Shown here piece after piece: positions 1 to 64,000 of a stretch of DNA of 64,000 bases; within the stretch, counting starts at the first letter, position 1, and each line of letters begins with the position of its first letter. Made by a program: the position numbers and the translations under genes. The notes below the pieces were generated by a model that made no database searches, was not told where the DNA came from, and was given only the letters and a program-made list of their open reading frames with translations. This DNA comes from Serinicoccus chungangensis (GTDB taxonomy: Bacteria > Actinomycetota > Actinomycetes > Actinomycetales > Dermatophilaceae). The DNA is taken from the NCBI RefSeq assembly GCF_001483745.1, contig NZ_LQBL01000003.1:63425-127424 (forward strand), in the 5' to 3' direction.

Positions 1-498
1 CATGACGTGGCAGAAGGCGCTGGCGCGCTCGAGGGCGATCGCGAGGTCGCCGGTGAAGACGCCCCCGAGGACCTGCTCGGTGAGGCGGCGCAGGGCGTCC
101 GGGTCGGGGGGCTCGGCGACCCCCGCGATGGCGTGGTAGACCTCCGTGTGCCCGGACCCGGCGACGAACCGGCGACCGACCTCCTCGGGCTGGCGCAGCA
201 CCCACTCGTGCAGGAGGTAGATGCGCCAGAGCGCCCCGGGCAGGCTGCGGGCCGGCCGGTCCGACCACAGCTGGGCCACCGTGGCCAGCCCCACCTCGCC
301 GACCAGGCCGACCAGGCGGGAGGCCAGCTCGCTGTCCTGGGCCGACTCGGCGCGGCCCCGGCCCACGACCAGCTCGGCGCTGCGGTGGGCCGCCTCGGCG
401 ACCTCGAGCGGGTCGACCTGCTCGGAGGCGTCCTCGAGGCGGTCCGGGGGCCGCAGCGTGGGCCGGTGGAAGCGGCGGCGCGGCTCCTCCCCGCTCAT
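1..498 (-). CDS. conserved hypothetical protein, C-terminus outside window
   Basis: An open frame runs from the ATG at 498 leftward off the window edge with no stop. It begins MSGEEPRRRFHRPTLRPP and contains LATVAQLWSDRPARSLPG and LWRIYLLHEWVLRQPEEVG, ending FCHVM at the edge. Its ATG overlaps the treZ stop codon as ATGA, so it is the third gene of the treY-treZ run and probably translationally coupled. The segment is soluble, Arg/Leu-rich and probably helical. I do not recognise the family and assign no function. The clean coupling and sensible amino-acid composition argue that it is real. Confidence 0.7.
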   Translation of the reverse strand, partial: MSGEEPRRRFHRPTLRPPDRLEDASEQVDPLEVAEAAHRSAELVVGRGRAESAQDSELASRLVGLVGEVGLATVAQLWSDRPARSLPGALWRIYLLHEWVLRQPEEVGRRFVAGSGHTEVYHAIAGVAEPPDPDALRRLTEQVLGGVFTGDLAIALERASAFCHVM

Positions 499-2318
499 CG
501 CCGCACCACCACCACGCTGTCCGGGCCGAGCCGCAGCTGCCCGGCTGCCGGCTCCCCCGCCGTCGCCGGGAAGGCCGCGACGAGGTCCACCCCCGCCGGC
601 CGCGCCGCGTGGTCTCCGCCCGGCGGCGGCACGGCGACCTCGCCCTCGCCGCCCAGCCGCGCCACCAGCGCCACCCCGGGGCGCGTGACGGTGAGGACCT
701 CCCCACCGGTGCCGTCCGGCTTCCGGGTCACCTCTCCGACGGTCCCGCGCATCTGAGCCGGGGTGTCGCGGCGCCAGTGCAGCAGGGCGCGGTAGAACGC
801 CAGCATCTCGGCGTGCTCACCCTCGTCCACCTCCGCCCAACGCAGGGTAGAGGCCGTCACCGTCCCGGTGTCCTGCGGGTCGGGCACCTCCCCGGCCCAG
901 CCGTGCTCGGCGAACTCCGCCTGGCGCCCCTCGCGGATCGACTGCGCCAGCCACTCCTCCTCGTGGTCGGTGAAGTACTGCCACGGCGTCGAGGCGCCCC
1001 ACTCCTCACCCATGAAGAGCATCGGCGTCCAGGGCGCGGTGAGCAGCAGCGCCGCCCCGACCGCGTGCCGCCCGGCCGGTATGCCGTGGTGCAGCCGGTC
1101 CCCGACCGCCCGGTTGCCGACCTGGTCGTGGGTCTGCAGCGAGGCGACGAAGCGCCACGGCTCGGTGACCTCGAGGTGGACGGGGCGCCCGTGCACCCGC
1201 CCCCGGAAGGTCGACAGGGTGCCGTCGTGGAAGAACGGCGTGCGGCCCAGCACCTTGGGGACGGCCCCCGGGTCGGCGAAGTCGCCGTAGTAGCCCTGGG
1301 ACTCCCCCGAGAGCAGCACGTGCAGCGCGTGGTGCACGTCGTCGGCCCACTGGCCGTGCAGCCCGAGACCGCCCGCACCGCCCGGCCCGCGCCGCGCGAC
1401 GGTCGCGGGGTCGTTGCGGTCGGACTCGGCGACCAGCGAGCGCGGCACGCCGGTGCGCCCGGTGATGTCGTCGGCGAGCGCGGCCAGCTCCTCCAGGACG
1501 TGCACGGCCCGCTCGTCGTGCAGCGCGTGCACGGCGTCCAGCCGGAGCCCGTCGAGGTGGTAGTCCTCCAGCCACATCCGGGCGTTGTCGAGCAGGTAGG
1601 CCCGCACCTCGTCGCTGCCCGGCCCGTCGAGGTTGACCGCCTCGCCCCAGGGGGTGTGGTGCCGGTCGGTGAAGTAGGGCCCGGTCTGCCGCAGGTAGTT
1701 GCCGCTCGGACCCAGGTGGTTGTAGACGACGTCGAGCCACACCGCGAGGCCGGCGGCGTGGGCGGCGTCGACGAAGCGGGCCAGTCCCTGCGGCCCGCCG
1801 TAGGCGTCGTGCACGGCATACAGGGCGACGCCGTCGTAGCCCCACCCGTGCCGACCGGGGAAGGCGGCCACGGGCATGAGCTCGACGACGCTCACCCCCA
1901 GCTCGACGAGGTGGCCGAGCCGCTCGGCGGCGGCGTCGAAGGTGCCCGCCTCGGTGAAGGTCCCGACGTGCAGCTCGTAGACGGCCGCCCGCTCCAGCGG
2001 TACCCCGCGCCAGCCCTGGTCGGTCCAGGGGAAGGCGCCGGTGTCGACCAGCGCGCTGGCGGCGTGGACGCCGTCCGGCTGGTGCCGGGAGCGCGGGTCG
2101 GGCACCGGGTCACCGCCGTCGACGGCGAAGGCGTAGCGGCCGCCGTGCGCGGCGACGTCGGCGGTGACCGACCACCAGCCGTCCCCCGACGCGGTGCCGG
2201 CACCACCACCGGAGGAGCCGGACGGCGCCATCGCCACCCGCTCGCCCCCGGTCGCACCGAGCACCAGCTCGACCTGCTCGGCGTCGGGCGCCCACAGGCG
2301 CACCTGCTGCGCGCTCAT
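495..2318 (-). CDS. treZ: malto-oligosyltrehalose trehalohydrolase
   Basis: TreZ releases trehalose from the maltooligosyl-trehalose made by TreY, the second step of the cytosolic TreY/TreZ route from glycogen or maltodextrin. The 607-residue length fits the GH13 family. An N-terminal beta-sandwich (RLWAPDAEQVELVLG, residues 7-21) precedes the barrel, which has DVVYNHLG, DGLRLDAVH (nucleophile D261), LVAESDRND (acid/base E298) and QTHDQVGNR (D398). I chose the ATG at 2318 because it overlaps the treY stop as ATGA and the protein starts right at the CBM48-like domain; the frame stays open upstream only as antisense of treY. Confidence 0.95.
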   Translation of the reverse strand: MSAQQVRLWAPDAEQVELVLGATGGERVAMAPSGSSGGGAGTASGDGWWSVTADVAAHGGRYAFAVDGGDPVPDPRSRHQPDGVHAASALVDTGAFPWTDQGWRGVPLERAAVYELHVGTFTEAGTFDAAAERLGHLVELGVSVVELMPVAAFPGRHGWGYDGVALYAVHDAYGGPQGLARFVDAAHAAGLAVWLDVVYNHLGPSGNYLRQTGPYFTDRHHTPWGEAVNLDGPGSDEVRAYLLDNARMWLEDYHLDGLRLDAVHALHDERAVHVLEELAALADDITGRTGVPRSLVAESDRNDPATVARRGPGGAGGLGLHGQWADDVHHALHVLLSGESQGYYGDFADPGAVPKVLGRTPFFHDGTLSTFRGRVHGRPVHLEVTEPWRFVASLQTHDQVGNRAVGDRLHHGIPAGRHAVGAALLLTAPWTPMLFMGEEWGASTPWQYFTDHEEEWLAQSIREGRQAEFAEHGWAGEVPDPQDTGTVTASTLRWAEVDEGEHAEMLAFYRALLHWRRDTPAQMRGTVGEVTRKPDGTGGEVLTVTRPGVALVARLGGEGEVAVPPPGGDHAARPAGVDLVAAFPATAGEPAAGQLRLGPDSVVVVRR

Positions 2319-4810
2319 CGGCCACCCTCCCGCAGGTCGGCGGCCCGCACCAGCAGCGCGACCGGGCCGTGGTCGAAGACGTCGGCGGCGAGCGGGCCGT
2401 CCGCGTCCTCCCGGACCGGGTGCTCGGCACCGGTGAGCGCGTCGACCCACAGGTCCGGCGGAAGTGGTATGCGCTGTCCCCCGAGACCACCGGCCGCACC
2501 CAGCGCGCGGGGCGCCCGGATGGTGAGGGTCGCCGCCACCCCGCCCCGCAGGAAGCCGAGCACGTGCTCGCCGGCGTCGACGGGGACGTAGTCGGCACCG
2601 GGGCCGTAGGCGTGCGGGAGCCAGGAGCGCAGGCGCAGCACCCGCGAGGTCACCCAGAGCACCTCGTCGGACAGGTCGCCCGTCCAGCCGGTGGCGTCCA
2701 GGCGCTCCAGCCGCTGGATGCGCTCGTCGTAGTCGACCGGCCGCCGGTTGTCCGGGTCGACGAGGGACAGGTCCACCACGCCGGAGCCCTGGTAGGTGTC
2801 CGGGACCCCGGGCAGGGTGAGCTGCAGGATCTTCTGCGCCAGGGTGAGGGTGCGGATCGTCGGGGCGTTGTCGCGGACGGCGGACGCGATGGCCTCGGAG
2901 ACGTCTCCCCCGCCGAGCATCTCGCGGGCGAGCGCGAGCACCCGCTCCTCGTAGTCCTCGTCCGGCTCGGTCCACGTCGAGCGCACCTTGGCCTCGCGCA
3001 CCGCCTTGGTGAGGTAGGCGTCCAGCCGCTCGGTGTCGACCCGGCCGGCCCCGACGAGGGTCTGCCACACGAGGTGCGCGGTCTCGCCGTCGACCCCGTG
3101 GCGTCCCGCGGCCTCGAGCGTCCGCCGGGAGATCGCCTCCCACGCCTCGCCGTCACCGGAGACGGCCAGGATGCGGGCGCGGACGTCCTCGCTGCGCTTG
3201 GTGTCGTGGGTGGACAGGGTCGTCATGCCGACGGGCCAGTGCTCGGCCTGGTGGCGGGCCCAGGCGTGCAGCGTGGCCACCCCGTGGGCGGGGTCGAGCC
3301 CCACGGCGGGGTCGGCGCCCACCTCGTTGAGCGCCACGAGTCGGTGCCAGCGGTAGAACGCGGTGTCCTCGATGCCCTTGGCCATGACCGGGCCGGTGGT
3401 CTGCTGGAAGCGCACGCACAGGTCGGTCGCGGCCGCCGGGTCGGTGGCGCACCCCTGCGGGTCGGCGAGGACGTCGGCGAGCGCGTCGATCTCCGCGCGC
3501 AGCTCGGGCCGGGCCGCGCGGGCGCGCTCCTGCCCGTCCAGCAGGGGCCGGACCATGGCCTCGTCGGCCTCGGTCGGGGCGGCCCCGGGCCGGACGTAGG
3601 CGCGGTAGACGTGCACCGAGACCAGCAGCTCGACCAGGGCCTCGCGCAGCCGGTCCTCGTCGTGCCGGGGCAGCGCCTGCACCGCCCGCCGCATGAGCCG
3701 GGCCACCTCGGGGCGCAGGAGCTCGGTGGCCGCGAGCCGCTTGCAGCGCTCGACCTCCACGTGCAGGTCGGGCTCGCCCCCGGTCCGCGCCCACGTGGCG
3801 CTGACGACGTCGGTGGTCGTGGGGTCGACGAGAGCGGCGGACAGGGCCGCGTTGGCGTCGTAGCCGGTCGTGCCCGCGCACGCCCACACCTCCGGCAGCC
3901 GCTCGTCCCCCTCGAGGATCTTCTCCACCCAGACGGGGGTGCCCTCCTGCACGGCGTCGCTGAGCATCTGCAGGTATGCCGTGGGGTCGGCCAGCCCGTC
4001 GGGGTGGTCGATGCGGAAGCCGTCGACGACGCCGCGGCGGTGCAGGTCGAGGAGCAGCTCGTGGGTGTCGGCGAAGACGTCGGGCTGCTCGACCCGGACG
4101 CCGATGAGCCCGTCGACCTCGAAGAAGCGGCGGTAGTTGAGCACGTCGGCGGCGTCGAGCCAGGACGCGAGCAGCCAGCGCTGGGCGTCCAGCACGGCGC
4201 GCACCGCGGCCGGCGAGCCCGGACCCTCGGGGTGCTCGTGGGCCAGCCGCTCGGTGCCCGGGGCGAGCGGCAGCACGTGCTCGAAGTAGCGGGCGACGGG
4301 CTGGCCGGCGGCCGGGCCCTCGTCGTCGCGACCGGTGTCCAGGGTGATCTCGCCGCGCGCGAGCACCGCGTCGAGGTCCTCCCCCAGGACGGGCAGGCCG
4401 AACCGGCCGCCGAGGTGGTCCCAGTCGACGTCGAACCAGGCGGCCCGCGCGGCGGTCGGCCCGTCGCGCAGCACCTCCCAGACCGGCAGGTTGCGCCACA
4501 GCGGGGCGACGAGCGCCATGTGGTTGGGGACGACGTCCACGACCACCCCCAGGCCGAGGTCGTGCGCGGCGTCGGCGAGCGCCACGAGCCCGGCGCGCCC
4601 GCCGATCTCGGGGTTGACCTGCGTGTGGTCGAGCACGTCGTACCCGTGCTCCGAGCCCGGGACGGCGGTGAGCACGGGCGAGAGGTACACGTGGCTGACC
4701 CCGAGCGCCCGCAGGTAGGGCAGGACCTCCTGCGCGTCGGCGCAGGTGAACCCGGCGTGCAGCTGCAGGCGGTAGGTGGCGGTCAGGGGACGCGGCGTGG
4801 ATGCTGTCAT
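2315..4810 (-). CDS. treY: malto-oligosyltrehalose synthase
   Basis: TreY converts the reducing-end alpha-1,4 linkage of a maltodextrin to the alpha,alpha-1,1 linkage of trehalose, the substrate of the next gene, treZ. The 831-residue GH13 protein starts MTASTPRPLTATYRLQLHAGF, the typical TreY N-terminus. It carries DVVPNHMA, GFRIDHPDG (nucleophile D268), WVEKILEGDE (E296) and STHDTKRSED (D536). It is first in a three-gene minus-strand run with 4-bp overlaps and is divergent from metH. No glgX homologue lies in the window, so the supply of debranched glucan must come from elsewhere. Confidence 0.95.
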   Translation of the reverse strand: MTASTPRPLTATYRLQLHAGFTCADAQEVLPYLRALGVSHVYLSPVLTAVPGSEHGYDVLDHTQVNPEIGGRAGLVALADAAHDLGLGVVVDVVPNHMALVAPLWRNLPVWEVLRDGPTAARAAWFDVDWDHLGGRFGLPVLGEDLDAVLARGEITLDTGRDDEGPAAGQPVARYFEHVLPLAPGTERLAHEHPEGPGSPAAVRAVLDAQRWLLASWLDAADVLNYRRFFEVDGLIGVRVEQPDVFADTHELLLDLHRRGVVDGFRIDHPDGLADPTAYLQMLSDAVQEGTPVWVEKILEGDERLPEVWACAGTTGYDANAALSAALVDPTTTDVVSATWARTGGEPDLHVEVERCKRLAATELLRPEVARLMRRAVQALPRHDEDRLREALVELLVSVHVYRAYVRPGAAPTEADEAMVRPLLDGQERARAARPELRAEIDALADVLADPQGCATDPAAATDLCVRFQQTTGPVMAKGIEDTAFYRWHRLVALNEVGADPAVGLDPAHGVATLHAWARHQAEHWPVGMTTLSTHDTKRSEDVRARILAVSGDGEAWEAISRRTLEAAGRHGVDGETAHLVWQTLVGAGRVDTERLDAYLTKAVREAKVRSTWTEPDEDYEERVLALAREMLGGGDVSEAIASAVRDNAPTIRTLTLAQKILQLTLPGVPDTYQGSGVVDLSLVDPDNRRPVDYDERIQRLERLDATGWTGDLSDEVLWVTSRVLRLRSWLPHAYGPGADYVPVDAGEHVLGFLRGGVAATLTIRAPRALGAAGGLGGQRIPLPPDLWVDALTGAEHPVREDADGPLAADVFDHGPVALLVRAADLREGGR

Positions 4811-4976
4811 GACCCGCCCAGTCTCTCACCCGCGCGCCCGGGGCGGGCCCTGGTCGGCACCCCGCACGGTATGCGGTGCGCCGCGGCCCGGGTCGCACGT
4901 CCTGCGGCCCCCGCCGCCCCGCTCCGGCGGGTGCTGGCGCCCGCGGCGGGAATGGGTGAGGCGCCGGGGCCGGCCG

Positions 4977-4989
4977 TAGAATCTTCAGG
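4977..4989 (+). promoter_or_regulatory. -10 box of a probable leaderless promoter for metH
   Basis: TAGAAT at 4977-4982 is followed by seven nucleotides and then the GTG start at 4990. No Shine-Dalgarno sequence is present. Transcription would start at or within 1 nt of the start codon, giving a leaderless metH mRNA. The 179-bp gap to treY shows no cobalamin or SAM riboswitch that I can recognise. Confidence 0.6.
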
Positions 4990-8706
<3,717 letters not shown>

Positions 8707-8928
8707 CCGGGGGACCGCCGCCCCACCGACCGGGACGACGACCCCCGGGAGCGGCGGTGAGCCGGCGCACGGCATACCTCATTCCCGCTCCCACCGCATC
8801 GTGACCTGACCGTTGTCTACGTAACGTTCCTGTCACGAAGCGGCCCAGGGCCCGTCCAGAACCTGCGCTGCGGGAGGCGACGTTGCTACGTTCGTGGCAA
8901 TTCGTGTGCCCCCGATCACAGGAGTCCC
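8707..8928. other. intergenic region metH-proV
   Basis: These 222 bp hold no gene that I can support. TACGTT at 8887-8892 could be a -10 box and AGGAG at 8919-8923 is a good ribosome-binding site for the GTG of proV. The octamer GGCATACC occurs at 8771. No convincing metH terminator or osmoregulatory operator could be recognised. Confidence 0.4.
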
Positions 8929-10176
8929 GTGGCCTCCATCTCTGCCGAGAAGCTCTACAAGGTCTTCGGCCGCCGTCCGCAACGCGGCGTCGACGCCCTC
9001 GAGAACGGCGCCACCCGCGCCGACCTGCGCCAGCAGGGCCTGACCCCTGCCGTCATCGACGCCTCCTTCGACGTCAAGGAGGGGGAGATCTTCGTCGTCA
9101 TGGGCCTGTCCGGGTCCGGCAAGTCCACCCTCATCCGCATGGTCAACGGGCTGCTCGAGCCGACCAGCGGAACCGTGTCCATCGACGGCGACGACGTCAC
9201 CCGGCTCACCGGGGAGAAGCTGCGCCGGGTGCGCCGCGACAAGGTCAGCATGGTGTTCCAGCACTTCGCGCTGCTCCCCCACCGCACCGTGGGCGAGAAC
9301 GCCGCCTACGCGCTGGAGATCAGCGGGGTCGGCCGGTCCGACCGCGAGAAGCAGGCCGACCGGGCGCTGGAGATGGTCGGCCTCGGCGGCTGGGGCGGGT
9401 CCATGCCCGGTGAGCTCTCGGGCGGCATGCGTCAGCGCGTCGGCCTGGCCCGCGCGCTGGCCTCCGGCACCGACATCATGCTCATGGACGAGGCGTTCAG
9501 CGCCCTGGACCCGCTCATCCGTCGGGACATGCAGGACCAGCTCATCGAGCTCCAGCACCAGCTGGGCAAGACCATCCTCTTCATCACGCACGACCTCAAC
9601 GAGGCCATGCGCCTCGGCGACCGGATCGCCATGATGCGCGACGGACGGATCGAGCAGATCGGCAGCGCCGAGGAGATCCTCAACAACCCGGTCAACAACT
9701 ACGTCGCGGAGTTCGTCCAGGACGTCGACCGCACCCGGGTGCTCACCGCCGCCAACGTCATGGAGCCGCCGGTCGCCGTCCTCGGGACCGAGCAGGGGCC
9801 GCAGACCGCCCACAAGCTCATGCGCGAGCACCAGACCACGATCCTGCCGGTGGTCCGCCGCGACCGCACGCTGGCCGGTCTCGTCCACGAGCGCGACGTG
9901 GCGAGCGCCGTCCGGGACAACGGGGAGATGCGCGTCGTGCCCGCCGAGCAGGTCGGCGTGGTGCGGGCCGACGACCACCTGGTCGACCTCTTCTCCCACG
10001 CCACCGAGCACGCCCTCCTCATCGTGCTGGACGCGCAGGACAAGGTCGCGGGCGTCATCCCTCGCGTCACCCTGCTGGCCGCGCTGCGCACCAGCCCGGC
10101 CCAGCCTGACGGGGGCGGCGACGAGCCGTCCGAGGCACCCGATCCCCAGCTGCAGCCGACCGGAGGTGCCGCATGA
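8929..10176 (+). CDS. proV: glycine betaine/proline ABC transporter, ATP-binding protein
   Basis: This is the ATPase of a ProU/OpuA-type importer of compatible solutes. The 415-residue protein has Walker A GLSGSGKST (residues 59-67), signature LSGGMRQRVGLARAL (from 163), Walker B IMLMDEAFSALD and the H-loop LFITHDLNEAM. A tandem CBS region follows (about 280-395, for example TTILPVVRRDRTLAGLVHERDV), which senses ionic strength or nucleotides in OpuA-type ATPases. The GTG start has AGGAG six bases upstream. The stop overlaps the proW start as ATGA. Confidence 0.93.
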   Translation: MASISAEKLYKVFGRRPQRGVDALENGATRADLRQQGLTPAVIDASFDVKEGEIFVVMGLSGSGKSTLIRMVNGLLEPTSGTVSIDGDDVTRLTGEKLRRVRRDKVSMVFQHFALLPHRTVGENAAYALEISGVGRSDREKQADRALEMVGLGGWGGSMPGELSGGMRQRVGLARALASGTDIMLMDEAFSALDPLIRRDMQDQLIELQHQLGKTILFITHDLNEAMRLGDRIAMMRDGRIEQIGSAEEILNNPVNNYVAEFVQDVDRTRVLTAANVMEPPVAVLGTEQGPQTAHKLMREHQTTILPVVRRDRTLAGLVHERDVASAVRDNGEMRVVPAEQVGVVRADDHLVDLFSHATEHALLIVLDAQDKVAGVIPRVTLLAALRTSPAQPDGGGDEPSEAPDPQLQPTGGAA

Positions 10177-11147
10177 ACGAGAACGACTCGATCGTCCCCC
10201 GCATCCCTGTCGGCGAGTGGGGGGACTCCGCCCTCGACTGGATCAACGACAACTTCGAGTGGTTGCTGGACTTCCTGGCGACCGTGCTGGACTTCCTGGT
10301 CACCACCCTCACCGACGCCCTGGTGACCGTCCCGGCCCTGGTGCTCGTCGTGGTCTTCGCACTCATCGGGATGCTCGTCCGCTCCTGGGAGCTGGCCGTC
10401 GGCACGGTCGTCACCTTCCTGCTCGTCATCGCGATGGACCAGTGGGTGACAGCGATGCAGACCCTCGCCCTGGTCCTCATCGCCACCCTGGTGGCCATCC
10501 TCATCGCCGTCCCGATCGGCATCCTGGCCGCCCGCAACGACCAGGTCAGCGCCGTGGTCAGACCGGTGCTGGACTTCATGCAGACGATGCCGGCCTTCGT
10601 CTACCTCATCCCCGCCGTGGTGTTCTTCGGCATCGGCGTGGTGCCCGGCATCTTCGCGACGGTCATCTTCGCCCTGCCCCCGGGGGTCCGGCTCACCGAG
10701 CTCGGCATCCGCGGGGTGGACTCGGAGACCGTCGAGGCCGGCCAGGCCTTCGGCGCGACCCCGGGCCAGATCCTGCGCGGGATCCAGCTGCCGCTGGCGA
10801 CGCCGACCATCATGGCCGGCGTCAACCAGGTCATCATGCTCTCGCTGTCCATGGCGGTCATCGCCGGCATCGCCGGCGCGGACGGCCTCGGCAAGGAGGT
10901 CGTGGCCTCCATCTCGACCCTCAACGGCCCGCAGGGCATCGAGGCCGGCCTGTCCGTGGTCATCATCGCCATCTACCTCGACCGGGTCACCGCCGCGCTG
11001 GGTCGACCCGGCGACTACCCGCACTCGGGCCTGAGCATGCTGCGGCGAAAGGCTGGTGAAGATTCCGACTCCGGCTCTGCCGCCTCTGACTCCGCCAAGT
11101 CCGAGGGCGACGAGCGGTCGTCCGTCGGTCCCCAGACCCGCATGTAA
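10173..11147 (+). CDS. proW: glycine betaine/proline ABC transporter, permease
   Basis: Membrane channel of the betaine importer, 324 residues. About seven hydrophobic helices lie between residues 30 and 280. The cytoplasmic coupling segment EAGQAFGATPGQILRGIQLPLATPTIMAG is the BPD_transp_1 EAA-type loop contacting ProV. The N-terminal region WGDSALDWINDNFEWLLDF resembles the E. coli ProW amphipathic start. It is translationally coupled to proV (ATGA) and followed after 85 bp by the binding protein gene. Confidence 0.93.
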   Translation: MNENDSIVPRIPVGEWGDSALDWINDNFEWLLDFLATVLDFLVTTLTDALVTVPALVLVVVFALIGMLVRSWELAVGTVVTFLLVIAMDQWVTAMQTLALVLIATLVAILIAVPIGILAARNDQVSAVVRPVLDFMQTMPAFVYLIPAVVFFGIGVVPGIFATVIFALPPGVRLTELGIRGVDSETVEAGQAFGATPGQILRGIQLPLATPTIMAGVNQVIMLSLSMAVIAGIAGADGLGKEVVASISTLNGPQGIEAGLSVVIIAIYLDRVTAALGRPGDYPHSGLSMLRRKAGEDSDSGSAASDSAKSEGDERSSVGPQTRM

Positions 11148-11232
11148 CGAGATCGTCAGCCACCCACATACCAGACCACACAGAACGGACCGTCCCGTGG
11201 CGGTCGCACCAGAAGAAGGGAAGCAACCAGTA

Positions 11233-12177
11233 ATGACACTGCGACGCAACCGCACGATGACCTTGGCCGGGGCCGCTCTGGCCACCAGCCTCACCCTCGC
11301 CGCCTGCGGCGGCGGGGACTCCGGCGGCGACTCCGAGGCCGGCGGTGACGGCGGCAGCTCGGAGGCCGGCGGCGCCGAGGGCACCATCACCATGGGCTTC
11401 ATCCCGTCCTGGACGGACGGCCTGTCCACCGCCTACCTCCTCGAGGACCAGCTCACCAAGCTCGGCTACGAGGTCGAGATGGAGGAGCTCACCGAGGCCG
11501 CCCTCCTCTACACCGGGCTCGCCGAGGGTGACGTCGACATGTACCCCTCGGCCTGGCCCGAGGTGACCCACGCCCAGTACATGGAGGAGTACGGCGACCG
11601 GATCGAGGACCTCGGCGCCTACTACGACAACGCGAAGCTCACCTTCGCGGTGCCGTCCTACACCGAGATCGAGTCCATCGCCGACCTGACCGGCAACGCC
11701 GACATGTTCAACGGGCAGATCATCGGGATCGAGCCGGGCGCGGGCCTGACCGCCGCCACCCAGGACTCGGTCATGCCGACCTACGACCTCGAGGGCGACT
11801 ACGAGCTGGTGACCTCCTCGACCTCCGCCATGCTCACCGAGCTGGAGAGCGCCATCAACGACGAGGAGGACATCGTCGTCACGCTGTGGCAGCCCTTCTG
11901 GGCCAACAGCGCCTTCGACGTCAAGACCCTCGAGGACCCGGAGGGTGCGCTCGGCGAGGCCGAGGCGCTGCATTTCCTGGGCACCCAGGGCTTCGCCGAG
12001 GAGTTCCCGGAGGCCGCTGAGCTCATCGCTGGCATCGAGCTGGACGACGAGGAGTACGGCGCGCTGGAGGACATGGTCGTCAACGAGTACGGCGAGGGCC
12101 AGGAGGCCGAGGCGATCGACGCCTTCCTGGAGGAGTACCCCGACGCCTTCGAGACGATCGTCACCGAGGAGGGCTGA
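11233..12177 (+). CDS. proX: glycine betaine-binding lipoprotein of ABC transporter
   Basis: Extracellular solute receptor delivering betaine or proline to ProW. The 314-residue precursor has a lipoprotein signal MTLRRNRTMTLAGAALATSL with lipobox LAAC (Cys25), then a Gly/Ser linker and an OpuAC-type domain (GTITMGFIPSWTDG, VDMYPSAWPEVTH, LWQPFWAN). Aromatic residues in these segments probably form the Trp/Tyr cage for the quaternary ammonium, as in the family. The ATG at 11233 is chosen because it gives an ideal signal peptide and follows GAAGAAGGGAAG; the frame upstream has no signal sequence. A strong hairpin follows the gene. Confidence 0.92.
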   Translation: MTLRRNRTMTLAGAALATSLTLAACGGGDSGGDSEAGGDGGSSEAGGAEGTITMGFIPSWTDGLSTAYLLEDQLTKLGYEVEMEELTEAALLYTGLAEGDVDMYPSAWPEVTHAQYMEEYGDRIEDLGAYYDNAKLTFAVPSYTEIESIADLTGNADMFNGQIIGIEPGAGLTAATQDSVMPTYDLEGDYELVTSSTSAMLTELESAINDEEDIVVTLWQPFWANSAFDVKTLEDPEGALGEAEALHFLGTQGFAEEFPEAAELIAGIELDDEEYGALEDMVVNEYGEGQEAEAIDAFLEEYPDAFETIVTEEG

Positions 12178-12192
12178 GCCCCACCGCACGAT

Positions 12193-12229
12193 CCGACGGC
12201 CCTGCGGCAGCACGCCGCAGGGCCGTCGG
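12193..12229 (+). terminator. terminator hairpin after proVWX
   Basis: A perfect 16-bp inverted repeat (12193-12208 and 12214-12229) encloses the loop AGCAC. It has no U-tract, the usual form in high-GC actinobacteria. It starts 15 bp after the proX stop and ends the proVWX unit before the MTHFR-like gene. Confidence 0.75.
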
Positions 12230-12280
12230 CGTGCCAGGCGATTTCCCGACCCGCGTGACCGCTTGGAAGACTGGACCACC

Positions 12281-13057
12281 ATGTCCACCACGTCCCGCAT
12301 CTCCGTCGAGCTCGTCCCCCGCAGCCCGGAGTCGGTGCGCTCGGAGATGGCGCAGGTCGCCGCACGGCTACCCGTGGTCGACACCATCAACATCCCCGAC
12401 CTGCTGAAGTTCGACCTGCGCAGCTGGCAGGCGACCGAGGTCGCCCGTGAGGCGACCACCCGCGGTGACGGCGCGGCATACCGGACGATCCCGCACATCC
12501 GGGCCGCGGACGTGGACCCGGACGCCGAGCTGCCCATGGCGCGGGAGGCCCGACGCACCGGCGAGCTGCTCGTGGTGTCCGGCGACGACGCCGACTACTT
12601 CCACTCCGCGACCTACCCGGTGGACGCCGTCGACGTCATCCGGCGGTTGCGCAGCGAGCTGCCGGGGGTGACCATCTACGCCGGCCTGGACCCGTACCGC
12701 CAGGCGATGACCACCGAGATGCGCTACCTCGACCGCAAGCTCGCGGCCGGGGCCAGCGGCATCTTCACCCAGCCCTTCTTCGACCTGCACCTCATGTCCG
12801 CCTGGGCCTCGGTCCTCCCGCCCGAGCTGCCCGTGTGGTGGGGTGCCACCTCGGTGACGACGGACGGCGCGATGGGCTACTGGCGCCGCCGCAACCGGGT
12901 CGTCTTCCCCCGTGGCTTCGACACCTCGATCGGCTGGCAGCGCGACTTCGCCCGGCGGGTCGTCGACTTCGCCCGCGACCGCGGCCACCACGCCTACCTC
13001 ATGCCGGTGCGCGCCCCCCTGCTGGACTACCTCGGCGGTGTCCTCGACGAGGCCTGA
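12281..13057 (+). CDS. methylenetetrahydrofolate reductase-family protein
   Basis: A 258-residue protein of the MTHFR/MetF TIM-barrel superfamily. ISVELVPRSPESV at the N-terminus matches the SFEFFPP-type start, and GASGIFTQPFFDLHLM matches the family's F-I-T-Q-FFD signature. Authentic MetF reduces methylene-THF to methyl-THF for MetH and is about 290-300 residues, so this is a short, divergent member; the C-terminal part (WGATSVTTDGAMGYWRRRNRV) is unusual. Position near metH and betaine uptake supports a folate or methyl role, but the substrate is uncertain. The ATG at 12281 gives a standard N-terminus. Confidence 0.7.
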   Translation: MSTTSRISVELVPRSPESVRSEMAQVAARLPVVDTINIPDLLKFDLRSWQATEVAREATTRGDGAAYRTIPHIRAADVDPDAELPMAREARRTGELLVVSGDDADYFHSATYPVDAVDVIRRLRSELPGVTIYAGLDPYRQAMTTEMRYLDRKLAAGASGIFTQPFFDLHLMSAWASVLPPELPVWWGATSVTTDGAMGYWRRRNRVVFPRGFDTSIGWQRDFARRVVDFARDRGHHAYLMPVRAPLLDYLGGVLDEA

Positions 13058-13102
13058 CCTGCCGCGGCCGGGTCTGTCGCACCCTCCTGCGAGAGTGCTC
13101 GG

Positions 13103-14581
13103 ATGACGACGAGGTGGGGGACGCGCTCCGGTGACCCGCTCGCCGCCGACGCCCGGCTCGGGGAGCCCTCCCGGCCGGTCGCCGGGCAGGGCGACGGGAG
13201 GGTCCGTCGCGCCGTCGTCCTCATCCACGGCATCGGCGAGCAGGAGCCCACGGGCACCCTGCGGGGCTTCCTCGACGGCCTGGGCGTGGGCCGCGCGGCC
13301 TGGAGCAAGCCCGACCGGGTCAGCGACAACCTCGAGCTGCGCCGCATGTCCCTCTACGGCCGCTCCTCCCGCCGGGCCCCGACCGACCTCTACGAGCTCT
13401 ACTGGGCGCACCACGCCCCGACGTCGAGCGCGCCGCAGGTCCTGGCCTGGCTGGGTCGGCTGCTGCGCCGACGGTCGGGGTGGGCCGGCGGTCCCGCCGC
13501 CCCCGCCCTCAACGTGCTGACCCTCGGACTGCTGCTCACGGTCGCCGCGGCGGCGCTCATCGCCGTCGTCATGGTCTCCCGCGAGGGGGTGCGGGCCTGG
13601 CTCACCCAGCCGCCCTTCTGGGTGGCGGCCGGCCTGGCCGGGGCGCAGACGGCCGTCCGTCCGCTGCTCACCCGTCGCCTGGCCGACGCCGAGCGCTACC
13701 TCACGCCCGACCCGTCCGGCGTCGCCGCCCGGACCGACATCCGCACCGAGGGACTGGAGCTCATGCGGCGGCTGCACACCTCCGGCGTCTACGACGAGAT
13801 CGCCGTGGTGGGCCACTCCCTCGGCTCGGTCATCGGGTACGACATCCTGCGGCTGTTCTGGGACGAGGCCCGCCATCCCACCTTCGAGAAGGCCGGTCCG
13901 CAGCCGGAGGCCGAGCGTCTGGTGCTCGACTACAGCGACGCGCTGGGCCTGGAGGCCGGCGAGGTCGAGGTCTTCCAGCACGTGCAGCGTCGGCTCTGGC
14001 GGGAGTGCCGCGAGCGCGGCGTGCCGTGGCTCGTCACCGACTTCCTCACCCTGGGGTCGCCGCTGGCGCACGGTCGCCTGCTGCTCGACACCCGGGCCTC
14101 CTCGCTGCAGCGTCGTCAGGACGACCTCGAGCTGCCGATGTGCCCACCGATGCCCTCGCTCGCACCGTCCGCGGACGCCGACGAGCGCTCGGGGTCCTTC
14201 TACCCCGCCGTGCTGAGGAGGGGCGACCTCGAGCGGACGGTGCTCGTCGGCAACCACGGCGCCCCCTTCGGGCCGACCCGGTGGACCAACCTCTACTTCC
14301 CGGCGCGATGGCTCGCGTTCGGCGACCCGGTGGGCGGGCCGCTGCGCGGGGTCCTGGGCACCGGCATCCGCGACGTGGCGGTGCACCACTCGGGGCGGCA
14401 CCGCCCCGGGTGGCACCGCCTGCTGCCGCTACACGACCACCTGCGCTACTGGGACCCGCTGCCGGGTGCCGGGCAGCGACGGGCAGCTACCGTGGAGTGC
14501 GTGCCGACGATCCGGGCCGTCCTGGGCCTGGAGCCGGAGCCCGGCACCGACCCGACCGGTGACCGAGGAGACGAACGATGA
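13103..14581 (+). CDS. membrane-associated alpha/beta hydrolase (lipase-like)
   Basis: A 492-residue protein with RRAVVLIHGIGEQ (oxyanion region, about 35-47) and the nucleophile elbow VVGHSLGSVIGYD, whose Ser is the expected catalytic residue. Between them are two hydrophobic stretches (about 135-155 and 172-185) that may anchor it in the membrane. Asp and His partners cannot be assigned securely. Similar GHSLG proteins are annotated as lipases or esterases; the substrate is unknown. The stop overlaps the next start as ATGA, coupling it to an SRPBCC protein. Confidence 0.7.
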   Translation: MTTRWGTRSGDPLAADARLGEPSRPVAGQGDGRVRRAVVLIHGIGEQEPTGTLRGFLDGLGVGRAAWSKPDRVSDNLELRRMSLYGRSSRRAPTDLYELYWAHHAPTSSAPQVLAWLGRLLRRRSGWAGGPAAPALNVLTLGLLLTVAAAALIAVVMVSREGVRAWLTQPPFWVAAGLAGAQTAVRPLLTRRLADAERYLTPDPSGVAARTDIRTEGLELMRRLHTSGVYDEIAVVGHSLGSVIGYDILRLFWDEARHPTFEKAGPQPEAERLVLDYSDALGLEAGEVEVFQHVQRRLWRECRERGVPWLVTDFLTLGSPLAHGRLLLDTRASSLQRRQDDLELPMCPPMPSLAPSADADERSGSFYPAVLRRGDLERTVLVGNHGAPFGPTRWTNLYFPARWLAFGDPVGGPLRGVLGTGIRDVAVHHSGRHRPGWHRLLPLHDHLRYWDPLPGAGQRRAATVECVPTIRAVLGLEPEPGTDPTGDRGDER

Positions 14582-15024
14582 CGCAGCCACGCAGCTACCC
14601 CGGCCCCCGGATCGTCGTCGCGCAGGACGTCGACGCCGACCCGCAGGCCGTGTATGCCGCGTGGACGGACCCGCAGGTCCTCGCCACCTGGTGGTGGCCC
14701 GGCCTGCCGGACACCCGGCACACCGTGGACGCCACCGTGGGAGGTCGCTTCGAGGTGAGCTCGCAGGTCGCCTCGCTCGGGGCCGCGGGCCACTTCACCC
14801 GGCTCGAGCCGCCGTCGCTGGTGCAGCTGGCGTGGCGGTGGGAGAGCGGGGAGGGTCAGGAGGAGGACGACCTGGTGACCGTCGCGCTCACCGGCCACTC
14901 GCACGGCACCCTGGTCGTGCTGACCCACGAGATCGCGCAGGCCGACGCGGACACCTCCATGCGCGACGGCTGGATCGGGGCGCTCCACGCCCTCGCGGCG
15001 ACGGTCGGCCGGTCAGCGGGCTGA
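14578..15024 (+). CDS. SRPBCC/AHSA1-family protein
   Basis: A 148-residue single-domain protein of the START-like AHSA1 superfamily. It shows the usual pattern: a start strand with DADPQAVYAAWTDPQVLATWW, then GGRFEV, FTRLEPPSLVQLAWRWESG, and TLVVLTHEI followed by a C-terminal helix with GWIGALHALA. Members bind hydrophobic ligands or act as co-chaperone modules; no catalytic function can be inferred. It is coupled to the upstream hydrolase by an ATGA overlap. Confidence 0.8.
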   Translation: MTQPRSYPGPRIVVAQDVDADPQAVYAAWTDPQVLATWWWPGLPDTRHTVDATVGGRFEVSSQVASLGAAGHFTRLEPPSLVQLAWRWESGEGQEEDDLVTVALTGHSHGTLVVLTHEIAQADADTSMRDGWIGALHALAATVGRSAG

Positions 15025-15084
15025 ACCACCCGTCGCGCCGCCGACTCCCCGCCGCTGCGGCGCGTCGCCCCGCCGCCGCGCTCC

Positions 15085-17718
15085 TCAGAGCCGGCGGAAG
15101 CTCGTCGCCAGCAGGACCGGTTCGCCGACGGCGTCGCTGGCGTCGAGGTCGCACTCGGCCTCGACGACCCAGTCCAGGTCGCCGTCGGGGTCGGTGACGG
15201 TCTGGCTCACCCGCCAGACCCGCTGGGCGGTGCCGTCGCCGATCCGCGCCTGGGCCGGGGGCACCGGCTCGACCCGCAGGTGCTGCGGGCCCCGGGCGTC
15301 CGCGTCGAGGACCACCTGGTCGTGGTCGTCGTAGAACGCGCCCACCGCGTCGTCCCAGTCCTGCCGCGACATGAGGGGTTCGATCGCCGGCTCGGGCAGC
15401 GCCGCCACCTGGGCCTCGAGGTCGCCCAACGCCTCCCAGGCATCGTCGGCGACCAGCTCGACCCGACGCCACATCGCGTTGCGCACCATGACCCGGAAGG
15501 CGCGCTCGTTGCCGGTGATGGGCCGCGCCGGGGGTGGCGGCGCCCCGGCGGCGGCCTGACGAGCCGCCTCCTCGACCCGGTCCGGGTCGGTGAGCGCCTC
15601 CCACTCCTCCAGCAGCGAGGAGTCCGTCTGGCGGATCGTCTCCCCGAGCCAGTGGACGAGGTCGTGCAGCTGCTCGGTGTAGGCCGTCTCCGGGACCGTC
15701 TGCCGCAGCGTGCGGTAGGCGTCGGTCAGGTAGCGCAGCACCACGCCCTCGGAGCGGGCGAGCTGGTAGTAGCCGACGAACTCGGTGAAGCTCATCGCCC
15801 GCTCCCACATGTCCCGGACCACCGCCTTGGGGGACAGGGCGTCCTCGCGCACCCAGGGGTTGGACTGGCGGTAGGTCGACAGCGTGGCCTGCAGCAGCTC
15901 GGCCAGCGGCTGCGGCCAGCTGACCTCCTCCAGCTGGGCCATGCGCTCGTCGTACTCCACGCCGTCGGCCTTCATCTGCGCGACCGCCTCGCCGCGGGCG
16001 CGGTAGCGCTGGGCGAGCAGGATGGGCATGGGGTCGTCGAGCACCGCCTCGACGACGGAGACCACGTCGAGCGGATAGGTGGGGGCCTCGGGGTCGAAGA
16101 GGTCCAGCGCGGCCAGCGCGAACGGCGCCAGCGGCTGGTTGAGGGCGAAGTTCTCGGCCACGCCCGGCCCCAGGTCGACGCTGCGGCCCCCGTCCCCCGG
16201 AGGGTCCAGGCGCACCAGCACCTCGGTGTCCAGCAGGGACCGTCCCAGGCTCACCGCCTGCCGGGCCAGACGGTTCTGCGCCGCCGGGGTCTCGTGGTTG
16301 TCGCGCAGCAGGCGCGTCAGGTGCGCGACCGGGTCGCCGCGCCGGGCGACCGTGTTGAGGATGACCGCGTGGTCGACCTTCATCTTGGACTGCAGGGACT
16401 CCGGCTCGGCGCCGACGAGCTTGGCGTAGGTCTGCTCGCTCCAGGAGACGAAGCCCTCGGGCGGCTTCTTGCGCTGCACGCGTCTCTGCTTCTTCGGGTC
16501 GTCCCCGGCCTTGGCCAGCGCCCGCGCGTTCTCGATCGTGTGCTCGGGGGCCTGCACCACGACATACCCCGCGGTGTCGAAGCCCGCGCGCCCCGCGCGC
16601 CCGGCGATCTGGTGGAACTCGCGCGCGCGCAGGACCCGCTGACGGGAGCCGTCGAACTTCGCGAGCCCGGTGAACAGCACGGTGCGGATGGGCACGTTGA
16701 TGCCGACCCCGAGGGTGTCGGTGCCGCAGATGACCTTGAGCAGCCCGTCCTGGGCCAGCTGCTCGACGAGCCGGCGGTAGCGCGGCAGCATCCCGGCGTG
16801 GTGCACCCCGATGCCGTGCCGGACGAGCTGGGACAGGGTCCGGCCGAAGCCCGCGGTGAAGCGGAACGCACCGATCCGGGTCCGGATCGCCTCCTTCTCG
16901 GCGGCGTCGACGAGCTTGGGCACCGACAGCAGCGACTGCGCGCGCTCCAACGCCTCCCGCTGGGTGAAGTGGACGACGTAGATCGGCGCCTGCCGCTCCT
17001 CCAGCAGCTCGGTGATGGTGTCGGGCAGCGGGGTCATGGCGAGGGACTCCGCGAAGTGCAGGGGGACCGGCCGCTCCGCGCCCGCGACGAGGGCGGTGTG
17101 CCGTCCCGTGCGCCGGGTGAGGTCCTCGCTGAACCGGCTCGTGTCCCCCAGCGTGGCCGACATGAGGACGAACTGCGCCTGCGGCAGCGTCAGCAGCGGC
17201 ACCTGCCAGGCCCAGCCGCGCTGGCCGTCCCCGTAGTAGTGGAACTCGTCCATGACGACGACGCCGATGTCGGCGCCCTCCCCCTCGCGCAGAGCGATGT
17301 TGGCGAGCACCTCCGCGGTGCAGACGACGATCGGGGCGTCGGCGTTGACGGCCGCGTCGCCGGTGAGCATGCCGACGTTCTCCGCCCCGAAGGTCCGGCA
17401 GGCGTCGAAGAACTTCTCGCTGACCAGCGCCTTGATCGGCGCGGTCAGGAAGGCCACCTCGTCGCGGGCCAGCGCGAGGAAGCAGGCCGCCGTCGCCACG
17501 AGGGACTTGCCGCTCCCGGTGGGTGTGGCGAGGACGACGTTGCTGCCCTCGAGCAGGTGCAGCAGCGCCTCCTCCTGGTGGGGGTAGAGCGTGGTGCCGC
17601 GGTCGGCCGCCCAGGCGGCGAAGGTGTCGAAGACGGTGTCGGCGTCGGGGGTGCCGCCACCCTCTCCCGTGGACGGGAGCCGGTCGGTCAGGGTCTGGTC
17701 GGTGGCCATCTCCTCCAT
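15085..17718 (-). CDS. Ski2-like DEAD/DEAH-box helicase with DUF3516-type C-terminus
   Basis: An 877-residue superfamily 2 helicase. Motif I is ATPTGSGKS (64-72), motif II DEFH (157-160) and motif III SAT (187-189). Motifs V/VI appear in GTDTLGVGINVPIRTVLFTGL and HQIAGRAGRAGFDT. The long C-terminal region (about 480-877) resembles the actinobacterial DUF3516 extension of these helicases, which are presumed to act on RNA or structured nucleic acid; the substrate is unproven. Two starts are possible, ATG at 17718 (MEEMATDQ) and ATG at 17709; the longer is given. Confidence 0.85.
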   Translation of the reverse strand: MEEMATDQTLTDRLPSTGEGGGTPDADTVFDTFAAWAADRGTTLYPHQEEALLHLLEGSNVVLATPTGSGKSLVATAACFLALARDEVAFLTAPIKALVSEKFFDACRTFGAENVGMLTGDAAVNADAPIVVCTAEVLANIALREGEGADIGVVVMDEFHYYGDGQRGWAWQVPLLTLPQAQFVLMSATLGDTSRFSEDLTRRTGRHTALVAGAERPVPLHFAESLAMTPLPDTITELLEERQAPIYVVHFTQREALERAQSLLSVPKLVDAAEKEAIRTRIGAFRFTAGFGRTLSQLVRHGIGVHHAGMLPRYRRLVEQLAQDGLLKVICGTDTLGVGINVPIRTVLFTGLAKFDGSRQRVLRAREFHQIAGRAGRAGFDTAGYVVVQAPEHTIENARALAKAGDDPKKQRRVQRKKPPEGFVSWSEQTYAKLVGAEPESLQSKMKVDHAVILNTVARRGDPVAHLTRLLRDNHETPAAQNRLARQAVSLGRSLLDTEVLVRLDPPGDGGRSVDLGPGVAENFALNQPLAPFALAALDLFDPEAPTYPLDVVSVVEAVLDDPMPILLAQRYRARGEAVAQMKADGVEYDERMAQLEEVSWPQPLAELLQATLSTYRQSNPWVREDALSPKAVVRDMWERAMSFTEFVGYYQLARSEGVVLRYLTDAYRTLRQTVPETAYTEQLHDLVHWLGETIRQTDSSLLEEWEALTDPDRVEEAARQAAAGAPPPPARPITGNERAFRVMVRNAMWRRVELVADDAWEALGDLEAQVAALPEPAIEPLMSRQDWDDAVGAFYDDHDQVVLDADARGPQHLRVEPVPPAQARIGDGTAQRVWRVSQTVTDPDGDLDWVVEAECDLDASDAVGEPVLLATSFRRL

Positions 17719-17788
17719 TGTCGGTGATGGGCGCCCGGCTGCCCGCCTCGCCGCGCGTCGCCCCGGTCACGTCGGGCACGATGGGCAG

Positions 17789-18226
17789 ATGCTCAGCGTC
17801 GATCTCGCCCGCCGGCTGCACGAGGCCGGTCTCATCTGGTCTCCCCTCGCCGGGGACCGCTTCGTCGTGGATCGCTCCGGGATGACGCACGACGTGTTCT
17901 ACCTGGCCGACATGACGGTGGAGGTGCACGAGTTCGTCGGCGGGTCGGTCATCGGCTTCAACGGGGTCGCCGAGTGGGCCCTGGACTCGGTCGCGCTGGA
18001 CGACACCACCTGGCTGCCGCGGGAGGACCAGCTGCGCGCGGTGCTGGGTCACGACTTCGTCGGTCTCGGGCTGCGCCGCAGCGACGACGAGAGCAACGAG
18101 GACCACGGCGGGATCGAGTACGCCGTGGTCGCACTGGTCGAGGGCTCGCCCACGACCTTCGCGCACCAGGACGCCGAGGAGGCCTACGGGCTCGCGACCC
18201 TGGCGGTGCTCCGCACCCGCCACTGA
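17789..18226 (+). CDS. conserved hypothetical protein
   Basis: A 145-residue acidic protein starting MLSVDLARRLHEAGLIWSPL, with DVFYLADMTVEVHEF, GFNGVAEWALDSV and TWLPREDQLRAVLG. Proteins of this pattern are widespread in Micrococcales and sometimes carry a CpaE-like pilus label in databases; nothing in the sequence supports that (no P-loop). CACGAT at 17777-17782 lies six bases before the ATG, so the mRNA is probably leaderless. Function unknown. Confidence 0.7.
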   Translation: MLSVDLARRLHEAGLIWSPLAGDRFVVDRSGMTHDVFYLADMTVEVHEFVGGSVIGFNGVAEWALDSVALDDTTWLPREDQLRAVLGHDFVGLGLRRSDDESNEDHGGIEYAVVALVEGSPTTFAHQDAEEAYGLATLAVLRTRH

Positions 18227-18266
18227 GACCGTGGACGTGGTCGTCCAGCGGCTACTAGCCTGAGGC

Positions 18267-18887
18267 ATGCCGCCGGACGAGACCGAGTTCTTCCACACCG
18301 ACCGGGCGCACTACGAGTACCTGCGGCAGCAGCGGGAGGCCGCGGAGGACGCGGCGGCCAGGGAGCGGTCCGCACGCTCGGGGTGCGGTCTGCTCTGGCT
18401 GCTGCCCGCACTGCTCGCCGTGGCGTCGGTGGTTGCGCTCGACGACGTGCTGGCCGCCTACCCCAGCTGGTCCGGGGGCCTCCTGGGGGTCGTCCCGCCG
18501 GACTGGGTGGACGCCGCCGGTGAGCGCTGGTGGGCGGCCCTCCTCCTGGGCCTGGGCGTGCTCACCCCGCTCTGGCTGCTGGCGTGGGCGGTCGCCGTCG
18601 TCCGCCGACAGGTGGCGGTGCACCTGCGCCGGGGATGGCTCCTGGGTCCGCTGCGCTGGGCCTGGCTCACCCTGGCGACAGCCGCGCGGGCGCTGCTCAC
18701 CCTCGCCGGTCTGGTCACCGCGTGGCAGGTGGTGCGACTCTCCCGCGCGGTGCCGCTCCAGGAGGTCGCCGACGTGCGGACGCCGACGCTGGTGGTGGTG
18801 GTGCTGGTCGGGGTGGCCTCGGCCCTGAGGGCTCTGGCCCTGCACCGGCAGCTGCCGTCGGCAAGTCCGGTCAGCGGCGGATGGTGA
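18267..18887 (+). CDS. hypothetical membrane protein
   Basis: A 206-residue protein with a charged N-terminus (FHTDRAHYEYLRQQREAAEDAAARERSARS) followed by about four hydrophobic segments (41-60, 93-112, 135-155, 172-190). TAGCCT (18256-18261) is five bases before the ATG, again suggesting a leaderless transcript. The 3' end overlaps the convergent isochorismatase gene by 17 bp. No family recognised. Confidence 0.65.
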   Translation: MPPDETEFFHTDRAHYEYLRQQREAAEDAAARERSARSGCGLLWLLPALLAVASVVALDDVLAAYPSWSGGLLGVVPPDWVDAAGERWWAALLLGLGVLTPLWLLAWAVAVVRRQVAVHLRRGWLLGPLRWAWLTLATAARALLTLAGLVTAWQVVRLSRAVPLQEVADVRTPTLVVVVLVGVASALRALALHRQLPSASPVSGGW

Positions 18888-19398
18888 CCTGCGGGGCGTA
18901 CAGCTCCATCGCCGCGAGCGCCCGCTCGTGCGCCTCGTCGCTGGACCCCGCGCAGGCGGCCGCCGCGACCTCGACGGTGCAGCCGGCGTCGGCGGCGGCC
19001 AGGGCGGTCGAGAGCACGCAGCAGTCGGTGGCGACGCCCGCCAGCACGAGGTGCGCGTCGGCGCCGACGACGTCGTGCAGCCGCTCGCCCCACTTGCCGA
19101 AGGTTGGCTCGGTGACGGTGTGCGGCAGCCGCAGCTCGGCGATCTCGTCGACCAGGTCGAAGACGGGGTCGTGCTGCTCGCGGTCGGCGAACGGGAAGCG
19201 CTCGAGATAGGCCACCCAGGAGCCGTGCCGCACGTGCGGCGGCACCCAGCGGGTCTGGACCACCCGGCCCGCGTGCTCGTCCACCAACGCCCGGATGGGC
19301 CCGAGCGTCTCGGCGAACCGGGGGGCGCACCACTCCGAGGCCGGGTCGGCGAAGATCCGCTGGGCGTCGACGACGACCAACCAGGGCTGCGACGTCAT
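18871..19398 (-). CDS. isochorismatase-family cysteine hydrolase
   Basis: A 175-residue protein of the isochorismatase/nicotinamidase fold. LVVVDAQRIFADP carries the first catalytic Asp (D11), FGKWGERL the conserved Lys region, and VLAGVATDCCVLSTALAAADAG the nucleophilic Cys and its cis-peptide motif. The ATG overlaps the stop of the upstream NCS1 permease gene as ATGA, so a nucleobase, hydantoin or amide substrate taken up by that permease is plausible; this is inference from context. Confidence 0.85.
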   Translation of the reverse strand: MTSQPWLVVVDAQRIFADPASEWCAPRFAETLGPIRALVDEHAGRVVQTRWVPPHVRHGSWVAYLERFPFADREQHDPVFDLVDEIAELRLPHTVTEPTFGKWGERLHDVVGADAHLVLAGVATDCCVLSTALAAADAGCTVEVAAAACAGSSDEAHERALAAMELYAPQVTIRR

Positions 19399-20882
19399 AC
19401 CTGCTCCTCCAGCTCCTGGCGCCGGACGATGCGACGGCCGAGGACCAGCCAGCCGACGAAGCCGATGGCGAGCGCCACCAGCACGCCGAGGTTGGCCCAC
19501 GCCCAGGTGCCCTCCTTGCCGCCCAACCCGAGCGGACCGAGCAGGTAGCCCTGCCAGTTGTTCCACGCGGCGGCCTCGGCGAAGGTGTTGATGACCAGGC
19601 CCCAGCCGACGACGGCCGCGACGCCCATGATCCCGACGGCGGTCCAGTTCCAGTCGCCGTAGCGACCGCGCGGGTCGAAGAGCGCCTGCTCGTCGTAGTC
19701 GCGGCGGCGCAGCGCGACGTCGGCCATGAGGATCCCGGCCCAGGCGGCGATCGGCACGCCCAGGGTGATGAGGAAGCTCTGGAACGGCGCGAGGAAGCTC
19801 TGGGCGAAGAAGACGACCCAGATGGTCCCCAGGGTGAGGATGGTGCCGTCGATGAGCGCGGCGGCGGGCCGGGGGATGTCGATCCCGAGGGAGAGCAGGG
19901 TGAGCCCGGAGGAGTAGATCCCCAGGACCGCGCCGCTGACGAGGGCGAGGACGGCGGCCAGCAGGAACGGCACGAGGAACCAGATCGGCAGGATCGTCGC
20001 GAGGGTGCCGATCGGGTCGTTGACGATCCCCTCCTCGAGCTCGGGCTGCGACCCGATGAGCAGCAGGCCGTAGAGGACGAGCAGGGTCGGCGCCAGGGCA
20101 CCACCGAGGGTGTTCCACAGCACGATGGCGCCACCGCTGGCGTCCCGACGCTGGTAGCGCGACCAGTCCGCGGCGATGTTGATCCAGCCCAGCCCGAACC
20201 CCGTCATGAGCAGCACCAGGGCTCCGATGACCGCCTCGGTCGGACCGGCCTCGCGGGAGGTGACGGCCGCGAGGTCGATGCGGTCCCAGGTCATGAGGAT
20301 GTAGGCGGTCGTGGCGGCACCGGTGAGCCAGGTCAGGACCGACTGCATCCGCATGATCGTGTGGTATCCCGCGACGGAGGCGCCGACGATGAGCGCCGCG
20401 ATCACCGCGCACGCGAGCACCGAGGTGAGAGTGCCCCCGCCCCACCCCAGCTGGGTGAACACGGTGGCGGTCGCCAGCACGGCCATGATGGCCAGGAACG
20501 TCTCCCAGCCCATCGAGATGAGCCAGGAGAAGACGCCGGGCACCTTCTGCCCGTTGACGCCGAAGGCGGCCCGCGAGAGGACCATGGTGGGTGCCGACCC
20601 ACGCTTGCCGGCGATGGCGATGATGCCGCAGGCCAGGAAGGAGGCCACGACCCCCAGGACGGTCACCAGCACCGCCTGGGCGAAGCTGATGCCGAAGCCG
20701 AAGACGTAGCTCGCGTAGCTGATCCCGAAGACCGAGATGTTGGCGGCGAACCAGGGCCAGAAGAGGTCGTGCGGGCTGGCCGTCCGCTCCGCCTCCGCGA
20801 TGATCTCGATGCCGTTGGTCTCGACCAGGCGCCGCTCGGTCTCGCTGAGCCGCGGCGCTGCTGCCGGGGAGGTCTGGCTCAT
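19395..20882 (-). CDS. NCS1-family purine/cytosine permease
   Basis: A 495-residue transporter with about 12 hydrophobic helices. The N-terminus NGIEIIAEAERTASPHDLFWPWFAANISVFG and GSAPTMVLSRAAFGVNGQKVPG are hallmarks of cytosine permease-like NCS1 symporters, which import nucleobases or related ring compounds with Na+ or H+. WINIAADWSRYQRRDA is the conserved loop after TM6. It is followed with a 4-bp overlap by a cysteine hydrolase, suggesting an uptake-and-hydrolysis pair. The exact substrate cannot be read from sequence. Confidence 0.88.
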   Translation of the reverse strand: MSQTSPAAAPRLSETERRLVETNGIEIIAEAERTASPHDLFWPWFAANISVFGISYASYVFGFGISFAQAVLVTVLGVVASFLACGIIAIAGKRGSAPTMVLSRAAFGVNGQKVPGVFSWLISMGWETFLAIMAVLATATVFTQLGWGGGTLTSVLACAVIAALIVGASVAGYHTIMRMQSVLTWLTGAATTAYILMTWDRIDLAAVTSREAGPTEAVIGALVLLMTGFGLGWINIAADWSRYQRRDASGGAIVLWNTLGGALAPTLLVLYGLLLIGSQPELEEGIVNDPIGTLATILPIWFLVPFLLAAVLALVSGAVLGIYSSGLTLLSLGIDIPRPAAALIDGTILTLGTIWVVFFAQSFLAPFQSFLITLGVPIAAWAGILMADVALRRRDYDEQALFDPRGRYGDWNWTAVGIMGVAAVVGWGLVINTFAEAAAWNNWQGYLLGPLGLGGKEGTWAWANLGVLVALAIGFVGWLVLGRRIVRRQELEEQV

Positions 20883-20945
20883 GGGCCTACTGTCCCACAG
20901 CGCTGGGCTGGCGGTGTGTCGGTGCCACCCCCTACCGTGAGGGGT

Positions 20946-22169
20946 ATGACGATGCGCCCGGCCCCCCTCGCCGCCCTGGTGGCGGCCGCCCTGGTCGGCG
21001 CCGCACTGACGACGCCCGCCGTGGCCGCGCCGTCCCGCGGGCCGGACCGGCCGGTCCAGCTCGACGTGCGCTTCGCGACCTTCAACGCCTCGCTCAACCG
21101 AGCCGGCGAGGGGGAGCTCACCGCCGACCTGTCCACCGGCGAGGACCAGCAGGCCCGCAACGTGGCCGAGACGATCCAGCGCGCCGCCCCGGACGTGGTG
21201 CTCGTCAACGAGTTCGACTACTCCCGGGACAACGTCGACCTCTTCCGCGACCACTACCTCGCCGTCGGCCAGGGCGGTGCCGAGCCGATCGACTACCCCT
21301 ACGCCTACATCGCCCCCTCCAACACCGGGGTGCCCAGCGGCTTCGACCTCAACAACGACGGAGAGGTCGGCGGGCCGGACGACGCCTACGGCTTCGGGGA
21401 GTTCCCCGGGCAGTACGGCATGATCGTCTACTCCCGCTTCCCGATCGACACGGACGCCGTCCGCACCTTCCAGCGCTTCCGCTGGACCGACATGCCGGGC
21501 AACCTCATCCCGAGCGGGTTCTACGACCCGCAGGAGCGACGGGCCCTGCGGCTGTCGAGCAAGTCCCACTGGGACGTGCCGATCCGGGTCGGGACCAGGA
21601 CCGTCCACCTGCTGGCGGCGCACCCCACTCCCCCGACCTTCGACGGTCCGGAGGACCGCAACGGACGCCGCAACCACGACGAGATCCGCTTCTGGGCGGA
21701 CTACGTGGCCGGCCCGCAGCACTCGCGCTACATCTACGACGACCGAGGTCGCACGGGCGGGCTGCGTCCAGGCGAGCGCTTCGTCATCGCGGGCGACTAC
21801 AACGCCGACCCCGTCGACGGGGACTCCCGTGACGGGGCGATCAACCAGCTGCTCGACCACCCCCGGGTGAGCACGCAGCTGGTGCCGGACAGCGACGGAG
21901 CGGTCGAGGCGGCCGAGGTGCAGGGCGGGGCCAACGACTCCCACGTCGGCGACCCGGCCCACGACACCGCCGACTTCAACGACGATCCGGAGCCGGGCAA
22001 CCTGCGGGTCGACTACGTCCTGCCCAGCAGGTCGCTGCCGGTGCGGGACGCCGGCGTCTTCTGGCCGACCAGCGACGACCCGCTCTTCGACCTCGTGGGT
22101 ACCTTCCCGTTCCCCACCAGCGACCACAGGCTGGTCTGGACCGACGTCCGGTTGCCGCACCGCCGCTGA
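20946..22169 (+). CDS. secreted endonuclease/exonuclease/phosphatase-family protein
   Basis: A 407-residue exported protein. The signal peptide MTMRPAPLAALVAAALVGAA ends near AVAAP (about residue 28). The EEP fold is shown by RFATFNASLN, VLVNEFDY (metal-binding Glu), VIAGDYNADP (catalytic Asp/Asn) and TSDHRLVW (catalytic Asp-His). An insert with DLNNDGEVGGPDD resembles a calcium-binding loop. It may act as an extracellular phosphodiesterase or nuclease. TACCGT (20933-20938) lies seven bases before the ATG, so transcription is probably leaderless; a second ATG lies two codons in. Confidence 0.85.
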   Translation: MTMRPAPLAALVAAALVGAALTTPAVAAPSRGPDRPVQLDVRFATFNASLNRAGEGELTADLSTGEDQQARNVAETIQRAAPDVVLVNEFDYSRDNVDLFRDHYLAVGQGGAEPIDYPYAYIAPSNTGVPSGFDLNNDGEVGGPDDAYGFGEFPGQYGMIVYSRFPIDTDAVRTFQRFRWTDMPGNLIPSGFYDPQERRALRLSSKSHWDVPIRVGTRTVHLLAAHPTPPTFDGPEDRNGRRNHDEIRFWADYVAGPQHSRYIYDDRGRTGGLRPGERFVIAGDYNADPVDGDSRDGAINQLLDHPRVSTQLVPDSDGAVEAAEVQGGANDSHVGDPAHDTADFNDDPEPGNLRVDYVLPSRSLPVRDAGVFWPTSDDPLFDLVGTFPFPTSDHRLVWTDVRLPHRR

Positions 22170-22191
22170 GCGGGCCGGTTACGGTGGGGGC

Positions 22192-22794
22192 ATGACGGAC
22201 GGAGCAGACGGGCGAGGGTCCGGGGACCCGCACCAGACCACAAGCGATCGCGTGCCGCCCCTGCCGGGTCCGCCGGTCACGGGCCCCGGCGACGACGTCG
22301 ACCGCCCCGTGACGATCGTCGGCGGCCCGGCCGCCGAGGACTCCCCCGACTGGCGACCGGGCGTCCCTCCCGAGCAGACCGAGCCGGCACGGCGTCCCGC
22401 TGATCCGCCGGCCCCCGCCCCGGCTCGCATCACGAGCTTCTTCAGCTCGACCCACCGCATCGGGCGCTGGCAGGTCCCCGAGGTCCTCACCGTGTCCGGC
22501 GGCTTCTCCGAGACGGTCCTGGACCTGCGCGAGGCGGTCGTCACCTCGCGCGTGGTGGAGCTGCGCCTCAACGACATCTTCTCCAGCTGCAAGGTCATCG
22601 TTCCCCGGGGGGTGGGGGTCGACGTGCAGGGTGGGAGCGCGCTCTTCAGCAGCCTCAGCGGTGACTACGAGGGCGTCTCGGACCCCGGTCGCTGGCGGCT
22701 GACCATCGCCCACAACGGCGCCTTCAGCAGCGTGGAGATCGTCTCGCTCGACCCGGGCGAGAAGGAGCCGAAGTGGTGGCACAAGCTGTTCTGA
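22192..22794 (+). CDS. LiaF-like C-terminal domain protein
   Basis: A 200-residue soluble protein. Residues 1-80 are Pro/Gly/Asp-rich and probably disordered. Residues 85-190 form a beta-rich domain (RWQVPEVLTVSGGFSETVLDL, VVELRLNDIFSSCKVIVPRGVGVDV, GSALFSSLSGD) resembling the repetitive beta structure of the LiaF/YvqF C-terminal domain. LiaF proteins modulate envelope-stress two-component systems, but no kinase is adjacent here. TACGGT (22180-22185) lies six bases before the ATG. Confidence 0.6.
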   Translation: MTDGADGRGSGDPHQTTSDRVPPLPGPPVTGPGDDVDRPVTIVGGPAAEDSPDWRPGVPPEQTEPARRPADPPAPAPARITSFFSSTHRIGRWQVPEVLTVSGGFSETVLDLREAVVTSRVVELRLNDIFSSCKVIVPRGVGVDVQGGSALFSSLSGDYEGVSDPGRWRLTIAHNGAFSSVEIVSLDPGEKEPKWWHKLF

Positions 22795-22878
22795 GCCACC
22801 GGACGGGGCGGCCGGTGCCAGGGGCAGGCGGCGGGAGCTAGCCTGGGACGTCGCGGTCGGTCCTCGTGCACCGGCTGC

Positions 22879-22951
22879 GGGCCTCTAGCTCAATTGGCAG
22901 AGCTGCGGACTTTTAATCCGTAGGTTGTGGGTTCGAGCCCCACGGGGCCCA
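22879..22951 (+). tRNA. tRNA-Lys (anticodon TTT)
   Basis: A 73-nt cloverleaf: acceptor GGGCCTC pairs with GGGGCCC (one G-U), the anticodon loop is CTTTTAA with TTT at 34-36, and the T-arm is GTGGG-TTCGAGC-CCCAC. CCA is not encoded. A short GGCCGG/CCGGCC palindrome at 22958-22971 follows and may aid termination. Confidence 0.95.
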
Positions 22952-23040
22952 CGTCCAGGCCGGGTCCGGCCTCACCCGTCTGACGCGGCCGACGTCCACG
23001 GGCCTTCTTCCCTCGCACCTGAGCGCTCACCCGCACCGAG

Positions 23041-23059
23041 ATACTACGATACGTAGTAT
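23041..23059. promoter_or_regulatory. 19-bp palindromic operator before adh
   Basis: Two perfect 8-bp arms, ATACTACG and CGTAGTAT, flank ATA. TACGAT or TAGTAT inside it could serve as the -10 box, so a bound repressor would block the promoter. The right arm matches the site at 26281-26299 before the padR operon in 7 of 8 positions, suggesting that the local PadR protein controls both. Confidence 0.65.
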
Positions 23060-23115
23060 TCTGGCCCCGCGCCCTCCTGCGGCGCTGCAGGTCCCCATCG
23101 AACGGAAGGATCGAG

Positions 23116-24138
23116 ATGAAAGCCGCCGTCGTCCCCTCGCTCGGAGCCCCTCTGGAGATCCGTGACGTCCCCGTCCCCGAACCGGGCCCGGGTCAGGTCC
23201 TCGTCAAGGTCGAGGCCTCCGGGCTGTGCCACACCGACATCCATGCCGCCCGCGGAGAGTGGCCGGTCCGCCCGAAGATGCCGCTCATCCCGGGCCACGA
23301 GGGCGTCGGCACGGTGGTCGCCCGCGGGGACGGCGACCTCCCCGTGGAGGAGGGTGACCGGGTGGCGGTCCCGTGGCTGGGTCACGCCTGCGGCCACTGC
23401 CGCTACTGCGTCGCAGGCTGGGAGACCTACTGCCTGAGCCCCCAGTACACCGGTTACACCGTGGACGGCGGGTATGCCGAGTACGTGCTCGCGCACGCCT
23501 CGCACGTCGTCCCCGTGCCCCAGGGGGTCACCTCCTTCGACGCCGCCCCGCTCACCTGTGCGGGCGTCACGACGTTCAAGGCGCTCAAGGTCGCCCACCC
23601 GCAGCCGAACGAGACCGTCATGGTGGTCGGGATCGGTGGGCTGGGTCACCTCGGCCTCCAGTACGCCTCGGTGTTCGGGGCCAGGACGGTGGCGGTGGAC
23701 GTCGAGGACGAGAAGCTGCAGCTCGCCGGCGAGCTGGGGGCCGACCACACGGTCGACGCCCGGTCGGGCCGGCAGGAGGAGGAGCTGGCCGCACTGGGTG
23801 GGGTGGACGTGGCGCTGGTCACCGTGCCCTCCCCCGCGGCCATGCACGCGGCGCACGCCTCGCTCAACCCGGGCGGACGGCTCGTGCTGGTCGGGCTGCC
23901 CGCGGACAACCGGCTGGAGCTGCCGGTGTTCGAGACCGTCCTCAGGGGGATCTCGGTGATCGGCTCGCTCGTGGGCACCCGCAACGACCTCGCCGACTGC
24001 TTCGCCCTGCACGCCCAGGGACGCACCCGCGTCGTCGCCGAGCCACGGCGCCTCGAGGACGTCAACGACTGCTTCGAGGAGGTGCTCTCGGGTCGCGTCC
24101 CCGCGCGCCTCGTCTTCGACCTGTCCGCGAGCGCCTAG
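23116..24138 (+). CDS. zinc-dependent alcohol dehydrogenase
   Basis: A 340-residue medium-chain dehydrogenase. Catalytic zinc ligands are C38 (SGLCHTD), H61/E62 (GHEGVG) and C148. Structural zinc ligands are C92, C95, C98 and C106 (CGHCRYCVAGWETYC). The NAD-binding Rossmann motif is GIGGLGHLG (172-180). Length and motifs match AdhP/AdhA-type propanol-preferring enzymes that interconvert alcohols and aldehydes with NAD. GGAAGGA lies just upstream of the ATG. A palindromic operator 57-75 bp upstream implies repression, probably by the PadR encoded 2.8 kb downstream. Confidence 0.92.
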   Translation: MKAAVVPSLGAPLEIRDVPVPEPGPGQVLVKVEASGLCHTDIHAARGEWPVRPKMPLIPGHEGVGTVVARGDGDLPVEEGDRVAVPWLGHACGHCRYCVAGWETYCLSPQYTGYTVDGGYAEYVLAHASHVVPVPQGVTSFDAAPLTCAGVTTFKALKVAHPQPNETVMVVGIGGLGHLGLQYASVFGARTVAVDVEDEKLQLAGELGADHTVDARSGRQEEELAALGGVDVALVTVPSPAAMHAAHASLNPGGRLVLVGLPADNRLELPVFETVLRGISVIGSLVGTRNDLADCFALHAQGRTRVVAEPRRLEDVNDCFEEVLSGRVPARLVFDLSASA

Positions 24139-24187
24139 GCAGGCAGCCCGTACAGCATCCCTCCTTCCCGTGGGCGGGCAGGAGGGG

Positions 24188-24749
24188 CTACCCCACGCGA
24201 CGCCGGAACAGCACCACGGCGACCGTGTAGGCCAGCACGAGGGCGCCGACGCACCAGGCGAGCGCCACCCAGATCTCCCCACCGACCGGGTCTCCGGCCA
24301 GCAGGGCCCGCAGGCTGTCCACGACGGAGGTCACCGGTTGGTGCTCGGCGAACCACCGGACCGGTGCGGGCATGGTGGCGGTGGGCACGAAGGCCGAGCT
24401 GAGGAAGGGCAGGAAGATCAGGGGGTAGGAGAAGGCGGTCGCGCCGTCCAGGGACCGGGCCCCCTCGCAGGTCCAGGAACACGCGGTATGCCGTGTAGGC
24501 GACACCGGTCGCGATGGTGATGAGCAGGATGCCCGGCAGCAGGTAGTCGACGTAGGCCTCCCCGCCCGACGACCCGGCCGCCGGGCCCTCCACGCCGGCC
24601 TCGATCGCGCCACCGAAGACGTAGACGAAGAGCAGCAGGAAGGCGATGGGCATGACCGCCGTCGTGACGATCGTGTCGGGGCTGCGCAGGACGTGGCGCA
24701 GCGATCGGCGGGTCAGCGCGGCCGTCTCGTGCAGGGCGTGCGTGCTCAT
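24188..24749 (-). pseudogene. DrrB-type ABC-2 permease, internal deletion plus frameshift
   Basis: The first frame (ATG at 24749) encodes [20 protein letters not shown] through GVAYTAYRVFLDL, the N-terminal half of a daunorubicin-resistance-type permease. The C-terminal half (DGATAFSYPLIFLPFLSSAF to VVLFRRRVG) continues in another frame. At the junction (about 24450-24475) some 65-75 residues normally found between these blocks, including the FERFQSMPIAR-type loop and about two helices, are missing. The 562-nt span is not a multiple of three. The product cannot be a functional permease. Confidence 0.8.
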
Positions 24750-25544
24750 CGTCCGTCCTCCACGTGCTCGCCGGCGTCGGCCGGGTCGTCCCCGACGAGC
24801 GCCAGGAAGATCTCCTCCAGGGTCGGCTGCTTCTCGACGTACTCCACCGTGGTGGGGGGCAGCAGGGCGCGCAGCTCGGTGAGGGTGCCCTCGACGAGGA
24901 CCTTGCCGCGATGCAGGATCGCGATGCGGTCGGCGAGGTTCTCCGCCTCCTCGAGGTACTGCGTCGTCAGCAGCACGGTGGTGCCGGCGGCGGCCAGGGT
25001 GGACGGCGTCCCACACCTCGAGGCGCCCCTGCGGGTCGAGGCCGGTGGTCGGCTCGTCGAGGAAGACCACCGGTGGGCGCCCCGTCAGGCTCATGGCGAT
25101 GTCGAGGCGCCGCCGCATACCTCCCGAGTAGGTCGCCACGCGCCGACCGCCCGCCTCGACGAGGGAGAACTGCTCGAGCAGCTCCCGCGCGCGCCCGCGC
25201 GGGCCCGGCAGGTGCCAGAGCTGACCCATGAGCACCAGGTTCTCCCGGCCGGTGAGGACCTCGTCGACGGCGGCGAACTGGCCGGTGAGGCTGATCGAGC
25301 CACGGACCTCGGCGGCCCGGGTCACCACGTCGAGGTCGCAGACCGTCGCGGTGCCGGCATCCGGGGGCAGGAGCGTCGACAGGATGCGCACCAGGGTGGT
25401 CTTGCCGGCGCCGTTCGCGCCCAGGAGGGCGTGAATGCTGCCCCGGTCGACCTCGAGGTCGATGCCGCGGAGGACGTCGACGCCGCCGAAGGACTTCCTC
25501 AGGCCGTGCACCTCGATCGTGGGCCCGGCGGTGGTGGTCGTCAT
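24746..25544 (-). pseudogene. DrrA-type ABC ATPase, frameshifted
   Basis: The N-terminal frame (ATG at 25544) has Walker A GANGAGKTT, signature YSGGMRRRLDIA and Walker [15 protein letters not shown], continuing to LEVWDAV. There (about 25005-25010) the reading frame is lost; [20 protein letters not shown] and the DrrA C-terminus continue in another frame to the stop at 24746. A 2-nt loss in an expected Arg codon before the Thr would explain it. The 799-nt span is one more than a multiple of three. Start and stop still overlap the neighbours by 4 bp, so the decay looks recent, or is a sequencing error. Confidence 0.8.
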
Positions 25545-25927
25545 CCCCGCGCTCCGTGCTGCTCGAGGGAGGAGGCGCGGGCGATGGTCTCGTCGAGCCG
25601 CCGCCGCTGGTGGGTCACCCACCGTGCGTCGTCGTAGGTGGCGAGGAAGGTCTCGGCGAACTCGACCGGGTCCGCGCCCACGACGTCGGTGACGGACAGA
25701 CCGTCGGCCGCGCTCTGCTCGAAGAGCTCGACGAGGTCCTCCAGCATCTGCACCAGCACGTCACCGCGGGCGATGCCGCCCGTCACCACGACATACCGGT
25801 CCAGGCCTTCGACCGCGGTGCGGTGGTGGGCAGGGAGGGCCCGGCGCCGAACCTTGTAGCGCCAGTAGCGCCGCTTCTGCTCCCACGGGCCGGTCACCCT
25901 CTCGATCCAGCGTGCCGCCATGCTCAC
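25541..25927 (-). CDS. DUF1048-family protein
   Basis: A 128-residue helical protein (RWIERVTGPWEQKRRYWRYKVRRRALP, MLEDLVELFEQSAADGLSVTDVVGADPVEFAETFLATY). DUF1048 proteins typically sit between padR and drrAB genes, as here; their role is unknown but is presumed linked to the regulator or transporter. The GTG at 25927 overlaps the padR stop as GTGA; an internal ATG at 25921 is the alternative. The stop overlaps the drrA start as ATGA. Confidence 0.8.
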   Translation of the reverse strand: MSMAARWIERVTGPWEQKRRYWRYKVRRRALPAHHRTAVEGLDRYVVVTGGIARGDVLVQMLEDLVELFEQSAADGLSVTDVVGADPVEFAETFLATYDDARWVTHQRRRLDETIARASSLEQHGARG

Positions 25928-26253
25928 GCACCATCCTCTCGGAGCTGGTCCAGTCGTTCGGTGAGGAAGCTCCAGGTCCTCCAGAACTCGGTGAGGTCCT
26001 CGCGACCGCGGGCGTTGAGGGTGAAGACCTTGCGCGGCGGACCCTTCTCCGAGGGCACCCTCTCGACGTCGACCAGGCCGCGTTGCTCGATGCGGATGAG
26101 CAACGCGTACACCGTCCCCTCGGCGAGGTCGGTGAACCCCTGGTCGCGCAGCCGCGCGGTGATCTCGTAGCCGTAGGCGGGACGCGTGGACAGCAAGGCC
26201 AGGACGACGCCCTCGAGGACGCCCTTGAGCATCTCCGTCGACTGCCTGCCCAC
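25924..26253 (-). CDS. PadR-family transcriptional regulator
   Basis: A 109-residue regulator consisting of a PadR winged helix-turn-helix (EMLKGVLEGVVLALLSTRPAYGYEITARL, TVYALLIRIEQRGLVDVE, wing KGPPRKVFTLN). PadR proteins of this size repress adjacent multidrug exporters and dissociate on ligand binding. The start is GTG with GGGAGCGG upstream. It heads the padR-DUF1048-drrA-drrB operon and is likely autoregulated through the site at 26281-26299. The regulator is intact although the transporter genes are broken, which suggests retained function at another target such as adh. Confidence 0.9.
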   Translation of the reverse strand: MGRQSTEMLKGVLEGVVLALLSTRPAYGYEITARLRDQGFTDLAEGTVYALLIRIEQRGLVDVERVPSEKGPPRKVFTLNARGREDLTEFWRTWSFLTERLDQLREDGA

Positions 26254-26280
26254 CGCCGCTCCCGTCTACTCAGTGTTGCT

Positions 26281-26299
26281 GACTACCGGTACATAGTAT
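26281..26299. promoter_or_regulatory. probable PadR operator before the padR operon
   Basis: GACTACCG-GTA-CATAGTAT is an imperfect inverted repeat 28 bp upstream of the padR GTG. The right arm CATAGTAT resembles CGTAGTAT of the perfect palindrome at 23052-23059. On the minus strand it overlaps the place expected for the promoter of the operon. Confidence 0.5.
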
Positions 26300-26385
26300 G
26301 ACTAGGCACCGAGGGGCGCAAGGGTCCGAGCACCTGTCGGACCGGGCACCCATACTGGGAGGGACCCGAGCGACGGAGGAGACCC

Positions 26386-26769
26386 GTGACACCCACCCTC
26401 GACCCCGAGCAGACCCGCTACCTCCCCGGACTGGTGCGCGCCTACCTGACCGCGCGCGACACCGGCCGGTATGCCGACGCCGCCGCCCTCTTCGCCCCGG
26501 ACGCGGTGGTGGAGGACGACGGCAGGACGCACACGGGCATCGACGCGGTCTCCGAGTGGGTCATCGAGTCGGCCACCGCCGTGGAGCACACCACCACCCT
26601 GCTCGGCCACACGGTCGTCGACGACCGGACCGTGGACGTCCTCGTCCGCATCGACGGAGCCTTCCCGGGCGGGACCGCCACCCTGCGCCAGCGCTTCCTC
26701 ACCGACTACGGCGTCATCCGGCGCCTGACGATCGAGCCGGCCCCGGCGCCCGATCCGACCTCTGACTGA
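26386..26769 (+). CDS. SnoaL-like/NTF2-fold nuclear transport factor 2 family protein
   Basis: A 127-residue protein with the SnoaL-like layout: helix LPGLVRAYLTARDTGRYADAAALFAPDAVVEDDGRTHTG, then GIDAVSEWVIESATAVEHTTTLLG and strands ending TATLRQRFLTDYGVIRRLTIEP. Such proteins are small cyclases, isomerases or binding proteins; no catalytic assignment is possible. The GTG start is preceded by CGGAGGAG at the proper spacing. Confidence 0.8.
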   Translation: MTPTLDPEQTRYLPGLVRAYLTARDTGRYADAAALFAPDAVVEDDGRTHTGIDAVSEWVIESATAVEHTTTLLGHTVVDDRTVDVLVRIDGAFPGGTATLRQRFLTDYGVIRRLTIEPAPAPDPTSD

Positions 26770-26821
26770 CCACCCGGACCTATGCTGGGGTGCGCAGGCC
26801 GACAGGACCCGAAGGAGCATC

Positions 26822-27124
26822 ATGACCGTCACCCATGACACCCACGGCACGCACACCCACCAGCACGGCGAGAGCTGCGGGCACGTCGCCGTGGAGCACG
26901 ACGGGCACACCGACTACCTGCACGACGGGCACGCCCACCATCCGCACGAGGACCACTACGACGAGCACGAGTCCGACGCCCACGTCGCGGCGCAGGACCA
27001 CGACCACGACCACACCCACGGCGAGGGGTGCGGCCACGAGACGGTCGAGCACGGCAACCACGTCGACTACCTCCACGGCGAGCACCGTCACGCCCCCCAC
27101 GGCGACCACTACGACGAGCACTGA
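26822..27124 (+). CDS. His-rich metal-binding protein with internal duplication
   Basis: A 100-residue protein with 29 His, 2 Cys and many Asp/Glu. Two tandem copies (about 13-51 and 64-100) share the pattern HxHGExCGHxxVEHxxHxDYLHxxHxHxPHxDHYDEH. There is no signal peptide or membrane segment. It is most likely a cytosolic zinc, nickel or cobalt buffer or chaperone; homologues are often left hypothetical. TATGCT (26781-26786) is a good -10 box, and GAAGGAG (26811-26817) is the ribosome-binding site. No Zur- or Nur-type operator was obvious. Confidence 0.8.
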   Translation: MTVTHDTHGTHTHQHGESCGHVAVEHDGHTDYLHDGHAHHPHEDHYDEHESDAHVAAQDHDHDHTHGEGCGHETVEHGNHVDYLHGEHRHAPHGDHYDEH

Positions 27125-27158
27125 CTAGCGGGCACCCGGCCCGCCGCGTCAGCTCGCG

Positions 27159-27626
27159 TCAGGCCGGGTCCACCCGGTCCAGCACGCGGGTGAGCACCCG
27201 CAGGAGAGCGTCGCGCTCCTGCGCGCTCATCCCGTCGAGGAAGACCTGACGGACCGTGCGCACGTGGTCGGGAGCGGCGCCCTCCAGGGCCTCCCGACCG
27301 GCCGGGGTCAGCACCACGAACGACCCGCGGCCGTCCTCCGCGCACTCCACCTTCTCCACCAGCCCCCGGGCGCCCATGCGGCGCAGGTGGTGCGAGAGCC
27401 TCGACCGCTCCCAGTGCATCTCGTCGGCCAGCGCCGACACGCGCAGCCGCCCCTCCCCCGATTCCGAGAGCCGCACCAGGGTCTCGAAGTCCTGCAACGA
27501 CAGGTCGCTGTCCTCGTGGAGCGCTCTCCCCATGGCTGCCGGCAGCTCGGTCTGCACGCGCAGCCAGGCGCGCCACAGACGCATCTCGTCCTCGTCGAGC
27601 CAGGGAGCGGCGGGTGCGGTGGGCAT
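27159..27626 (-). CDS. MarR-family transcriptional regulator
   Basis: A 155-residue MarR protein. N-terminal dimerisation helices (LWRAWLRVQTELPAAMGRALHED) precede the wHTH: LSLQDFETLVRLSES, RLRVSALADEMHWERSRLSHHLRRMGARGLVEKVEC (recognition helix) and the wing DGRGSFVVLTPAGREALE. It is divergent from yceI across an 81-bp spacer carrying two inverted repeats. TAGTCT (minus strand, 27638-27633) is six bases before the ATG, so its own mRNA is probably leaderless and it likely represses both genes. Confidence 0.9.
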   Translation of the reverse strand: MPTAPAAPWLDEDEMRLWRAWLRVQTELPAAMGRALHEDSDLSLQDFETLVRLSESGEGRLRVSALADEMHWERSRLSHHLRRMGARGLVEKVECAEDGRGSFVVLTPAGREALEGAAPDHVRTVRQVFLDGMSAQERDALLRVLTRVLDRVDPA

Positions 27627-27642
27627 GGGTCCAGACTAACAC

Positions 27643-27690
27643 TTGCGTGACACGTCAACAACATCTACAGTGACAGTTGACCGATCAACT
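27643..27690. promoter_or_regulatory. yceI promoter with two MarR-type inverted repeats
   Basis: The yceI promoter is TTGCGT (27643-27648), a 17-bp spacer, then TACAGT (27666-27671). An imperfect inverted repeat TTGCGTGACACGTCAA (27643-27658) covers the -35 box. A perfect one, AGTTGACCGATCAACT (27675-27690), covers the transcription start. Both positions suit repression by the divergent MarR protein. Confidence 0.65.
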
Positions 27691-27707
27691 ACTCGGGAAG
27701 GACCCTC

Positions 27708-28274
27708 ATGACCGACGTCACCCCCACCTCCACCTCCCTGCACGACCTGGACGGCACCTACGCCATCGACGCCTCGCACAGCCGTGTCGGCTTCTCGACC
27801 CGGCACGCGATGGTCACCAAGGTCCGCGGCGCCTTCAACGAGATCGAGGGCAGCGCCACCACCGGCCCCGGCCTCCAGGACGCCTCCGTGCAGCTGACCA
27901 TGCAGGTCGCCTCGGTCGACACGCGCTCCGCGGACCGGGACGGGCACCTGCGCTCGCCGGACTTCTTCGACGTCGAGAACTACCCCACGATGACCTTCAC
28001 CTCGACCGAGGTCACCGCGGTGGACGACGACACGCTGCGCGTCACGGGCGACCTGACGATCAAGGACGTCACCCGCCCCGTCACCGTCGACTTCGAGTAC
28101 GCTGGAGCCGCGACCGACCCGTTCGGCAACCAGCGCATCGGCTTCGAGGGCTCCACCGTCGTCAACCGCAAGGACTTCGGCCTCACCTGGAACGCCGCGC
28201 TGGAGACCGGTGGTGTCCTGGTCGCGGAGAAGGTTACCCTGGAGTTCGAGATCTCGGCCATCAAGTCCGTCTGA
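27708..28274 (+). CDS. YceI-family lipocalin-like protein
   Basis: A 188-residue YceI-domain protein that binds isoprenoid-type lipids in an elongated beta barrel. It has the hallmark start LDGTYAIDASHSRVGFSTRHAMVTKVRGAFNEIEG and the later SPDFFDVENYPTMTFTSTEV and LTIKDVTRPVTVDFEYAG. There is no signal peptide, so it is predicted cytosolic. GGGAAGGA lies six bases before the ATG. Its promoter overlaps two MarR-type operators, suggesting stress- or ligand-induced expression. Confidence 0.92.
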   Translation: MTDVTPTSTSLHDLDGTYAIDASHSRVGFSTRHAMVTKVRGAFNEIEGSATTGPGLQDASVQLTMQVASVDTRSADRDGHLRSPDFFDVENYPTMTFTSTEVTAVDDDTLRVTGDLTIKDVTRPVTVDFEYAGAATDPFGNQRIGFEGSTVVNRKDFGLTWNAALETGGVLVAEKVTLEFEISAIKSV

Positions 28275-28289
28275 TCTCGCCACACACTC

Positions 28290-28319
28290 CCCCGGACCGT
28301 GCCTGCAACCGGTCCGGGG
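28290..28319 (+). terminator. hairpin terminator after yceI
   Basis: Arms CCCCGGACCG (28290-28299) and CGGTCCGGGG (28310-28319) form a perfect 10-bp stem with a 10-nt loop, starting 15 bp after the yceI stop. No U-tract. Confidence 0.65.
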
Positions 28320-28325
28320 TGAGCG

Positions 28326-28358
28326 CGGCCCCGCTGGACCTGTGACCCGGCGGGGCCG
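28326..28358 (-). terminator. hairpin terminator after aldo-keto reductase gene
   Basis: Arms CGGCCCCGC (28326-28334) and GCGGGGCCG (28350-28358) pair perfectly. It lies between the converging yceI and aldo-keto reductase genes, beside the preceding hairpin; either may act in both directions. Confidence 0.55.
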
Positions 28359-28433
28359 TCGTCATGTCCGGGGACGACTCACCGGACGCCCTGCGCACGA
28401 CGCAGGCGGCGCCCGCCCGCGTGTGCCGCGCGC

Positions 28434-29276
28434 TCAGCTGCGGAACTGCGTGAACTCCGCGGTCTGCGGGTCCGGGAACATCCGCTCGTCCGTGTCGAGA
28501 CCGCTGATCGCGCTCATCTGCGCCTCGTCCAGCTCGAAGCCGAAGACGTCGGCGTTGGAGACGATGCGCTCCGGGGTCGCGGACTTGGGGATGACGATGC
28601 GGCCCTCCTGCAGGTGCCACCGGATGACGACCTGTGCCGGGCTGACGCCGTGCGCCTGCGCCGCCTCGGTCACCGGCGCGAGCTCGAGGTCGGCGCCCTG
28701 GCCGATGGGCGCGTAGGCCTCGACCGCCACCCCGGCCTCGCGGGAGGCCCGCTGGGTCTGCGGCTGCTGGAAGGAGGGGTGGACCTCGATCTGGTTGACC
28801 GCAGGCGTCACCGACGCGCTCCTCAGCAGCTCGGCGAGGTGGTCGGGGAGGAAGTTGGACACACCGATGGCCCGGACGGCACCCTCGCCCTGCAGCTCCT
28901 CGAAGACCTCCCAGGTCTGCCCCGCGAGGCCCTTGCCGGGCACCGGCCAGTGGATGAGGTAGAGGTCCACGGCGTCCACGCCGAGCGCCTCGCGGGAGTT
29001 CTCGAAGGCCGCCCTCGCCCGCTCGCGCCCCTGGTCCCCGTTGCGCAGCTTCGTCGTGAGGAAGACCTCGTCCCGGGCCAGGCCGCTGGCCCGGAGAGCC
29101 GCGCCGACCCCCGCCTCGTTGTAGTAGCCCGCGGCGGTGTCGATGTGCCGGTAGCCGGCCTCCAGCGCAGCCTCCACGACCCGCTGGGTCTCCTTCTCGT
29201 CCACCTGGAAGGTGCCGAAGCCGAGCTGGGGGATGGTGACATCGGGGCTGAGGGTGATCGTTGGCTGACTCGTCAT
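28434..29276 (-). CDS. aldo/keto reductase
   Basis: A 280-residue NADPH-dependent reductase of the 2,5-diketo-gluconate reductase-like group. The tetrad is visible: Asp in HIDTAAGYYNE with its Tyr, Lys in EVFLTTKLRN, and His in LYLIHWPVPG. The cofactor site GRIVIPKSATPERIVSNADVFGFEL is typical. The ATG at 29276 starts directly at TITLSPDVTIPQLGFGTFQ; the frame extends upstream but only as antisense of the divergent gene. The divergent spacer is just 33 bp. Confidence 0.92.
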   Translation of the reverse strand: MTSQPTITLSPDVTIPQLGFGTFQVDEKETQRVVEAALEAGYRHIDTAAGYYNEAGVGAALRASGLARDEVFLTTKLRNGDQGRERARAAFENSREALGVDAVDLYLIHWPVPGKGLAGQTWEVFEELQGEGAVRAIGVSNFLPDHLAELLRSASVTPAVNQIEVHPSFQQPQTQRASREAGVAVEAYAPIGQGADLELAPVTEAAQAHGVSPAQVVIRWHLQEGRIVIPKSATPERIVSNADVFGFELDEAQMSAISGLDTDERMFPDPQTAEFTQFRS

Positions 29277-29309
29277 GCATCCCACGAAACGTCGGGCACA
29301 CTGGGGGGC

Positions 29310-29690
29310 ATGGCATGGGACGACCTGCCCGGTGACCCCGAGCGGGAGCGGTGGGACCGCCGGGACGAGGCGGCGGCCCAGCTGCGCCTGAGCCGGCACC
29401 TGCAGCTGCAGCTGCCGGGGCTGGTCGCGCGCCGGGTGCCCGTCCGCGGGATCACGCCGGGCCCCATCCAGGGCGTCGGTCGGCTGCGGCTGGCCGACTC
29501 CACCACCTTCCTCGTCGGCGGCGCGGCCCCGGGCAACCTCGGTCGTGTCCTGCGCGCCCTACACGACCGCCACGCCGTGACCGTCGCCGGCTGGGAGCAG
29601 CGTGAGGACGGCCTCCTCCTCACCCTGGCGGGGGTGCCCGGGAGGGAGCCGGTCCGCATCTGGCTCATCGGGCCCGACCAGCCGGACTGA
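29310..29690 (+). CDS. conserved hypothetical protein
   Basis: A 126-residue Arg-rich protein (LRLSRHLQLQLPGLVARRVPVRGITPGP, then VGRLRLADSTTFLVGGAAPGNLGRVL) ending GREPVRIWLIGPDQPD. It has no transmembrane segment and no recognised family. CACACT (29297-29302) sits seven bases before the ATG, a leaderless arrangement. Its 3' end overlaps the convergent pabAB gene by 26 bp. Confidence 0.6.
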   Translation: MAWDDLPGDPERERWDRRDEAAAQLRLSRHLQLQLPGLVARRVPVRGITPGPIQGVGRLRLADSTTFLVGGAAPGNLGRVLRALHDRHAVTVAGWEQREDGLLLTLAGVPGREPVRIWLIGPDQPD

Positions 29691-31833
29691 CCCCGCCCAG
29701 CTCCTGCCGCTCCCCCGTCCGCGCCGCAGCAGCTGCCCGGTCGACCGCCCTGAGCATCGCCTGCGCCTTGGCGCGGGTCTCGGCATACTCCTCCCGCGGG
29801 TCTGACAGCGCGGTGACCGCGCCGCCGACGCCGAAGGCGAGGTCCCCGTCCGGCCCCCGGGTGAGCGTCCGGATGACGATGGAGGTGTCCATCGACCCGT
29901 CCAGCCCGATCCACCCGATCGTGCCGCTGTAGACCCCGCGTGCCCGCCCCTCGAGGTCGTCGAGGATCTCCATCGTGCGCACCTTGGGCGCCCCCGTCAT
30001 CGACCCGCCCGGGAAGCAGGCCCGCAGCACGTCCGTCGGCCCCATCCGCGGGGCCAGCGCACCGCGCACCGTGGAGACGAGCTGGTGCACGGTCGCGTAG
30101 GTCTCCACCCCGCACAGCTGGGGCACGTGCACGCTGCCCGAGCGGCACACGCGGTGCAGGTCGTTGCGCAGCAGGTCCACGATCATGAGGTTCTCGGCCC
30201 GGTCCTTGACCGCGGTCGCGAGGTCCGCGGCGAGCGCGGCGTCCTGCTCGGCGCTGCTCCCGCGCGGGCGGGTGCCCTTGATCGGCCGCGCCTCGACGGT
30301 GCCGCTGCCGGCGTCCACCGACACGAAGCGCTCGGGCGAACCGCTGAGGACGCTGAGGCCGGGCGCGCGCAGCCAGGCCCCGTGCGGCACCGGCGACACC
30401 TCCCGCAGCGCCCGGTAGAGCACCCCCTCGTCGAGCTCCGGCGCGCTCGTCCGGTATGCCGTGGTGAGACAGATCTCGTAGGACTCACCCCGCGCGATCT
30501 GGGCCTGGGCGAGGCGCACCTTGGCGAGATACCCCGCCTCGTCGTCCTGCGGCGTCCAGTCCGGGGCGGCGGCGGGGCACCCGTCCACCCGGTCGAGCGC
30601 CGGTGACCCCGACGGCCCGGGTGGCGCCGCCGACGACCGGGACGGCCCCGCCTGTGGCTGTCCGGCCGCCTCGAGGACCGAGGCCACCTCGTCGGCCCAC
30701 CGCCCCTGCTCCCCGGCGGTCGACGCGTCCTCGACCCACACGGCCCACACCCGGTCGGTGCGGTGGTCGATCACCACCCCACGGTCGACGAGGAGCAACC
30801 AGGCGTCCGGCCACGGCGAGCGGTGCGTGCCGGCCGGGTCGGCGCCGGTCTCGGCCTTGACCTCGTAGCCGATCCAGCCGACGAGCCCGGGCCGCCACGG
30901 CACCTCCCCGGGCCGCTCGTCCGCGACCTCCAGCGCCCAGGCGTCCAGCTCGGCGTCCACCCGGTCCAGCAGCGGGGCGCCCTCGCCCACCCGGTGGGTC
31001 AGCTCTCGGGAGAGCGGCCCCCGCCCGTCGGCGAGGAGCGACCATCCGCTGCCGTCCGAGGAGTCCAGCCAGACCGAGCTCGGCGCGCGGCCGACGAGGT
31101 GCTCGTGCAGCTCGGGCACCCGCACTCGGGCCGCGTCCTCGCGCAGCAGCCGGGCGCGCAACCGCACCGGCCGCCCCCCACGACGGTGCTCCTGGGGCCG
31201 CAGCGTGTCGCCGACGGCCACCACCGCCCCGCCCGCGTCGGCCGCCACCGGGACGTCGGCCAGCGCCAGGAAGTTCGCCACGAGCCGCTCCCCGTGCTCG
31301 GACAGGACGGACTCGGGGTGGAACTGCACGCCCCAGAACGGCCGGCCGGGGTCCGCGAGCGCCATGACGCAGCCGTCGTCGACGGCCCGGGCGGTGACCT
31401 GCAGGTCGGAACGCAGCGGCTCGACCACCTCGAGGGAGTGGTAGCGCACGACCCGCAGCGGCGAGGGCAGGCCCGCGAAGAGCCCCCGCCCGTCGTGCTC
31501 CACCGGGCTGACGATGCCGTGCCGGGGCACGTCCATCTCCGCCACCGTCTCCCCGGCCACGTGGGCGAGACCCTGGTGCCCCAGACACACCCCCAGCACC
31601 GGGACCTCGCGCTGGCCCAGCGCCAGCGCCGACAGACCCAGGTCGCTGTCGACCTGGGGCCGGCCCGGCCCGGGCCCGATGACCACCGCGGCGAACCGCC
31701 GGAGGTCCTGCGCGGTGGCCGGGTGGTCGTGCCGCCACAGCACGGGGGCGCGGCCCAGGACGCGGTGCAGCAGGTCGGCCAGGTTGTAGATGAAGCTGTC
31801 GAGGTGGTCGATCAGCAGGACCTCGCCCGCCAC
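29665..31833 (-). CDS. pabAB: aminodeoxychorismate synthase, fused PabA-PabB
   Basis: Makes 4-amino-4-deoxychorismate from chorismate and glutamine for folate synthesis. The 722-residue fusion starts with a class I glutamine amidotransferase (nucleophile C83 in GVCLGHQG; H172/E174 in FHPES). A linker and a chorismate-binding PabB domain follow. PIKGTRPRG carries K519, the Lys typical of ADC synthase rather than the Ala found in anthranilate synthase. CFPGGSMTGAPKVRTMEILD and GVYSGTIGWI complete the active site. GTG start two bases after the pirin stop, so probably co-transcribed. No pabC is adjacent. Confidence 0.93.
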   Translation of the reverse strand: MAGEVLLIDHLDSFIYNLADLLHRVLGRAPVLWRHDHPATAQDLRRFAAVVIGPGPGRPQVDSDLGLSALALGQREVPVLGVCLGHQGLAHVAGETVAEMDVPRHGIVSPVEHDGRGLFAGLPSPLRVVRYHSLEVVEPLRSDLQVTARAVDDGCVMALADPGRPFWGVQFHPESVLSEHGERLVANFLALADVPVAADAGGAVVAVGDTLRPQEHRRGGRPVRLRARLLREDAARVRVPELHEHLVGRAPSSVWLDSSDGSGWSLLADGRGPLSRELTHRVGEGAPLLDRVDAELDAWALEVADERPGEVPWRPGLVGWIGYEVKAETGADPAGTHRSPWPDAWLLLVDRGVVIDHRTDRVWAVWVEDASTAGEQGRWADEVASVLEAAGQPQAGPSRSSAAPPGPSGSPALDRVDGCPAAAPDWTPQDDEAGYLAKVRLAQAQIARGESYEICLTTAYRTSAPELDEGVLYRALREVSPVPHGAWLRAPGLSVLSGSPERFVSVDAGSGTVEARPIKGTRPRGSSAEQDAALAADLATAVKDRAENLMIVDLLRNDLHRVCRSGSVHVPQLCGVETYATVHQLVSTVRGALAPRMGPTDVLRACFPGGSMTGAPKVRTMEILDDLEGRARGVYSGTIGWIGLDGSMDTSIVIRTLTRGPDGDLAFGVGGAVTALSDPREEYAETRAKAQAMLRAVDRAAAAARTGERQELGGVSPAGRAR

Positions 31834-31836
31834 GCC

Positions 31837-32829
31837 TCAGCCCCGGGGGCGCAGCCGCACCTGCGGCAGCTCGGGCGCGGGGAGGGAGTCGCCGGGGTAG
31901 TCGAACGCGCCGAACCGGCCGTCGGGGTCGTGCCCGAGCTCGTCCTGCCACTGCGTGCGCGCCTGCACGACCTCCTCGTGGGAGCGGCCGATGAAGTTCC
32001 ACCACATGACGATCTGCTCGCCGAAGGGCGGGCCCCCGAGCAGCAGCACCCGGGCACCGTCCTCCCCTGCGGCGAGCTCGAGCTCGGAGCGACCCGGCGC
32101 GAGGTAGCCGAGCTCGGCGCGCTCGAGGGCGGTCTCCCCCATCCGCACCCGTCCGTGGTCGACGAGCACCCCGTGCTCGTGCTCGGGGTCGACCGTGAGA
32201 CGGACCCGCGCGCCGGGGTCGAGGACGACCTCCGCCCCCAGCAGCGGGGTATACGTCGCGACCGGCGAGCGCGTCTGCTCCCCGTCGACGCCGAGGGCGC
32301 CCAGGAAGACGCTGACCCGCCCGCCGTGCACGTCCCGCGGCTGCGGCGCGTGGTGCTGGAAGGCCGGGTCCACCCCGGCGTCGGCGGCCGGCAGCGCCAC
32401 CCACAGCTGAGCGCCGTGGAGCACCTGCAGGTGGGGCTCGTCGCCAGTGACGGACACCTCGGAGTGACAGACCCCCCGCCCGGCCGTCATGAGGTTGAGC
32501 TCGCCAGGACGGACGACCGCGTGCACCCCCGTGGAGTCGCGGTGCTCGATCTCCCCGCTGAACAGCCAGGAGACCGTCTGCAGGGCGGTGTGCGGGTGCG
32601 GGGGCACGACCATCCCGCCGGACCGACCCACCTCGTCCGGACCGTAGTGGTCCACGAAGCACCAGGCCCCGATCATGGTCCGTCCGCGGGAGGGGAGGGT
32701 GCGGCGCACCCGCATAGCCCGGGGTCCGCCGAGCGGCACCTCGCGGGGGGTCAGGACGGTCACCGCCCCCTCCGGTGCTGGGCCGTCCCCGCACGTCACC
32801 TCGTCCGGGCGCGTCTCCAACGAGCTCAT
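31837..32829 (-). CDS. pirin-family protein
   Basis: A 330-residue bicupin. The N-terminal cupin has the metal-binding set MIGAWCFVDHYGPDE, VPPHPHTALQTVSWLFSGEIEHRDS and LNLMTAGRGVCHSE. The C-terminal half has LLLGGPPFGEQIVMWWNFIGRSHEEV, a strong pirin signature. Pirins bind Fe and act as quercetinases or redox-responsive modulators. The gene is immediately upstream of pabAB. The ATG at 32829 gives MSSLETRPDEVTCGDG. Confidence 0.9.
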   Translation of the reverse strand: MSSLETRPDEVTCGDGPAPEGAVTVLTPREVPLGGPRAMRVRRTLPSRGRTMIGAWCFVDHYGPDEVGRSGGMVVPPHPHTALQTVSWLFSGEIEHRDSTGVHAVVRPGELNLMTAGRGVCHSEVSVTGDEPHLQVLHGAQLWVALPAADAGVDPAFQHHAPQPRDVHGGRVSVFLGALGVDGEQTRSPVATYTPLLGAEVVLDPGARVRLTVDPEHEHGVLVDHGRVRMGETALERAELGYLAPGRSELELAAGEDGARVLLLGGPPFGEQIVMWWNFIGRSHEEVVQARTQWQDELGHDPDGRFGAFDYPGDSLPAPELPQVRLRPRG

Positions 32830-32928
32830 CGCCCCATCCTCCCACCGTGAGCAACGTCTCGTCCTCTCCGCGGGCACCAGGGGGCTGCAGCGGAATCCCG
32901 TGGCGCGGATGTGTTGTTGACTAGACAT

Positions 32929-34314
32929 ATGAGCACTCCTCAGCCGTCCGCCCCGGCGCAGCAGCCGTCCGCCCCCCGTCCCCACCGCGTCCTCGTCATC
33001 GGCTCCGGCTTCGGCGGCCTCTTCGCCACCAAGGCGCTCTCCGACCCGGCCGTGCAGGTGCTCATGGTGGCCCGCACCGGCCACCACCTCTTCCAGCCGC
33101 TCCTCTACCAGGTCGCGACCGGCATCCTCTCCGAGGGCGTCATCGCCCCGCCGACGCGGGACGTGCTCGCCAGCCAGGACAACGTGACGGTGATGCTGGG
33201 CGACGTCAAGAGCATCGACATCGACGAGCGTTCGGTGACCGCGGTCACGGCCGGCGAGGACATGGTCTACGACTACGACAGCCTCATCCTCGCGGCCGGC
33301 GCCAACCAGTCGTGGTTCGGCAGCCCGCACTTCGCCGAGTACGCCCCCGGCATGAAGTCGATCGACGACGCCCTGGAGCTGCGCGGGCGCATCTACGGCG
33401 CCTTCGAGCTCGCCGAGCTGGCGGCCGCCGCCGGGCGGGAGGACGACGTGCGTCGGCTGCTGACCTTCGTCGTCGTCGGGGCCGGGCCGACGGGCGTGGA
33501 GATGGCCGGCCAGCTGGCCGAGCTGAGCAAGCGCACGCTGCGCAAGGAGTTCCGCCACATCGACCCGACGCAGGCGCGGATCATCCTCGTGGACGCCGTG
33601 GACCAGGTGCTCGCCCCCTTCGGCGACAGCCTGGCGGCGAAGACCGAGCGCAGCCTCACCGAGATCGGCATCGAGGTGAAGCTCGGCCGCAAGGTGGTCG
33701 ACGTCGACGAGGGCGGGGTCGTCCTGGAGTCCACCGAGAACGGCAGCCAGGAGCGCATCGAGGCGCAGACCAAGGTGTGGGCCGCCGGCGTCCAGGGCAA
33801 CCCGCTGGGTCGCAAGGTCGCCGAGCAGGCGGGCGCCGAGCTCGACCGTTCCGGCCGGGTCAAGGTCCTCCCCGACCTCACCCTGCCCGGGCACCCCGAG
33901 GTCTTCGTCGTGGGTGACCTCGCCGCCGTGGACGGTGTTCCCGGCGTCGCCCAGGGAGCCATCCAGGGCGGGCGGCACGCGGCGGACCAGATCCTGCGGC
34001 GGGTGCGCGGGGAGGAGACCGGCCAGGAGTTCCAGTACTTCGACAAGGGCTCGATGGCCACGATCTCCCGCTTCCGCGCGGTGATGAAGCGCGGCCGGAT
34101 CGAGCTCACCGGCTACCCCGCCTGGGTCGCCTGGCTGGCGGTGCACCTCTTCTACATCATCGGGTTCAAGAGCCAGCTGGCGACGCTGATGCACTGGGCG
34201 GTGAGCTTCGTGGGCCGTGACCGCTCCGAGCGCACGGTCACCGAGCAGCAGGTGTACGCCCGGCTGGCCCTGGAGTACCTCGGCGAGGACTTCCGCAAGC
34301 AGCCCAAGCGCTGA
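32929..34314 (+). CDS. ndh: type II NADH dehydrogenase / NAD(P)-FAD oxidoreductase
   Basis: Non-proton-pumping respiratory NADH:quinone oxidoreductase. The 461-residue protein has an FAD-binding site HRVLVIGSGFGGLFATKAL, an NADH site LTFVVVGAGPTGVEMAGQLAEL, and the second FAD motif HPEVFVVGDLAAV. The C-terminal hydrophobic helices (WVAWLAVHLFYIIGF) attach NDH-2 to the membrane. The start is uncertain: ATG at 32929 (given) or ATG at 32911; the first 20 residues are disordered either way, and no good Shine-Dalgarno is seen. Converges with the GNAT gene with one base between stops. Confidence 0.92.
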   Translation: MSTPQPSAPAQQPSAPRPHRVLVIGSGFGGLFATKALSDPAVQVLMVARTGHHLFQPLLYQVATGILSEGVIAPPTRDVLASQDNVTVMLGDVKSIDIDERSVTAVTAGEDMVYDYDSLILAAGANQSWFGSPHFAEYAPGMKSIDDALELRGRIYGAFELAELAAAAGREDDVRRLLTFVVVGAGPTGVEMAGQLAELSKRTLRKEFRHIDPTQARIILVDAVDQVLAPFGDSLAAKTERSLTEIGIEVKLGRKVVDVDEGGVVLESTENGSQERIEAQTKVWAAGVQGNPLGRKVAEQAGAELDRSGRVKVLPDLTLPGHPEVFVVGDLAAVDGVPGVAQGAIQGGRHAADQILRRVRGEETGQEFQYFDKGSMATISRFRAVMKRGRIELTGYPAWVAWLAVHLFYIIGFKSQLATLMHWAVSFVGRDRSERTVTEQQVYARLALEYLGEDFRKQPKR

Positions 34315-34315
34315 C

Positions 34316-34747
34316 TCAGCCCCGCGTCATCGGCAGGTGCGGTATGCCGTCCTCCAGGTAGTCGGGGCCGCTGCGGACGAACCCGAGCCGGGCGTACCAG
34401 TCCGCCAGGTGGGCCTGGGCGCCGATCTGGACCGGTCCGTCGCCGAGCCGCCGCAGCCCCTCGCGGACCAGCTGTGCGGCATACCCGCGCCCCCGGTGGT
34501 CGCGGTGCGTGGCCACCCTGCCCAGCCGACGCGTGCCGTTGGGGTCGACGAGGGTGCGGACGGTCGCCGCGACCTGCCCGTCGACGTCCATCCACAGGTG
34601 CTCCGCCGTGGGCTCGACGTCGCGCCCGTCGATCTCCGGGTAGGGGCACTGCTGCTCGACGACGAAGACGTCCACCCGCAGCCGCAGCAGGTCGTGCAGC
34701 GTCCTGACGTCGAGGTCGGCGAACTTGGCGGCGTGGAGGGTGCCCAT
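34316..34747 (-). CDS. GNAT-family N-acetyltransferase (ElaA-like)
   Basis: A 143-residue GCN5-related acetyltransferase. FADLDVRTLHDLLRLRVDVFVVEQQCPYPEIDGRD matches the ElaA N-terminus. GRVATHRDHRGRGYAAQLVREGLRRL contains the Q/RxxGxG/A acetyl-CoA loop. LADWYARLGFVRSGPDYLEDGIPHLPM is the C-terminal ElaA pattern. The acceptor substrate is unknown. The ATG at 34747 is preferred over the upstream in-frame extension because it begins at the family N-terminus. Confidence 0.88.
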   Translation of the reverse strand: MGTLHAAKFADLDVRTLHDLLRLRVDVFVVEQQCPYPEIDGRDVEPTAEHLWMDVDGQVAATVRTLVDPNGTRRLGRVATHRDHRGRGYAAQLVREGLRRLGDGPVQIGAQAHLADWYARLGFVRSGPDYLEDGIPHLPMTRG

Positions 34748-34842
34748 GCCAGCAGGGTATGCCGACCGCACCGGCCGCCCGGGCTGCGGCCGGGGCGTCC
34801 AGCGCCCGGCCGGCAGCGGCTGGGGGCGCCTAGAGTGGGGGC

Positions 34843-35922
34843 ATGAGCCACGCACCGGGCGGTGCCGAGCCGGTGGACGTGCTGCGGCGCATCGCCTTCC
34901 TCCTCGAGCGCGAGCGCGCCGAGACCCGCCGGGTGGAGGCCTACCGCAACGCCGCGGCGGTCATCCTGCCGCTGGGCGAGGACGAGGTGCGCCGCCGGGT
35001 CGAGGCCGGCACGCTGCGGGACCTGGCCGGCATCGGCCCCTCGACCTCGTCCGTCGTCGAGGCCGTCGTGCGCGGCGAGACACCCGAGAAGCTCACCGAC
35101 CTCGAGTCGCGGGCCGGCACCCCGCTGGCCACCGGCGGGGAGCCGCTGCGCGAGCTGCTCCGCGGTGACCTGCACAGCCACTCGGACTGGTCCGACGGCG
35201 GCAGCCCCATCGAGGAGATGGTGGCCAGCGCGATGGAGCTGGGCCACGACTACCTCGCGCTCACCGACCACTCCCCCCGGCTCACCGTGGCCCGCGGCCT
35301 CACGGCCGACCGGTTGCGCCGCCAGCTGCAGGTCGTCGACGCCGTCAACGGGCAGACCGCTCCGGGGTTCACCCTCCTCAAGGCCATCGAGGTGGACATC
35401 CTCGACGACGGCGGCCTCGACCAGGACGAGGACCTGCTCGGTGAGCTCGACGTGCGGGTGGCCTCGGTCCACTCCAAGCTCACCATGGCCCGGACGGCGA
35501 TGACCCGGCGCATGGTCGCCGCGGTCGAGAACCCGCTCACCAGCGTGCTGGGCCATTGCACCGGTCGCCGGGTCATGCCACGTCGCGGGGACCGGGGCGC
35601 ACGCGGCGGCTCCCGGGCCCGCCCGCCCAGCGACTTCGACGCGGCCGCCGTCTTCGAGGCGTGCGCGCGGACGGGCACCGCGGTGGAGGTCAACTCCCGG
35701 CCCGAGCGCCAGGACCCGCCCGGTGCGCTGCTGGATCTCGCCGTGGAGACCGGCTGCCTCTTCGCCGTGTCGACCGACGCGCACGCCCCCGGTCAGCTGG
35801 ACTTCCTCGACTACGGCTGCGAGCGGGCGGTGCGCCACGGCGTGCCCGCCGACCGGGTGGTCAACACCTGGCCGCTGGAGCGCCTGCTGGAGTGGGCCCG
35901 GGACCCCGCGTCGGCGCTCTGA
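34843..35922 (+). CDS. PHP-domain metal-dependent hydrolase with N-terminal HhH region
   Basis: A 359-residue protein. Residues 10-85 resemble the DNA polymerase X N-terminal helical and helix-hairpin-helix region (AYRNAAAVI, LRDLAGIGPSTSSVV). Residues 107-350 form a PHP domain with metal ligands in RGDLHSHSDWSDG, LALTDHSPR, KAIEVDIL, VASVHSKL, VLGHCTG and AVSTDAHAPG. This is the PolX tail without the polymerase palm, a common actinobacterial form; phosphodiesterase or DNA-repair roles are plausible. TAGAGT (34831-34836) is six bases before the ATG, so it is probably leaderless. Confidence 0.85.
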   Translation: MSHAPGGAEPVDVLRRIAFLLERERAETRRVEAYRNAAAVILPLGEDEVRRRVEAGTLRDLAGIGPSTSSVVEAVVRGETPEKLTDLESRAGTPLATGGEPLRELLRGDLHSHSDWSDGGSPIEEMVASAMELGHDYLALTDHSPRLTVARGLTADRLRRQLQVVDAVNGQTAPGFTLLKAIEVDILDDGGLDQDEDLLGELDVRVASVHSKLTMARTAMTRRMVAAVENPLTSVLGHCTGRRVMPRRGDRGARGGSRARPPSDFDAAAVFEACARTGTAVEVNSRPERQDPPGALLDLAVETGCLFAVSTDAHAPGQLDFLDYGCERAVRHGVPADRVVNTWPLERLLEWARDPASAL

Positions 35923-35952
35923 GGCCCAGCCACGCGGACGGCGCCGACCGTT

Positions 35953-35982
35953 TTGGTCCATCCCTGCGCCATCACGTATGCT
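35953..35982 (+). promoter_or_regulatory. promoter of the tRNA-Glu/Asp/Phe cluster
   Basis: TTGGTC (35953-35958), an 18-bp spacer, then TATGCT (35977-35982). Transcription would begin near 35989, 16 bp before tRNA-Glu. No other gene lies between it and the cluster. Confidence 0.65.
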
Positions 35983-36004
35983 CATCGTCGTCCTCAACGG
36001 ATAG

Positions 36005-36077
36005 GTCCCCATCGTCTAGTGGCCTAGGACCCCGCCCTTTCACGGCGGTAACACGGGTTCGAATCCCGTTGGGGATG
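36005..36077 (+). tRNA. tRNA-Glu (anticodon TTC)
   Basis: A 73-nt cloverleaf: acceptor GTCCCCA pairs with TGGGGAT (terminal G-U), the anticodon loop is CTTTCAC with TTC, and the T-arm is CGGGTTCGAATCCCG. CCA is not encoded in register. Confidence 0.95.
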
Positions 36078-36101
36078 CACCAGGTCTCGACCTGAAATCG
36101 A

Positions 36102-36175
36102 GGCCCCGTGGCGCAGTTGGTTAGCGCGCCGCCCTGTCACGGCGGAGGTCGCGGGTTCGAGTCCCGTCGGGGTCG
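36102..36175 (+). tRNA. tRNA-Asp (anticodon GTC)
   Basis: A 74-nt cloverleaf: acceptor GGCCCCG pairs with CGGGGTC (one G-U), the anticodon loop is CTGTCAC with GTC, and the T-arm is GCGGGTTCGAGTCCCG. It lies 24 bp after tRNA-Glu in the same transcript. Confidence 0.95.
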
Positions 36176-36187
36176 CAGAGTAGGAGC

Positions 36188-36221
36188 GGCGTGGTCACCG
36201 GAGAGATCCGGGGACCACGCC
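36188..36221 (+). other. stem-loop between tRNA-Asp and tRNA-Phe
   Basis: Arms GGCGTGGTC (36188-36196) and GACCACGCC (36213-36221), then CCGG/CCGG, form a long stem with one A/G mismatch and a 6-nt loop. It may be an RNase processing signal or a weak terminator inside the tRNA operon. Confidence 0.5.
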
Positions 36222-36235
36222 GGCTCGCTACTTCC

Positions 36236-36309
36236 GGCCAGGTAGCTCAGTTGGTACGAGCGTTCGACTGAAAATCGAAAGGTCGGCGGTTCGACCCCGC
36301 CCCTGGCCA
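36236..36309 (+). tRNA. tRNA-Phe (anticodon GAA)
   Basis: A 74-nt cloverleaf: acceptor GGCCAGG pairs with CCTGGCC, the anticodon loop is CTGAAAA with GAA, and the T-arm contains GTTCGAC. Last gene of the cluster, followed by a terminator. Confidence 0.95.
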
Positions 36310-36315
36310 CGCGAC

Positions 36316-36350
36316 AAGCCGCGGGTCTGCCCTGATGACACCCGCGGCTT
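36316..36350 (+). terminator. terminator of the tRNA cluster
   Basis: Arms AAGCCGCGGGT (36316-36326) and ACCCGCGGCTT (36340-36350) form an 11-bp stem with a 13-nt loop, followed by TCGCGTT. It ends the tRNA-Glu/Asp/Phe transcript before the iron transport genes. Confidence 0.75.
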
Positions 36351-36398
36351 TCGCGTTCCCGGGGGTCGACGAATTTGCGCAGCCGATCATGCCTGTGG

Positions 36399-36417
36399 TG
36401 AAGTTAGGTCAACCTAA
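36399..36417. promoter_or_regulatory. DtxR/IdeR-type iron box before the Fe ABC transporter
   Basis: Read on the minus strand, TTAGGTTGACCTAACTTCA matches 14 of 19 positions of the DtxR/IdeR consensus TTAGGTTAGGCTAACCTAA; its core TTAGGTCAACCTAA is palindromic. It lies 31 bp before the ATG of the iron-binding lipoprotein gene, where Fe-loaded repressor would shut off iron uptake. Confidence 0.65.
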
Positions 36418-36447
36418 GTCGGACCGCTCCTCGAGGAGACCACCCCC

Positions 36448-37536
36448 ATGATCCGCGTGACCCGTCTCGCCCTCGTCGGCGCCCTGCTCCCGTTGACGCT
36501 CGCCGCCTGTGGCCCGACGGACGAGCAGGCTCCCGCCTCCGACGACACCACCACTGACGCCGCTGCCGACAGCACCGGCGAGGAGCCCGCCGCCTCGAGC
36601 GACGGCACCCTCACGCTCTACTCCGGCCGCAACGAGGAGCTCGTCCAGCCGGTGCTGGACGCCTTCACCAGCGAGACCGGCATCGAGGTGGAGGTCCGGT
36701 ATGCTGACACCGCCGCGATGGCGGCCCAGCTCCTGGAGGAGGGCGAGAACTCCCCCGCCGACGCCTTCCTCGCCCAGGACGCCGGCGCCCTCGGTGCCGT
36801 CTCCGAGGAGGGACTGCTCGAGGAGCTGCCGCAGGAGACCCTCGACCTGGTCGCGGACACCTACCGCTCGGCGGACGGCACGTGGGTCGGGCTCACCGGG
36901 CGCTCCCGGGTCCTGGCCTACAACACCGAGGCCGTGCCCGAGGACGAGCTGCCCGCGTCGGTCCAGGACCTCACCGGCCCGGACTGGACCGGCCGCGTCG
37001 GCGTGGCCCCGACGAACGCCAGCTTCCAGTCCTTCGTCACCGCGATGCGCGTGCTCGAGGGGGAGGACACCGCGGCCACCTGGCTCGAGGACCTCGCCGC
37101 CAACGACCCGCAGATCCGGGAGCGCAACGGCGAGATCGTCGCCGACGTCGACTCCGGCGCGATCGACGTGGGCCTGGTCAACCACTACTACGTCTACGAG
37201 CTGGCCGCCGAGCAGGGCGTTCCTCCCGAGGAGCTGGACGTCGCCCTGCACTTCTTCCCGGACGGCGACACCGGTGCCCTGGTCAACATCTCCGGCCTCG
37301 GCCTCGTGGGGGAGCAGCCGGACGGCGACGCGCAGGCGCTCGTCGACTACCTGCTCTCCGACGCCGGGCAGACCTACTTCGTCGAGCAGACCTCGGAGTA
37401 CCCCATGATCGAGGGCCTCGACGGTCCGGCCGGTCTTCCTGCGCTCGAGGAGCTCGAGACCCCCGACATCGATCTCAACGACCTCGAGGACCTCCAGACG
37501 ACGATCGGGATGATCACCGAGGCGGGCCTGCTCTGA
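36448..37536 (+). CDS. iron(III) ABC transporter substrate-binding lipoprotein
   Basis: FbpA/FutA-type ferric-binding receptor. The 362-residue precursor has a lipoprotein signal MIRVTRLALVGALLPLTLAAC (Cys21), an acidic linker, then GTLTLYSGRNEELVQPVLDAFTSETGIEVEVRY, the standard start of Fe(III)-binding class 1 proteins. VNHYYVYEL holds the paired Tyr that coordinate Fe(III) in the family. Next come a two-TM-set permease and an ATPase, making a complete importer. A DtxR-type box lies directly upstream. Confidence 0.92.
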   Translation: MIRVTRLALVGALLPLTLAACGPTDEQAPASDDTTTDAAADSTGEEPAASSDGTLTLYSGRNEELVQPVLDAFTSETGIEVEVRYADTAAMAAQLLEEGENSPADAFLAQDAGALGAVSEEGLLEELPQETLDLVADTYRSADGTWVGLTGRSRVLAYNTEAVPEDELPASVQDLTGPDWTGRVGVAPTNASFQSFVTAMRVLEGEDTAATWLEDLAANDPQIRERNGEIVADVDSGAIDVGLVNHYYVYELAAEQGVPPEELDVALHFFPDGDTGALVNISGLGLVGEQPDGDAQALVDYLLSDAGQTYFVEQTSEYPMIEGLDGPAGLPALEELETPDIDLNDLEDLQTTIGMITEAGLL

Positions 37537-37568
37537 CCGGCAGCCGGGCTCACCCCGCGCTCACCGCC

Positions 37569-39155
37569 GTGGCCCTCGCGGCCACGGCGGTCGCGCTGCT
37601 CCCGCTCGGCTACCTGCTGCTGCGCACCGCGGAGGGGGGCCTCCCCGCCTGGTGGGCGACGGTCGCCACCGAGCGGGTGGCCCGGCTCGCCACCACCTCG
37701 CTCCTGCTCGCCGTGGTCGTCACGCTGGCCTGTCTGGTCATCGGGGTCGGCAGCGCCTGGCTCGTGACCCGGTCGAACGCCCCCGGCCGCGCCCCGCTCG
37801 CGGTGCTGCTGGCGCTGCCGCTGGCCGTCCCCAGCTATGTGGCCGCCTTCACCTGGGTGTCGGTGTCCGACCTGTGGTCCGCCGACCCCGGCGCCCGGTT
37901 CGAGGGCTTCGGCGCCGCGGCCCTGGTGCTCACCCTCTACACCTACCCCTACGTCTACCTCCCGGTCGCCGCCGCGCTGGCCCGGGTCGACCCCAGCCAG
38001 GAGGAGGTGGCACGGTCGTTGGGCTACGGCCCCTGGCGCACCCTGACCACCGTCACCCTCCCCCAGGTCCGCCCCGCGATCGCCGGCGGCGGCCTGCTCG
38101 CCGCGCTCTACGTCCTCGCCGACTTCGGGGCCGTCTCGATCCTGCGCCTCGACACCTTCACCCGCGCCATCTTCACCGCGCTCAGCTCGGGCTTCAACCG
38201 CTCCCTGGCGCTGACCCTGGCCACCGTCCTGGTGCTGCTGACCCTGGCCATCCTCGGGGCCGAGGGCCGCACCCGGCGGGCCGGCGCCCGCTTCTCCACG
38301 GCCGCGGTGAGCCGCCCCGCGCCGGCCCTGGACCTCGGCCCCTGGCGCCTCGTCGGCACCGGAGCCCTCGCCCTGGTCGTCCTCACCGCCCTCGGCGTCC
38401 CGGCCCTCTCGCTGGCCCGCTGGATCGCCGCCGGCTCCTCCGCCGGCCAGGCCTGGGACCGGATCGGCGGCGCCGCGTGGGGCTCGCTCAGCGCCTCGCT
38501 GCTCGGGGCGCTGCTCACCGTCGCCCTCGCGCTGCCGGTGGGACTCCTGGCCGCCCGCCACCCGGGGCGCCTGAGCGCCCTGCTGGAGCGGGCGGCATAC
38601 CTCGCCCACGCCCTGCCCGGGGTCGTCGTCGGGCTCTCCCTCGTCTTCTTCGGCGTGACCGTGGCGCTGCCGCTCTACCAGACCACGTGGCTGCTCGCGC
38701 TGGCCTACGCCTCCCTCTTCCTGCCGCTCGCGGTCGCCTCCGTGGCCTCGGCCGCCGCGCAGGCGCCGGTGTCGCTGGAGGAGGCGGCGCAGTCCCTGGG
38801 CACCTCTCCCGCCCGCGTCTTCAGCAGGGTCACCCTGCCGCTCACCCTGCCCGGGATCGGGGCAGGCGCCGCGCTCGTCTTCCTCACCGCGATGAAGGAG
38901 CTGCCTGCCACGCTGCTGCTGCGCCCCACCGGGATGGAGACGCTCGCGACCCGCCTGTGGAGCGCGACCGGGATCGGCCGGTATGCCGAGGCCGCCCCCT
39001 ACGCCTTGCTTCTCGTCGCACTGGCCGCCGTCCCCACCTGGGTGGTGGTCCGCCGGACCGGCATCGTGCCCGCCGGCGCCACCCGTCGGCGCCCCAAGCG
39101 GGCGGCCCACCGCCCGGCCGACCCGGCTGCCGTGGAGCCGGTCGTGTCACCATGA
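37569..39155 (+). CDS. iron(III) ABC transporter permease
   Basis: FbpB-type double-length permease with about 12 hydrophobic helices and two BPD_transp_1 cores. The two EAA loops are SQEEVARSLGYGPWRTLTTVTLPQVRPAIAGG and SLEEAAQSLGTSPARVFSRVTLPLTLPGIGAG. It moves Fe(III) from the lipoprotein inward. The start is uncertain: the frame opens upstream without ATG, so GTG at 37569 (33 bp after the previous stop, 528 residues) is given. No clear Shine-Dalgarno is seen there. Confidence 0.88.
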   Translation: MALAATAVALLPLGYLLLRTAEGGLPAWWATVATERVARLATTSLLLAVVVTLACLVIGVGSAWLVTRSNAPGRAPLAVLLALPLAVPSYVAAFTWVSVSDLWSADPGARFEGFGAAALVLTLYTYPYVYLPVAAALARVDPSQEEVARSLGYGPWRTLTTVTLPQVRPAIAGGGLLAALYVLADFGAVSILRLDTFTRAIFTALSSGFNRSLALTLATVLVLLTLAILGAEGRTRRAGARFSTAAVSRPAPALDLGPWRLVGTGALALVVLTALGVPALSLARWIAAGSSAGQAWDRIGGAAWGSLSASLLGALLTVALALPVGLLAARHPGRLSALLERAAYLAHALPGVVVGLSLVFFGVTVALPLYQTTWLLALAYASLFLPLAVASVASAAAQAPVSLEEAAQSLGTSPARVFSRVTLPLTLPGIGAGAALVFLTAMKELPATLLLRPTGMETLATRLWSATGIGRYAEAAPYALLLVALAAVPTWVVVRRTGIVPAGATRRRPKRAAHRPADPAAVEPVVSP

Positions 39156-39201
39156 TCTCGACCCCCCTCGCGTGCCCGCCGCCGACCAGGAAGGACCGTC
39201 G

Positions 39202-40314
39202 ATGCCCGTGACCACGGACGCCCCGCGGGCCACCCGCACCTCGGTCGGCACGCACGCCGTCGAGGTGATCGGCGTCGGCAAGTCCTTCGGCCCGGTCCGG
39301 GCGCTGGACCACGTGGACCTGCACCTCGACGACGGGGGGTTCCTCGCCGTCCTCGGGCCGTCGGGGTGCGGCAAGACCACCCTGCTGCGCTGCCTGGCCG
39401 GCTTCGAGCGCATCGACGAGGGCCGTCTCGCCGTGCACGGCCGCGCGGTGGCGCTGCCCGGCATCCACCTGCCCCCGCACCGCCGCCAGGTCGCCGTCGT
39501 GCCGCAGGAGGGCGCGCTCTTCCCGCACCTCTCGGTCGCCGACAACGTCGGCTTCGGCCTGCCCCGGCGCTCCCCCCGGGCGCAGCGGTCCCGGCGCGTG
39601 GAGGAGTGCCTCGAGCTCGTCGGGCTGGCCGGGCTCGGGCGGCGCATGCCGCACGAGCTCTCCGGCGGCCAGCAGCAGCGGGTCGCCCTCGCCCGGGCGC
39701 TCGCACCGCGTCCGCCGCTGGTGCTGCTGGACGAGCCGTTCAGCGCCCTCGACGCCTCGCTGCGGGTGGAGCTGCGCCGCGACGTGCGCGACGCGCTGCA
39801 CGCGGACGGCGCGACGGCGATCCTCGTGACCCACGACCAGGGCGAGGCGTTGTCGATGGCCGACCAGGTCGCGGTGATGCGTGACGGGAGGGTCCACCAG
39901 GTCGCCCCTCCCGAGGAGGTCTACGCCGCCCCGGTCGACGCCTGGGTCGCCTCCTTCGTCGGGGAGGCCGACCTCTTCCCCGTGCCCGGGACGGACGCCG
40001 AGGGTCTCGTCGACACCCCGCTGGGCCGGGTCGAGGTCACCGGCGGCGCCGACGACGCCACGCACGTCCTCGTCCGCCCCGAGCAGGTCGTCCTGGACGG
40101 GCACGGCATACCTGCCCAGGTCCGGACCGTCGACTTCCACGGGCACGACGCCCTGGTCACCCTCGCCCTCGACGACGGCACCCTCGTGCGCTCGCGCAGC
40201 GGCGCCCACCCGCCGGCCGTGGGCGCGCGCGTGGGTCTGCGCGTCCAGGGGGCGTGCCGTGCCGTCCCCGGGGGCCTGCCCGGCCCCTCACCCGCCCCCC
40301 GCCCCGCGCGGTGA
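39202..40314 (+). CDS. iron(III) ABC transporter ATP-binding protein
   Basis: FbpC-type ATPase, 370 residues. Walker A is GPSGCGKTT, the Q-loop VVPQEGALFPHLSV, the signature LSGGQQQRVALARAL, Walker B LVLLDEPFSALD, and the H-loop ILVTHDQGEAL. A C-terminal TOBE-like regulatory domain follows (about 255-360; ATHVLVRPEQVVLDG). AAGGA lies six bases before the ATG. The stop overlaps the next GTG as GTGA, so the downstream thioesterase-like gene is in the same transcript. Confidence 0.93.
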   Translation: MPVTTDAPRATRTSVGTHAVEVIGVGKSFGPVRALDHVDLHLDDGGFLAVLGPSGCGKTTLLRCLAGFERIDEGRLAVHGRAVALPGIHLPPHRRQVAVVPQEGALFPHLSVADNVGFGLPRRSPRAQRSRRVEECLELVGLAGLGRRMPHELSGGQQQRVALARALAPRPPLVLLDEPFSALDASLRVELRRDVRDALHADGATAILVTHDQGEALSMADQVAVMRDGRVHQVAPPEEVYAAPVDAWVASFVGEADLFPVPGTDAEGLVDTPLGRVEVTGGADDATHVLVRPEQVVLDGHGIPAQVRTVDFHGHDALVTLALDDGTLVRSRSGAHPPAVGARVGLRVQGACRAVPGGLPGPSPAPRPAR

Positions 40315-40813
40315 GCAGCACCCCACCGGTCAGCCGTTCCCCGCAACGGGTCGGGCGGCTCAAGGCGCTGGCCACCTCCCCGCGCGCGCTTCGGCTCGGC
40401 ATGAACCTCTGGCCCCCGTTCCTCGGCTCCGGCATCCGGGTCGTGCGGATGGACGCGGACCTCCGGCACGTCCGGGTGCGCCTCCGGCACACCCCGCTCA
40501 CCACCAACTACGTGGGGACGCTCTTCGGCGGCTCGCTCTTCGCGATGACCGACCCGTTCTGGATGCTCATGGTGCTGCGGGACTGGGCCCGGGGTATGTC
40601 GTGTGGGACCAGGCCGCGGAGATCACCTTCGTGGCCCCCGGCCGCGGTGCCGCGAGCGTGAGCTTCACGCTCGAGGAGCAGGTGCTGGACGAGCTGCGGG
40701 CGGCTGCGGCCGACGGGGCGCCGGTCCGGCGCTGGTTCTCCACCGACGTCGTGACCGACGACGGCACGGTGCTGGCCCGGGTGCGCAAGCAGCTCTACGT
40801 CCGCCGGACCTGA
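40311..40813 (+). pseudogene. DUF4442/PaaI-type thioesterase-like gene, single frameshift
   Basis: GTG at 40311 overlaps the fbpC-type stop. The first frame gives RVGRLKALATSPRALRLGMNLWPPFLGSGIRV, then TTNYVGTLFGGSLFAMTDPFWMLMVLRDWARG, a hot-dog-fold DUF4442 pattern. At about 40594-40600 the frame breaks and YVVWDQAAEITFVAPGRGAASVSFTLEEQVLDEL to QLYVRRT continues in another frame. One missing base in CGGGG(C)TATGTC would restore a protein of about 167 residues. The break falls inside a GGTATGTC sequence. Pseudogene, recoding site or sequencing error; not distinguishable here. Confidence 0.75.
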
Positions 40814-40834
40814 CCGCGCGTCCGGGTGGGGCGT

Positions 40835-42745
40835 CTACCGTGCGTCCGGGGCGGCGGGGTGGCCCAGGGCGTGCCGGACGAGGGCGTGCAGCGCCCGCAG
40901 CCCGTCCCGGGACAGGACCGACTCGGCGTGGCCCTGGATCGTGGCCACCCGGTCCCCGCGCAGCCCGACGACCGCGTCGTCCGGCTCGTGCACCGCCACC
41001 TCGAGCGGGCGCCCCAGCAGGCTCGCCGGACCGGGCCGGGCGACGAAGGTGTTGTAGAAGCCGATCCGGTGCACCTCCCCCCACAGGTCGACCGGCAGCT
41101 GGACCCCCTGGTTCGGGGAGGGCAGCTTGGTGATCCCCAGACCCGCCATCGCGGCGAGCACCTGGTGCGACAGACAGACCGCCAGCACCGGCAGCTCCGC
41201 CTCGACCCGGGCCGCGATGAGCTGGCGCAGCCGCACGATCCGCAGGTCCGCGGTGTCGGTCGGGTCACCCGGCCCGGGACCGTAGAGCACCAGGTCGACG
41301 CCCTCGCCCCCATCCACGGCATCCCGCCGGGCGGTGACGTCCGCCTGGGTGACGTCCTCCCAGCGCCGCACCTCGGGCACCATGCCCAGGTGGCGCACCA
41401 TGTGGGCGAGCATCTGGGTCCAGGTGTCCTCGGCGTCCACCACGAGGACGCGGCGCCCCAGCAGGTCGGGGTCGGGGCGCGCCCCCTGGGGGCTGAGCCA
41501 GAAGGGTGCGAGGGTGTCGTTGCGGGCGGTGAGGTCCTCGGCGACCCCGGGCAGCGAGCCGAGGTCCACGGCATACCCGAGGTGGCGGCGCGGCCGCAGC
41601 CCCAGCGCGGCCAGGACCCCGCGCGCCTTGGCGGAGGTCTCGGCGCACTCGGACACCGGGTCGCTGTGCCGCACCAGCGTCGCGCCCGCGCTGACCGACA
41701 CGGTGCCGTCGCCGCGGACGTGCGCCGTGCGGATGAGGATGGGTGCGTCCAGCGTCTCCCCGCCCTCGTCGTCCTCCTCGAGCAGGGCGAGCACCCCGGA
41801 GTAGTAGCCGCGGCCGCTCGGCTCGTGCCGGGCGATGACGGTGCAGGCGTTCTCCATCGGGGAGCCAGTGACGGTGGGCGCGAACATCGTCGTGCGGAGC
41901 ACGTCCCTGACGTCACGGTCGCTGCGCCCGTCGAGGAGGTACTCGGTGTGCGTGAGGTGGGCCATCTGCTTGAGGTACGGCCCGGTGATCCGCCCGCCGT
42001 CCGAGCAGATCTGGGCCATCATCTTCATCTCCTCGTCGACCACCATGAAGAGCTCCTCGGTCTCCTTGGTGTCCTTGACGAAGGCCCGGAACTCGGGCTC
42101 CACCTCCGCCTCGTCGACGGGGTGGCGGAAGGTGCCGGAGATGGGGTTCATCCAGACCCGTCCGTCCCGGACGCTGACGTGCCGCTCCGGCGTCGCCCCC
42201 ACGAGGGTGTGCCCGGGGGTGTGGACGGCGAAGGTCCAGTAGGCACCGCGCTCGTCGACGAGCAGGGACCGCAGCCAGGTGAGCGCGGCCACGGCGTGGT
42301 CGCCCTCGCAGTGCGCCAGGACGTCGCGGCGGATGACGAAGTTGGCCCCCTCACCCTCACCGATCTCCTCCTCGACGACCCGTCCGACGGTCTGGGCGTA
42401 GTCGGCGTCCTCGACGCTGAAGCGCTCCCCGGTCAGCTGCACCGGCCGCTCGGGCAGGGCCGCCACCAGCTCCTGCAGCCCGACGCGCGCGGTGCGGGTC
42501 GGTCGCAGGACACGCAGCGGCGTGTCGTCCTGACGGGCGTCGAAACCCCGCTCGGCGATCTGCCGGAACGGCACCAGCGCGAGGACCGGCGCCCCGCCCC
42601 GGGGCCGCGGGATCTGGGCCAGCAGCTCGAGGTCGGTCACCTCGCCGACCAGGATCTCGGCCTCGTCCTGACCCTCGCGCCACAGGATCGCCCACGCCTG
42701 CCCGGAGGGGTCGGCGAGGATCTCGTCCAGCAGGCGTGAGGGCAT
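40835..42745 (-). CDS. fused anthranilate/ADIC-type synthase (TrpE-TrpG fusion, phenazine-type)
   Basis: A 636-residue fusion. Residues 110-400 are a chorismate-binding domain (NPISGTFRHP from 200; MFAPTVTGSPMENACTVIARHE; GYYSGVLALLEED). Residues 435-625 are a glutamine amidotransferase (VLYGPGPGD, VLAVCLSHQVLAAM with the nucleophile Cys, IQGHAESVL). The order, with the amidotransferase at the C-terminus, matches the PhzE/TrpEG group that makes anthranilate or 2-amino-2-deoxyisochorismate. No phenazine genes surround it, so a tryptophan or siderophore role is as likely; it sits between iron-uptake genes. ATG at 42745 chosen; a GTG 11 codons upstream is possible. Confidence 0.85.
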   Translation of the reverse strand: MPSRLLDEILADPSGQAWAILWREGQDEAEILVGEVTDLELLAQIPRPRGGAPVLALVPFRQIAERGFDARQDDTPLRVLRPTRTARVGLQELVAALPERPVQLTGERFSVEDADYAQTVGRVVEEEIGEGEGANFVIRRDVLAHCEGDHAVAALTWLRSLLVDERGAYWTFAVHTPGHTLVGATPERHVSVRDGRVWMNPISGTFRHPVDEAEVEPEFRAFVKDTKETEELFMVVDEEMKMMAQICSDGGRITGPYLKQMAHLTHTEYLLDGRSDRDVRDVLRTTMFAPTVTGSPMENACTVIARHEPSGRGYYSGVLALLEEDDEGGETLDAPILIRTAHVRGDGTVSVSAGATLVRHSDPVSECAETSAKARGVLAALGLRPRRHLGYAVDLGSLPGVAEDLTARNDTLAPFWLSPQGARPDPDLLGRRVLVVDAEDTWTQMLAHMVRHLGMVPEVRRWEDVTQADVTARRDAVDGGEGVDLVLYGPGPGDPTDTADLRIVRLRQLIAARVEAELPVLAVCLSHQVLAAMAGLGITKLPSPNQGVQLPVDLWGEVHRIGFYNTFVARPGPASLLGRPLEVAVHEPDDAVVGLRGDRVATIQGHAESVLSRDGLRALHALVRHALGHPAAPDAR

Positions 42746-42855
42746 GGGCCGAAGTCTGTCATGCACCGCAGGGCGCACCGCGTCCGGCGACGTGGTCCAG
42801 GCGCCGACGCGGTCGAGGCGCCGACGACCACCCGTCGGCCGTCACGGCAATTTGG

Positions 42856-42874
42856 TGAGGGTAACCTTGCCTAA
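42856..42874. promoter_or_regulatory. DtxR/IdeR-type iron box before siderophore-interacting protein
   Basis: The minus strand reads TTAGGCAAGGTTACCCTCA, matching 14 of 19 positions of the DtxR/IdeR consensus. It ends 20 bp before the ATG of the siderophore-interacting protein and could repress it under iron sufficiency. GAAGGAG before the ATG is the ribosome-binding site. Confidence 0.65.
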
Positions 42875-42894
42875 TACGCGTCTGAAGGAGACCC

Positions 42895-43692
42895 ATGTAC
42901 GGCACGGTCGTGCGCACCGAGCAGCTCACCCCCCACCTGGTCCGCGTCGTCCTCGGCGGCGAGGGACTCGACGACTTCGCCGAGCCCACCTTCGCGGACT
43001 CCTACGTCAACATGTTCTTCCTGCCCCCCGGGGCGGGCTACCAGCCGCCGTTCGACACCGAGGCGGTCCGCGACCTGCCGCGGGAGCGGCGCCCCTACCC
43101 GCGCCGCATCAGCGTCCGCTCCTGGGACCCGCGCCGGCGCGAGCTCACCGTGGACATCGCGGTGCACGGCGAGGTGGGGTATGCCGGCCGCTGGGCCCGG
43201 CACACCGCTCCGGGCGACCGGGTCCAGCTGCGCGGACCGGCGGGGGACTTCTCGCCGCCGCCCTCGGCCGAGGCATACCTCTTGGTCGGTGACGAGAGCG
43301 CGCTGCCGGCGGTCGCGGCCTGCCTCGAGTCCGTCCCCGCCGGCCGTCCGGCCCTGGCCCTCGTCGAGGTCGACGGGCCCGACGAGGAGCTGGCCCTGGA
43401 CTCGCCGGGCGACCTGCGCGTCGTCTACGTCCACCGCGACGGGCACCCGGACCCCAGCCGCCTGCTCGCCGACGCCCTCGCCGCGGCCCCCCTCCCCCCG
43501 GGGCGGCTCAGCGCCTTCGTCCACGGCGAGGCCGAGTCGATCCGGGCGGTCCGACGTCACCTGCTCGAGCGCGCGCTCGTCGACCCGGCGCTGCTCTCCT
43601 GCTCGCCCTACTGGCGCCGAGGCTCCACGGACGAGGAGTGGCGCTCGGTCAAGGCGGACTGGGTGCGCGCCATGCAGGCGGACACCCCCTGA
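42895..43692 (+). CDS. siderophore-interacting protein (FAD-dependent ferric reductase)
   Basis: A 265-residue SIP/ViuB-type flavoenzyme that reduces ferric siderophores to release iron. It has the FAD domain with PRRISVRSWDPRRRELTVDIAVHG (RxYS/T-like) and GYAGRWARHTAPGDRVQLRGPAGDF. The NAD(P)H-binding half contains AYLLVGDESALPAVAACLE, and the C-terminus SCSPYWRRGSTDEEW holds the SIP YWRxGxxxxE pattern. A DtxR-type box precedes it, consistent with the iron importer 2.6 kb upstream. Confidence 0.93.
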   Translation: MYGTVVRTEQLTPHLVRVVLGGEGLDDFAEPTFADSYVNMFFLPPGAGYQPPFDTEAVRDLPRERRPYPRRISVRSWDPRRRELTVDIAVHGEVGYAGRWARHTAPGDRVQLRGPAGDFSPPPSAEAYLLVGDESALPAVAACLESVPAGRPALALVEVDGPDEELALDSPGDLRVVYVHRDGHPDPSRLLADALAAAPLPPGRLSAFVHGEAESIRAVRRHLLERALVDPALLSCSPYWRRGSTDEEWRSVKADWVRAMQADTP

Positions 43693-43772
43693 CCTCGGGT
43701 CGTCCCGGAGCATCCGTCGGCGCGTCACCGGGCCGACACCTGGGCGACACCTCCGGGTGCCAGGCTCGCGGT

Positions 43773-43991
43773 ATGTCCGTGACCGCACCCGCCGCCGTGA
43801 CGGCCGTCGTCGACGAGCTCGTGACGGTCTTCGAGGGGGTCTTCACCAGGGCGGAGGTCGCCTTCGTGGTCGAGGACAGCTGGCAGGACCTGCAGTCGCA
43901 CTCGCGCACCCCGCACTTCCTCACCGCCCTGCTGCGCAAGGACGCCCGGGACCGGCTCACGCAGATGGCGCACTACCGCGGGCTGCGCTGA
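43773..43991 (+). CDS. small three-helix-bundle dimerisation domain protein
   Basis: A 72-residue all-helical protein: VTAVVDELVTVFEGVFTRAEVAFVVEDSWQDL, then SRTPHFLTALLRKDARDRLTQMAHYRG. This matches the N-terminal three-helix bundle domain often fused to actinobacterial ArsC-like low-molecular-weight phosphatases. Here it stands alone, 88 bp before a gene carrying a second, related bundle fused to such a phosphatase fold. ATG at 43773; the frame is open upstream without support. Confidence 0.65.
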   Translation: MSVTAPAAVTAVVDELVTVFEGVFTRAEVAFVVEDSWQDLQSHSRTPHFLTALLRKDARDRLTQMAHYRGLR

Positions 43992-44079
43992 GCCGCGTCA
44001 CCCGTTCGACGGCCAGCGTCCGCCCGCCCGTCACCCGCACGTCATGCCCCGGTCCCGGCAGCAGTGCTTGGCTGGCCCC

Positions 44080-44796
44080 ATGGCGCACGCAGACCCGCAG
44101 GAGATCGACATGCTCCACCGTGCCCTCGTGGGCAAGTAGGACGGCACCCTGTCCTCGCAGGACGTCGGCGACGCGATCGACCGGGCGCGGGCGGAGCTGG
44201 AGCAGGAGGCCCGCATCGACGAGTTCCTCACCGTCTTCGTCCAGCGCCGGGCCGAGGAGCTGCTCGCCGAGCAGGCCCGCGAGCGCGGCATCGACCTCGC
44301 CCACGTCACCCAGGTGCTCTTCGTCGACGACGCCAACACCGGCCGCAGCCACGTCGCCGCCGTCATCGCCAACGGCCGCGGCGAGGGCCTGATCCGGGCA
44401 CGGTCCGGGGGTGTCGTCCCCGGCGAGCAGATCCGGCCCGAGATCCAGGAGCTGCTCCGGGACCGGGGGTTCGACCCGGACGAGTTCACCGTGACCCCCA
44501 TGACCGGCAAGCTCGTGCTCACCTCCGACGTCGTCGTCACGATGGGCCTCAGCGACGAGGAGAAGGTGCAGATGCCGACCCACGGGCTGCACCAGGTCGA
44601 CTGGGACGACCTCACCTCGCTCGAGGGGCGCTCGGACCTCGACGTCGCCTTCGGCGAGATCGAGGCCCGGGTGTCCGAGCTGGTCGACGCGCTCCTGGAG
44701 AAGGAGAAGGACCTGGCCGAGCGCGAGGCCGACCCGGAGGTCGAGGAGGAGCTGCGCCGGGTCATCGGGGAGCTGCACGACCCCGAGCGCGGCTGA
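44080..44796 (+). pseudogene. ArsC/LMW-phosphatase-like protein with in-frame TAG and no catalytic Cys
   Basis: From ATG 44080 the frame encodes MAHADPQEIDMLHRALVGK, then TAG (44137-44139), then DGTLSSQDVGDAIDRARAEL, a three-helix bundle, and from residue 79 a low-molecular-weight phosphatase/arsenate reductase fold. The P-loop is VLFVDDANTGRS: the catalytic Cys of CxxNxxRS is D83, while N86, R89 and S90 are kept. The later MGCGDxCP segment is MGLSDEEKV, so that Cys is also lost. After the TAG no start codon occurs until GTG 44314. It would be 238 residues if TAG were read. It may be a decayed gene, or a non-enzymatic homologue with a new nonsense mutation. Confidence 0.7.
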
Positions 44797-44806
44797 GCGC
44801 AGCCAC

Positions 44807-44866
44807 GCACCGACGGCCGACGCACCTACGGCTGGCCCCGGTGCGTCGGGGACCGGCCGTCGGTGC
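44807..44866. terminator. bidirectional nested hairpin between arsC-like gene and ilvD
   Basis: Perfect 13-bp outer arms GCACCGACGGCCG (44807-44819) and CGGCCGTCGGTGC (44854-44866) enclose an inner ACGCACC/GGTGCGT stem. It lies between converging genes and probably terminates both, including the long ilv transcript. Confidence 0.7.
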
Positions 44867-44879
44867 CTCAGGTGCCCGG

Positions 44880-48082
<3,203 letters not shown>

Positions 48083-48183
48083 GGTGGTGCCTTTCGTGGG
48101 GGTCTGCCGGGGGGTGTGCGGTCGGTAGGCGGGGGCCGGGGTGGGGAGCCCGGGGTCACGAGGAGGGTAGTCGGAGAGCAGGG

Positions 48184-49989
48184 TCACTCGTCCTCCCCGA
48201 AGTCGGGTCGCACGTCGCGCGCGTGCTGGACGTCGTCGTTGCTCGTGCCGGCGGCGACCATGGGCCAGACCATGGCGTCCTGGCTGACCCGGAAGTCGAC
48301 GACCACCGGCTGGTCGTCGACCTCCATCGCCCGCTCGATGGTGGCGTCCACGTCCTCGGCGCGCTCGCAGCGCAGCCCGACGCACCCGTATGCCGTCGCC
48401 AGCGTGGCGAAGTCCGGCACCTGCATCGAGGGCAGCTGGGAGTGGCTGAAGCGCTCGGAGTAGAACAGCGCCTGCCACTGCTTGACCATGCCGAGGGCGG
48501 CGTTGTTGATGATGGCCACCTTGATGGGGATGCCCTCGACCGAGCAGGTCGCGAGCTCCTGGTTGGTCATCTGGAAGCAACCGTCCCCGTCGATCGCCCA
48601 GACGGTGGCCTCGGGCCTGCCGACCTTGGCCCCCATGGCGGCGGGCACGGCATACCCCATGGTGCCGAGCCCACCGGAGTTGAGCCAGCGGCGGGGCTCG
48701 TCGTAGGTGATGAACTGGCTGGCCCACATCTGGTGCTGGCCGACGCCGGCGGCGAAGACGGTGTCCGGTCCGGAGAGCGCGCCGAGCCGCTCGATGACCA
48801 GCTGCGGGGCGAGCGCACCGTCGGAGGGGGTGTCGTAGCCCAGCGGGTAGCGCTCCTTCCACGAGCGGCACCGCCGCACCCACGCCTCGTGCTGCGGGGC
48901 CGCGCCGGCGGCGGTGCGCCGGGTCCACTCCGTGAGCAGCTGGCCGATGGTCCCCCGCGCGTCGCCGACGAGGCCGACCGCCGCGGGGAAGTTCTTGCCG
49001 ATCTCCGCGGCGTCGATGTCGGCGTGCACGATCGTCGCGTCCGGGGCGAAGGTGTGCTTGGCGCCGGTCACCCGGTCGTCGAAGCGCGCACCCAGGCTGA
49101 TGATGAGGTCGGACTTCTGCAGGGTCGCCACGCCGGAGACGCTGCCGTGCATCCCGGGCATCCCCATGTGCTGGGGGTGGCTGTCGGGGAAGACGCCCCG
49201 GGCCATGAGGGTGGTGACGACCGGGAAGCCGGTGACCTCGGCCAGCTGCAGGACCTCCTGCGCGGCGTTGGACCGCAGGCAGCCGCCGCCGACGTAGAGC
49301 ACCGGCCGCCGGTGGGTGAGCATCAGCTCGACGGCGTCCCGGACCGCCTCGGGCGTGGGGCTGGTCGGCGTCCGGTAGCCCGGCATCGGCAGCTGCAGCA
49401 GGGTCTCGTCGGCCAGCGCGACCAGGGCGTCCTTGCTGACGTCGACCAGCACCGGGCCAGGGCGCCCGGTGGAGGCGATGTGGAAGGCCGAGGCGACGGT
49501 GGCGGCGATCTCGTCGGGGTTGGTGACGAGGAACGAGTGCTTGGTCACCGGCATGGAGATCGACCGGATGTCCGCCTCCTGGAAGGCGTCCGAGCCCATC
49601 GCCGTGCTCGCGACGTTGCCGGTGATGGCGACCATCGGCACGGAGTCCATGTTGGCGTCCGCCAGGGCCGTGACGAGGTTGGTCGCCCCCGGGCCGGAGG
49701 TGGCCAGGCACACGCCCACCTTGCCGGTGGCAGCGGCATACCCCTGGGCGGCGTGGCCGGCGCCCTGCTCGTGCCGGACCAGGATGTGCCGGACCTTGGC
49801 GCCGTAGAGGGCGTCGTAGAGCGGCAGCACCGCTCCCCCGGGCAGGCCGAAGACGTGCTCGACACCCAGGCGCTCGAGGGTCGCGACGAGGGCCTCGGCG
49901 CCGGTGCGTCGCGTGGTGCCGGTGGACCGTCCACCGGTGTCACCGGGGGCGGTGGCGGTCGCACCGTCGGAGATGTGGGTCGCGGTCAT
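48184..49989 (-). CDS. ilvB: acetolactate synthase large subunit
   Basis: ThDP-dependent synthesis of acetolactate and acetohydroxybutyrate, the committed step of branched-chain amino acid synthesis. The 601-residue protein has the N-terminal domain [29 protein letters not shown] (catalytic Glu) and [16 protein letters not shown]-region motifs follow, then the ThDP-binding motif [31 protein letters not shown] (GDGx~26NN). ATG at 49989 ([16 protein letters not shown]) follows AGGAAG. Upstream lie a leader peptide and intrinsic attenuator. Confidence 0.95.
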
Positions 49990-50031
49990 GTGCGGGTCTT
50001 CCTGACGTCCGGGAGGTGGGGCGGTGGCAAC

Positions 50032-50066
50032 AAAAAACCCCTCGGCCCGGTCGGGCTGGCGAGGGG
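50032..50066 (-). terminator. intrinsic attenuator of the ilvBNCD operon
   Basis: In the minus-strand transcript CCCCTCG (50066-50060) pairs with CGAGGGG (50044-50038) and is followed at once by six U (50037-50032). This is a textbook Rho-independent terminator, rare in this window, located 43 bp before the ilvB start. A second stem, GACGCG/CGCGTC (50104-50099 with 50074-50069), lies just upstream, between the leader peptide and the terminator, and may act as pause or antiterminator structure. Confidence 0.85.
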
Positions 50067-50105
50067 AGGACGCGTCGATGGCGAGGATCGGCCGGCGGCG
50101 CGTCC

Positions 50106-50138
50106 CTAGGTAATAAGTACGAGAGCGGAGAACTGCAT
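50106..50138 (-). CDS. ilv operon leader peptide ([10 protein letters not shown])
   Basis: A ten-codon ORF on the minus strand: ATG CAG TTC TCC GCT CTC, then GTA CTT ATT ACC TAG. It ends with consecutive Leu, Val, Leu, Ile and Thr codons, using GTA, CTT and ATT, which are very rare in this GC-rich DNA. This fits ribosome-mediated attenuation: stalling at these codons when branched-chain aminoacyl-tRNAs are scarce would prevent the terminator at 50066-50032. The start codon coincides with the predicted transcription start. Confidence 0.85.
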
Positions 50139-50144
50139 GGGGAC

Positions 50145-50174
50145 ATACAACCCCGGCCCATGCCGTCGCGTCAA
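50145..50174 (-). promoter_or_regulatory. promoter of the ilvBNCD operon
   Basis: On the minus strand TTGACG (50174-50169), an 18-bp spacer, then TTGTAT (50150-50145). The ATG of the leader peptide at 50138 is six bases after the -10 box, so the leader peptide is predicted to be leaderless. Confidence 0.6.
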
Positions 50175-50229
50175 CCCCGGCGTGCCATTCGGGCGCACTC
50201 GACCCTCGGCGACAGTTCTCGATATATCG

Positions 50230-50259
50230 TTGACATGTCGAGACAGGTCGCGTTATTCT
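50230..50259 (+). promoter_or_regulatory. consensus promoter of the PadR-like regulator gene with operator in the spacer
   Basis: TTGACA (50230-50235), an 18-bp spacer, then TATTCT (50254-50259). The spacer contains TGTCGAGACA (50236-50245), an inverted repeat TGTC/GACA. The related TCGAGACA recurs in each of the three downstream repeats, and TCTCGACA (reverse orientation) falls within the first codons of the gene. CGATATATCG, a 10-bp palindrome, lies just upstream of the -35 box. Confidence 0.65.
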
Positions 50260-50260
50260 T

Positions 50261-50320
50261 CTGGTCGAGACACCAGACGACTGGTCGAGACACCAGACGA
50301 CTGGTCGAGACACCAGACGA
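50261..50320. repeat. 20-bp tandem repeat, three perfect copies, operator array
   Basis: The unit CTGGTCGAGACACCAGACGA occurs at 50261, 50281 and 50301 without spacers. Each unit holds an inverted repeat CTGG...CCAG around TCGAGACA. The array lies in the predicted 5' untranslated region of the PadR-like gene, starting just after the -10 box. Twenty bases is about two helical turns, so protein bound to each copy would sit on the same DNA face. Confidence 0.9.
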
Positions 50321-50344
50321 CACCCACACCCCAGGAGGGCACTC

Positions 50345-51142
50345 ATGACATCTCGACACGGCTCCGGAGGCTTCGGCTCCTTCGAGGACCAGATCTTCGG
50401 CCCGGGCGGGCTCCTCGGCCAGGTCTTCGGACCGCAGGGCGGCCCGTTCGGTCCGGGCGGCGGCCCCCAGGGCTTCGGGCGCAAGGGCGGGTTCTTCGGC
50501 CCCCAGGGCGGCCCGGCCGGGCCGGGCCCGCGCCGCGCACGCCGCGGCGACGTCCGCAACGCGGTGCTGCACCTGCTGCGGCGCGAGCCCATGAACGGCT
50601 ACCAGCTCATGCAGGAGATCGAGCAGAGCTCCGGCGGCGCCTGGCGGCCCAGCTCCGGGGCGATCTACCCGGCGCTGGCGCTGCTCGAGGACGAAGGGCT
50701 CGTCAGCCAGACCGAGGTCGACGGGCGCCGCGCCTACGAGCTCACCGAGGCCGGTCGCGCGGCCGCCGAGGACCTCCCGCCCCAGGGCTGGACCGGTGGC
50801 GAGGAGCCGGATGACCCGTGGGCGCAGGACCGCGCCTCCGGCCGGGGCCGGGGTCCCGGCCACGGCGGGCACCGGGACCGCCACCACTCCTCCCGTGGGC
50901 CCTGGAGCGAGCGCCGCGGCAGCGCGGGGACCCTGTGGAAGGCCCTGGGCAGCGTGGCGATGGCGACCCAGGCCGTCGGCCAGTCCGGCCAGGACGAGCT
51001 CAACCAGCAGGCCGCCGAGCTGCTCGACCGCGCACGGCGCGACCTCTACCGCATGCTCGCCGAGGCCGAGGTGGCCCGTGACGAGTTCGACGAGGAGCGC
51101 GCCGAGGAGGAGATCGCCGAGGGCGAGATCGTCGAGGACTGA
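50345..51142 (+). CDS. PadR-family regulator with long Gly-rich N-terminus
   Basis: A 265-residue regulator. Residues 1-62 are Gly/Pro/Phe-rich low complexity ([18 protein letters not shown]). Residues 67-150 form the PadR w[32 protein letters not shown], then [40 protein letters not shown] disordered basic stretch leads to a C-terminal amphipathic helix region ([32 protein letters not shown]) for dimerisation. AGGAGGG precedes the ATG. The operator array upstream implies autoregulation. No obvious transporter target is adjacent, so the regulon is unknown. Confidence 0.88.
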
Positions 51143-51255
51143 CCGGGCAACCGCGAGCGAAGCGAGCCTGGTTGCCCGGAGCGGAGAGGGCGAGCGAGCG
51201 TAGCGAGCTCCGTGCCGTGGCCGGTGGGGGGAACCCGGGGGCGCAGCCCCCGGGC
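51143..51255. repeat. cluster of three intergenic inverted repeats
   Basis: CCGGGCAACC (51143-51152) pairs with GGTTGCCCGG (51170-51179) around GCGAGCGAAGCGAGC. Next comes a GGAGC...GAGCTCC element with GAGCGAGCGTAGCGAGC. Last is CCCGGGGG/CCCCCGGG around CGCAG. Such GCGAGCGAAGCGAGC-type palindromes are dispersed intergenic elements in high-GC actinobacteria and also serve as terminators. They separate the PadR-like gene from lpd. Confidence 0.6.
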
Positions 51256-51274
51256 GTGGGCATAGTGTGGCCTC

Positions 51275-52675
51275 ATGGCCGATCACTATGACGTTGTTGT
51301 CCTGGGCGCCGGTCCCGGCGGGTATGTCGCGGCGATCCGCGCGTCCCAGCTGGGCAGATCAGTCGCCGTCGTGGAGAAGAAGTACTGGGGCGGTGTCTGC
51401 CTCAACGTCGGGTGCATCCCGAGCAAGGCGCTGATCCGCAACGCCGAGATCGCGCACCTGCTGGCGCACGACAAGAAGAAGTACGGCATCGAGGGCGACG
51501 CCACCATGTCCTACGGGCCGACGTTCCAGCGCTCCCGGTCGGTGAGCAGCGGCATCGTCAAGGGCGTGCACTACCTCATGAAGAAGAACAAGATCACCGA
51601 GGTGGACGGCTGGGGGACGCTCACCTCGGCGACGTCCATGGACGTCAAGGACGACGAGGGAAGCACCAGCCAGCTCACCTTCGACAACCTCATCGTGGCC
51701 ACCGGGTCGGTCACCAAGATGCTGCCCGGGGTGGAGGTCAGCAAGAACGTCGTGACCTACGAGGAGCAGATCCTCGACGAGGAGCTGCCGGGGTCCATCG
51801 TCATCGCCGGCTCCGGCGCCATCGGCGTGGAGTTCGCCTACGTCATGGCCAACTTCGGCGTCGAGGTCACCATCGTCGAGTACCTCGACCGGATCGTGCC
51901 GCTCGAGGAGCCGGAGATCTCCAAGGCGCTGGCCAAGGAGTACAAGAAGCTCGGCATCACGATGATGACCAGCACCAAGGTCGACAACGTCGAGGACACC
52001 GGTGACGGCGTCAAGGTCACCGTCACCCCGGCCGACGGCGGCGACTCGCAGACCCTGGAGGCGGACAAGCTGCTCTCCGCCATCGGCTTCGCCCCCCGGG
52101 TCGAGGGCTTCGGGCTGGAGAGCACGGGGGTCGAGCTCACCGAGCGCGGCGCCATCGCCATCGACGACTACATGCGGACCAACGTCGACGGCGTCTACGC
52201 CATCGGCGACGTGACCGCCAAGCTCATGCTGGCGCACACCGCCGAGTCGCAGGGCATCGTGGCCGCCGAGACCCTCGCGGGCGCGGAGACCATGCCGCTG
52301 GACTACACCTTCATCCCGCGGGCGACCTACTGCCACCCGCAGATCGCCTCGATGGGCCTCACCGAGCAGGCGGCCAAGGACGCCGGCCACGAGGTGAAGA
52401 CCGCGCAGTTCCCCTTCTCCGCCAACGGCAAGGCCATGGGCCTGGGCGACGGCATCGGCTTCGTCAAGGTCGTCGCGGACGCGAAGTACAACGAGATCCT
52501 CGGCGCCCACCTCATCGGCCCGGACGTCACCGAGCTGCTGCCGATCCTCAACCTGGCGCAGACCTGGGACCTCACCGCCGACGAGATGTCGCGCACCGTC
52601 TTCGCCCACCCGACCCTGGGCGAGGCCGTCAAGGAGGCCGTGCACGGCATCGCCGGGCACATGATCAACCTCTGA
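51275..52675 (+). CDS. lpd: dihydrolipoyl dehydrogenase
   Basis: E3 component of pyruvate and 2-oxoglutarate dehydrogenase complexes, which reoxidises dihydrolipoamide with NAD. The 466-residue protein has an FAD site [21 protein letters not shown], redox disulphide C42/C47 in [15 protein letters not shown] site [24 protein letters not shown] motif [10 protein letters not shown], and the C-terminal His-Glu pair in [19 protein letters not shown] (51263-51268) is six bases before the ATG with no Shine-Dalgarno, so it is probably leaderless. No E1 or E2 gene is adjacent. Confidence 0.96.
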
Positions 52676-52694
52676 CCACGCGCTGAGCGGCGCC

Positions 52695-54227
52695 GTGGCT
52701 GCCCGCTGGAGCATCGGCCGCGCCGCCGTGCTCGTCGCCGGACTGACCGGCGTCTCCACCCTGCTCGGCTTTGTCCGGGACGCCGTCATCGCGGCCGTCT
52801 ACGGCGCCGGGCCGCAGCTGGACGCCTACTTCGTCGCGCTCGGCCTGGCCAACATCGTCCTGGGGCTGCTCGGCACGTCCCTCACCCGGGCCTCCACCCC
52901 GGTGCTCGCGCGCGAGGCCGACGGCGAGCAGGAGTGCCCGGGGCACCGGACCTTCGACGTCGTCCTCACCCTCGCCGTGGTGGGCATCGGCGCCCTGAGC
53001 GTCGCCCTGGGGCTCGCCGCCGCGCCGGTGTCCCGGGTGCTGGCCCCGGGCCTGGACGGCGAGGCGGCCGACCTGCTCGTGCTGCTCACCCGGATCGTCC
53101 TGGTGACGACGGTGCTGGTCGCCGCGACCGACCTGCTCGTGGCCCTGGCCCAGGCGCACGGCGTCTTCAGCTGGGGAGCCCTGCAGGGGGTGCCCTTCAA
53201 CCTCGTCATGATCGCCGCCGCCGGGCTGCTGGGCCCGCGCATCGGGGTGGTCGCCCTGGCGGTGGGCTTCGTGGTCGGATCGCTCGCGCGGCTGGCCCTG
53301 CAGCTGGTCCCCGTCGCGCAGCACCGCTGGCCGGTCCGGCCCCGCCTCGACCCGCGCTCGCCCGGGGTGCGCGAGATCGGCTGGCTGCTGCCCCCGCTGC
53401 TCGTCGGCCAGGCCATGCTCAACGTCAACACCATCGTCGACCGCGCCGTGGCGTCCACCGTGGGCGAGGGGGCGGTGACCGCCGTCTTCCTCGGCTGGCG
53501 GCTGGTCAACCTGCCGGAGACGCTCGTCGTGGCGGCGCTCGTCGCCCCGCTCTACCCCGCGATGGCCGCGGCGGCGGGGGCGGAGGACCGGGAGCGGCTG
53601 CGGGCCCTGGTGCACCGGGGGCTCGCGGTCTCGCTGACCCTCCTCGCGCCCGTCGCGGTGGCCCTGCTGGCCGCGCCGCAGCAGGTCGTCACCCTCGCCT
53701 TCGGCAGGGGGGCCTTCGACGAGCGCGCGGTGCAGGTCACCGCGGTGGCGGTCGTGTGCTTCCTGCCCGGGCTGCTGGCGCTGGCCTGCCGGCAGGTCCT
53801 CGTCAGCGCCTGCTACGCCGTCGGCGACACCCGCGGGCCGGTGGCCGTCGGTGTGCTGGCGATGGTCGTCAACGTCGTCGGGGACCTCACGCTCGCCCCG
53901 CTGCTCGGCGTGGCCGGGATCGTCCTGGCGACGTCGGCCTCGCTGCTGGTGGCCGCCGGGCTCACCGGCTGGCTCGCGGCCCGGCGGCACGGGCTGGTCC
54001 CCGCCCGGAGCACGCTGCCGCTGCTAGGCCGCACCGCGGTCGCGGGCCTCGGCGCGGCCCTGGTCACGGGGTATGCCGTGCGGCTGGCGGGCCTGGAGCC
54101 GGCCTGGGCGGGCGCCGGGCTGAGCCTCGTGGTCGCGGCCGTGACCTACCAGCTCGCCCTCGCCGTGCTCCGTGCCCCCGAGCGCTACGTCGCCCTCCAG
54201 GTGGTGCGCCAGGTGCGCCGCCGGTGA
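52695..54227 (+). CDS. MurJ-type lipid flippase (MviN family)
   Basis: A 510-residue polytopic protein of the MOP superfamily with about 14 hydrophobic helices. TLLGFVRDAVIAAVYGAGPQLDAYFVALGL is the MurJ/MviN N-terminal signature, and NVNTIVDRAVASTVGEGAVTAVFLGWRL the central one. MurJ moves lipid II across the membrane; smaller actinobacterial homologues such as this may flip other polyprenyl-linked glycans, and the next gene is an ATP-grasp ligase rather than a wall-synthesis gene. GTG start 19 bp after the lpd stop. The last 204 bp overlap the convergent ATP-grasp frame. Confidence 0.85.
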   Translation: MAARWSIGRAAVLVAGLTGVSTLLGFVRDAVIAAVYGAGPQLDAYFVALGLANIVLGLLGTSLTRASTPVLAREADGEQECPGHRTFDVVLTLAVVGIGALSVALGLAAAPVSRVLAPGLDGEAADLLVLLTRIVLVTTVLVAATDLLVALAQAHGVFSWGALQGVPFNLVMIAAAGLLGPRIGVVALAVGFVVGSLARLALQLVPVAQHRWPVRPRLDPRSPGVREIGWLLPPLLVGQAMLNVNTIVDRAVASTVGEGAVTAVFLGWRLVNLPETLVVAALVAPLYPAMAAAAGAEDRERLRALVHRGLAVSLTLLAPVAVALLAAPQQVVTLAFGRGAFDERAVQVTAVAVVCFLPGLLALACRQVLVSACYAVGDTRGPVAVGVLAMVVNVVGDLTLAPLLGVAGIVLATSASLLVAAGLTGWLAARRHGLVPARSTLPLLGRTAVAGLGAALVTGYAVRLAGLEPAWAGAGLSLVVAAVTYQLALAVLRAPERYVALQVVRQVRRR

Positions 54228-55424
54228 CCGCTCGACGGTCGGGCCGACGGCGGCCACGGACGCGTCGGGCTCGGCAGCAGCACCGACCTTGCCGGCCACC
54301 AGGTGCAGCGCCGGCCCGGGGTCGCTGAGCGCCGCCACGCTGTGCCGGGCCCGGGTCGCCCACCACAGGGTGGCCGTCAGGTCCGCCGCCACTCCCCCGC
54401 GCCGCTCCTGACGAGCGCGCCGCAGGTCACCGGCCAGCCACTGGTAGCGCACCCCGGGGCGGCCCTCGCCGAGCCGGGGCACGGACGCGCCCGTCGTCGC
54501 CCGCAGGCCGGCGTCCACCAGGCCCGGACGCGCGCGCTCGCTGAGGGCCAGGGAGCCGAAGAACCGGCCGTTGAGGTCGATGAGACGGTGCTCGCCGTCG
54601 GCACCCACGAGGAACTGCAGCTCGACCAGCCCCGTCCACCCCAGGTGGCGCAGCAGCTCCTCGCAGCGATCGGCCAGGACGGCGTCGACCGGGACCGTGC
54701 GCGCCCGCGCCGACGCCCCCGACGGGGTGGGGAACAACCGTGGGGAGACCTGCTGCACCCTCCCCAGCAGATCCCCCTCGTGCATGACGCCGATGACCGC
54801 GGCCAGGTGACCGTCGACCGGCTCCTGCAGGATCGGCTGGTCCTGCGACCCCTCGAAGGCGCGCAGGTGCTCCTCGAGCTGCTGCCGGGTCGAGCACACC
54901 CGCGTCTCGATGCGGTGGGTGCGACTCTGCTGGGGCGACCAGTGCCAGCGGTTCTTCACCACGACCGGCAGGGCGACGTCCGCCCTCGCCCCGGGCAGCA
55001 GGGTCGAGGTCGCCGGCGTGCCCAGGCCGACCCGGGTCGCCAGCTCGGCCAGGACGAGCTTGTCGGTCGCCGCGCCGACGACCGACGACGCGGGATGCGC
55101 CACCGGGGTGTCGAGGAGGTCGCGGTGGTGGGTGAGGGCCGCCATCCAGTCGTCGCCGGAGCCGACGACGACGGCATACCCTCCCTCGCGGGTCGCGCGG
55201 CGCACGCCGGCGACGAAGGCCGCGGGGTCACCCGTGGGTCGGGGCACCAGGTGGGTGCGGGTGACGGACCGGGAGGAGCCCACCAGGCCGGCACCGGGTC
55301 GCGAGGACCCCACGCCGACCCGCCAGCCCGCGCGGCGCAGCGCCCGCGCGGCGGTCACGGCGCCACGGTCACGTGTGTGCGCGAGGATGAGCACCGACGC
55401 GGCAGGGCTCCCGGCGGTGGACAT
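54024..55424 (-). CDS. ATP-grasp domain protein
   Basis: A 466-residue protein. Residues 10-100 form a PurK/carboxylase-like N-terminal fold (VLILAHTRDRGAVTAARALRRAG, VVVGSGDDWMAAL). ATP-grasp elements are ATDKLVLAELATRVGLGTPAT, ALPVVVKNRWHW, QPILQEPVDGHLAAVIGVMHEG and LVELQFLVGADGEHRLIDLNGRFFGSL (Mg-binding Glu/Asn). Such enzymes ligate carboxylates to amines. The last 68 residues or so (after VAGKVGAAAEPD) are translated from antisense of the murJ-like gene and look like composition artefact; the original stop may have been lost. Confidence 0.75.
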   Translation of the reverse strand: MSTAGSPAASVLILAHTRDRGAVTAARALRRAGWRVGVGSSRPGAGLVGSSRSVTRTHLVPRPTGDPAAFVAGVRRATREGGYAVVVGSGDDWMAALTHHRDLLDTPVAHPASSVVGAATDKLVLAELATRVGLGTPATSTLLPGARADVALPVVVKNRWHWSPQQSRTHRIETRVCSTRQQLEEHLRAFEGSQDQPILQEPVDGHLAAVIGVMHEGDLLGRVQQVSPRLFPTPSGASARARTVPVDAVLADRCEELLRHLGWTGLVELQFLVGADGEHRLIDLNGRFFGSLALSERARPGLVDAGLRATTGASVPRLGEGRPGVRYQWLAGDLRRARQERRGGVAADLTATLWWATRARHSVAALSDPGPALHLVAGKVGAAAEPDASVAAVGPTVERSPAAHLAHHLEGDVALGGTEHGEGELVGHGRDHEAQPGARPGRLQARQPHGIPRDQGRAEARDRGAA

Positions 55425-55483
55425 GTGCAGACCCTATGCGCCCGCCGGCCTCATCGGGGGGAGAATCGCCGCCGCCGGCCGAG

Positions 55484-55512
55484 GGGGGATATCCCCCTCC
55501 CGGATCCGGGAG
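55484..55512. promoter_or_regulatory. two adjacent perfect palindromes before pspC
   Basis: GGGGGATATCCCCC (55484-55497, 14 bp) and CTCCCGGATCCGGGAG (55497-55512, 16 bp) share one base. They lie 45 bp before the pspC ATG in the 132-bp spacer between divergent ATP-grasp and pspC genes. They could be operator sites, perhaps for one dimeric regulator binding side by side, or a single cruciform element. Confidence 0.6.
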
Positions 55513-55556
55513 CCTGCCCCGTCGTCCCGTCGCCGCTCCCCCGGCAGGCTGGACCC

Positions 55557-56078
55557 ATGAACGAGAACACCGCCTCCACCCCCGCTCCCGACCTCCCACC
55601 CATCCTCCCGCAGCCCCGTCCGCAGCAGGACGGGGAGCACCGCTCCTCCGCGCTCGACGGCGTGTACGCCGCGCTGCGCCGCCTCCCCGCCCGCCGCACG
55701 GACGACGCGGTGCTGGGCGGCGTGTGCGCCACCGTGGCCGACCGCCTCGGCGTCGCGCCGATCGCTGTCCGCGCCGCCGCCGCCGTCGTCGCCCTCCTGG
55801 GTGGCGTGGGCGTCGGGATCTACCTCATCGCCTGGACGCTCCTGCCCGACCCCGCCGGGCGCACCCACCTCGAGGGCGGCCTGCGGGACGGTCGGGGCCG
55901 GTCCCTGCTCGTCCTCGCCCTCGGGGCGTTCGCCGCGCTGGGGGTGCTCGGCGGCGGCCTGTCCTTCCTCGCCGCGATCCTGCCCGAGCTCGTCGGGGTG
56001 GCCGCGCTGGCCGCCCTGGGCTACTGGGCGTGGACCCGCGCGCACCGTCGCCGGCCGCGCGAGGACGCCACCCGCTGA
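55557..56078 (+). CDS. PspC-domain membrane protein
   Basis: A 173-residue protein with a Pro-rich N-terminus (PAPDLPPILPQPRPQQ), then a PspC domain (LPARRTDDAVLGGVCATVADRLGVAPIAVRAAAAVVALLGGVGVGIYLIAWTLLPD) with one helix pair, and a further hydrophobic pair (about 118-155). PspC proteins sense envelope stress. Here no histidine kinase is adjacent, unlike PspC fused to a kinase elsewhere in actinobacteria. Two palindromes upstream may control it. Confidence 0.85.
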   Translation: MNENTASTPAPDLPPILPQPRPQQDGEHRSSALDGVYAALRRLPARRTDDAVLGGVCATVADRLGVAPIAVRAAAAVVALLGGVGVGIYLIAWTLLPDPAGRTHLEGGLRDGRGRSLLVLALGAFAALGVLGGGLSFLAAILPELVGVAALAALGYWAWTRAHRRRPREDATR

Positions 56079-56111
56079 CCGGGGCAGGGACTCCCCGCCA
56101 GCAGCGGTGGC

Positions 56112-56146
56112 CGCGCCGGCCCGGCCCCTCGGGGCGGGCCGGCGCG
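56112..56146. terminator. terminator between pspC and a convergent coiled-coil gene
   Basis: Arms CGCGCCGGCCCG (56112-56123) and CGGGCCGGCGCG (56135-56146) form a 12-bp GC stem with an 11-nt loop between converging genes, probably acting on both strands. Confidence 0.7.
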
Positions 56147-56169
56147 CTCGTGCGCGCCCGACACGGCGC

Positions 56170-57090
56170 TCAGGCGTCGGCCAGCTCCTCCCGCAGCCGG
56201 AGCAGCTGGTCGACCAGGGCCTCGGTCTCGGCGAGGACCCGGTCCCCCCACTGCTGCGCCCGGTCCATCCGGGCCGCGACCTCCGTGGAGTCCACCATCC
56301 GCCAGCCCGGGGACGGCGAGGGGAAGCCGCTCAGGTCGGGCAGCGGCAGGTCAGGCAGCTCCGAGCCCTCGACCTCCTCGCGCAGCCGTAGGACGGCCTC
56401 GTCCGCCGCGGCGACCTGGCGACGCAGCTCGCCCAGCCCGTCGGACCAGAAGGCGGCGCCGTGCACGTCGGTCGCCATCGCCGAGGCCTCCATCCCGGCC
56501 GCGACCACGGGGATCCGGGCGCTGATCCGTCGCAGCACGGGGACGAGCGCCCGGGCCTGCGGCAGCAGCACCTCGACGTCGGCGCGCCGGGCGATGGCCT
56601 GCTGGCGCCGCTCGGCCCAGGTGACGATCTGCTCCTCCGGAGGCGGACCGGGACTCCCCCGCACCCCGGGCCGGGGCGTCCCGGCCCGGGCCGCGAGCAC
56701 GAGGTCGGCGAGCGCCTCCTGGTAGGGCGTCTCGGTGTCCCCCAGCGCCGCGAGGTCGCCGTCGAGCTGGTCGGCCTCCAGGGCGAGGGTCGCGAGGCGG
56801 GCGCGGACCTCCTCCACCCGCTCGGCCGCCTCCTGCGCCTCGGCCAGCTCGCGCTGCCGCCGCTCGTCGAGCGATCCGTCGAGGGAGGCGATCCACCGAT
56901 GCGGACCCTGGCGGTCCAGCCGGTCGACGTCTCCCTGATGGGCGTCGCGGAGCCGGGTGCGCTCGGCCAGCAGCGCCCGGTCACGGTCGAGCCGAGGCTG
57001 CAGCCGCTCCCGGGACAGCCGTAGGCGGCGGGAGCGGGCCCGCAGGTCCTCCAGCTCCAGCACCCGCTCGCGCAGCTGCTCGGCGTCCAC
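56170..57090 (-). CDS. coiled-coil hypothetical protein
   Basis: A 306-residue protein dominated by heptad-like charged helices (AEQLRERVLELEDLRARSRRLRLSRERLQPRL, ERRQRELAEAQEAAERVEEVRARLATLALEADQL), with a Pro/Gly break near 135-150 and a second helical half (EAVLRLREEVEG, ALVDQLLRLREELADA). There is no signal peptide or membrane span. The GTG start lies three bases after the stop of the upstream membrane-protein gene, so the two probably form an operon. Function unknown. Confidence 0.7.
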   Translation of the reverse strand: MDAEQLRERVLELEDLRARSRRLRLSRERLQPRLDRDRALLAERTRLRDAHQGDVDRLDRQGPHRWIASLDGSLDERRQRELAEAQEAAERVEEVRARLATLALEADQLDGDLAALGDTETPYQEALADLVLAARAGTPRPGVRGSPGPPPEEQIVTWAERRQQAIARRADVEVLLPQARALVPVLRRISARIPVVAAGMEASAMATDVHGAAFWSDGLGELRRQVAAADEAVLRLREEVEGSELPDLPLPDLSGFPSPSPGWRMVDSTEVAARMDRAQQWGDRVLAETEALVDQLLRLREELADA

Positions 57091-57093
57091 GGC

Positions 57094-57483
57094 TCAGGCC
57101 TGGACCGGCCGGACCTGCGAGAGCTGCCGGGCGGCCAGCAGGCAGAGCACCCCGCCGAAGGCGCTGAGCACCAGTCCCGGCCCCGGCATCCACCCCTGGA
57201 GACCCACGAGGCGCAGGAGATGCACCACCTGCCAGAGCGGGAGCCCCAGGGCCACGACCGCGCACACCACCGACTGGGCGACGACGAGGCCGCGCAGCCG
57301 GACGGCCGGCACCATCCCGCCGGCGAGCGCGAGGAGCCCGGCGTAGAACACCCACAGACCCGCGCCGACGGCGCCGCTCACCGGACCGGCATACGTGTAG
57401 ACCCAGGGCAGGAAGCCGCCGAGGACCATCATCCCCGCGGCGAGGAGCAGCCGGCCCTGGCCCGGGGCGCGTCGGGAGCGCAT
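57094..57483 (-). CDS. small four-helix membrane protein
   Basis: A 129-residue protein with about four hydrophobic helices (LLLAAGMMVLGGFLPWVYTY, AGLWVFYAGLLALAGG, LVVAQSVVCAVVALGLPLW, GPGLVLSAFGGVLCLLAAR). The ATG at 57483 is chosen over the GTG three codons upstream because TACAGT (minus strand, 57496-57491) lies seven bases before it, giving a leaderless mRNA. It heads a two-gene unit with the coiled-coil protein. Function unknown. Confidence 0.65.
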   Translation of the reverse strand: MRSRRAPGQGRLLLAAGMMVLGGFLPWVYTYAGPVSGAVGAGLWVFYAGLLALAGGMVPAVRLRGLVVAQSVVCAVVALGLPLWQVVHLLRLVGLQGWMPGPGLVLSAFGGVLCLLAARQLSQVRPVQA

Positions 57484-57716
57484 GAGCGGCACTGTATGCC
57501 ACGTCCCCCCGCTGGGGTGGCCCGCGCGCCGGCCCGGCGGGCGGGTCCGCGACCGGCCACGGGAGGGGCGGTGCCACTCGTCGCCGCCACCTCGCCGCTC
57601 GCCGCACCGGCGGCACCGTTCGGCGCACCACCGCCGCGCGCTCCTTGCCGCCCCGTCACGGCCTGCTGTTCGGTAGGCCTGCTGGCCACATCCGTCCTGC
57701 AGAGCAAGGAGGCTCC

Positions 57717-57998
57717 ATGCTTGACGTCGACCAACGACGTGAGTACTGGCGGCGCAACGTCCGCCTGATGTCGGTCCTGCTGGTGATCTGGGCCCTGGTG
57801 TCCTTCGGCGCCGGCATCCTCTTCGTCGACCTGCTCAACACCGTGAGCATCTTCGGCATACCGCTCGGGTTCTGGTTCGCCCAGCAGGGGTCCATCATCG
57901 TCTTCGTCCTGCTCATCGCCTTCTACGTGTGGCGCATGGACAAGCTGGACGCGGAGTTCGGCATCACCGAGTACGAGCAGGAGGTGCATCACCAGTGA
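57717..57998 (+). CDS. DUF4212 small symporter subunit
   Basis: A 93-residue protein with two hydrophobic helices (LMSVLLVIWALVSFGAGILFVD; FAQQGSIIVFVLLIAFYVWRMDKLDAEFGI), matching the DUF4212 family of small subunits that accompany certain sodium/solute symporters. AAGGAGG lies four bases before the ATG. Its stop overlaps the start of the large symporter gene (GTGA), typical of the pair. Confidence 0.9.
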   Translation: MLDVDQRREYWRRNVRLMSVLLVIWALVSFGAGILFVDLLNTVSIFGIPLGFWFAQQGSIIVFVLLIAFYVWRMDKLDAEFGITEYEQEVHHQ

Positions 57999-59719
57999 GC
58001 CCCATCCAGGCCTGGACGCTCGTCTTCGTCGTCCTCACGTTCGGTTTCTACATCTGGATCGCCTACCGCAGCCGGGTCTCCGACACGGCCGGGTTCTACG
58101 TGGCCGGCGGCGGCATCCCCGCGCCGGCCAACGGTGCGGCGGTCGCCGCCGACTGGATGAGCGCCGCGTCGTTCATCTCGATGGCCGGGCTCATCGCCTT
58201 CAGCCAGAACGGCTACGCCGGCTCGGTCTTCCTCATGGGCTGGACCGGCGGCTACGTGCTGCTGGCGCTCCTGCTGGCGCCCTACCTGCGCAAGTTCGGC
58301 AAGTACACCGTGCCCGACTTCGTCGGCGACCGCTACAACGAGACCGCCCGCCTGGTCTCGGTGGTCTGCGCTCTGGTCGTGTCGTTCGTCTACGTCGCCG
58401 GGCAGATGGCCGGGGTGGGCGTGGTCTTCCAGCGCTTCCTCGGCGTCGACCGCACCTGGGGCGTCGTCATCGGCATGGCCATCGTCTTCCTCTACGCCGT
58501 GCTCGGTGGCATGAAGGGCATCACCTGGACCCAGGTCGCGCAGTACTCCGTGCTCATCATCGCCTACATCATCCCCGCGGTGGCGATCTCGCTGCAGCTG
58601 TCCGGCAACCCCTTCCCGCAGATCGGCTTCGGGCAGATCCTCGGCGAGCTGGACGGCCTGCAGCAGGACCTCGGGCTGGCGGCCTACACCGAGGCCTTCA
58701 CCCAGACCTCCATGGTCAACATGCTCCTCATCACCGCCGCCCTGATGTTCGGGACCGCGGGGCTGCCGCACGTCATCGTCCGCTTCTACACCGCCAAGTC
58801 GGTGCGGGCCGCGCGCTACTCGGCGCTGTGGGCGCTGTTCTTCATCTCGCTGCTCTACACGATCGCCCCGGCGGTCGGCGCGTTCAGCAAGTACAACGTG
58901 CTGACCCAGATCCCGGGCAGCGCGATCGGTGACACCCCGGCGTGGTTCAACACCTGGAGCGACGTCGGGCTCATCACCGTCACCGACCTCAACGGCAACG
59001 GGGTCATCGACGTCGCCGGGGCGATCGGCGAGGGCACCGAGCTGGCGATCAACAACGACATCGTCGTGCTCGCGGCCCCGGAGATCGCCGGCCTGCCGGC
59101 GCCCATCGTCGGCCTGGTCGCGGCCGGCGGTCTGGCGGCGGCGCTGTCCACCGCCTCGGGTCTGCTCCTGGTCATCTCCAGCTCGGTGGCCAACGACATC
59201 TACTGGAAGAAGATCAACCCGCGGGCCACCGACGCCCAGCAGCTGCGCGTCGGCCGGATCGCCATGGCCGCCGCCATCCTCGTCGCGGGCTACCTCGGCA
59301 TCAACCCGCCCGGGTTCGTGGCCGAGGTGGTCGCCCTCGCGTTCGGTCTGGCCGCCGCCTCCTTCTTCCCGATCCTCTTCCTGGGGATCTTCTGGAAGAA
59401 GGCGACCGCCACGGCCGCCGCGACCGGTATGGCGGTCGGGTTGAGCGTCACGCTGCTGTACCAGCTGTGGACTCTGCCGACCTTCTTCGGCAACGAGCCG
59501 ATCCTGGGCATCCCCGCGACCGGCATCGGGACGATCGGCATGATCCTCAACCTCCTCACCATCGTCGTCGTCTCGCGCTTCACCAAGGAGCCCAGCGAGC
59601 TGATGCAGCAGGTGGTGGAGGACGTCCGCTACCCGGGCCGCTCGGAGCTGGTGGCCGCCCACGCGGAGGGCCACCTCAGCGAGTACGCCGAGGAGCACCA
59701 CCTCGACGACGACCGCTGA
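57995..59719 (+). CDS. SSS-family sodium/solute symporter, DUF4212-partner type
   Basis: A 574-residue symporter with about 13-14 helices. SDTAGFYVAGGGIPAPANGAAVAADWMSAASFISMAG is the Na+-binding TM1/TM2 region, VPDFVGDRYNETARLV the following signature, and LPHVIVRFYTAKSVRAARYS the later SSS motif. It is related to ActP/YjcG acetate permeases and most likely imports acetate or another short-chain monocarboxylate; the substrate is inferred. The GTG at 57995 overlaps the DUF4212 stop, so the two are translationally coupled. A hairpin terminator follows. Confidence 0.92.
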   Translation: MSPIQAWTLVFVVLTFGFYIWIAYRSRVSDTAGFYVAGGGIPAPANGAAVAADWMSAASFISMAGLIAFSQNGYAGSVFLMGWTGGYVLLALLLAPYLRKFGKYTVPDFVGDRYNETARLVSVVCALVVSFVYVAGQMAGVGVVFQRFLGVDRTWGVVIGMAIVFLYAVLGGMKGITWTQVAQYSVLIIAYIIPAVAISLQLSGNPFPQIGFGQILGELDGLQQDLGLAAYTEAFTQTSMVNMLLITAALMFGTAGLPHVIVRFYTAKSVRAARYSALWALFFISLLYTIAPAVGAFSKYNVLTQIPGSAIGDTPAWFNTWSDVGLITVTDLNGNGVIDVAGAIGEGTELAINNDIVVLAAPEIAGLPAPIVGLVAAGGLAAALSTASGLLLVISSSVANDIYWKKINPRATDAQQLRVGRIAMAAAILVAGYLGINPPGFVAEVVALAFGLAAASFFPILFLGIFWKKATATAAATGMAVGLSVTLLYQLWTLPTFFGNEPILGIPATGIGTIGMILNLLTIVVVSRFTKEPSELMQQVVEDVRYPGRSELVAAHAEGHLSEYAEEHHLDDDR

Positions 59720-59741
59720 ACGACCGCCGAGGCACCACCCA

Positions 59742-59779
59742 CCGGCCGCCCGACCTGCCCCTGCAGGACGGGCGGCCGG
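59742..59779 (+). terminator. terminator after the symporter gene
   Basis: Arms CCGGCCGCCCG (59742-59752) and CGGGCGGCCGG (59769-59779) form an 11-bp stem, with an inner CCTG/CAGG, 22 bp after the stop. Confidence 0.7.
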
Positions 59780-59789
59780 TCCGCGTGCC

Positions 59790-59855
59790 GCACCGGACGC
59801 GCGGTGGGGACGCACCGGACGCGCGGTGGGGACGCACCGGACGCGCGGTGGGGAC
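59790..59855. repeat. 22-bp tandem repeat, three perfect copies
   Basis: Units begin at 59790, 59812 and 59834, each GCACCGGACGCGCGGTGGGG plus AC. Each can fold through CACCG/CGGTG. The core GACGCACCGGACGCG is shared with the 22-bp array at 47681-47744 (there in opposite orientation). It lies in the 228-bp spacer between the symporter and the beta-propeller lipoprotein gene. The rest of that spacer holds the terminator, and no clear promoter was recognised. Confidence 0.9.
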
Positions 59856-59947
59856 GGAACCGGGGAGGGTGACGTGGCGTCATACGCCTGACCGACGCAC
59901 CGCCCGGGCTCGCGCACCGCGGGCCCCCTCCCAGGAATCGAGTCGCC

Positions 59948-61939
59948 ATGACACCGTCGTCTGGCCGCCGCACCGCCCTCGCCGCCTCCCTGCTCGCCCT
60001 GCCGCTGGCGCTGGGGGCCTGCACCCCGGCCGACGTCGTCGCCCCGCCGCGTGCGGGGGCCGCCGAGCTCACCGACTTCGGCTCCTGCGAGGAGCTGCTG
60101 GACTACGTCCAGGAGCACGCGCTCGAGCGGGTCGGGCCGTGGGGGCTCGGTACCGGTGCCGGGTGGTTCGGGCCGGACCTCGCGAGGGAGGAGTCCGGAG
60201 CCGCCGACAGCTCGGTGGGGGGTGGCGACGGGACGGGCAGCGCCGTGGAGGGGCAGGACTTCTCCGGCACCAACAACCAGGAGCAGGGCGTGGAGGAGCC
60301 CGACGTCGTGCAGACCGACGGGGAGATCCTCGTGACGACCCGGGGTGGCCGGCTGGTCGTCGTCGACGTCGCGACCCGCACCCAGGTCGGCTCGCTGCGG
60401 CTCCCGGGGCGCGACCTCGGGTCGGACGCGGAGCTCCTGCTGGACCGCGCCACCGGGCAGGTCCTGGTGCTCACCCGCGAGTGGCCGCAGCAGGTCGCGC
60501 CGATGCCGACCCCCGACGCCGCGGACGGGCTGACCTCCTTCCCCGCGTTCGAGGCCACCCGGACCGTCGTCACCCTCGTCGACGTCTCGGACCCGACGGA
60601 GCCGAGCGCCGGCGGCACGCTCCGGCTGGAGGGCGACTACCGCTCGGCACGGATGCAGGACGGCACCGCCCGGGTCGTCATGGTCACCCCACCCCCCGGG
60701 CTGGCGTTCGTCCAGCCGCGCACCGGGAGCCTCGTCGCCGAGGAGGAGGCCGAGCAGGTCAACCGCGACATCATCCGGGCCTCGACGCTGGACGACTGGC
60801 TGCCCCACGTCCAGACCGTCCAGGGCACCCGCTCCGACGGGGCCCGGCTCGCGGTGCCCTGCGAGGACGTGGCCCGGCCGCCGGAGTTCTCCGGGCTCAC
60901 CACCATGTCGGTGCTCACCGTCGACCTGGCGCAGGACGAGCTCGAGATCACCTCCGCCGGTGGGCTCATCGCCTCCGGCTCCACGGTGTATGCCTCGACC
61001 GACCGCCTCGTCGTGGCGACCAGCCCGTGGGAGGCCTGGTCCTCCGCCGCCGGCGACGGGCCGGACACGCTCCCCCGGGGTGGCGGGGCAGCGGCCACCA
61101 CCGCCCTGCACACCTTCGACCTCACCGCCCCGGACTCGACCGCCCACGTGGCCTCGGGGAGCGTGCCGGGCCGTCTGCTCGGCCAGTTCAGCCTGGACGA
61201 GGACGGGGGGAGGATCCGGGTCGCCACGACCATGGACGGCTCGGGCAGCACCCCGTCCAGCAGCTCGCTGGTGGTGCTCGCCGAGGAGGGGGACCGGCTG
61301 GTCGAGCAGGGGCGCGTCGACGGCCTCGGCGAGACCGAGCAGATCTACGCGGTGCGCTACCTGTCCGCCGACACCGCGGCGGTGGTGACCTTCCGGCAGA
61401 CCGACCCGCTCTACCTGCTCGACACCTCCGACCCCGCCGAGCCCCGGGTCACCGGCGAGCTGAAGATCCCCGGCTACTCGGCATACCTCCACCCGGTGGG
61501 CGAGGACCTGCTGCTCGGCGTCGGCCAGGACGCGACCGACGACGGGCGGACGACGGGGCTGCAGGTCTCGCTGTTCGACATCTCCGACCCGTCCGCCCCG
61601 ACCCAGGTCGCGAAGCAGACGTGGGCGGACCACTGGTCCGCCGCGGAGCACGACCACCGGGCCTTCACGTGGTGGCCGCGGACCGGGCAGCTCTTCCTGC
61701 CCGCCGAGGCGTGGACCGAGACCTCGCAGTGGACCGGCGTCGTCTCGGCCGGTGTCGACGCCGGCGCCCTGGCCCAGGGCCCGCGGCTGCAGCTGGGCGG
61801 CGACTCCGGCGTGACCGGGGACCACGCCCGCCGCACCCTGGTCGTCGACGACCACCTCTGGGTCCTGGGCGAGAGCACCCTGCACGTGGCCGACCTCACG
61901 ACCCTGGAGCCGGTGAGCACCATCGACCTCGGAGCCTGA
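59948..61939 (+). CDS. beta-propeller domain lipoprotein
   Basis: A 663-residue exported protein. The signal peptide RRTALAASLLALPLALGAC ends with lipobox Cys25. FSGTNNQEQGVEEPDVVQTDGEILVTTRGGRLVVVDV is the diagnostic start of the secreted beta-propeller family (TNNQ-GVDEADIVKTDG). Repeated blades follow: VVTLVDVSDPTEP, PLYLLDTSDPAEPRVTGELKIPGYSAYLHPVGEDLLLGVG, and SLFDISDPSAPTQVAKQ. The role is unknown; it is anchored to the outer face of the membrane and probably a binding scaffold. It has no peptidase domain. Confidence 0.88.
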   Translation: MTPSSGRRTALAASLLALPLALGACTPADVVAPPRAGAAELTDFGSCEELLDYVQEHALERVGPWGLGTGAGWFGPDLAREESGAADSSVGGGDGTGSAVEGQDFSGTNNQEQGVEEPDVVQTDGEILVTTRGGRLVVVDVATRTQVGSLRLPGRDLGSDAELLLDRATGQVLVLTREWPQQVAPMPTPDAADGLTSFPAFEATRTVVTLVDVSDPTEPSAGGTLRLEGDYRSARMQDGTARVVMVTPPPGLAFVQPRTGSLVAEEEAEQVNRDIIRASTLDDWLPHVQTVQGTRSDGARLAVPCEDVARPPEFSGLTTMSVLTVDLAQDELEITSAGGLIASGSTVYASTDRLVVATSPWEAWSSAAGDGPDTLPRGGGAAATTALHTFDLTAPDSTAHVASGSVPGRLLGQFSLDEDGGRIRVATTMDGSGSTPSSSSLVVLAEEGDRLVEQGRVDGLGETEQIYAVRYLSADTAAVVTFRQTDPLYLLDTSDPAEPRVTGELKIPGYSAYLHPVGEDLLLGVGQDATDDGRTTGLQVSLFDISDPSAPTQVAKQTWADHWSAAEHDHRAFTWWPRTGQLFLPAEAWTETSQWTGVVSAGVDAGALAQGPRLQLGGDSGVTGDHARRTLVVDDHLWVLGESTLHVADLTTLEPVSTIDLGA

Positions 61940-61945
61940 GCATGG

Positions 61946-62011
61946 TGGTGCAGGAACGGTGCTGCGCACGGGTCGTCCTGGCGACCACCGTGCAGCACCG
62001 TTCCTGCACCA
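61946..62011. repeat. long hairpin repeat, copy 1 (upstream of AbiEi-like gene)
   Basis: Perfect 19-bp arms GGTGCAGGAACGGTGCTGC (61947-61965) and its complement (61992-62010) enclose a nested GGTCG/CGACC stem. A second, similar element lies at 63052-63121, so the two copies flank one gene. It starts 7 bp after the lipoprotein stop, so it may also act as its terminator. Confidence 0.9.
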
Positions 62012-62078
62012 TCCTGCTCGTCCACAGGGCGGAGGCTGCTCGCTGCGCGGGCCCGGCGCGCCGCGGCAGCATGGTCGC

Positions 62079-63047
62079 ATGGCACCGCAGCACCCGCCCT
62101 TCCCCGACGTCGCCGGCCAGCGCGGGCTCGCGACCGTCGGGCAGCTGCGGGGCGCGGGGTGGACGCCGGCGCAGATCCGGCACCGACGCTCGACGGTATG
62201 GCGCATGCCCTACCCGCGCGTCGTGTCCCCCCACCGTGGGCCGCTGGGCCCCGAGGCGCTCCTCACGGCCACGGCGCTGTGGGCGGGTGAGGACGCGGTG
62301 CTGACCGGCCTGGTCGCCCTCCGCGAGCACGGGGTCCGGACGCCGCCGCGGCAGGTCGCGACCTTCCTCGTGCCGGCCACGGCCCGGGCGCGGGAGCACG
62401 ACGGGGCCAGGGCCGTCCGGACCACCCGGCTCCCCGACCCCGCGAGGCGCGATGGCCCGCTGGCGGTGGCACCGCCCGCGCGGGCGCTGGTGGACGCCGT
62501 GTGCCTGGAGCGGGTGCCGCCGCCCGAGCAGGAGGCGTTGGCCATCGCGATCCTGCAGCGCGGGCTCGCCGCGCCGGCGGAGCTGGACGCCGAGCTGTGG
62601 CAGCGCCCGGGGGTGCAGGTGCAGCGGGTGCGCGCCGGGCTGGAGGCCTTCACCGGGGGCGCCTGGTCCCGCCCGGAGGCGGTCCTGCGCCGCCTATGGG
62701 ACCGACGGCCGGACCTGCCCGTGCTGCTGACCAACTGCCGGCTCGTGCACGCCCGGACCGGCCGCTTCCTCGCCTGCCCGGACGGCTGGATGCCCACGAT
62801 GGGAGCGGCTCTGCAGGTGCACTCGCGGCAGTACCACCAGGGCGTCGACGACCGGGGCGGTGACCGGTGGGCCGCGACCGTCGAGAAGGACTCCGTCCTG
62901 GTGGCCGCCGGGGCGAGGGTGCTCGGCGTGACCCCGTGGACCCTGCACGCCCGACCCCGGAGCTTCCTCGCCAGGGTGGACGAGCTGGTCGCGTTGGGCC
63001 CCGCGTCGCCGATGCCGGACGTGCGGGTCGTCGAGCGGCGGGGCTGA
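62079..63047 (+). CDS. AbiEi antitoxin-like / DUF559-type conserved protein
   Basis: A 322-residue protein. The N-terminal segment AGQRGLATVGQLRGAGWTPAQIRHRRSTVWRMPYPRVV is the wHTH region typical of AbiEi-type antitoxins and related actinobacterial proteins. ALLTATALWAGEDAVLTGLVALREHGV and RDGPLAVAPPARALVDAVCLE follow the same family pattern. The C-terminal nuclease-like Lys/Asp set of DUF559 is not clear. No AbiEii-type toxin gene is adjacent, so it is probably an orphan. The ATG at 62079 is chosen because upstream in-frame codons lie in the hairpin repeat. Identification is moderate. Confidence 0.6.
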   Translation: MAPQHPPFPDVAGQRGLATVGQLRGAGWTPAQIRHRRSTVWRMPYPRVVSPHRGPLGPEALLTATALWAGEDAVLTGLVALREHGVRTPPRQVATFLVPATARAREHDGARAVRTTRLPDPARRDGPLAVAPPARALVDAVCLERVPPPEQEALAIAILQRGLAAPAELDAELWQRPGVQVQRVRAGLEAFTGGAWSRPEAVLRRLWDRRPDLPVLLTNCRLVHARTGRFLACPDGWMPTMGAALQVHSRQYHQGVDDRGGDRWAATVEKDSVLVAAGARVLGVTPWTLHARPRSFLARVDELVALGPASPMPDVRVVERRG

Positions 63048-63051
63048 CCCC

Positions 63052-63121
63052 GGTGGTGCACGAACGGTGCTGCGGACCGGTCGCCCTGGCGACCACCCTG
63101 CAGCACCATTTCTGCACCACC
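63052..63121. repeat. long hairpin repeat, copy 2 (downstream of AbiEi-like gene)
   Basis: 22-bp arms (63052-63073 and 63100-63121) pair with three mismatches and enclose GGTCG...CGACC. Sequence and layout follow copy 1 closely, including CGGTGCTGC, CCTGGCGACCACC and TGCAGCACC. It starts 5 bp after the stop of the AbiEi-like gene. Confidence 0.9.
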
Positions 63122-63254
63122 CCCGGTTTCGTGGCGAGCGACGAGGTGACCCGGCTCTGCACCGCAGCGGGCGGCATACCGAAGGATTGAACCAAGGGAC
63201 CATCTCCGCTGCAGATCTTGCGGGAGAGGCGTGCTCGGACGGCCTGCGCCCGCA
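63122..63254. other. intergenic stretch before the metY leader
   Basis: No gene, RNA or repeat could be supported here beyond one GGCATACC octamer (63174-63181). The whole gap between the AbiEi-like gene and metY is 402 bp; the rest holds the hairpin repeat and the metY promoter and leader. Confidence 0.5.
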
Positions 63255-63283
63255 TTGACTTCGTGGTGACCGGCCTGTAGAAC
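63255..63283 (+). promoter_or_regulatory. promoter of the metY leader
   Basis: TTGACT (63255-63260), a 17-bp spacer, then TAGAAC (63278-63283), close to consensus. The ATG of the leader ORF is seven bases after the -10 box, so translation of the leader would begin at the very 5' end of the mRNA. Confidence 0.7.
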
Positions 63284-63290
63284 AGGACGC

Positions 63291-63326
63291 ATGACGAGCC
63301 GCTCCCGCCGAATGCGCCGCTGCTGA
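63291..63326 (+). CDS. leaderless sORF upstream of metY (MTSRSRRMRRC)
   Basis: Eleven codons plus stop: ATG ACG AGC CGC TCC CGC CGA ATG CGC CGC TGC TGA. The last sense codon is Cys and an internal Met is present. Leaderless Cys-containing sORFs act as cysteine-responsive attenuators in mycobacteria. Here the Cys codon and stop lie inside arm 1 of an RNA switch (63320-63330), 123 bp before metY. No other gene explains this promoter. Confidence 0.65.
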   Translation: MTSRSRRMRRC

Positions 63327-63404
63327 GCCCACCCCTCGCAGCCGACGCGCCGCGGACGACCCTTCTCCGCCCCGTCCCTCCCGCTGCTGAGGCGGGCTCA
63401 GCAG
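63320..63404 (+). promoter_or_regulatory. mutually exclusive hairpins in the metY 5' region
   Basis: Arm 1 CTGCTGAGCCC (63320-63330) and arm 3 GGGCTCAGCAG (63394-63404) are perfect 11-bp complements. Arm 2 CTGCTGAG (63384-63391) pairs with the last 8 bases of arm 3 in a local hairpin with loop GCGGG. The pairings exclude each other, and a ribosome at the sORF's Cys or stop codon would cover arm 1. This is the layout of a translation-sensitive attenuator. No U-tract follows, so control would act through Rho or on metY translation. Confidence 0.6.
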
Positions 63405-63449
63405 AGTGACCAGCACCCTGCCACCCCCCAGCGAGAGACGAGACCTCCC

Positions 63450-64000
63450 TTGAGCACCTACAGCGACTTCGCCACCCGGCAGATCCACGCCGGCCAGACC
63501 CCCGACACCCAGACCGGCGCGCGCGCCCTGCCGATCTACCAGACCACCTCCTACGTCTTCGACGACGCCGACCAGGCAGCCGACCGGTTCGCCCTGGCCG
63601 AGCTCGGGCCGATCTACACCCGCATCACCAACCCCACCACCGAGACGGTCGAGAACCGCATCGCCGACCTCGAGGGCGGCGTCGGTGCCCTGCTCGTGGC
63701 CTCCGGCTCCTCGGCCGTCACCCTGTCGCTGCTCAACGTCGCCGGCGCCGGCGACCACATCGTCTCCTCCCCCAGCCTCTACGGCGGCACCCAGAACCTC
63801 TTCGCGCGCACCCTGCCCCGCCTGGGGATCGAGGTGACCTTCGTCGAGGACCCGGCCGACCCCGAGGCGTGGCGGGCCGCCGCGCGCCCGGAGACCAAGG
63901 CGTTCTTCGGCGAGACGATCGCCAACCCCAGCAGCGACGTGCTCGACCTGCGCGCGGTCGCCGACGTCGCGCACGAGGTGGGCGTGCCCCTCGTCGTGGA
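63450..64000 (+). CDS. metY: O-acetylhomoserine aminocarboxypropyltransferase (sulfhydrylase), partial
   Basis: PLP enzyme that makes homocysteine from O-acetylhomoserine and sulfide, feeding MetH. The 183 visible residues begin STYSDFATRQIHAGQTPDTQTGARALPIYQTTSYVF, the family N-terminus. YTRITNPTTETVENRIADLEGG and ALLVASGSSAVTLSLLNVAGAGDHIVSS follow, with SLYGGTQNLF and FGETIANPSSDVLDL. The PLP-Lys lies beyond the window. The start is TTG at 63450, the only start codon fitting the family N-terminus. The leader upstream suggests regulation by cysteine supply. Confidence 0.9.
   Translation, partial: MSTYSDFATRQIHAGQTPDTQTGARALPIYQTTSYVFDDADQAADRFALAELGPIYTRITNPTTETVENRIADLEGGVGALLVASGSSAVTLSLLNVAGAGDHIVSSPSLYGGTQNLFARTLPRLGIEVTFVEDPADPEAWRAAARPETKAFFGETIANPSSDVLDLRAVADVAHEVGVPLVV

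Follow-up and report, generated by a model that had tools for sequence, protein, structure and literature searches.

Can a frame of only 11 codons, placed ahead of a sulfur amino-acid gene, set the expression of that gene, and by what means? The question is raised by the far end of the window (the whole 64,000-nucleotide stretch of Serinicoccus chungangensis DNA analysed here, from a genome of 3.56 Mb in 33 contigs), where a short open reading frame (sORF) precedes metY, the gene for O-acetylhomoserine sulfhydrylase. All features described below lie on the forward strand. The metY gene starts at 63450 and continues past the window end at 64000; its family matches (NCBIfam NF005872, E 4e-88; TIGR01326, E 3e-76) are partial and fall under the curated cut-offs because the window ends within the gene and contains only its first 183 residues. 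In the genome, metX follows directly (NCBIfam NF047917, E 2e-147, above cut-off). The link between the sORF and sulfur amino-acid genes, as proposed in a first-pass annotation of this DNA, is thus borne out. Among the 80 top matches (of at least 571), the nearest named MetY sequences come first from Serinicoccus and then from Ornithinimicrobium. Across 107 MetY proteins, only 13 Cys and 52 internal Met occur in 47,002 residues, and the MetY of the window has one Cys and no internal Met, a composition that would suit an enzyme needed under sulfur amino-acid shortage.

Two further observations concern the surroundings of the sORF. The metY start at 63450 is TTG, where nearly all aligned relatives have ATG and one (L037) has GTG. 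Upstream, a 78-nt palindromic element (63048-63125), which folds as DNA into a long hairpin (z -7.2), has four matching sites in the genome, of which two lie inside the window (the second at 61944-62014), and is a small dispersed repeat.

The short frame and where it occurs

The sORF occupies positions 63291-63326 (ATG ACG AGC CGC TCC CGC CGA ATG CGC CGC TGC TGA) and encodes MTSRSRRMRRC, which confirms the 11 codons and the Arg-Arg-Cys-stop ending reported in the first-pass annotation. Its conservation was examined in 109 regions, namely 79 of the 80 named MetY loci (those ranking highest in MetY similarity among at least 571; L054, which lacks upstream DNA, is not included) and 30 loci of the genus; the set contains near-duplicates, e.g., L011/L040 and L013/L041. 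A first scan required a Cys, and a repeat scan demanded neither Cys nor CGA. In the latter, a short frame built around an Arg-Met core was found upstream of metY in 88 of the 109 loci, across genera, so that the expected conservation of the sORF does hold. The dicodon Arg(CGA)-Met(ATG), at 63309-63314 in the window, is present in frame in all 88 leaders; 79 of them have no other candidate frame, and in the nine with several candidates the CGA frame was chosen. CGA is rare in metY itself (48 among 2242 Arg codons, about 2%), and the combination of CGAATG and Cys appeared in none of 2180 mononucleotide-shuffled regions.

Cys, too, is found in every one of the 88 frames (a single Cys in 49 leaders, two Cys in 35 and three in four). 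Its presence is constant but its location shifts (CCRMP, RMC, RRC, CRMC), and of the terminal Cys initially proposed it is the residue that is kept, not the place. The single-Cys layout had also been put forward, together with the duplicated arm, as a possible mark of a distinct class; since the leaders carry one to three Cys, variously placed, this role falls instead to CGA-ATG, the invariant part. Such invariance at the nucleotide level, for which no explaining pairing was found in the window's group, could point to a structured RNA or a protein-binding site, with the open frame present only by coincidence. However, across leaders the sORF varies in length (5 to 12 codons) and in its codons and yet retains its frame, start, stop and Cys; its start signal is promoter-spaced in some leaders and Shine-Dalgarno (SD)-led in others; and Rfam at gathering score gave no match over the window's own leader or over ten others, of which eight precede metY, one metX and one a regulator. 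This explanation is, in our opinion, very improbable.

The near-consensus promoter that had been described ahead of the frame can be read in the sequence with its hexamers, spacer and gap: TTGACT (63255-63260), 17 nt, and TAGAAC (63278-63283), followed after 7 nt by the ATG at 63291. The two hexamers agree with the consensus at 9 of 12 positions, the -10 being without its last T, and a stock promoter scan gave no entry at 63200-63600. Within the genus, metY was present in 31 of the 31 genomes searched, and loci were obtained from 30. Nineteen of these share the window's architecture, which consists of TTGACTTC, an ATG at a distance of 35-38 nt from the -35 and a peptide with RRM(R/C)(R/S)C as its last residues; TTGACTTC and this distance are kept in 19/19. 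The -10 is less uniform, with TAGA[AC] 6-8 nt ahead of the ATG in 16/19 and deviations in L015, L017 and L025. From the spacing, transcription would start at or beside the sORF ATG, and the sORF is probably leaderless.

Ten other loci of the genus have a SAM-IV riboswitch (five detected by cmscan, the others by eye) followed by an SD-led sORF encoding, e.g., VTCCRMPNR, VTRRMCGC or VTCRMCSR, and one (L036) has SAM-IV without such an sORF. Outside the genus, the leaders of Cellulomonas, Isoptericola, Actinotalea and kin typically have seven codons, M[ST][RC]RMCR, and mostly a TANNNT-like -10 some 7 nt ahead of the ATG. Among all 88 leaders, the sORF is SD-led and stacked behind SAM-IV in 17 (cmscan for nine, sequence strings for eight). 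There are two start modes, promoter-spaced or SD-led behind SAM-IV, and the peptide core is the same in both, which argues for its translation. Twenty scanned loci lack the sORF; 15 of them have SAM-IV and five have neither, and the two elements therefore look like alternative sulfur sensors. On a MetY tree (101 rows, quick method, with an untrustworthy branch for L023), the four architectures need nine changes.

More widely, pattern searches gave matches in 53 of 186 genomes at the family level and, independently, in 119 of 396 at the order level, some of them by chance in both cases; the reversed-pattern control at the order level yielded none among the matches listed. Fifty order-level sites were inspected (30 loci among the matches listed and 20 chosen to spread over families): 32 lie before metY, one before metX and two before a winged-helix regulator, and 15 have no assignable sulfur gene. 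In the 30 listed loci, metY stands behind the match in 18 (one of which, L177, is without an in-frame ATG/GTG); none of the other 12 was assigned to a sulfur gene, and 11 of these have no in-frame ATG/GTG. The 20 chosen sites comprise 14 with metY, one with metX, two with the regulator and three without an in-frame start. Class-wide, 17 matches were obtained among 394 genomes. Thirteen precede relatives of one winged-helix gene and encode MCCRMC[RHS] (tblastn), PF00486 being found in three of the proteins. L150 lies before metY, behind SAM-IV; L151 precedes metX; L154 has the same type of peptide as the thirteen, with a gene cut by the contig end; and for L166 no nearby gene could be named.

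Several observations were made along the way. A leader with MCCRMC[RHS] precedes a winged-helix (PF00486) gene of one related family in L152, L153, L155-L165, L215 and L216, and this gene possibly codes for a sulfur regulator that is itself subject to control of this type. Leaders of the same type also stand directly before metX, with MTRRMRS (no Cys) in L151 and MTRRMCS in L202. A second small frame before metY, starting with GTG, was discarded, as its frame shifts between relatives (by eye).

Pairings within the leader

According to the first-pass annotation, an 11-nt arm holding the Cys and stop codons is perfectly complementary to a downstream arm. This can be read directly: CTGCTGAGCCC at 63320-63330 matches GGGCTCAGCAG at 63394-63404. 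The former lies in arm a (GCTGCTGAGCCC, 63319-63330), the latter is arm c, and their 11-bp helix is termed P2 or a:c. Over the 19 leaders, 206 of 209 pair cells are kept (98.6%), vs. 28-45% of cells paired when the partner is slid by 1-3 columns. Because the sequence is so conserved, covariation is confined to one position, C-G to U-A, changed on both sides in two sister rows. Letter shuffles reached the covarying-pair count in 146/500 and the pair types in 141/500, and reached the number of cells paired, the both-side changes and the covariation score in 7/500 each, counts that are not probabilities. The pairing of these arms is thus upheld, but their covariation is weak, and the case for a:c rests on conservation.

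Arm a has a second possible partner, arm b (CTCGCAGC, 63335-63342), which lies 7 nt behind it and would form with it a local hairpin, P1. The core of P1 is intact in 17 of the 19 rows. In single-sequence folds its outer pairs are compensatory: one is U-A in L019, L020 and L022 and C-G in the others, and another is A-U in L018, L021, L023, L024, L030 and L038 and C-G in L019, L020 and L022. RNAalifold on the 19 rows selects a:c and not P1, and the minimum-energy folds of 15 of these rows contain a:c in ten and P1 in five (by eye). As modelled, P1 and P2 are mutually exclusive, arm a being common to both, in agreement with the earlier suggestion that the Cys/stop arm belongs to helices that exclude each other.

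The alternative partner originally named was a different one. An 11-nt arm is repeated, with CCGCTGCTGAG at 63317-63327 and again at 63381-63391, and the second copy plus a G constitutes arm a' (63381-63392), which could pair with b or c. An 8-bp pairing of the second copy with arm c is indeed possible, but it is intact in 8/19 leaders, with no both-side change, and was rejected as a conserved alternative beyond near relatives. Instead of the second CTGCTGAG copy, relatives conserve CTCGCAGC, i.e., the core of P1. A further candidate, a hairpin between GCAGAGTG and CACCCTGC (63401-63421) that would compete with P2, was picked out by eye, receives no support from the aligned columns and is weak.

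In the two other groups, comparable pairings can be drawn. The sORF core of Cellulomonas-like leaders can pair with the GCGCACG(C/T)TCGGC that follows it (single folds), although P1 is weakly predicted in the consensus (-3.2 kcal/mol). Their element b, found in 42 rows and lacking in eight, can pair with a (G/A)CGTGCGC further on, in which the variable base changes together with b: element and partner are GCGCACGC/GCGTGCGC in 7/42 rows and GCGCACGT/ACGTGCGC in 9/42, the variable pair being C-G in seven rows, T-A in nine and T-G in four. This partner beats at least 29 of 30 shuffles in 14/42 rows only. In SAM-IV leaders, a counterpart of a:c with 8-9 bp (GCTGAGTC:GACTCAGC) occurs in 8/17 and one with 6 bp in L027; the remaining eight yielded none.

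The fold of the window's leader is beaten by one of 200 dinucleotide shuffles (z -2.6), and a segment that leaves out the sORF part (63340-63455) does not stand out (z -0.95). The features of the leader are not due to chance: all 19 same-genus leaders of this architecture keep TTGACTTC, the core of the sORF and both arm 1 and arm 3 (i.e., CTGCTGAGCCC and GGGCTCAGCAG). A conserved promoter with a plain 5' UTR and no regulation would agree with TTGACTTC as the best-kept promoter part; the peptide and the exclusive helices, kept across species and genera, make it scarcely credible.

Sensing and output

What the comparison of leaders establishes is the conservation of the sORF, of its Cys and CGA-ATG and of two helices predicted to exclude each other. 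It appears probable, with ample room for doubt, that the leader is a ribosome-mediated attenuator of the metY-metX operon, responding to shortage of cysteine and perhaps of methionine too. Transcription would begin at or next to the ATG of the leaderless sORF. With sufficient sulfur amino acids, the ribosome would finish and depart, and the freed arm a could pair with b (P1) or c (P2); most transcripts would be lost before metY, most likely because transcription ends early in the C-rich spacer, perhaps by a Rho-type mechanism. When Cys (or Met) is short, the ribosome would remain on the Met-Arg-Arg-Cys end and cover arm a, so that neither P1 nor P2 could form, b and c would take other partners and metY would be made. 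The first-pass annotation had proposed ribosome position as the switch; presence vs. release of the ribosome is likelier, because the Cys codon lies directly before the stop and both states would cover nearly the same RNA.

We infer that Cys, and perhaps Met, is sensed and that metY is raised on shortage; Cys is not singled out, because every leader also keeps a Met codon. Alternatively, methionine or the slow CGA codon could be the sensed step in the same leader, with Cys secondary. The presence of Cys in all 88 leaders counts against this, as does its being usually the rarer residue, and single folds suggest that in some groups RNA pairing may be what preserves CGA-ATG. Conversely, CGA-ATG occurs in 88/88 whereas Cys moves, metY feeds methionine, and the metL peptide of Streptomyces lividans, also with RRMC, is labelled a methionine leader in the available text of PMC8079986. 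On balance, we grant this alternative a minor share of the probability.

The spacer between the sORF and metY (63327-63449) is C-rich and G-poor (49% C, 26% G) and without a T-run. C exceeds G in the spacers of 88/88 leaders (mean C/G 1.68), vs. 56/88 (mean 1.12) upstream of the sORF; T-runs (5 of 6) were found in 0/88 spacers, and terminator-like sites at 63200-63600 numbered zero. Control could also be translational, with the leader masking the metY start and a stalled ribosome unmasking it, as mycobacterial polycysteine leaders are described in the accessible parts of PMC9031893 and PMC13236596. With the sORF blocked in folding, however, 1/88 leaders gained more than 0.1 in predicted openness at the metY start and 9/88 lost more than 0.1; this prediction gives no support to masking of the start, and we see only a slim chance for translational attenuation. 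The lack of a terminator, the lack of start opening and the C-rich spacer together favor a Rho-type or other transcript-level output for the attenuator.

Comparison with known systems

A broader hypothesis, possible but doubtful, is that these leaders form a widespread new family of minimal, mostly leaderless attenuators of 5-12 codons. With an Arg(CGA)-Met-plus-Cys core, they would read sulfur amino-acid supply before metY-metX, sometimes before metX or a winged-helix regulator, and would be swapped with SAM-IV or stacked behind it, CGA-ATG serving as a dedicated ribosome pause site. If this is true, Micrococcales-type actinobacteria have a sulfur amino-acid sensor whose RNA is hardly longer than a single ribosome footprint, a protein-free element able, at one gene, to take the place of a SAM riboswitch or to serve as its backup. 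One could then also test in what way a leaderless ribosome detects supply through one hungry codon when there is no U-tract terminator. Our search found no description of the metY leader in the openly licensed literature, subscription papers being mostly outside its reach.

The SAM-IV riboswitch (RF00634) stands before metY in relatives and ahead of the sORF in 17 loci; it has no match in the window's genome, nor in the 20 kb around metY. Like the trp/ilv-type transcription attenuators of Actinobacteria, the window leader combines a leader peptide with exclusive helices, one of which overlaps the regulatory codons, as computed for P1 and P2 with their common arm a. Unlike them, it is without the U-tract intrinsic terminator of a classical transcription attenuator.

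The metL leader of S. lividans, which precedes metNIQ, is leaderless by RNA-seq and has no typical terminator, as far as the available text of PMC8079986 describes it. Its peptide, ...CMCRRMCAF, contains an RRMC stretch, comparable to the RRM(R/C) of the window-type leaders; in contrast to the window sORF, it has 29 residues and precedes another gene (PMC8079986). The metL tail pattern (Arg as CGN) was found in 1/296 class genomes, too sparse a distribution to establish descent of the two leaders from a shared ancestor.

Another close parallel is with the polycysteine leaderless sORF attenuators of mycobacteria (Canestrari et al., 2020, as cited in PMC9094748, PMC9031893 and PMC13236596), leaders that are also treated in PMC4633059. 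In the available portion of their 2005 survey, Seliverstov et al. (PMC1262725) found no terminator hairpin in the mycobacterial cys leaders, and reported that the methionine operons of Actinobacteria are not preceded by conserved RNA structures. As those partial sources present them, the mycobacterial leaders resemble the window leader in having a Cys-coding sORF before sulfur genes, in being leaderless (probably, here) and in having no terminator hairpin. The window leader differs in its 11 codons with one Cys rather than a run (CC or CCC occurs in some relatives only), in the invariant CGA-ATG, in its place before metY-metX and not before cys genes, and in its two conserved exclusive helices. 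With neither a poly-Cys run nor a U-tract, it is filed here as a variant of the mycobacterial and metL-type leaders, one that would work as they do.
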